A DNA stretch of 24,670 bases, taken from IMG/VR virus record IMGVR_UViG_3300014819_000066, positions 1-24,670 of that record. One strand, given 5' to 3'. Position 1 is the stretch's first letter. Each line of letters opens with the position of its first letter. Source of the stretch: a virus. The notes beneath the pieces were generated by a model. That model did no database searches. It had not been told where the DNA came from and saw only the letters and a program-made list of their open reading frames with translations. Shown piece after piece: positions 1 to 24,670 of the stretch. The translations under genes were made by a program, and so were the position numbers.

Positions 1-43
1 TGGATGCTATTACGCCTACCACGATTGTTAGGGTTTTTTTCAT
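1..43 (-). CDS. Exported or membrane protein, N-terminus only
   Basis: Only the first 14 codons are inside the window: ATG at 43-41, reading MKKTLTIVVGVIAS. Two lysines followed by an unbroken hydrophobic run look like the start of a Sec signal peptide or a membrane anchor. A strong Shine-Dalgarno, AAAGGAGA, sits five bases upstream of the ATG and decides the start. An extended -10 promoter (78-86) and an inverted repeat (54-73) precede it, so it probably heads a new transcript. A gene just after terminase with a signal sequence could be a lysis protein, a lipoprotein or an exclusion protein. Too little is visible to choose. Confidence 0.7.
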   Translation of the reverse strand, partial: MKKTLTIVVGVIAS

Positions 44-53
44 GGGGTCTCCT

Positions 54-73
54 TTGTCAGAAGTGCCTGACAA
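54..73 (-). promoter_or_regulatory. Inverted repeat at transcription start (operator or 5' hairpin)
   Basis: TTGTCAG-GCACTT-CTGACAA is a perfect 7-bp inverted repeat with a 6-base centre. It begins at the start site predicted from the -10 box at 78-83 and ends just before the Shine-Dalgarno of the gene at 43. It could be a repressor operator over the initial transcribed region or a protective 5' hairpin. A terminator is less likely because no T-run follows it. Confidence 0.55.
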
Positions 74-77
74 GAAT

Positions 78-86
78 ATTATACCA
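78..86 (-). promoter_or_regulatory. Extended -10 promoter for the exported-protein gene
   Basis: On the minus strand this reads TGG-TATAAT, a consensus -10 hexamer (78-83) with the TGn extension. No good -35 hexamer lies 16-18 bases upstream, as is usual for extended -10 promoters. The predicted start is near position 71. The same TGn-TATAAT form recurs at 269, 10605 and 15289. Confidence 0.6.
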
Positions 87-87
87 T

Positions 88-252
88 TCATTCATAAGAT
101 AAATTTTGATTTTGTTTGCTTAAAACCATTTTTGTTTGGTTTTGATAACGACCAGCACTCATTCTTTTTTGACTACGCAATAGGTTTCTTGGTCTTCGCA
201 AACGTAGGTGTTCACTTTCCCGATGATGAAACGGTATTACGTTTTTAGCCAT
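88..252 (-). CDS. Small basic protein of unknown function (54 aa)
   Basis: An open frame of 54 codons plus TGA starts at ATG 252-250, a few bases after GAGGAA, a good Shine-Dalgarno. The product is rich in Arg, Lys and Gln, with an arginine-rich stretch around residues 17-30 and almost no acidic residues apart from a few Glu, and no Cys. It starts MAKNVIPFHHRESEHLRLRR. Its charge suggests nucleic-acid binding, which is inference only. It has its own promoter (269-277), and the ribosome site and start codon lie inside a palindrome (249-264). It fills the space between terminase and the next gene with no better use. I do not recognise the family. A non-coding transcript is the alternative. Confidence 0.5.
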   Translation of the reverse strand: MAKNVIPFHHRESEHLRLRRPRNLLRSQKRMSAGRYQNQTKMVLSKQNQNLSYE

Positions 253-264
253 GATTCCTCATGG
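249..264 (-). promoter_or_regulatory. Palindrome over start site, ribosome site and start codon
   Basis: CCATGAGGAATCATGG is a perfect 6-4-6 inverted repeat. As RNA it is a short hairpin with a GGAA (GNRA-type) loop. The loop and 5' arm carry the Shine-Dalgarno, and the 3' arm carries the AUG of the 54-residue gene. The predicted transcription start (about 262) falls inside the left arm, so the RNA stem may be only four pairs. A DNA operator is an equally good reading. Confidence 0.5.
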
Positions 265-268
265 TTTA

Positions 269-277
269 ATTATATCA
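269..277 (-). promoter_or_regulatory. Extended -10 promoter after terminase
   Basis: TGA-TATAAT on the minus strand, with the hexamer at 269-274. A weak -35 (TTAATA, 292-297) sits 17 bases upstream inside the end of terminase. The hexamer is followed by TAAACC and then an ATG, the same spacing as the promoters at 10605 and 15289. Here that first ATG opens only a five-codon frame (ATG AGG AAT CAT GGC TAA). Confidence 0.6.
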
Positions 278-2077
278 TTACATTATATTAATATTAAATT
301 GTTTGAAATATGCATCCAGGTCTTTTTGCTCTGGTTTATTTTTTTGAATAATGTTACGCTTATCCCATTCATGCATTTCTTCAACGCTTTTCCTGTCACG
401 GAATGTATGGATTTCTACCATTTGATTTAAGTCTTTAGGTGTATGAGAGATAGCACCAAAAATAGCCCCACAAACAGCGTCTGCAAGGTCCTTAGAGGAC
501 TTTCTAGGGTGGTCTACACGATTACCTTTCATAATTTTTAGTTCTGTAAGTTCTTCATAAAGCAATTCAATGGCTGGCATAGCAAGTCTTTCTTCATACA
601 CAAGCATAGCCATGTCTTCATAGTGTTTTTTAGCAACAGAAACAGTTTCAGTACGAATACCAACTTGTTTCAATTCATTTTGAATATCAAATGACTGCCA
701 ACGGTCAAAGGAAACCATACCTATGTCAAAGCCCTGTCTGCGTAGGTTTTGAATCCATTGCTTTACTTCCGATAGATTAACAGGACCTTCTACTCTTGGT
801 TCCCAATACACTACCGCATCTACTACTACTACAGGTGCTACTTGTTGATAATCTTTAACTACCTGAATATTTACCCACTTTTCAACGTGAGCAATAGCAA
901 CAGCACACTTGTCGTGACGTTGTGCAAGGTCAGCATGAACAAAATATTTTTTATCTGGGTCTGGTTTAAAAGTTTCATCAAATCGTTTAGAATTATCAAT
1001 AGGGTTTCTAATTGTCATGCAAGCACGAACTTTTTCTGTTTGTTTAAAAAATGCATCAGACATGTAGGTTGGGATACAGGCAAAACGTTGCATAGCATCT
1101 CCAAGGTCTGTATAAAAGGCTAATTTAAAATCATCAATTTTACGAGTAGGATTTACTACCCAGGTTGGTCTTTTAATAGCAAACATTCCAGGAAATTTGT
1201 AAGATAGGATGGTGTCTTCTTCCCATTCAATTTCAAGACTGTTTCCTTCCGTATCTTCTGGTAAATCAGGATTCATAATAAATTTATGTTTCTTTACAAC
1301 CACTTCTTTGTCTGCAATCACTGAATCATACTTTTGACTGATGAAGTCTCCAGGATAACGTGGGAAAGATAGTAGGGCTACTTTGCCTAAGTCTGGAAAT
1401 CGGCTGTCTACAGAGGCACGAAAGGCTTTATAGATGTTATCTGCGGTCTTGCCTTGTTCATTACCAGTGCCAACTTCATTAGCAAAACCAGAAATTTCAT
1501 CTAGAACTGCTAAGATAAGGTTTAGACCTTCGTGAGATTCACGTTCGGAGTGTCCAGAATAAACAGTAATAGCATTATTAAACTCAATGCTATCTACTTT
1601 TGCATAATACTTTCCAGCAAACCATGGTGAGCGTTCAATCTTATTTTTAAATCCTTTAAAGAAAACGTTCTTAGCCTGTTGTGCGTTAACAGCGATGTTG
1701 ATAATATCAATAGCATCGCCAGTAGGCTTACCAAAATAACGAGCAGGGTCTTTAAGACAAAGTAGTTTATAAACTATATAGGAACAAGCAACAGTAGAAA
1801 CAAAATCTTTGCCAGAACCTTTACCAAGTTGTAGGATAACCTCATTCTTGGTATATTTATTGTAGTATCTACGACCTTCTTCGTCTCCAAGGATTTCAAT
1901 TACTTCTTCTAATCTGTAGATTTGAGACATTGCTTCAACAATGTCATACTGTATTTGAGATAGCGGTGGTTGGGCAAGATAATCTTCGCCTTCAACAAAT
2001 GTTTTTACATCTACTGGTCTTTCAGCAAATACATTACTTTTTAGTACTTCAAAGAACTCATTGAACATCGTGGACAA
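278..2077 (-). CDS. terL: Terminase large subunit
   Basis: DNA-packaging motor: an ATPase that translocates DNA into the prohead plus a nuclease that cuts the concatemer. Visible ATPase motifs are a Walker A variant GKGSGKD near residues 85-91 and Walker B LAVLDE ending at D193-E194. The C-terminal RNase H-like nuclease shows D383 (VHADLAQ), D458 (SFDRW) and D533 after KDLAD, the expected acidic triad. The full 599 residues are normal for the family. The frame opens with TTG at 2077, nine bases after AGGAAG. An ATG at 2068 gives 596 residues, but the ribosome site is then about 18 bases away, so TTG is favoured. It overlaps the end of the small-subunit gene by 20 bases, implying translational coupling. 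Confidence 0.95.
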   Translation of the reverse strand: MSTMFNEFFEVLKSNVFAERPVDVKTFVEGEDYLAQPPLSQIQYDIVEAMSQIYRLEEVIEILGDEEGRRYYNKYTKNEVILQLGKGSGKDFVSTVACSYIVYKLLCLKDPARYFGKPTGDAIDIINIAVNAQQAKNVFFKGFKNKIERSPWFAGKYYAKVDSIEFNNAITVYSGHSERESHEGLNLILAVLDEISGFANEVGTGNEQGKTADNIYKAFRASVDSRFPDLGKVALLSFPRYPGDFISQKYDSVIADKEVVVKKHKFIMNPDLPEDTEGNSLEIEWEEDTILSYKFPGMFAIKRPTWVVNPTRKIDDFKLAFYTDLGDAMQRFACIPTYMSDAFFKQTEKVRACMTIRNPIDNSKRFDETFKPDPDKKYFVHADLAQRHDKCAVAIAHVEKWVNIQVVKDYQQVAPVVVVDAVVYWEPRVEGPVNLSEVKQWIQNLRRQGFDIGMVSFDRWQSFDIQNELKQVGIRTETVSVAKKHYEDMAMLVYEERLAMPAIELLYEELTELKIMKGNRVDHPRKSSKDLADAVCGAIFGAISHTPKDLNQMVEIHTFRDRKSVEEMHEWDKRNIIQKNKPEQKDLDAYFKQFNINIM

Positions 2078-2594
2078 TGGTAATCACTTCCTGTTCTTTT
2101 GATACCTGCGAAAGTCTACGCATAATCTCGTCACGAATCTGAGGATATTCACTAGCGATATCTCTAAGAATACCAACAAGGATATCTTGTTTGCGTTCAA
2201 TATCTAACATTTCTTCTGCAAGTTCTTTGTTTTCAAGCAAACCTGCTTTCTGTAGCATATCAATTCTAGTTTTTTCTAAGTCCATTACAAGTTTAATACC
2301 TGCGGTTTTAGCCCCTAAATTTGCTATTGTAGTTGCATCGTCAATTACTTCATAAGCCTTAGCAATAAGTCTGCTATAGTGCGTATCTGCCCCTACAAGG
2401 GCTTCTTTAGCCCTAGCACGAATAGCAGCATTGTCAGAAGCCATCACACGCCATTGATTAATATGAGCAACTACCTTTTGTCTTGGCAATGCAAGTTCTT
2501 TAGAAATCTGAGTAGGCTCTTCACCCTGAAGATACTTCTCCACAACCTTGTTCATTTCATCAAGATGTTCAACTGTTAAATCTTCAATTGACAT
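2058..2594 (-). CDS. terS: Probable terminase small subunit
   Basis: 178 residues if started at ATG 2594 (MSIEDLTVEHLDEM). The frame stays open further upstream to 2687, but that part would lie inside the preceding gene. Near the N-terminus EEPTQISKELALPRQKVVAHINQW reads as a helix-turn-helix, followed by a long, charged, mostly helical region (about residues 60-170) suited to oligomerisation. HTH plus helical oligomer just upstream of, and overlapping, the large subunit is the usual small-terminase arrangement. It would recognise phage DNA and load the motor. The assignment rests on HTH and position, since small terminases are poorly conserved. The region before the ATG is purine-rich (GAGAAAGA) without a strong Shine-Dalgarno. 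Confidence 0.7.
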   Translation of the reverse strand: MSIEDLTVEHLDEMNKVVEKYLQGEEPTQISKELALPRQKVVAHINQWRVMASDNAAIRARAKEALVGADTHYSRLIAKAYEVIDDATTIANLGAKTAGIKLVMDLEKTRIDMLQKAGLLENKELAEEMLDIERKQDILVGILRDIASEYPQIRDEIMRRLSQVSKEQEVITIVHDVQ

Positions 2595-2871
2595 TTTTCT
2601 TTTGTCTTTCTCGTTTTGTTGGAATACGCTTAACCCTTTCAGGGTCAAATGAACGCCATGCAGTAGCAGTTGCTTTCTGCATTTCAAAGCAGTCTACCCA
2701 AACTTTACCATTTTCAGTATTAGTTACAACAGCATCAAATTTAAATTTGACACCATGCTCCTCTTCTATTTTAATGATATCACCTTTGGCAATGACAAAA
2801 TTACCAATTTGCAATTCATATTTTCTGTTAAATTTTGTTTCTTGCATTTTAACTGATTTTACTTTTTTCAT
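2584..2871 (-). CDS. Conserved-type small phage protein, unknown function (95 aa)
   Basis: A 95-residue protein with alternating short beta-type stretches: YELQIGNFVIAKGDIIKIEE, then KFKFDAVVTN and KVWVDCFEM. This suggests a small beta-barrel, perhaps SH3- or OB-like. The C-terminus is basic (RVKRIPTKRERQKK). Its ATG forms an ATGA overlap with the stop of the 51-residue HTH gene, and its 3' end overlaps the small-terminase start by 11 bases, so it sits firmly inside the packaging operon. I do not know a function. A terminase accessory or DNA-binding role is possible from charge and position only. Confidence 0.8.
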   Translation of the reverse strand: MKKVKSVKMQETKFNRKYELQIGNFVIAKGDIIKIEEEHGVKFKFDAVVTNTENGKVWVDCFEMQKATATAWRSFDPERVKRIPTKRERQKKNVN

Positions 2872-3023
2872 CTTTTTGATTTCCTTAATCCAAATTTTGC
2901 TAAATAAACATAAATAGTTTCTACGCTAGTGCCACATTCCAAAGCAATTTGCTCTGGAGTTTTTTTGTCTACATGGAATCTTTTACGAAGCCATGCTTCA
3001 TTTGTATAAAACTTATTAGCCAT
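2868..3023 (-). CDS. Small helix-turn-helix protein (51 aa)
   Basis: A short gene from ATG 3023 to TGA 2868, with protein starting MANKFYTNEAWLRKRFHVDK. Residues about 22-45 (TPEQIALECGTSVETIYVYLAKFG) match the pattern of a homeodomain-like HTH: an IA pair, a turn at CGTS, then a recognition helix TIYVYLAKFG. The tail is basic (LRKSKR). Both ends are coupled: TAATG with the upstream RuvC-like gene and ATGA with the downstream 95-residue gene. That tight fit is strong support for a real gene. It likely binds DNA, either as a regulator or as a packaging or recombination accessory. Confidence 0.8.
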   Translation of the reverse strand: MANKFYTNEAWLRKRFHVDKKTPEQIALECGTSVETIYVYLAKFGLRKSKR

Positions 3024-3598
3024 TAATATCCAAACGCCTTATCCCAATTATGCAATGCCCAATGCCCAATAGCACAAGCATCTGCAACATCGTCATCTTC
3101 CAATTGCTTATCATAATTAATATTAACAAAGTTTATAGTTCTTTGTTTGCGAATATTTCGTTCTTCATTCTTAAACCAAGAAACAGATTTTCCTGGATTC
3201 TTCTTTTGAATCTCATGCTTTTCTTCCTTAGTTATCTTTTTATTACCAATGAAGTTTTGCCAAGTCATAGGCGATACAGAACCAATCTTCTTTACCCCAG
3301 ACATAGAAGCAGCCCCAAGCAAAGCACCCTGTACCATAGCCAATTGTGCAGCAGTCTTAGGACTATTCATAAATACTGTGTGTTCAATAATGATGGTATC
3401 AAAATCAAATTTATCAAAGAAGGCTTTTGTTTTCTTAGCAGCATCCATAACTTTGTCATAGGTTGTAATACCTTCAAACTTAATCTTTCCACAAGCAATA
3501 ATCTTTTTATCTTCAAAGATAGCAAATGCTAGGCTATTAGTGCTTGCATCAATAGCACAAAAACGTTTTGGTTTTTTAGTCAAGTTCAATTTTACCAT
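3023..3598 (-). CDS. RuvC-like Holliday junction resolvase
   Basis: 191 residues with an RNase H-like resolvase core. The first strand ends in CAIDAS (D17), E72 lies in TIIIEHT, and the C-terminal helix carries EDDDVADACAIGHWA with D170 and D173. These match the four acidic residues of RuvC. SVSPMTWQNFIGNKK (about 107-121) corresponds to the PxxWK-type segment of the family. It would cut four-way junctions and branches in replicated DNA before packaging. The start at ATG 3598 overlaps the zinc-ribbon gene by 23 bases. A second, unrelated resolvase-type nuclease lies at 5006-5344. Confidence 0.85.
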   Translation of the reverse strand: MVKLNLTKKPKRFCAIDASTNSLAFAIFEDKKIIACGKIKFEGITTYDKVMDAAKKTKAFFDKFDFDTIIIEHTVFMNSPKTAAQLAMVQGALLGAASMSGVKKIGSVSPMTWQNFIGNKKITKEEKHEIQKKNPGKSVSWFKNEERNIRKQRTINFVNINYDKQLEDDDVADACAIGHWALHNWDKAFGY

Positions 3599-3875
3599 TT
3601 AGAATATCCTTAATCTCTTTTAGAGTATCTTTTACATCATCTGGATTAACATCACATGCCTGACAAATTGTTTCTTCTGTATACATTGACAATTGTTTAC
3701 TACAAGATTTACAAAGTCTAACTTTGCCAGCACGTTTCTTTACTTTATCTTTAATATATTTTTCAGCAATTTTTTCTTTAGTTGCCAATTGCCTACATTC
3801 GGGTGAGCAATATATTTGATAAGATAAACTAGTTTTAAACTGTTTGTCGCACCAATCACAATGCTTGTTTTTCAT
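3576..3875 (-). CDS. Double zinc-ribbon protein (99 aa)
   Basis: Two Cys4 sets are visible: C6xxC9 with C23xxxC27, and C55xxC58 with C71xxC74, joined by a lysine-rich helix (about residues 33-52). The first ribbon (CDWCDKQFK...YCSPECRQ) resembles the zinc ribbons fused to HNH nucleases and other phage nucleic-acid proteins, but no nuclease motif follows. The acidic C-terminus (DVKDTLKEIKDIL) may pack as a helix. It overlaps the Cas4-like gene by 20 bases upstream and the resolvase by 23 bases downstream. A nucleic-acid-binding accessory of the recombination genes is the likely role, by inference. Confidence 0.75.
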   Translation of the reverse strand: MKNKHCDWCDKQFKTSLSYQIYCSPECRQLATKEKIAEKYIKDKVKKRAGKVRLCKSCSKQLSMYTEETICQACDVNPDDVKDTLKEIKDILNGKIELD

Positions 3876-4674
3876 CTAAAGGCTCCAAAGATTTAATTTT
3901 AATCTCTCCAGAACCTGCAGAAGCACAAGCCGCTTGTATAGGGCATGTTTTGCATATCTTTGAATTAGAACGATAGTTTTTCTCAGGCAGGGTTTTATCT
4001 TCCCATGCCTTACGAACAGTTCTCATCCATTCAAAAGTGTTCTCTACCCACTCAAACATGTATTGATTTAATTCAATAGGAAATACCAATAATTCATGGT
4101 TATTTTTATTTTCATAAATCAGTACTGATTTGTTTTTGTTAAGGATTTTCATGTAAATCAATAACTGAATAAGATGTCCAGTTTTAGGTTTACCTGATGT
4201 TTTGCGATATTCAAATGCCTCATGTGGCATTGTTTTTATTTCACCGAGAAGTTCCTTTTCTTCCCAGTTAAGCATTACGTCACCAAATCCAAATATGGGT
4301 GGATTTTCATAAGTAACTTTAAATTCAGAATCAACTAATAGTCCTGGAACATTTTTCATCGCTTCCTGAATACGCTCATGTGATTTTGTTCCAGCAGTCA
4401 TATTTGCACCACCATATGCATCTGCGTTATCTGTAAATACAGCACCTTCAAATGCTAAATACCAGTAGCGTGGACATTCTCCATGAGAATATGCAATAGT
4501 GCTAGGTGCAAAAGTTTTCTTTTGTTGAAATTTGTCTACACGGTTAATTGTATAACCAGAATTAATCTTTGCAATTAATTCATCTTTGTCCAAGAATGAA
4601 GGTTTTGAATTTGAATTAGTTTCAACCTTTTTTATCATTACTTGACTTAATAAGTTTTTTGCCATAATAAACAC
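3856..4674 (-). CDS. Cas4-like PD-(D/E)XK exonuclease with Fe-S cysteines
   Basis: 272 residues from GTG 4674, or 269 from ATG 4665. RecB-family nuclease motifs appear in order: H99 in GTKSHERIQ, D132 in GFGDVML, E145-x-K147 in LLGEIKT and QLLIY (Q170, Y174). One cysteine upstream (C67 in ECPRYW) and three at the end (C241xxC244xxxxxC250) give the four-cysteine 4Fe-4S arrangement of Cas4 and AddB-type nucleases. It probably resects DNA ends for RecA-mediated recombination. GTG 4674 overlaps the preceding stop as TAGTG, while ATG 4665 has no clear ribosome site, so the start is unsettled. No CRISPR array or cas1/cas2 is present, so a CRISPR adaptation role is not indicated. Confidence 0.85.
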   Translation of the reverse strand: MFIMAKNLLSQVMIKKVETNSNSKPSFLDKDELIAKINSGYTINRVDKFQQKKTFAPSTIAYSHGECPRYWYLAFEGAVFTDNADAYGGANMTAGTKSHERIQEAMKNVPGLLVDSEFKVTYENPPIFGFGDVMLNWEEKELLGEIKTMPHEAFEYRKTSGKPKTGHLIQLLIYMKILNKNKSVLIYENKNNHELLVFPIELNQYMFEWVENTFEWMRTVRKAWEDKTLPEKNYRSNSKICKTCPIQAACASAGSGEIKIKSLEPLDEKQAL

Positions 4675-4979
4675 TAGCGAGTAATATATTTAAGAGCCGA
4701 AACGAGGTTGTTAATAGCCTCAGCAGCGGTATAATAAATATTTTTTTTCGCTCTGTCTCCTTTATCTACGTTAGTTAGCCATGTGGCTTTAAAGGACATT
4801 TTCGCAGCAATTGCTTGCAGACGAACAATCTCCACTTGTGCAACGTTAAGGGGAATATCTGGCTTAAGAATCACCTTAGCAATAAAGGTAAGAGCAGTAG
4901 TCAGTTCTTCATCATTCATAAAGTCAGCAATCTCTGTAAGACCATTGACCATTTCAATAGTATTGGTTTGTTGTTCCAT
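4674..4979 (-). CDS. Hypothetical protein (101 aa), first gene of the packaging operon
   Basis: A 101-residue, mostly helical protein with no cysteine and no motif I recognise. It starts MEQQTNTIEMVNGL and has amphipathic helices around residues 12-36, 44-62 and 80-98. A good Shine-Dalgarno, AAGGAAAC, sits about seven bases before ATG 4979, and a near-consensus promoter lies just upstream (5005-5034). It is therefore likely the first gene of the transcript leading through the nuclease genes to terminase. Its stop overlaps the GTG of the Cas4-like gene. Function unknown. Confidence 0.8.
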   Translation of the reverse strand: MEQQTNTIEMVNGLTEIADFMNDEELTTALTFIAKVILKPDIPLNVAQVEIVRLQAIAAKMSFKATWLTNVDKGDRAKKNIYYTAAEAINNLVSALKYITR

Positions 4980-5004
4980 CTTGTTTCCTTAATGTTATAG
5001 TTCT

Positions 5005-5034
5005 ATTATACACTATCAGGCGGTAATTGGTCAA
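5005..5034 (-). promoter_or_regulatory. Sigma70-type promoter before the nuclease/terminase operon
   Basis: -35 TTGACC (5029-5034), 18-base spacer, -10 TATAAT (5005-5010). Five of six and six of six bases match the bacterial consensus. The -35 and spacer lie in the last codons of the Hjc-like gene, and the -10 overlaps its TAA. The predicted start near 4998 leaves an 18-19 base leader containing the AAGGAAAC ribosome site of the gene at 4979. Confidence 0.7.
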
Positions 5035-5344
5035 GTATCATCTCTAGTAGGGATAACTCAATGATTGCTAATCTTGTTTTAATACCTTCTTCACCAAGGA
5101 CAACTACGATTGCTGGATTATCATTATTCCTTATAGCATCCGTAGTTGCCTTAGCCCATACTTCTTTATTTAGGGTAAAGGACTTACCAACTTCTTTAAA
5201 GTCAACGGTAAATCCTTCCCACGAAGCATCTCCTTTATGAGTTCCCCTACCAGAGTTCTTGTGTTGTTTAGCCCCAAGACGTTTGCTCTCACTTCTCTCG
5301 CTCAAAGTCCTGCTTCTTCTTCTTAGTTTGTAGACTAACTTCAT
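5006..5344 (-). CDS. Hjc-like PD-(D/E)XK nuclease, probable Holliday junction resolvase
   Basis: 112 residues from ATG 5344. The core SGRGTHKGDAS (D39) followed by FTVDFKEVGKSFTL (D48-x-K50) has the KGD...(D/E)xK layout of archaeal Hjc and phage resolvases. A helix with W63 (EVWAKATTDAI) and the strand PAIVVVLGEEG complete the small nuclease fold. It would cleave branched DNA. The start is uncertain: ATG 5344 lies 56 bases inside the upstream zinc-finger gene, whereas TTG 5305 (residue 14, MSERSESKRLG) gives a 17-base overlap typical of this genome and would follow an AAGAAG purine run. The first 13 basic residues are not needed for the fold. Confidence 0.7.
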   Translation of the reverse strand: MKLVYKLRRRSRTLSERSESKRLGAKQHKNSGRGTHKGDASWEGFTVDFKEVGKSFTLNKEVWAKATTDAIRNNDNPAIVVVLGEEGIKTRLAIIELSLLEMILDQLPPDSV

Positions 5345-5468
5345 TGAGATGTTTTTCTGGACACATCCAAGTAATTAGTTTTTCTACTGGATAAAGTCTG
5401 ACTGACTTTACTTCTACCCTGCAAGTATGACAAGGAAATTTTCCTGGATAGACTGTATACTTACCCAT
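5289..5468 (-). CDS. Small zinc-finger protein (59 aa)
   Basis: ATG 5468 to TGA 5289, with protein starting MGKYTVYPGKFPCHTCRVEV. C13xxC16 and C36xxxH40 (CPEKH) can bind one zinc in a small treble-clef or ribbon. The tail is basic and runs over an AAG repeat (KKKK). It overlaps the end of recA by eight bases and runs into the Hjc-like gene, so it is embedded in the recombination cluster. The zinc ligands and coupling support a real gene. It probably binds nucleic acid or a partner nuclease, by inference. I know no named family for it. Confidence 0.7.
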   Translation of the reverse strand: MGKYTVYPGKFPCHTCRVEVKSVRLYPVEKLITWMCPEKHLNEVSLQTKKKKQDFEREK

Positions 5469-6465
5469 TTACCCTAGCCTTGATTTCATCTTGTAGGTCT
5501 AGGTCTTCTCGTACTCTTGCTACAAACTTATCCCTACCCTGCAATTTACTCCCATCAGGTAGAATATACCAAGCCCCTGTGCGTTCTACAATACCCATCA
5601 TTTCCGCAGTATCAACCAAATCACCAATGCTGTCAATGCCAACATCACCTCGGAAATAAAAATCATACTCTCCAGATTGGAAGGCTGGCGATGTCTTGCT
5701 AAATTGAACTTCCCAACGAACTTTCCTACCAACCTTTTCCTCAATGAGTTTATCGCCAATTGCAATCTTGCCTTTAATTGCTTGATTGTCTGATTCGGAA
5801 GAGAATAACTTGATAACCGTTGATGAATAGAACTTAGTAGCCTGACCACCAGAAGGCTGTTGACTAGTATACATAGCAGAAATATTGTTACGAGATTGCG
5901 AAATAAGAACCAAAAGGGTTGGCTTAACTTTATTATTAGCATAATTAAGCATCTTCCAAGCATTGCTAAAATCTCTAGACTCCGCACCAATTTGTTTAGT
6001 ATTTTCCAACTGTTTAAGTTCATCTGTATCCTTTTCAAAATAAATAGCAGGTAGCAGTGATGTAATTGAATCAACTACAATTAGGTCTACTCCAGCGTTC
6101 ATTAGGTTAGTTCCAACATCTACCATTTCATTGATTGTACGAGCCTGTGAAACGATTAGTTGGTCTGTATCTACTCCAAGTCTTTTAGCCCAATCTTCTG
6201 AATAGGACATCTCTGCATCAATCCAAGCACATAGTTTTCCATCTTGCTGTGCTTCTGCAATCATCTGCAAGCAAAGTGATGACTTGGCAGAAGATTTACT
6301 TCCCCAAACCAATACCTGTCTACCATATGGCAAACCACCATTCAATGCACGATTCAAACCAAAACTTGGTGTTGGCTGATACTCTGTTTTAAATCCAACA
6401 CCGTTAGTCAAACGTTTACGGATGCGTGGGTCTAATGCTGCCATTGCTTCTTCTAGTGTTGTCAT
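5461..6465 (-). CDS. recA: RecA-like recombinase
   Basis: 334 residues, close to bacterial RecA. The ATPase core shows a Walker A-type loop at 55-62 (GSKSSAKS), IDAE with the catalytic Glu at E85, Walker B VDLIVVD ending at D132, and SQSRNNI with a mobile loop (SGGQATKFYSS) matching the RecA L2/GGNALKFY region. The C-terminal part (DLVDTAEMMGIVERTGAWYILPDG...QGRDKF) matches RecA's segment after the core. The Walker loop has Ala where the consensus has Gly before Lys, as T4 UvsX has Phe. It would form filaments for strand exchange, with the host or phage nucleases supplying tails. It is coupled to the MazG-like gene by TAATG at 6465. Confidence 0.93.
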   Translation of the reverse strand: MTTLEEAMAALDPRIRKRLTNGVGFKTEYQPTPSFGLNRALNGGLPYGRQVLVWGSKSSAKSSLCLQMIAEAQQDGKLCAWIDAEMSYSEDWAKRLGVDTDQLIVSQARTINEMVDVGTNLMNAGVDLIVVDSITSLLPAIYFEKDTDELKQLENTKQIGAESRDFSNAWKMLNYANNKVKPTLLVLISQSRNNISAMYTSQQPSGGQATKFYSSTVIKLFSSESDNQAIKGKIAIGDKLIEEKVGRKVRWEVQFSKTSPAFQSGEYDFYFRGDVGIDSIGDLVDTAEMMGIVERTGAWYILPDGSKLQGRDKFVARVREDLDLQDEIKARVNG

Positions 6466-6815
6466 TAGAAACGAACCCCATGTTTTTCTGGTCTAGACTT
6501 ATTATAGCCAGTCTTCTTTTCAAAAGCATCATCAAGACTTCCATTGACATACTCAAACTCACGCAAACCTGCATAGAGGTCAAGTGTGCGAATGATAATA
6601 TCAGCCATCTCATCTGCTACTTCTTCTGGACCTTTGGATTTACGAATTGCTTCCATGACCTCAACTGCTTCTGATACAATCATCATTAGTTGTTTAGTCA
6701 TAAATATATCCAATGTTTCTTTATCATCTGTATTGATATAGGCAATACCCCAGAAACCTTTTTCTACTGCAGTTTCATGCAGTTCTTTTGCTACTTCATC
6801 AAACATTTTCCACAT
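6465..6815 (-). CDS. MazG-like nucleotide pyrophosphohydrolase
   Basis: 116 residues. The all-alpha NTP pyrophosphatase signature is visible: E49AVE52 in IVSEAVEVMEAI and E69MAD72 in EVADEMADIIIRTLDL, an ExxE-(16)-ExxD spacing within the MazG range. These acidic residues bind magnesium. It may hydrolyse non-canonical or excess NTPs, or lower (p)ppGpp-type signals. The substrate cannot be read from sequence. ATG 6815 overlaps the end of dnaE by 17 bases, with an alternative ATG at 6806. It lies between polymerase and RecA, consistent with nucleotide-pool care during replication. Confidence 0.85.
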   Translation of the reverse strand: MWKMFDEVAKELHETAVEKGFWGIAYINTDDKETLDIFMTKQLMMIVSEAVEVMEAIRKSKGPEEVADEMADIIIRTLDLYAGLREFEYVNGSLDDAFEKKTGYNKSRPEKHGVRF

Positions 6816-9800
6816 CTTCCATAATTACTGTACCATCTTTAGTTTTCCCTAAAGAGAATTTATATACATTTCCTTCATCAATTTTCATATATGCTTTTGA
6901 AAATGATGTTGGAAATACCGTTACGCTATGCATATCTCTAGCAGTATCTGCCAATACGAGAGATGCCATCTTTTTACCAGCCTTTGTAACTCTTGGCTTA
7001 AATGAAACCACAAATAGTTCATCATCTTTATATGGTAATTGACGATAGTTTAGTATTTTAATTAGACCAGACGGATTACCTTTAATCTCATCTGCTGGAA
7101 TTGCAGTTACTATTCTATTATCACTTGCCAATACAAGATATGTTCTACCTGCTTCAATAGTTGTATTTTCTTCATCAAAGATTCCAATACTGCCAGTCTT
7201 GTCAAGCAGTTCTACTCTTGACCAACCATTGCCACGCTTAATATTTTTAATCATACCCATCAAGATGTAGGCACCTTTTTCTTCATATTCTTCAACATCA
7301 TTAATAAAAGCATGGTAATGTTGTGGGATAGAAGTATTGAATTCTGGTAAATTTAGATACTCATAAAGATTCTCACGAACTTCTTCATCGTTTCTAGGAT
7401 TATCATCAAATGTTGCAGCACCTACAAGGCGTAGAGCCTGTAATGCACGACTATTGACACCATTACCCTTAGTAAAAGTAAACTCTTCTAGTTCTTTATA
7501 TGAAGCAAAAGGTCTAGCCGCAATATACTTATTAGCAATATTATCACTAATAAACTTGATAGATGATAGCCCAAAGCGAATACCTTTACCTTCGATTTTG
7601 AAATCAACATCTGATTCGTTGATGTGTGGCAAACGAACTGGAATACCCATACGCTTTGCTTCAATCAAATATTCAGTACGAGCATCTTTATCACTTTCAT
7701 TCTTAAGCAATGAATACATAAACTCAATTGGATAATGATACTTTAGCCATGCTGTCCAGTATGAAACTGTTGAGTAAGCCACAGCATGAGACTTGTTAAA
7801 CGAATATCCAGCGTGTGCTTCAAAGTCGTGCCACAGGTCTTCAGAAGCATTTGGAGTTAGGTAGCGAGAAGCACCCTTAACGAATTTATCTTTAAAGACA
7901 TCGAACTCTTTAGCATCTTTCTTCTTACCAATGATTTTACGAACTTTATCCGCTTCTGCCATTGTCATACCACCAAGTTCTACACAGGCAAGCATAACTT
8001 GTTCCTGATATAGAATACATCCATAGGTTTCTTCTGTAAATGCTTTTAGCACTTGGTGTTTGTAATCAATATTTTGTTTACCGTGTTTACGAGCAACATA
8101 ATCTTTACCAATGGTGTTCATAGCACCTGGGCGAACCAAAGCATTAGAAGCAGCCAACTCATTAAAGTTTTTGATACCCATCTTTACAAGTAGGTTGGTA
8201 TATGGTGTTGCCTCACATTGGAACACGCCTTTAGTGAAGCCATCAGAAAGCATGCGGTAGACATTTGCATCTTCCATATTTACTTTATGCAAATCAATGT
8301 CTTCACCAGTACGCTCCTTGATAATTGCAAGTGTATCTTGAATAACGGATAAGGTCTTTAAACCCAAAGCATCAATCTTAATTAGACCGATACGCTCTGC
8401 TTCTTCCATGTCTACTGCTACTACTGGAATACGTTCCTTGCTACCTGGAGTTGTTCTAGTTTCAAGTGGTGCATACTTAAAGATAGGTTCTTTAGCAGTA
8501 ACCACACCAGCAGCGTGAATGCCAGTACCACGGATACGACCACGCAATTGTTCTCCATAGAGTTCAATCTCTGGATACTTCTCACGGAACTCTGCAGTTG
8601 ATTTAGAGTTTAGGTAATCATCCCAGTCATCAACAAGTTTAAGAACCTTATTCACATCTGGCAATGGAATATTCAGAACACGAGCAATGTCACGAACCAT
8701 TCCTTTACCTTTGAACTCAAGGAATGTAGCAATAGAAGCAACGTGACGATACTGGCGAACCAAATAATCTTTCACATCTTCACGTCTTGAATCCTGAATA
8801 TCTGTATCAATATCTGGGAAGTCATTACGTTCTGGGTTAATAAATCGGAAGAATAGAAGACCATGCTGAATAGGGTCAATGTCAGTAATGCCTAATGCAT
8901 AACAAACTAAAGAGCCAGCAGCAGAACCACGACCTGGACCAACCATAATGTTTTCTTTTTTAGCCCAGTTAATCATGTTACGAACAACTAGAAAGTAAGG
9001 AGCAAAGTTTTTATCCTTGATGATTTGAAGTTCTTCTTCAACTCTTGTGTGATATGTAGGGTCTGCACCTACACCACGAGTATCTAGACCAGCCATAGCA
9101 AGTTCATAAAGTTCTTGGTCTGGATTTTGATACTGTGCAGGTAGCAAATCTAGGTGGTCTTTGATATTATAATCTTCAACCTTATTCATAATCTCAATAG
9201 TATTGTCATACATATCTTGTCTTACGATACCTTGGGCTTCCATAGATTTATGCATCTCTTTATCAGATAGCAGGTGAATCTCGTAATCTCTAAAAGTAAT
9301 CTGGCGGTCAGCACCGTATAGATAATCTAACTTATCCATCAAGTTATCAAACTTCTGACTACCAGCAAAGGTAGCATCTTTTTCAATCTTGTTAGAGTAA
9401 GTATTTAGAATTAGTTTAAGTTCTTGAATCTCACGCTGTTCTGGACCTGCATGGTGGCAGTCAGGAGTAACGATAGGCTTGATATTGAATTCATCTGCAA
9501 GAGCAAGAATAGTCCTGTTAATCTCTGGTGGATTATGTGGCATAACTTCGATATAGTAGTCATCGCCAAATGTTTCTTTAGCCCATTGTAGATGTTCTTT
9601 TGCAGCAGCAAAATCATCTGCTTCAATTGCTTTGGCAAGAAATCCAGACAGACATCCAGAAGTAATAATAAGACCTTCTTTATACTTTTCTAAGGAAGCC
9701 CAGTCCATACGAGGTTTCTTGTAGAATCCTTCAGTCCAAGCAATCTCATTAAGTTTATTTAAATTCTCAAGACCCTTTTCATTCTTAGCAAGAATAATCA

Positions 9801-10107
9801 AGTGATTATAAACTAGGTCTAGGGGTGTTTCTTCACGTTCTTCCTTATCTCTTTGGTCAAAGCGGTCTTGTGCAATATATCCTTCAACACCAAGAATTGG
9901 CTTGATACCTTTTTCAATAGCGGTACGATACATTTCACGATGTCCAGATAAAGAACCGTGGTCAGTGATTGCGATGGCTGGCATTCCAATTTCGATTGCT
10001 CTGTCCACATATTCTTGTGGTGTTGCTATGCCATCAAATAAACTGAAATGTGAATGCACATGAAGTGCTACATAAGATTCTGATGTTTTGCTAATTGTTT
10101 TATCCAA
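6799..10107 (-). CDS. dnaE: DNA polymerase III alpha subunit (DnaE), phage replicative polymerase
   Basis: 1102 residues, a full C-family polymerase. The N-terminal PHP domain starts VALHVHSHFSLFDG and retains H16, H18, D25, H50, E75, H102, C152, D216 and H218. The palm carries GPGRGSAAGSL (390-399) and PDIDTDI (431-437) with D434 and D436, and the third aspartate is D579 in IKIDALGL. FNKSHAVAYSTVSYW and helix-hairpin-helix-like sequence (about 850-905) follow, then two OB-like segments (about 940-1000 and 1024-1102). The only start is TTG 10107, because a TAG lies two codons upstream. It lies inside the 3' end of the HNH gene, without a strong Shine-Dalgarno. It copies phage DNA. No epsilon proofreading subunit or clamp is encoded nearby. 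Confidence 0.96.
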   Translation of the reverse strand: MDKTISKTSESYVALHVHSHFSLFDGIATPQEYVDRAIEIGMPAIAITDHGSLSGHREMYRTAIEKGIKPILGVEGYIAQDRFDQRDKEEREETPLDLVYNHLIILAKNEKGLENLNKLNEIAWTEGFYKKPRMDWASLEKYKEGLIITSGCLSGFLAKAIEADDFAAAKEHLQWAKETFGDDYYIEVMPHNPPEINRTILALADEFNIKPIVTPDCHHAGPEQREIQELKLILNTYSNKIEKDATFAGSQKFDNLMDKLDYLYGADRQITFRDYEIHLLSDKEMHKSMEAQGIVRQDMYDNTIEIMNKVEDYNIKDHLDLLPAQYQNPDQELYELAMAGLDTRGVGADPTYHTRVEEELQIIKDKNFAPYFLVVRNMINWAKKENIMVGPGRGSAAGSLVCYALGITDIDPIQHGLLFFRFINPERNDFPDIDTDIQDSRREDVKDYLVRQYRHVASIATFLEFKGKGMVRDIARVLNIPLPDVNKVLKLVDDWDDYLNSKSTAEFREKYPEIELYGEQLRGRIRGTGIHAAGVVTAKEPIFKYAPLETRTTPGSKERIPVVAVDMEEAERIGLIKIDALGLKTLSVIQDTLAIIKERTGEDIDLHKVNMEDANVYRMLSDGFTKGVFQCEATPYTNLLVKMGIKNFNELAASNALVRPGAMNTIGKDYVARKHGKQNIDYKHQVLKAFTEETYGCILYQEQVMLACVELGGMTMAEADKVRKIIGKKKDAKEFDVFKDKFVKGASRYLTPNASEDLWHDFEAHAGYSFNKSHAVAYSTVSYWTAWLKYHYPIEFMYSLLKNESDKDARTEYLIEAKRMGIPVRLPHINESDVDFKIEGKGIRFGLSSIKFISDNIANKYIAARPFASYKELEEFTFTKGNGVNSRALQALRLVGAATFDDNPRNDEEVRENLYEYLNLPEFNTSIPQHYHAFINDVEEYEEKGAYILMGMIKNIKRGNGWSRVELLDKTGSIGIFDEENTTIEAGRTYLVLASDNRIVTAIPADEIKGNPSGLIKILNYRQLPYKDDELFVVSFKPRVTKAGKKMASLVLADTARDMHSVTVFPTSFSKAYMKIDEGNVYKFSLGKTKDGTVIMEDVENV

Positions 10108-10598
10108 TCTCTAAAGTCTTCTATTGACCTGTCTAATTTTGCCACATTGCACCATTTGCAACAGGCTACTACATTACTATATAAGTATCCCATACTAGGG
10201 TCTATTCTGTCAAGTCCATTCATAAAAATATGTGCGGACCATTTCCTATAACCTTTTGTTATGGTTGGTTTTGCATTACAATAAAAACAATTTTTTAAAG
10301 AAATTTCTTTAAATTGTTCTTCTGTTAAATTAAATCCTTTTTCTTTTGCATTTTTACGCCCTTTTACAATTAAATAATGATTTTTCCAAGTTATTTCTTC
10401 CGAAGATTTTCTTTTTAAGATACCCCTACATTGATAACAAGATTTTGCTTCTTTAAAATTTGTTGTTGGAGCAAGAAAAGTTTTATTGCAAAATGGACAA
10501 AGAAAATCCCAAGAGTTATGATTTTTTATTTTATAAGGACCAGATATAATTTTAACTCCAAAACTATTTATATCTCCTATTTGCACGTTAAGTCTCAT
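10068..10598 (-). CDS. HNH endonuclease with zinc ribbon, probable homing enzyme
   Basis: 176 residues. An N-terminal zinc ribbon (CPFC at 34-37 and CYQC further on) is followed by a zinc-bound HNH domain: CFYC, then NGLDRIDPSMGYLYSNVVACC with the His-less GLDRID pattern typical of phage HNHs, CKWC, and a final SIEDFRDWIKQL helix. Such genes are often mobile homing endonucleases in phages. Its DNA is visibly richer in A and T runs than the flanking SSB and polymerase genes. It has its own promoter directly before the ATG (10605-10613), sits after the SSB hairpin, and its 3' end overlaps the DnaE TTG start by 40 bases. Insertion at the 5' edge of dnaE is a reasonable inference. Confidence 0.85.
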   Translation of the reverse strand: MRLNVQIGDINSFGVKIISGPYKIKNHNSWDFLCPFCNKTFLAPTTNFKEAKSCYQCRGILKRKSSEEITWKNHYLIVKGRKNAKEKGFNLTEEQFKEISLKNCFYCNAKPTITKGYRKWSAHIFMNGLDRIDPSMGYLYSNVVACCKWCNVAKLDRSIEDFRDWIKQLAKHQNLM

Positions 10599-10604
10599 AT
10601 TTTA

Positions 10605-10613
10605 ATTATATCA
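10605..10613 (-). promoter_or_regulatory. Leaderless-type extended -10 promoter of the HNH gene
   Basis: TGA-TATAAT (hexamer 10605-10610), then exactly six bases TAAAAT, then ATG at 10598. Standard -10 to +1 spacing puts the start on the A of the AUG, so the message would have no leader, and no Shine-Dalgarno is present. The 15 bases TATAATTAAAATATG are identical at 15280-15294. It may also drive dnaE and genes beyond. Confidence 0.65.
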
Positions 10614-10625
10614 TGTTAACGTGGC

Positions 10626-10659
10626 GATGGGGGTAGACAGCGAACCACCTACCCCCATC
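10626..10659 (-). terminator. GC-rich hairpin terminator after SSB
   Basis: GATGGGGGTAG and CTACCCCCATC form a perfect 11-bp stem. On the minus strand the 12-base centre can extend it with wobble pairs to a UUCG loop. It starts 10 bases after the SSB stop. No U-run follows on the minus strand, while on the plus strand a T-run (AGTTTTT) does follow. Actinobacterial terminators often lack the U-run, and there are no plus-strand genes here, so I read it as ending the SSB transcript. Confidence 0.65.
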
Positions 10660-10668
10660 AATTAGTTT

Positions 10669-11322
10669 TTACCAGTCAATGTTACTAGAAGTAACAGATG
10701 GTGCATCAAAGCCGAAGTAGAAATTCTCCTGCTCTGCATAAGCAACTTCACGGACAACTTTTTCAAGATTGAAAGGCTCAATGCCAGAGAAGTTGAATGG
10801 TTCTGTATCTGGCTTAGTTGGAAGCAAGGTGTAGTTGGTTTCAGTTCCCTGACCATTACGCTTAATCTTCCACTCTAGGTTAGAGATAGAACCAGTCTCA
10901 ATCGCATACTCACGGAGATTTCCGAAAGCAGACTGCTTTGAGATACCCTGTGACCATACAGCCACATAAGGTGCTTCAGTACCATCATCAATGATGACGT
11001 TACCATACCAGCGAAGACGTGAACGCCAACCTGACTTAGGCTCTTTACGAGCCATCTCACAACCGTAGCAGCGACCTTCAGAATCGATTGTACATACTGC
11101 CTTACGCTTGTAATCCTTTGGATTAGTGTGTTCTGCGATTACCACAGAAAGACCACGACTTTCATCGTAGTTTGCTGAATCTGTATCCAGTTCTTCAACG
11201 AAGCGAACTCTTGCAGATTGTCCGTCAGCCAACTTGACCCAACGAACCTTTTGACCATTGTTTTCATATTTAGGCTTATCCATAATTGCACCGATATCTT
11301 TTAGCCCTTTGATTACGCTCAT
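10669..11322 (-). CDS. Single-stranded DNA-binding protein, T4 gp32-like
   Basis: 217 residues. A zinc set H65-x11-C77-x7-C85-x2-C88 lies inside the core, close to the His-Cys3 spacing of T4 gp32. Surrounding strands (RWVKLADGQSARVRFVEEL, RLRWYGNVIIDDG, APYVAVWSQG) suit an OB fold, and the end (SSNIDW) is aromatic, although the tail is only mildly acidic. It would coat single strands at the fork and during recombination. A strong Shine-Dalgarno (AAGGAG, six bases before ATG 11322), a private promoter (11356-11385) and a hairpin immediately after the stop mark it as a separately controlled, highly expressed gene, as an SSB needs to be. Confidence 0.85.
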   Translation of the reverse strand: MSVIKGLKDIGAIMDKPKYENNGQKVRWVKLADGQSARVRFVEELDTDSANYDESRGLSVVIAEHTNPKDYKRKAVCTIDSEGRCYGCEMARKEPKSGWRSRLRWYGNVIIDDGTEAPYVAVWSQGISKQSAFGNLREYAIETGSISNLEWKIKRNGQGTETNYTLLPTKPDTEPFNFSGIEPFNLEKVVREVAYAEQENFYFGFDAPSVTSSNIDW

Positions 11323-11353
11323 AATATTCTCCTTATGTTTTCTTAGCGGTATA

Positions 11354-12298
11354 CTAGTTTAGCATACTGGCAATAGTTTTGTCAAATGATTCGTCAATAT
11401 TTTTTATTGCTTCATCTGACATATCGCCAATATCCTTATATTGTTTATCTATTTTAATAACAGTAACACGAGAGCCAAGACGTTCGATTATCTTATCTTT
11501 CATATTACCGCCAGCCTCGTCATTATCAGCAATGACAATAATGTTATTGAAGTATTTTCCGAGTAGGTCTGTTTGGAAATTGGATACGTTTGCACCCAAA
11601 GTTGCTACCGCAGGAAAACCACATTGGTCTAAACGGATAGCATCAAATGATGATTCAACTACATACACTTTTCCAGCAGTCTTTACACGGTGTAGGTTAA
11701 ATAATGTTTTTGCTTTTGGTAGTCCTGGGGTATTTTTAAATTCTTTACCCTCGATTGAACGACCAACAAAACCAACTGTAATTCCATCTGGTGAATGAAC
11801 AGGAATGGTTACCATGTCCTGTTTTTCAGAATAGCCAAGCAAAAACTTTTTAATGGATGTTTCACTAATTAATCTACCATCATAGTATCTAGTTGCCCTG
11901 GGTGATTCCAATGCTTGCTGATTTAGTCTCTTAATCTGCAACTCGTCATATGGAACATAATCTGGTTTTTCTACAAGCGTTTGGTTAATCTGATATGACA
12001 AATCAATCTCAGTTTCTTTAGACTTAATGTAACGAACAGATTCAAAATAACTACGACCAGATGTATGCATGATTAAAGCAACAAGGTCACAAACATGCTG
12101 ACAAGAAAAACAAAAGAATAGACCAGAATTTTTATCTACTTCACCAGCAGGTGAGCGATAGTTATTGTGAAAAGGGCAAAAGATAATGAAGTCAGAGTCT
12201 ACTTCCGATTCGATTGTGATACCTGACCCTGCAATAACTCGCTTAATTTGTTCTTTTGAGTAGGAACCATTTGTGTTCCGTCTATTCCTAATATCCAT
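11354..12298 (-). CDS. dnaG: DnaG-like primase (short form)
   Basis: 314 residues, about half a bacterial DnaG. The N-terminal zinc-binding domain has C41PFH44 and C63FSC66, the CHC2 pattern. The central part contains the Toprim catalytic core: E215 in VYVVESSFDAI and D258-x-D260 in IVIADNDEAGG. It ends soon after Toprim, so the C-terminal helicase-binding domain of DnaG is absent. It makes RNA primers for the phage fork. The ATG at 12298 follows AAGG by a few bases but lies 100 bases inside the preceding gene, an unusually long overlap here. No later start keeps the zinc domain. Confidence 0.92.
   Translation of the reverse strand: MDIRNRRNTNGSYSKEQIKRVIAGSGITIESEVDSDFIIFCPFHNNYRSPAGEVDKNSGLFFCFSCQHVCDLVALIMHTSGRSYFESVRYIKSKETEIDLSYQINQTLVEKPDYVPYDELQIKRLNQQALESPRATRYYDGRLISETSIKKFLLGYSEKQDMVTIPVHSPDGITVGFVGRSIEGKEFKNTPGLPKAKTLFNLHRVKTAGKVYVVESSFDAIRLDQCGFPAVATLGANVSNFQTDLLGKYFNNIIVIADNDEAGGNMKDKIIERLGSRVTVIKIDKQYKDIGDMSDEAIKNIDESFDKTIASMLN
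11356..11385 (-). promoter_or_regulatory. Promoter of the SSB gene
   Basis: -35 TTGACA (11380-11385, full consensus), 18-base spacer, -10 TAAACT (11356-11361, four of six) preceded by TGC, an extended -10. The predicted start near 11349 gives a leader of about 27 bases carrying AAGGAG. The elements lie within the last codons of the primase gene. Confidence 0.55.
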
Positions 12299-12543
12299 AA
12301 TGCCTTATTCTTTCCTATGTATGTACCATATACTGTTAATGTAAATTCGTAGTAATCTTTTTCGTTATTATATTTTATCGTAAACTGTGGGTCTATGTCA
12401 AGTCTTGGCACATACCCCAATTTACACATCTCAAGTGCTTTGAGTCTCACAAGTTCTAAACGAAGTCTACCAATTGCGGCATCATTCTTAATGATTCCGT
12501 CAAACGTAAAATTCTTAATAGGTCTGTGATATATATTCTCCAC
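12199..12543 (-). CDS. Hypothetical protein between helicase and primase (114 aa)
   Basis: 114 residues from GTG 12543. The middle (RLRLELVRLKALEMCKLGYVPRLDID) is helical, then FTIKYNNEKDYYEFTLTVYGTYIG forms beta strands, followed by WILGIDGTQMV. I see no catalytic motif and do not recognise the family. It lies between helicase and primase, and its last 100 bases overlap the primase gene in another frame, which implies strong constraint or a misplaced end. A role at the replication fork is inferred from position only. The GTG is preceded at five bases by TATAAT (12549-12554), so it may be made from a leaderless message. No Shine-Dalgarno is clear. Confidence 0.75.
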   Translation of the reverse strand: MENIYHRPIKNFTFDGIIKNDAAIGRLRLELVRLKALEMCKLGYVPRLDIDPQFTIKYNNEKDYYEFTLTVYGTYIGKNKALWILGIDGTQMVPTQKNKLSELLQGQVSQSNRK

Positions 12544-12548
12544 ACTCT

Positions 12549-12554
12549 ATTATA
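12549..12554 (-). promoter_or_regulatory. Possible -10 box immediately before a GTG start
   Basis: TATAAT followed by AGAGT and then GTG at 12543. It fills nearly the whole 12-base gap after the helicase stop. There is no -35 at 16-18 bases and no TGn, so the support is weaker than for the promoters at 10605 and 15289. Confidence 0.3.
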
Positions 12555-12555
12555 A

Positions 12556-13776
12556 CTAGTTATCTTCAAAATCCTTATAACGATAGTAACCTTTGTCAAA
12601 ATCAACTTGAACCAAGAACTCTCCCATAAAACCATTACGGTTTTTTCGGAATACACATTCTAGGATATCAGAGTTGGTAGCACGACCAAGAGCAAGCACC
12701 CAGTCAGCATCGTAAGCAATCTGACGTGACCAAGCAGTTTGACCAAGAGTAGGAACTGTATCTAACTTAGTAACGTCATCTGGTGTAGCAGAAGAGATAG
12801 CAATAATAGGAATCTCTTCACCAATAGACATCAACTTAAGTTCACGAGAAAGGTTCTTCATACGAACAGTCTCATTATCAGACTTTTGATTTGGAGACAT
12901 CAATTGTAGGTAATCTACGATTACTAGGTCTGGTTTATATTGGTCAATCTTACCACGGATAACTGATGGTGTAACTTCCCCACCATTATCGTTAGAGATG
13001 ATATGGAACTCTGGTTTACCAGCAAGTTCTTTAGCATGCCAGCGTTTCAAATCTGCAATCTCTACCTGACCATTACTAAGTTTACGATGTGACCAAAGAC
13101 CTTCACCCATGATAGCAAATACACGGTTACGAACTTCAGTCTCGGACATTTCAAGAGAAATGATAAGCGGTGATTTACCTTGTTTCCATGCTTGTACTGC
13201 CATATAAAGAGCAAACCAAGATTTACCAATTCCTGGATAAGCAAGGAACACGCCCAACTGACCTGGGGTAATACCAGCAGGAAGATAGTTGTCAAATCCT
13301 GGCAAACCAGTTTTAATACCAATTGAACCTAGTTCATTCTGACGAGCAAGGTTTTCAAAATATGCAACAGCGGAATCAATATCAGTAGCATCAATGTCAC
13401 GGATAACCGCAGTATTCTTTTTTAACTCTGATGTTTTCTGGATTAAATCCTCTAGTGCCTTAGTACCCTGACCTGCTTGAACATCTGAAGCGGTAGTTCT
13501 AAGAACATCTTTTAGACTATCATTTAAGAATTCTGCCTGTAGTTCTTCTAGGTGATATTTGGTGGCACCAACACCATCAACTGGTGTAAAGTCACGGAAC
13601 TTATCTACAACTAAAGATACTGGTGGAACTGTTCCATTAGTCTCAGAATAATTACGAATAAAAGTCCAAATATCATTATGCGTTCTCAGGATATTATCCA
13701 CGTTTGCTTGTAGCAAAACGTGAACTTGTTTATCTGCCAACACAGCAGAAATTAGTTTTGATTCTGTATTATTCAT
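12556..13776 (-). CDS. dnaB: DnaB-like replicative helicase
   Basis: 406 residues. A short N-terminal domain (1-110) begins NNTESKLISAVLAD, as DnaB family members do. The RecA-like motor contains TGLPGFDNYLPAGITPGQLGVFLA, Walker A AYPGIGKS (179-186), SLEMSETEVRNR (helicase H2 region) and Walker B LVIVDYLQLMS with D288. It unwinds DNA at the fork, with the primase encoded two genes downstream. It is slightly shorter than bacterial DnaB (about 450-470), mainly at the N-terminus. ATG 13776 overlaps the preceding gene by eight bases. Confidence 0.94.
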   Translation of the reverse strand: MNNTESKLISAVLADKQVHVLLQANVDNILRTHNDIWTFIRNYSETNGTVPPVSLVVDKFRDFTPVDGVGATKYHLEELQAEFLNDSLKDVLRTTASDVQAGQGTKALEDLIQKTSELKKNTAVIRDIDATDIDSAVAYFENLARQNELGSIGIKTGLPGFDNYLPAGITPGQLGVFLAYPGIGKSWFALYMAVQAWKQGKSPLIISLEMSETEVRNRVFAIMGEGLWSHRKLSNGQVEIADLKRWHAKELAGKPEFHIISNDNGGEVTPSVIRGKIDQYKPDLVIVDYLQLMSPNQKSDNETVRMKNLSRELKLMSIGEEIPIIAISSATPDDVTKLDTVPTLGQTAWSRQIAYDADWVLALGRATNSDILECVFRKNRNGFMGEFLVQVDFDKGYYRYKDFEDN

Positions 13777-14077
13777 TTAGCCACTCTCTTGCCTTTAGTC
13801 TACGTTCTGCACGTTCTTGTAAATCTTGTTGGACTTGCTTACGCTTGTAAACAATATGGTCTGCATAGTTTGCAAAATATTTCCATGATGGATTTTCTGC
13901 AACATTAAAATAGTATTCCAATAGGTCATAGCATTCTGGCATACCATAGGATTCAATGAGTGCATCTGCAGCCCATTGTTCAACGTTTAAATTTAGGGAA
14001 GGCTTTTCTTCGTACTTTGCAGTATGTAGTTTACTGTAGCGACTAAGCAAAGCCATGCGGTCTTTGCGGTCAGCCAT
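13769..14077 (-). CDS. Hypothetical protein before helicase, possible helicase loader (102 aa)
   Basis: 102 residues, helical and charged. The core NLNVEQWAADALIESYGMPECYDLLEYYFNVAENPSWKYFANYADHI is rich in Trp and Tyr, and is followed by a long basic amphipathic helix (KRKQVQQDLQERAERRLKAREW). The layout of a small aromatic helical domain plus a charged helix, encoded directly before and overlapping the helicase gene, fits a helicase loader or replisome adaptor. No motif proves this. It is coupled to the preceding gene by TAATG at 14077 and to the helicase by an eight-base overlap. Confidence 0.75.
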   Translation of the reverse strand: MADRKDRMALLSRYSKLHTAKYEEKPSLNLNVEQWAADALIESYGMPECYDLLEYYFNVAENPSWKYFANYADHIVYKRKQVQQDLQERAERRLKAREWLNE

Positions 14078-14286
14078 TATTTATTGTCAGCCTCGTCTAG
14101 AGATTCCTGGACTTTTTCAGCCAGTTTTGCTTCAACAAATGCATATACACGTTCAAATGCATCGTTAGTGTTTTCGCCATCACGTTTACTATCTGATACA
14201 GATAAGTCAATACGCAATGACTGGAAGTTGCCCAAATTGAGCGTATAGCCTAGCCCAACTGTAACCTTAGTCTCATCGTTATTCAT
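14077..14286 (-). CDS. Hypothetical protein (69 aa)
   Basis: 69 residues with two parts: a beta-rich start (TKVTVGLGYTLNLGNFQSLRIDLSVSD) and a C-terminal helix (NDAFERVYAFVEAKLAEKVQESLDE). The GYTLNLGNFQSLRIDLSV stretch looks like a conserved strand-turn-strand unit, but I cannot name a function. It follows the MerR-like gene after a 20-base gap, with AAAGGAC about nine bases before the ATG, and couples to the next gene by TAATG. It is probably a replication or regulatory accessory, by position only. Confidence 0.75.
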   Translation of the reverse strand: MNNDETKVTVGLGYTLNLGNFQSLRIDLSVSDSKRDGENTNDAFERVYAFVEAKLAEKVQESLDEADNK

Positions 14287-14306
14287 ACCCTGTGTCCTTT
14301 CAAGAA

Positions 14307-14837
14307 CTAAATAGATTCATTCCAAATAGGCACAAATCTGCCATCTTCGGTCTTTGTATAAACCAGTATACCATCTCCCATACGCCTTGTCAACTCTTGT
14401 TTTGTAGGCGTTACATCATTGGTTATTAGTTTATCTTTTCTTGGTCTACCGTGGTGGTAGGAAGCAAGTATATCACGAATTTCTCTTACTTGTGCTTCGG
14501 AATAGTAAGAACGGACTTGCCAGCCCCTCTCTCCGCCCTTCTGTGACCCCATAGGGAAGGGAATAATGCCTTTTAGCATTAATTGTGGCATATATTTTTT
14601 ATGCCTATTTACGAGTTCTGCGGTCTGTCCTACGGTGTATGCCCTTAGCCTATTTTTCTTAAAATCACTAATTAAACAACTTTCAATTTGGTCAAGTGTA
14701 ATATTATAAACAGACATGATGCCATTGGAATTATTCATGTGATAGACACGAACCAGACTACCATTAAGAAACCAAACTTTTTTATTCCCTGGGATGACAG
14801 GGGCAGCATTATACTGTTTTATTGTCAAAGCAGCCAT
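14307..14837 (-). CDS. MerR-like helix-turn-helix DNA-binding protein
   Basis: 176 residues from ATG 14837, chosen because AGGAG lies four bases upstream and it clears the preceding stop. The frame is open to 14897, but that part overlaps the tail gene. From about residue 63 (RAYTVGQTAELVNRHKKYMPQLMLKGIIPFPMGSQ), followed by WQVRSYYSEAQVREIRDIL, the sequence follows the MerR/excisionase winged-helix pattern: HTH, a wing ending in Y-Y/S, then an effector helix. The C-terminus ends GRFVPIWNESI. It is a likely transcription regulator, or an origin-binding protein given the replication genes that follow. It marks the tail/replication boundary. Confidence 0.7.
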   Translation of the reverse strand: MAALTIKQYNAAPVIPGNKKVWFLNGSLVRVYHMNNSNGIMSVYNITLDQIESCLISDFKKNRLRAYTVGQTAELVNRHKKYMPQLMLKGIIPFPMGSQKGGERGWQVRSYYSEAQVREIRDILASYHHGRPRKDKLITNDVTPTKQELTRRMGDGILVYTKTEDGRFVPIWNESI

Positions 14838-14844
14838 GAGACTC

Positions 14845-15282
14845 CTAATATCCGATTGCGGTAATATGAACCCAGTAATCTCCAGCAGCAATACCATCTG
14901 TACAATAGAACTGGTAATTTACCTGAGTTGCAGTTACTGAATTTATAATTGGAGTAACTGACTTATTTGCTGTTGCTCCAGAAAACTCTATTGTAATCTG
15001 GATTACTGGAGCAGTTGTAAAGACTACACCGCCAAAGCCCCAAGATGTACTTGGAGTTACACCTTTTGCATCTGTTTTAGGTGCCTGATACTTAATTCTT
15101 TCTCCAGCAAAAATCAACTCTGATACTGTTTGCTTGTTTGTTGCTGGTGCAATTTTTGAAGATTTATTAAAGGTGCTAGAATTGGTTAGGCTATATAGGT
15201 CATTGATTGAGGTTGCAATCGTAGTAAGATATGACAGGTCTAGTGGCTGTCCAGATGAAGGTAGTGGTATTGTATTTCCCAT
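14845..15282 (-). CDS. Tail-tip or fibre protein (145 aa)
   Basis: 145 residues. It starts MGNTIPLPSSGQPLDLSYL with a short helix (TTIATSINDLYSL), the type of N-terminal attachment segment seen in small baseplate and fibre proteins. A beta-rich domain follows (SWGFGGVVFTTAPVIQITIEFSG...NYQFYCTDGIAAGDYWVHITAIGY), resembling a jelly-roll tip that may bind a surface. It ends the tail block and sits just before the regulator gene. Its promoter (15289-15297) would give a leaderless message starting at the ATG, and no Shine-Dalgarno is visible. The exact place in the virion is unknown. Confidence 0.65.
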   Translation of the reverse strand: MGNTIPLPSSGQPLDLSYLTTIATSINDLYSLTNSSTFNKSSKIAPATNKQTVSELIFAGERIKYQAPKTDAKGVTPSTSWGFGGVVFTTAPVIQITIEFSGATANKSVTPIINSVTATQVNYQFYCTDGIAAGDYWVHITAIGY

Positions 15283-15288
15283 ATTTTA

Positions 15289-15297
15289 ATTATACCA
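15289..15297 (-). promoter_or_regulatory. Leaderless-type extended -10 promoter in the tail block
   Basis: TGG-TATAAT (15289-15294), six bases TAAAAT, then ATG at 15282. The 15 bases from the hexamer through the ATG are identical to the promoter of the HNH gene. It lies in an 18-base gap, so the gap holds little else. The predicted start is the A of the AUG. Confidence 0.65.
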
Positions 15298-15300
15298 TAA

Positions 15301-15822
15301 CTATGGGGTAGAGGTATATGTTAAGGTAACAAAAAGTCTATTCATATAACCATTTTTGCCACTTGTTGTAGAATTGTCTATCTCAGTAGATGTGAGTTTT
15401 GGGTATGTTGCTGCAAAAACTGCTGCCCTTCCCCTTGTTGCTGTGGCATCTTTTGGCACTGTCAATGAGTAATCTACGCTGTTTGTGGAAGATATTGTTT
15501 TATAGAATTTCCAACTTTGCCAAACACCGCTGATATACCATTGAAAATATACGTCATAATAGGTTACAAATGGAGTTTTGTTAGTTGGAATTTGCCAAGA
15601 TACTGTTAGGTTTGGACTTGTATATGTGTATGTTGGGGTAATTGCTCCAGTTATTGCTGATACTCTTTGTGATGGAACAATAACGTAGTATGGACTCCAA
15701 GTTGTTTCTCCAAGTTTGTCATTAGATAATATTTTATATCTTACTTTGTATGTTCCGTCTGGAGCACTTGCAAGTAAATCTTTTTTTGCTATCTTGCTTT
15801 TGGTAATATTTGCATCAGCCAT
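15301..15822 (-). CDS. Fibronectin type III-like tail protein
   Basis: 173 residues. The sequence alternates beta strands with Ig/FN3 hallmarks: DGTYKVRYKILSNDKLGETTWSPYYVI, then LTVSWQIP...YYDVYFQWYISGVWQSWKFYKT, a W in the second strand and a tyrosine corner. This suggests one or two FN3-like domains, common as spacers or sugar-binding decorations on phage tails. Its ATG overlaps the stop of the preceding fibre gene as TAATG (15820-15824). Its job is probably in the tail tip or fibre. Confidence 0.65.
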   Translation of the reverse strand: MADANITKSKIAKKDLLASAPDGTYKVRYKILSNDKLGETTWSPYYVIVPSQRVSAITGAITPTYTYTSPNLTVSWQIPTNKTPFVTYYDVYFQWYISGVWQSWKFYKTISSTNSVDYSLTVPKDATATRGRAAVFAATYPKLTSTEIDNSTTSGKNGYMNRLFVTLTYTSTP

Positions 15823-17177
15823 TATGATGTCCCTAAACCAAATCTAAATTCAATGAAACCAGATGTATTGCTTTCTTTTACTAAGGTAGATGCTGTACTA
15901 TTTTTAATAACTGAATATCCTACCAAGCCATATAATGGATTTACAGCAGATGAGTTTTCAAATCTAATTCCATCTAATGCAATTGCCCAGTTTGAAGAAG
16001 GGCTTCCACTGTTGATAACGTTTCCATATACTCTCAAAGCACTTACAGTAGCCCAAGAAAATCCAGATGTTTTTGTAATTTGATTAATATATTGTGATAC
16101 TGATATGTATCTGTTTGTAGTTGCTGTAAGTCCACTAGCAACAAAAGTTGCAGTTGCATAATCAATACCGTTTGCACAATAAAAAACCAATTTTATTGTT
16201 GAGTTACCAGTTGGCAAAGTTGTTGTGGAACCAAGAGAATTTATAACACTAAAAACAACTTTAATCTTATCTAAAGAAGATGCTCTATCAAGTCCCAAAG
16301 TGGTTCCAGATAGTCCAATGTAATTACTTGTTAAATCATTTAAATCAGATGACATGTCACCTTTTATAATCAATGCATCGCTCAAATATCTTGGTCTTTC
16401 ATTTCTAGAAACTCTAGACGAAACAAAGAACGAGTTATCACTATTTGTCTTATAAGCCTTTACTTCTGTTACTGCATCATCAGCATATTGAGTATCTATG
16501 TTATTATTTATGTTGTTTGCATCTAGTGCAGCACTAACAATTTTTAACGATGTTGGTACCCACGAACTATTTGTTGGGATATAGTATAACCAGTTTTCAG
16601 AATTTGAAAAATTAAATAGTGTAGAACTATCTAGGATACTTGTTGGGTTTGATTCTGTTGGATATAAACCAATCTCTGTTATTTCATATCTTTGGGTATT
16701 TGGAAGTTCTGCTGTGAACACAAGTTCTGGATAGTTGGCAGATATCAATCCATAGGTTGCCGATGTAAAAGTATCTGATAATGTATTTGCTACACGAAAT
16801 TGAGTAGTTGATGTATCATAAATGACTGCATTTACAAGATTGAATCCAAGACCTGCAGTACCTCCAGTATTTCCAGAAGAAACTATTCCTGTGATTGTAA
16901 CTGTTTGTCCTGCCTGAAAAGTATTGTTTGCCACATAAGTAATATATGTTCCATCTGTGGTAGCATTAGTTGGAATTGCTGTAAGCACCCCAGATGTATA
17001 CCCTTTTGAAATAATTGGCAATCTAAACATTTCAAAATCTAGTTCTGTTTTTGTAGCATAATTACCAAATGATGTTACTGGTTGTGCTCCACAACCGACA
17101 GCAATATAGCCAGCATATGCAGGTGTTTCTCCTGCCAGATATTTACCAAGAATGTTTTTGCCAATATTTGTTATCAT
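15822..17177 (-). CDS. Tail fibre / minor tail protein (451 aa)
   Basis: 451 residues. The N-terminal 60 (NIGKNILGKYLAGETPAYAGYIAVGCGAQP...FEMFRLPI) looks like the attachment domain of minor tail proteins from actinobacterial phages, as far as I remember. Residues about 61-148 form a Thr/Gly-rich strand module (AGQTVTITGIVSSGN...FNLVNAVIYD), similar in layout to modules in the 1799-residue protein. The rest (about 190-450) reads as a beta-sandwich like a carbohydrate-binding module, ending GFIEFRFGLGTS. ATG 17177 has AGAGGA upstream. It is probably a host-recognition fibre. Confidence 0.75.
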   Translation of the reverse strand: MITNIGKNILGKYLAGETPAYAGYIAVGCGAQPVTSFGNYATKTELDFEMFRLPIISKGYTSGVLTAIPTNATTDGTYITYVANNTFQAGQTVTITGIVSSGNTGGTAGLGFNLVNAVIYDTSTTQFRVANTLSDTFTSATYGLISANYPELVFTAELPNTQRYEITEIGLYPTESNPTSILDSSTLFNFSNSENWLYYIPTNSSWVPTSLKIVSAALDANNINNNIDTQYADDAVTEVKAYKTNSDNSFFVSSRVSRNERPRYLSDALIIKGDMSSDLNDLTSNYIGLSGTTLGLDRASSLDKIKVVFSVINSLGSTTTLPTGNSTIKLVFYCANGIDYATATFVASGLTATTNRYISVSQYINQITKTSGFSWATVSALRVYGNVINSGSPSSNWAIALDGIRFENSSAVNPLYGLVGYSVIKNSTASTLVKESNTSGFIEFRFGLGTS

Positions 17178-17189
17178 TTTATTCCTCTA

Positions 17190-17834
17190 TTATATTGTAG
17201 CATCAAGTACCTTACTTTGTGACAAAACCTCATATTGAACCAATTCTTTATTATTGATATTTACAGTTTCAATAACTATATATTCATCTTTACTGTCAAA
17301 ATAGACAAAAGAACCGCCTGTGCCATTACCTACTGAGGGCACATATCTACTTAATTGAAAGCCAACATAGTCTGCAAGATTTGGAATTTTAGATAAGTTG
17401 TATGATGAAAACCTATCCAGAGTGCTTTTAATATTAGAGACAATATCATTACTTGGAAGATTGTTGTTGGAAAGAGAATATTGAGGCAATGTATTTGCTA
17501 ATTCTGCTGTGCTTAGGTCTTCAAAAAATAAATATGGGATGTTGCCAGAAAATTCTGGAGTAATATTAATAAATAAATTTGATGTTGCAATTTTTACAGC
17601 ATTATAAATAATTGCATCTGGAGATGTTTGTTTAATTGGAGTAACAGGAGTTGCTGCAACATCAGCAGTTGGCGTATTAGTTGTTGTTGTATTTGTGCCA
17701 TTAAGTTTTGTTGTTAAATCATTTACCTGGCTTTTCGTATTCCATAAAGCATGAGCTAAACTTGTAACGCTTTCTTGCAAAGTTTTAATTGTGTTTAAAG
17801 CATCATTTAATTGTTTTGGTGTAGGAGTAGCCAT
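17190..17834 (-). CDS. Tail protein with N-terminal coiled coil (214 aa)
   Basis: 214 residues. Residues 6-45 (QLNDALNTIKTLQESVTSLAHALWNTKSQVNDLTTKL) form a likely trimeric coiled coil. Residues 46-70 are a Thr/Pro/Ala linker. A globular part follows with FINITPEFSGNIPYLFFEDL and SFVYFDSKDEYIVIETVNIN. Coiled coil, linker and C-terminal domain is a usual build for small tail-tip or fibre-chaperone proteins. It couples to the hub gene by TAATG at 17834. No enzyme motif seen. Confidence 0.65.
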   Translation of the reverse strand: MATPTPKQLNDALNTIKTLQESVTSLAHALWNTKSQVNDLTTKLNGTNTTTTNTPTADVAATPVTPIKQTSPDAIIYNAVKIATSNLFINITPEFSGNIPYLFFEDLSTAELANTLPQYSLSNNNLPSNDIVSNIKSTLDRFSSYNLSKIPNLADYVGFQLSRYVPSVGNGTGGSFVYFDSKDEYIVIETVNINNKELVQYEVLSQSKVLDATI

Positions 17835-20800
17835 TATGGAACCTCGCTAAGATATAGTGTCATTTTTGGACCATCTGCATTTCTCGTATATGAAATATTA
17901 TATACTACAAACCGAGCATCAGAGTATGATAGTTGATTAATATTATTTGTATCAGAATAGTTAATCTTTACTATGTCTCCAAGTTGTATCATTGGGTTAG
18001 CAAAAATTTCTACACCAATTGACAGCCTTGTTCTTTTTGTAAGATTTTTATTAACCATCCATTCCATTATTTTTTTAGCAGATGCTTCATTTTGAATATA
18101 TGTTCCTGAAATTGTAAACTCTTTTCTTCCGTAGTTCATTCTATTACTTTGAATATTTGAATACTTTTGAAGTTGGTCAGATGGCGAAATAATTTTTCCA
18201 TAATCACTTATTGCTGGATTACTAAAATCACTAGTCTTAGAGAAATAATCATCTACCGTCAGGTCGTGTGATGACTGTTGAGTAAAGGTAACTCCTTGAA
18301 TTCTAAGATAGTTTCCTGTTGTTTCATCTAATGTAATTAAATTATCGGTTGTATTAAAGATTAAAAACTCTGCTCCGTACGGAGTTGGGTTAAATCCAGA
18401 TACAGCATATGCCTGTAGGCTATTGACGGTTGGCATAAGTTTTGCAAGTAATGCTGGATAGGCTTTGTCATATCTAATATTGAAATATGCCATCTCTCTC
18501 ATAATTGTTCCAAATTCATCCATATACAAAGAATATTCTGGTGTGCTTGAAGAACTAAGACCTGTAAGAAATGTTGATGCTACGGAAGAATTTATTCCAT
18601 ATTTAGAATACCCTCCTGTTGCAATTCTTTGACTCATATTTATAGAATTAAGTGGAGTAATATTGTTTACATTATAGGATTCGTTTGCTTTATTTATATT
18701 TAAAGCATAGATGTTTTCAAACAATACCTTAGACGTTCCTCTTGTAAACATTCCTATTGTGTTGTTTGTTTCATTTTTAACAATTGCAGAAGAGTCTTTT
18801 ACTCTAGCAAGCAAAACATCATTAATATATAAGTCAAATGTTTCAGAGCCATCCGTGTTTGTTGCAACTGATTCAATTGCTAAATCATAAGAACCAACTT
18901 CTTTTTGTTGAACTAGTCTTTGAATTCCAGCAAAATCGCCAGAATCTGCAATAATCTTGGCACTGCCACTCCAAAGCAAAATAGGGATTGCCTGAGTATT
19001 ATCGTTAGTTCCTGATTCTGTTCCTCTTGTAACTTTATAAAAATAAACATTGTCTAAACTTACAGTTGTGTCAGACTGCTTCAAATATACGTTATTTTGA
19101 TTTAGTGCCACTATTTCAAAATAATAGCCAGTATTAATATTTTTTGTTTGGTCAACTCTAAAGCATAGTCCTCCAGATGAACCAGAGAATTCAACAGAAT
19201 TTTTTGTAATAATCGGAACTGCTCCAACAGATGTTTGAGAACCATTTGCTGTTTGTGTTCCCAACACTCTCATTCGTGTTCCATAATGATTATAAGGATT
19301 AGTTAATAAATCATTTAGAATATATGATGTATAATCTAATGGGTTTGTAGTATTCAATACACCACTACTTCCTTGCAAAATAAGAGCAGATGAACGAATT
19401 GCTCCCTGTGGCAAAGTCATATCTTTTAATTTTGCTTGAGATGATTTTAGTGCGTCTTCTGTAATAAAGGTAGTACTAAATTTATCTCGCAAGAAAGAGT
19501 ATACTCCTGCGGTTACATCTATTCCAGATGGTGGAATGCCAGCATTTCCAGCAATGGTTGTTACAGGAGCCAGGGTAAATGGTTGGCTACTTACTTTTAT
19601 TTGTTTGGCAGATATGGCAGATGAAGCAGCAGTATCAATTGTAAATTGTGTATCGGATACAATTGTTTTTACCTTTGTTCCAGAAACAATATTTGTTCCA
19701 AAGACATACCAGCCAACCTGAATACTAGATGTGCTAGTTGTTGTATTTATAGTTGTCAAACTTGTTGTAGGACTTGTTTGAGTACTTGCAGAAGCAAAAG
19801 TAACTGTGGTTCCATAATATGGAGTATTAAATAAATATTTAGAGTTCATAAATATGTTTTTAACAAATGATGACTGCCATGGAGCATTGCTTGTTTGATT
19901 TGGATTTAGAGATGCTCTGTGTGTAGTTATAGTAGTTCCAAATTGACCACGACCATGCTTTGATACCTGACCTGTTTTGAATGTAATGCCATCTGAATTA
20001 TAGTATGGTTCTGAATAAATTCTAACTTTTCCTGTTGGATAAATTTTTGCACCAAATGGAAGTTTTGCAAATTGGTTAGCATATTCTTGTTCAGAAGTAA
20101 TCCAAATATTAGAGTATGTGTAATAACCATTAAAAGTAATTGAACCACTAGATGTAGCATTATTAGAAACATACAAAGTAAAAGAATCTTGAATAGAGGT
20201 AATTGTTCCTGAAATACCGCTACCAGAAGTCAGTGTGATGGTTTCACCAATAGACAATGATGAAGTGTCTCCAGTTGTAAGAACTATTTTGTTTGAGCCA
20301 TTTGTTATGGTTCCCACAAATCCAGTTTTTGTTGCTGATGGAATTGCATACTCTACAGCATCATATTTAATAATTTCCCCATTGGCATAAAAATAACTCT
20401 TATATCTTGAAATGTAATTGATTCCAGCACCAAAATCAATAATGTTGTCGATTATGTTTCCACTATTGTCAACTGATGGGACATTGGCTGACAGGTCTGA
20501 ATTTAGTACCATTGCAGAAAGAGAGAAAGAATTTGACGAATTCTTTTCATTTTGTGGCATAGTATTTTGAGAACTTCCAACTTCCCAAAGAAGAACAGGT
20601 TTGTAATACCATTTTTTATTATTACTTGAAAGAACTGATGCTTGATTTAGTTCTCCGTAAGTTTTTTGAATATATTTATTTGAATAAGTAATCTTTCCAG
20701 CATTATAAACCTCACTAGATTGTGATGCAATAGAGATAATGTTTGAAAGCGGTGTTCCACTAGATGTTCCATTTCTATTTGCACCAGATTCGTTAAAATC

Positions 20801-23233
20801 TTTTGTGCCATAAAGTGTTGCATCAACTACTGGTCTTTCTTTTGCACTAGGCAAAATTCTATTTTTGCTCATAAATACTAAATCATTATTTTCATTAAAG
20901 AAAATTGCTGTTTGAGTTGACTGTGCTAAATCATTTAAAACTTGTGCTACTGTTGAATCTGGAGCAACAAAGAAATATGGAATTATGTCATCTTTATCTA
21001 AAGACTGTCCATCTAGTCTATCAAATTTATAATTTGAAAAACCAACTGAATCAAGCAAAATTGATGCAGCCATGCTTAATGTAATGTTTGAAAATAGTAG
21101 TGGTGGAGAAATGATTGATTCTAAATAAAAGAATAGGTTTCTTAATTTAATGTTTACCGTTCTATCTGAATTTTTAATTTTTGGAAAACCATCTGCATAC
21201 ATAGTCTTGATTGGAACATAATAATTAGAATATGTAGATGTTGCAGAATCATATATATTTTTAATTACTTCATAAAATTTAAACTGCACATTTTTAGTAA
21301 CAAAACTACTTAGCACTGTAGTTCCATCGGTATCCATAATATTTAAAATACTGTTTGGGTTGTTTTGGTTCATGGCTTGGTCGTAGTCAAAGATATCAAT
21401 GGACCCAGTTGATGCTAATAATTCTCCTACTGGCATTCCTGTGTTTCCAATATCTGAGGCTATCTTTTCTATTGTATAGGTTAATGTTTTATCTGATAGG
21501 TCTACTACCAATCTTGGAGACATTTCAATCAAATCAAATGTTGATTTTTGTACCGCCATATTTTCTACACGAATTCTTATTCCATAAATAAATTGAAACT
21601 CTCTATAAGACTTTCCATACAAGGTTGTTCCAGCATAAGAGTCTGGAGACACAAGATTTGTCAATCTAGTTGTGTTTGCAGTTACTGATTCTTCAGCGAC
21701 CACCCAACCATATGTTGGAACAAAACTATCCCAAATTGAACCATTCCAAACATAAAATGTTCCAACTGCAGAAGAACTTGCTCCAACAAGATATGCCTCT
21801 CCAACATTTGCGAATCTAGGCAACGCTGCTGTTGAAGCATATGAACCAATAATGGTAAAATTGTTTAAGTAAGAATTAGGAATATTGGATATACCATAAG
21901 CAAGTTCTACATAACCATCGGAACCGATTATTCGTTTTCCGTTAGACCTCAAAGAATTTTTATCAAATGATTTTGCAACATTCCAGTTATTTGATGAATC
22001 TAAATATTCTATATACCATTTCAATGGGGTTTTTTGGTTGACCACTGTTGTTGCATTTGGGTCTTCGTAGAATGGGTCAGCGACCTTAACTCCGTCAGCC
22101 CTTGTAATTTGTGTTCCAGTTGCAACAGAACCAATGTTAGATACATGTGTTTGCATCTTTACGACAAGCCTGTTTGCTGGAACTGGTCTATTATAAACAA
22201 CAAAAGGATTTGCATCACTAATTTTATATCCACCATTTACAGCATCTGATGATAAATCTGAAGAAACTCCTCTATCAAAAGCAAAATCAGTTGGTTGTGC
22301 ATTATTATAGGTAATGCTTACTTTGTCCACATATTGTAAATCAGTATTATCAGTTGTGGAAACTATCTCAACAACTATTTTTGCATACCTTGCATTTGTA
22401 ACTGGTGTACTTGAAATAGTTGCTCTAGTAGAAGCAAGTGTATTTGATGTTGTCACAGTTGTGTATGCAGAACTGCTTAAAAATGTAAAAGATGAATCAT
22501 ACCAATCTATTTTAATTCTTGCTGACCTTCCAGCGGTAGTGCTATAAAATAATGCACTTGCTGTATACCTACCAGTAGAAGAAAGTATTTGATGAAATGT
22601 TGTTGTGGTTGCACCAACGTTACCAGCAGTTGTTGGTGTTAGAACCAGAGTATAGTTGGATTTTGTATTTGGTCTAATTGCAGCAGATATTGTTGTATTG
22701 CTATTTGCAATCCATCCACTAGTTCCTGACGTAGAAAAGGTATACATAGCAATTGGTTCTTTTCTATAAGATGTCCAATATTTAAATTTGTCATCTTTTG
22801 ATGCAAGATAATATCTAGGTAGTTGATGCATTTTTTCTTGTGCATAATGTGTCCATGGAGTATATCCATATCTAATTTTATTAATGCCAGAACGTGGTCT
22901 AAATCTATTTAGACAATCTGTCAAAGAAAACAGTAGTTTTTCTTTTTCGTTATCTTTTTTAAAATAACTAATCTCATTGCTATTGGTGCCACCAAAAATT
23001 GTTGTTGTGCTAGTCAGAGAACCATAGTATGTCGGATTAACAGTTGTTTCATTTTCTTCTGAATATGATGAAGCAATAACTCCATATGTTGGGTCATTAT
23101 ATCTCCACCTATAATTACCAACTGTTTTAATATTATCTGAAAAATTTAAATTCCATTCAGCAACTACTAGGGCTTGTGCCGATAGTGAGGATGATTGCTC
23201 TATGGCATTTTTAAGTACCGTACTGTTATACAT
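17834..23233 (-). CDS. Large tail hub / adhesin protein (1799 aa)
   Basis: Likely the central tail-tip protein. Apparent layout: 1-155 N-terminal attachment part; about 160-310 a carbohydrate-binding-like jelly roll (IDWYDSSF...ARYAKIVVEI...YVDKVSITYN); 459-505 a short module with LPRFANVGEAYLVGASSSAV and YVWNGSIW; about 555-800 a hub-like core (VAPDSTVAQVLNDLAQSTQT, then FFNENNDLVFMSK); about 968-1034 and 1138-1224 Gly/Thr/Ser strand modules; about 1420-1512 a LamG-like sandwich (QKEVGSYDLAI...FDLYINDVLLARVKD); 1680-1799 a conserved end with GDIVKINYSD and ARFVVYNISYTRNADGP. It follows tape measure and Dit-like genes, as tail hubs do. Domain borders are estimates. Surface binding is inferred, and no clear hydrolase site is seen. 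Confidence 0.8.
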   Translation of the reverse strand: MYNSTVLKNAIEQSSSLSAQALVVAEWNLNFSDNIKTVGNYRWRYNDPTYGVIASSYSEENETTVNPTYYGSLTSTTTIFGGTNSNEISYFKKDNEKEKLLFSLTDCLNRFRPRSGINKIRYGYTPWTHYAQEKMHQLPRYYLASKDDKFKYWTSYRKEPIAMYTFSTSGTSGWIANSNTTISAAIRPNTKSNYTLVLTPTTAGNVGATTTTFHQILSSTGRYTASALFYSTTAGRSARIKIDWYDSSFTFLSSSAYTTVTTSNTLASTRATISSTPVTNARYAKIVVEIVSTTDNTDLQYVDKVSITYNNAQPTDFAFDRGVSSDLSSDAVNGGYKISDANPFVVYNRPVPANRLVVKMQTHVSNIGSVATGTQITRADGVKVADPFYEDPNATTVVNQKTPLKWYIEYLDSSNNWNVAKSFDKNSLRSNGKRIIGSDGYVELAYGISNIPNSYLNNFTIIGSYASTAALPRFANVGEAYLVGASSSAVGTFYVWNGSIWDSFVPTYGWVVAEESVTANTTRLTNLVSPDSYAGTTLYGKSYREFQFIYGIRIRVENMAVQKSTFDLIEMSPRLVVDLSDKTLTYTIEKIASDIGNTGMPVGELLASTGSIDIFDYDQAMNQNNPNSILNIMDTDGTTVLSSFVTKNVQFKFYEVIKNIYDSATSTYSNYYVPIKTMYADGFPKIKNSDRTVNIKLRNLFFYLESIISPPLLFSNITLSMAASILLDSVGFSNYKFDRLDGQSLDKDDIIPYFFVAPDSTVAQVLNDLAQSTQTAIFFNENNDLVFMSKNRILPSAKERPVVDATLYGTKDFNESGANRNGTSSGTPLSNIISIASQSSEVYNAGKITYSNKYIQKTYGELNQASVLSSNNKKWYYKPVLLWEVGSSQNTMPQNEKNSSNSFSLSAMVLNSDLSANVPSVDNSGNIIDNIIDFGAGINYISRYKSYFYANGEIIKYDAVEYAIPSATKTGFVGTITNGSNKIVLTTGDTSSLSIGETITLTSGSGISGTITSIQDSFTLYVSNNATSSGSITFNGYYTYSNIWITSEQEYANQFAKLPFGAKIYPTGKVRIYSEPYYNSDGITFKTGQVSKHGRGQFGTTITTHRASLNPNQTSNAPWQSSFVKNIFMNSKYLFNTPYYGTTVTFASASTQTSPTTSLTTINTTTSTSSIQVGWYVFGTNIVSGTKVKTIVSDTQFTIDTAASSAISAKQIKVSSQPFTLAPVTTIAGNAGIPPSGIDVTAGVYSFLRDKFSTTFITEDALKSSQAKLKDMTLPQGAIRSSALILQGSSGVLNTTNPLDYTSYILNDLLTNPYNHYGTRMRVLGTQTANGSQTSVGAVPIITKNSVEFSGSSGGLCFRVDQTKNINTGYYFEIVALNQNNVYLKQSDTTVSLDNVYFYKVTRGTESGTNDNTQAIPILLWSGSAKIIADSGDFAGIQRLVQQKEVGSYDLAIESVATNTDGSETFDLYINDVLLARVKDSSAIVKNETNNTIGMFTRGTSKVLFENIYALNINKANESYNVNNITPLNSINMSQRIATGGYSKYGINSSVASTFLTGLSSSSTPEYSLYMDEFGTIMREMAYFNIRYDKAYPALLAKLMPTVNSLQAYAVSGFNPTPYGAEFLIFNTTDNLITLDETTGNYLRIQGVTFTQQSSHDLTVDDYFSKTSDFSNPAISDYGKIISPSDQLQKYSNIQSNRMNYGRKEFTISGTYIQNEASAKKIMEWMVNKNLTKRTRLSIGVEIFANPMIQLGDIVKINYSDTNNINQLSYSDARFVVYNISYTRNADGPKMTLYLSEVP

Positions 23234-23877
23234 TATACCTCTTCCAGTTTAATAGAAATATTCCATAAATCAAAATTTCTTTCTCCACGTTTTTGAACGC
23301 TATAAGAAAAATCTGAAACAAACATTTCCATAACCTCACTATATTGTGCTAAATGAGAATACTGATATTGGTCTGCAGCAAAATTACTTGGTTTATCATA
23401 AGATAAAAATACCCAAAATGAACCAGTGTGATTTTCGTACCAATCTAATAGTTCGTTACCACCTGCACCACCATCAATAGTGTATTGGTTTACTGCACCA
23501 ACAGTTGAGTTTCCTCCTACTGCCATACCAGAATCATTAAAATTAGGGTCTTGGTTAAATGCTCTAGAAGGAAGCATATCCCAAGAAATAGATAAAGACT
23601 TTTTATCTGCAACAAAATAAGAACGCATACGACCGTTAATTGTTCTTTGACGATTTTCAATACGCAAAGAAGAAAAATCTAGCGTCTTTCTGTTATGGTC
23701 TGATAATACTAAAAAGTCATCTCCAGTGGTAGACTCACCAACCTCATATCCCTGTGGAATATAGAAAGTCTTTCCACCAACAATGGTGGTTGTAGGTGGT
23801 TGGTCAGCAAACATGACTGCTTCTGGTCTGGCATATTTGCGTCTGTTATCTAAATAAACTTTGTTATCAATTGCCAT
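23233..23877 (-). CDS. Probable distal tail (Dit-like) protein
   Basis: 214 residues, beta-rich. DDFLVLSDHNRKTLDFSSLRIENRQRTINGRMRSYF followed by KKSLSISWDMLP reads like the N-terminal belt domain of distal tail proteins, and the C-terminal EVMEMFVSDFSYSVQKRG...WNISIKLEEV closes it. It sits between tape measure and hub, exactly where Dit is in siphoviruses, and couples by TAATG at both ends (23877 and 23233, the latter with GAAGAGG for the hub). The call rests mainly on position. Confidence 0.6.
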   Translation of the reverse strand: MAIDNKVYLDNRRKYARPEAVMFADQPPTTTIVGGKTFYIPQGYEVGESTTGDDFLVLSDHNRKTLDFSSLRIENRQRTINGRMRSYFVADKKSLSISWDMLPSRAFNQDPNFNDSGMAVGGNSTVGAVNQYTIDGGAGGNELLDWYENHTGSFWVFLSYDKPSNFAADQYQYSHLAQYSEVMEMFVSDFSYSVQKRGERNFDLWNISIKLEEV

Positions 23878-24670
23878 TATCTTCTATTGCTCCTCATTGC
23901 TCTATCATCAAGTCTTCTAATTTCTCTAACCACAGTATTAGCAATATCATTTGGATTAGAGTTAGAACTGACGTTAACATTTACACTATAAGTATTATAC
24001 ACTGAATCTCCACCCCATGTGCCAGTTTGGTTTGCTGCACTAAGGTTTGCTGCTCCAATTCTATCTACCGCTGATTTTTGGAATACATATTCACCTGGAT
24101 GAAGATTTGCCAAGCCACCATCACCAAATCTAGGCATTGCCCCAACATATCCACCAGTTTTAAATCTAGGAATAGCCAATCCACCTTTGGCTTTATTTAG
24201 TGTTTTAAAACCTTCCCAGTTTGAACCATACATTATAAGATTTCCGATTGTTGGCTTAACATTTTTGGGTAACTCATCAATCACACTTGTTGGAATAAAA
24301 TCGTCAAGCATCATACCATACCCACCAATATCATCCAAATAAGCCTCTTCTGACTTTTTTCCAATTTTCTTTACCATTGCTGGTGAAACTATCTTTTTAA
24401 GATTTAATATATCCATTGGAGAAATATATTTATTCCTAGAAAATTTTGACTCAAGTTGTTTGATTACTTTTTGAAGATTTTCATCTTTAATATATTTTGC
24501 TATAAATTGTGCTCTTGCTAAAACATCCCATGGTCGTTTAGAGAATTTAAAACCTGCTTTAGCCCAGGCTGCACCACCATGACTTAATCCAGCATCTATA
24601 TTAATTTCATTAACCCCAGCCTTTTTAAATAACTCCATTGCCTGAAGTGTAAAGTTTTTTCCTATTCCTT
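23877..24670 (-). CDS. Tape measure protein, C-terminal part (cut by window edge)
   Basis: The frame is open past the ATG at 24638 to the window end, reading GIGKNFTLQAMELFKKAGVN, so the gene begins outside. The last 120 residues are typical of tape measure C-termini: GGLAIPRFKTGGYVGAMPRFGDGG, then LHPGEYVFQKSAVDRIGAANL, a NTYSVNVNVSSNSNPNDIANTVVREI segment and a basic end. It sets tail length and may act in DNA ejection. The upstream part of the fragment has a GNAT-like pattern (GIGK...AMELFKKAGVNEINIDAG...GGAAWAKAGFKF), which is unusual. It couples to the Dit-like gene by TAATG. Confidence 0.8.
   Translation of the reverse strand, partial: GIGKNFTLQAMELFKKAGVNEINIDAGLSHGGAAWAKAGFKFSKRPWDVLARAQFIAKYIKDENLQKVIKQLESKFSRNKYISPMDILNLKKIVSPAMVKKIGKKSEEAYLDDIGGYGMMLDDFIPTSVIDELPKNVKPTIGNLIMYGSNWEGFKTLNKAKGGLAIPRFKTGGYVGAMPRFGDGGLANLHPGEYVFQKSAVDRIGAANLSAANQTGTWGGDSVYNTYSVNVNVSSNSNPNDIANTVVREIRRLDDRAMRSNRR

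Follow-up and report, generated by a model that had tools for sequence, protein, structure and literature searches.

The window, meaning the whole stretch of DNA that was analysed, is a virus record of 24,670 bases whose long frames lie on the minus strand. Besides a terminase large subunit it encodes, among others, proteins resembling DNA polymerase III alpha and RecA. The best 20 annotated matches of the terminase are 52-54% identical to it, every one from a Streptomyces phage, and 127 Streptomyces and 105 Gordonia phages are found among the 353 records matched. Directly after the terminase lies the gene of a basic protein of 54 residues, p54. The initial annotation had placed a promoter, a palindrome, two ATG codons and a five-codon frame in this interval, and the coordinates of all of these proved correct. 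The features discussed below, together with three comparison sites, are as follows.

278..2077, minus strand: terminase large subunit frame, whose stop TAA (280-278) abuts the promoter element.
269..277, minus strand: extended -10 element TGATATAAT, directly after the terminase stop.
263..268, minus strand: six-base spacer TAAACC between the -10 element and the predicted +1, fixed in length and free in sequence.
260..262, minus strand: 5'-terminal AUG at the predicted transcription start (+1 = A262), assigned from conservation and the leaderless N6 spacing.
257..260, minus strand: Shine-Dalgarno motif GAGG, overlapping the first AUG by one base.
245..262, minus strand: five-codon frame ATG AGG AAT CAT GGC TAA (M-R-N-H-G-stop), out of frame with the p54 start and overlapping it.
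249..264, minus strand: palindrome CCATGA GGAA TCATGG (CCATGAGGAATCATGG), with six perfect pairs around GGAA.
88..252, minus strand: p54, starting at ATG 252-250.
41..86, minus strand: comparison leader with TGGTATAAT (86-78), N6, a hairpin, AGGAG (53-49) and the ATG (43-41) of the next gene.
10068..10613, minus strand: comparison site, a frame of 176 amino acids with a predicted leaderless start, TGATATAAT-N6-ATG.
14845..15297, minus strand: comparison site, a frame of 145 amino acids with a predicted leaderless start, TGGTATAAT-N6-ATG.

Read along the minus strand, the order at p54 is thus TGATATAAT, TAAACC, ATG (262-260), AGGAATC and the ATG (252-250) of p54. The palindrome had been described as covering the predicted +1, the Shine-Dalgarno motif and the AUG of p54. 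It does so, but it does not lie wholly within the RNA, because two of its bases, C264 and C263, precede the predicted +1 at A262.

The p54 protein has no match in Pfam, PHROGs, phage records or genome_contigs, and its AlphaFold model is of low confidence (pLDDT 63.7, pTM 0.19). An alignment of 26 members, in which column identity averages 72%, marks p54 as a real protein family. Relatives of the locus (L001-L096 and L098-L170) were collected by terminase and p54 searches of viral_contigs, of which the best 80 of at least 599 terminase candidates and the best 80 of 134 p54 candidates were kept, so other arrangements may exist. The arrangement of p54 differs among them, and in one set of loci the gene stands alone beside the terminase. 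In three other loci that were checked, p54 homologues are nested in another frame of the long gene after the terminase (stop-to-stop in locus coordinates, L007 8199-8363, L015 3090-3272 and L019 5625-5789). These nested homologues have AGGAGG a few bases before GTG or TTG, while the gene is free-standing in the clade of the window. Altogether, the promoter module is present in 32 of 66 distinct p54 contexts, and all 32 have an ATG at the same place; the 66 include loci from pattern scans, with L220 and L211 known solely from a scan that required the ATG, and L187 and L096 are one record. Nested copies are among the 34 contexts that lack the promoter, as are a few that carry nothing but a Shine-Dalgarno motif. 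In L220 (396-423), the promoter-ATG-ATG module and p54 stand behind a different upstream sequence, an observation that is not counted as evidence because the pattern that found it required the ATG.

The TGNTATAAT motif is not rare in the window, where four copies were found against 2.5 expected, and all four are on the minus strand directly before a predicted gene start. After N6, two of the copies are followed by the ATG of a long frame (at 10598 and 15282), one by the first ATG of p54 and one, from the seventh base, by the hairpin of the comparison leader. In 12 related records, one of them without a match, the pattern TGNTATAATN{0,20}ATG gave 101 matches, compared with 11 for the reversed pattern. 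The distance was six bases in 39 of the 93 ATG matches outside p54, while the next commonest distance accounted for seven, in a count that includes homologous places in related records. The loci searched contain 47 distinct TGNTATAAT-N6-RTG places. Of these, the 25 that belong to p54 open short frames and the remaining 22 open frames that are 26 codons or longer, and within this set a short frame at the N6-RTG position was seen for p54 only. Because N6 is the spacing of leaderless genes in these phages, the first ATG of p54 occupies the position of a leaderless start. On sequence grounds, the p54 mRNA most likely begins with 5'-AUG at A262, the predicted start, so that the Shine-Dalgarno motif would occupy +3 to +6 and the p54 AUG would follow at +11. 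A -35-like TTAATA with 10 of 12 consensus matches occurs 17 bases from the -10 element, but two such promoter sites occur in 700 bases where 2.2 are expected, so the -35-like match adds nothing.

Both start codons are kept among relatives. All 28 distinct loci in which p54 lies no more than 120 bases from the terminase have the arrangement TGNTATAAT-N6-ATG-N7-RTG; this set was drawn from loci up to L170 by protein matches alone, without a DNA pattern, and reduced from 55 loci. The first ATG is present in all 28, and p54 itself starts with ATG in 27 of them and with GTG in the remaining one. Given the relatedness of the loci, the number of independent trials is far smaller than 28 of 28 suggests. 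A second group of 10 loci has its promoter across the terminase stop codon and a different spacer sequence, while the distances are unchanged. For L110, L117, L118, L126 and others of this group, the TGNTATAAT stretch serves as coding end and promoter at once. A pattern scan that required the ATG (111 stretches, 109 matches examined, 34 tagged as p54 and L220 in addition) was excluded from the conservation claim. A further scan of viral_contigs with A, C or G at +2 found the p54 motif in none of the 120 loci among the matches listed, a result that yields no rate.

The leader was then compared column by column on a tree of terminase and p54 from 30 loci, including the window. Members of this set had to show TGNTATAAT, the p54 motif and a start codon 16 bases further along, with no first ATG required; L111, L121 and L092, which were too short, identical sequences and all loci above L170 were dropped. 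Since the promoter and spacing columns are fixed by this choice, the leader columns alone count as evidence. Zero changes were found at A+1, T+2, G+3 and G+6. The 11 free columns, which are the N of TGN, the six spacer columns (4-9 changes per column) and +7 to +10 of the leader, each had 2-9 parsimony changes, with a mean of 6.8. At that mean, the Poisson probability of zero changes at T+2 is about 0.001, an approximation that takes no account of columns changing at different rates. Positions +4/+5 are GA or AG only, so that GGAG (16 of 30 loci) or GAGG is retained, and the four bases before the p54 start vary freely among relatives. In all 30 loci the Shine-Dalgarno-led start of p54 lies at +11, out of frame with the first AUG. 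While the choice of start site could keep A+1 and the Shine-Dalgarno motif could keep G+3, T+2 is dispensable for the Shine-Dalgarno motif and is left as the sole base that strictly needs an explanation through the AUG.

The frame opened by the first ATG ends inside p54 within seven codons in all 30 loci, and has five codons in 22 of them, six in one and seven in seven. When the p54 codons were redrawn from the codon usage of the window, closure within seven codons was expected for 63% of frames, and because the loci are related the excess is judged to be weak evidence. The peptides vary (MRNHG, MEQHG, MRHNG, MEHNA, MRNYGQP and others), and the recurrence of M, of R or E at position 2 and mostly of G at position 5 arises because the leader and the p54 codons dictate them. 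A conserved leader peptide was rejected on this variation. The proposal of a tiny leaderless leader peptide is therefore supported as regards the start codon, which is present in 28 of 28 loci at the leaderless N6 spacing, and not as regards the peptide. Because the peptide varies, the AUG is the likely target of selection.

The leader of the next gene provides a comparison. Its hairpin, GTCAGGCACTTCTGAC (71-56, minus strand), begins at the predicted +1 and ends just before the Shine-Dalgarno motif. Compensatory changes occur in three of its six pairs (GUUGG/CCAAC, GUCAG/CUGAC, AUCAG/CUGAU), and among 18 distinct 16-base hairpins the pairing is 96% with 19 double-sided cells, a number of cells reached by none of 500 shuffles. 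The base before GGAG is A in all 68 distinct hairpin leaders of the loci collected and T in all 16 p54 leaders of the GGAG type. The gene behind the hairpin leader has a PA14 domain in both loci tested (L004 and L007) and, by eye, an N terminus resembling a signal peptide. Taking the start codon as lying 5-9 bases after GGAG, at the start of this N terminus, 64 distinct hairpin leaders with a long frame have ATT in 42, ATC in 4, ATA in 3 and ATG in 15. The gene of the window (start 41-43) belongs to the ATG class and is the counterpart of genes in L003, L006-L008, L010-L012, L015, L017-L019, L045, L046, L050 and other loci. ATT has been reported to initiate Shine-Dalgarno-led translation in mycobacteria (PMC4633059). 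Conservation of a start codon other than AUG across a family of phage genes seems to merit a study of its own.

An AUG within three bases of the 5' end of an mRNA with a Shine-Dalgarno-led gene has been described in Escherichia coli for ptrB, rcnR and iscR (Beck et al. 2016, PMC4965119). As in p54, where its place is predicted, the AUG of these mRNAs lies close to the 5' end or directly at it, in a different frame from the Shine-Dalgarno-led start, and opens a short frame that overlaps or lies near the gene. Replacement of the 5'-uAUG of ptrB with AUC cut expression by 93%, destruction of the 5'-uAUG changed downstream expression by at most 18% in nine of 13 genes, and 70S ribosomes bound the 5'-uAUGs of the four mRNAs tested by toeprint (PMC4965119). 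The authors suggested a standby or loading site, and their Discussion allowed that some 5'-uAUGs may be due to chance, without selection (PMC4965119). The dimensions are different, with a 26-nt leader and a 21-codon frame in ptrB (PMC4965119) and a predicted 10-nt leader and a frame of 5-7 codons in p54. Unlike the E. coli mRNAs, for which expression was measured (PMC4965119), p54 has a Shine-Dalgarno motif that overlaps the first AUG and a spacing fixed across relatives. By analogy, the p54 leader fits the standby or loading model in miniature.

Two further systems bear some resemblance to p54. In mycobacteria, a 5' ATG or GTG was reported to be necessary and sufficient for leaderless translation (Shell et al. 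2015, PMC4633059). Leaderless small ORFs described there resemble the predicted p54 transcript in that an ATG at the 5' end opens a short frame extending, out of frame, into the downstream gene. The closest annotated phages, judged by the terminase, infect Actinobacteria. In that report an RTGA-coupled class is over-represented among the mycobacterial ORFs and some of the peptides are conserved, whereas the p54 frame stops a few bases inside the gene and its peptide varies (PMC4633059). The 'TA-led' leaderless genes carry a TATAAT-like box that precedes the start codon by about 12 bases (PMC3160421), and the phages considered here have such a box at a fixed N6 for several frames. In contrast to the 'TA-led' genes, the ATG at that place in p54 is not the start of the gene. 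A literature search over the titles and abstract openings of open-licence articles found no reports of such leaders in phages.

The first AUG is quite probably under selection as a 5'-terminal AUG, and the comparative evidence leans towards a model in which this AUG, conserved on a Shine-Dalgarno-led mRNA, would load ribosomes for p54. If the first AUG is selected, loading, which is a positive effect, is the likely role rather than that of a decoy; we infer this direction, as we do the start site and the binding of ribosomes. Specifically, the transcript from the promoter would begin with AUG, giving 5'-AUGRRGNNNNAUG for the p54 messenger. A ribosome would then bind the 5'-terminal AUG directly at the end of the mRNA, as at leaderless genes, which should be possible because this AUG is at the leaderless start position. 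The captured ribosome may shift ten bases to the p54 AUG. Alternatively, it may read the frame of 5-7 codons, stop just inside p54 and re-initiate. The leader has a predicted length of ten bases, and its Shine-Dalgarno motif is without the A that precedes GGAG in the hairpin leaders.

The evidence on the first AUG can also be read in two other ways. As a decoy, it would draw leaderless initiation that occupies the end of the mRNA and lowers or gates p54 translation, so that p54 would rise only when leaderless initiation is poor or after re-initiation. The two starts are ten bases apart, a distance that we infer to be too close for two ribosomes at once, and in E. coli destruction of the 5'-AUG raised the expression of iscR by 33% and of mngR by 52% (PMC4965119). 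The closure of the short frame inside p54 in 30 of 30 loci also speaks for a decoy, but so short a frame would release the terminating ribosome beside the p54 AUG, and a weaker Shine-Dalgarno motif would be a simpler way to lower p54. A decoy is for these reasons considered unlikely. A slightly less likely explanation is that the first AUG has no function, with A+1 a preference of the polymerase, G+3 part of the Shine-Dalgarno motif and T+2 due to chance or to a preference among the initially transcribed bases. It gains from the fact that T+2 alone strictly needs another explanation and from the dependence among loci. It is at odds with the constancy of T+2 beside the free columns, and with the T itself, which stands where A was found in all 68 comparable Shine-Dalgarno contexts. 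Moreover, most hairpin leaders have G at the predicted +1 and the second bases of leadered promoters are various, so A+1 and T+2 seem to be no general need of the promoter.

The palindrome had suggested a repressor operator or an RNA switch that hides the start. Perfect 6-4-6 inverted repeats number 14 in the window, compared with a mean of 10 and a maximum of 18 in 60 first-order Markov resamples, so the palindrome alone is not beyond chance. Two ATGs ten bases apart already give two of the pairs and fix one partner of two more, and once both ATGs are in place, base composition alone would yield six Watson-Crick pairs with a probability of about 0.003, or about 0.04 if G-U is allowed. In a switch, CCAUGA-GGAA-UCAUGG would hide the Shine-Dalgarno motif and the start, perhaps only in transcripts that read through from the terminase, which would restrict p54 synthesis to transcripts from its own promoter. 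The hairpin of the window does fold well when the upstream CC is included (-7.7 kcal/mol, z -5.4). From +1 it is no better than shuffles (z +1.2), as the two outer bases are upstream of A262, leaving four pairs and -1.4 kcal/mol for the 19-nt 5' end. Nine relatives were folded with the two upstream bases included: three gave values near -6 kcal/mol, two gave -2 to -3 kcal/mol, and the other four were weaker than -1 kcal/mol. Alignment of the arms across relatives, the check that the initial annotation had proposed, revealed double-sided changes in none of the six pairs among 22 distinct sequences, and pairs break at three of the six positions. The same test detected covariation in three of six pairs of the neighbouring leader hairpin, which served as a positive control. 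Arm pairing is 87.1%, compared with 88.0% in shuffles, 439 of 500 of which were as high or higher. With G-U counted, all six pairs are present in six of 16 distinct window-type and two of six distinct second-group sequences. No Rfam match was found up to E = 1 in positions 1-400 of the window. A switch is accordingly very improbable. A dimeric repressor bound to the DNA is still less credible: a position over +1 would suit repression and the symmetry is perfect in the window, but only two of the 22 distinct 16-mers, that of the window and one common to L103 and L105, have six perfect Watson-Crick pairs, the arms show no double-sided changes, and there is no second copy of them in the window within two mismatches. 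From the alignment, pair counts and folding, both operator and switch were rejected as conserved devices, and the palindrome results from the placing of two AUGs at a distance of ten bases.

A broader but doubtful proposal is that these phages rely on a single type of promoter, whose start site is fixed, and that the content of the 5' end sets the mode of translation, the p54 leader being a dual-mode start. If this were true, a 5' AUG alone would specify leaderless translation, an AUG followed ten bases on by a Shine-Dalgarno-led AUG would specify p54, and a hairpin with a Shine-Dalgarno motif, often with an AUU, AUC or AUA start, would be a third mode. The p54 protein would then be produced regardless of which mode of initiation, 70S (leaderless) or 30S (Shine-Dalgarno), is favoured in the infected cell.

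Overall, this group of phages appears to keep a 5'-AUG base for base while the surrounding bases drift. Earlier work on 5'-terminal AUGs before Shine-Dalgarno-led genes was carried out with E. coli reporters (PMC4965119). If confirmed, the p54 leader would be evidence, from the comparison of relatives, that selection can maintain a 5'-AUG as a handle for ribosomes, and would also supply a very small cassette of 25 bases for measuring the hand-over from leaderless to Shine-Dalgarno initiation.
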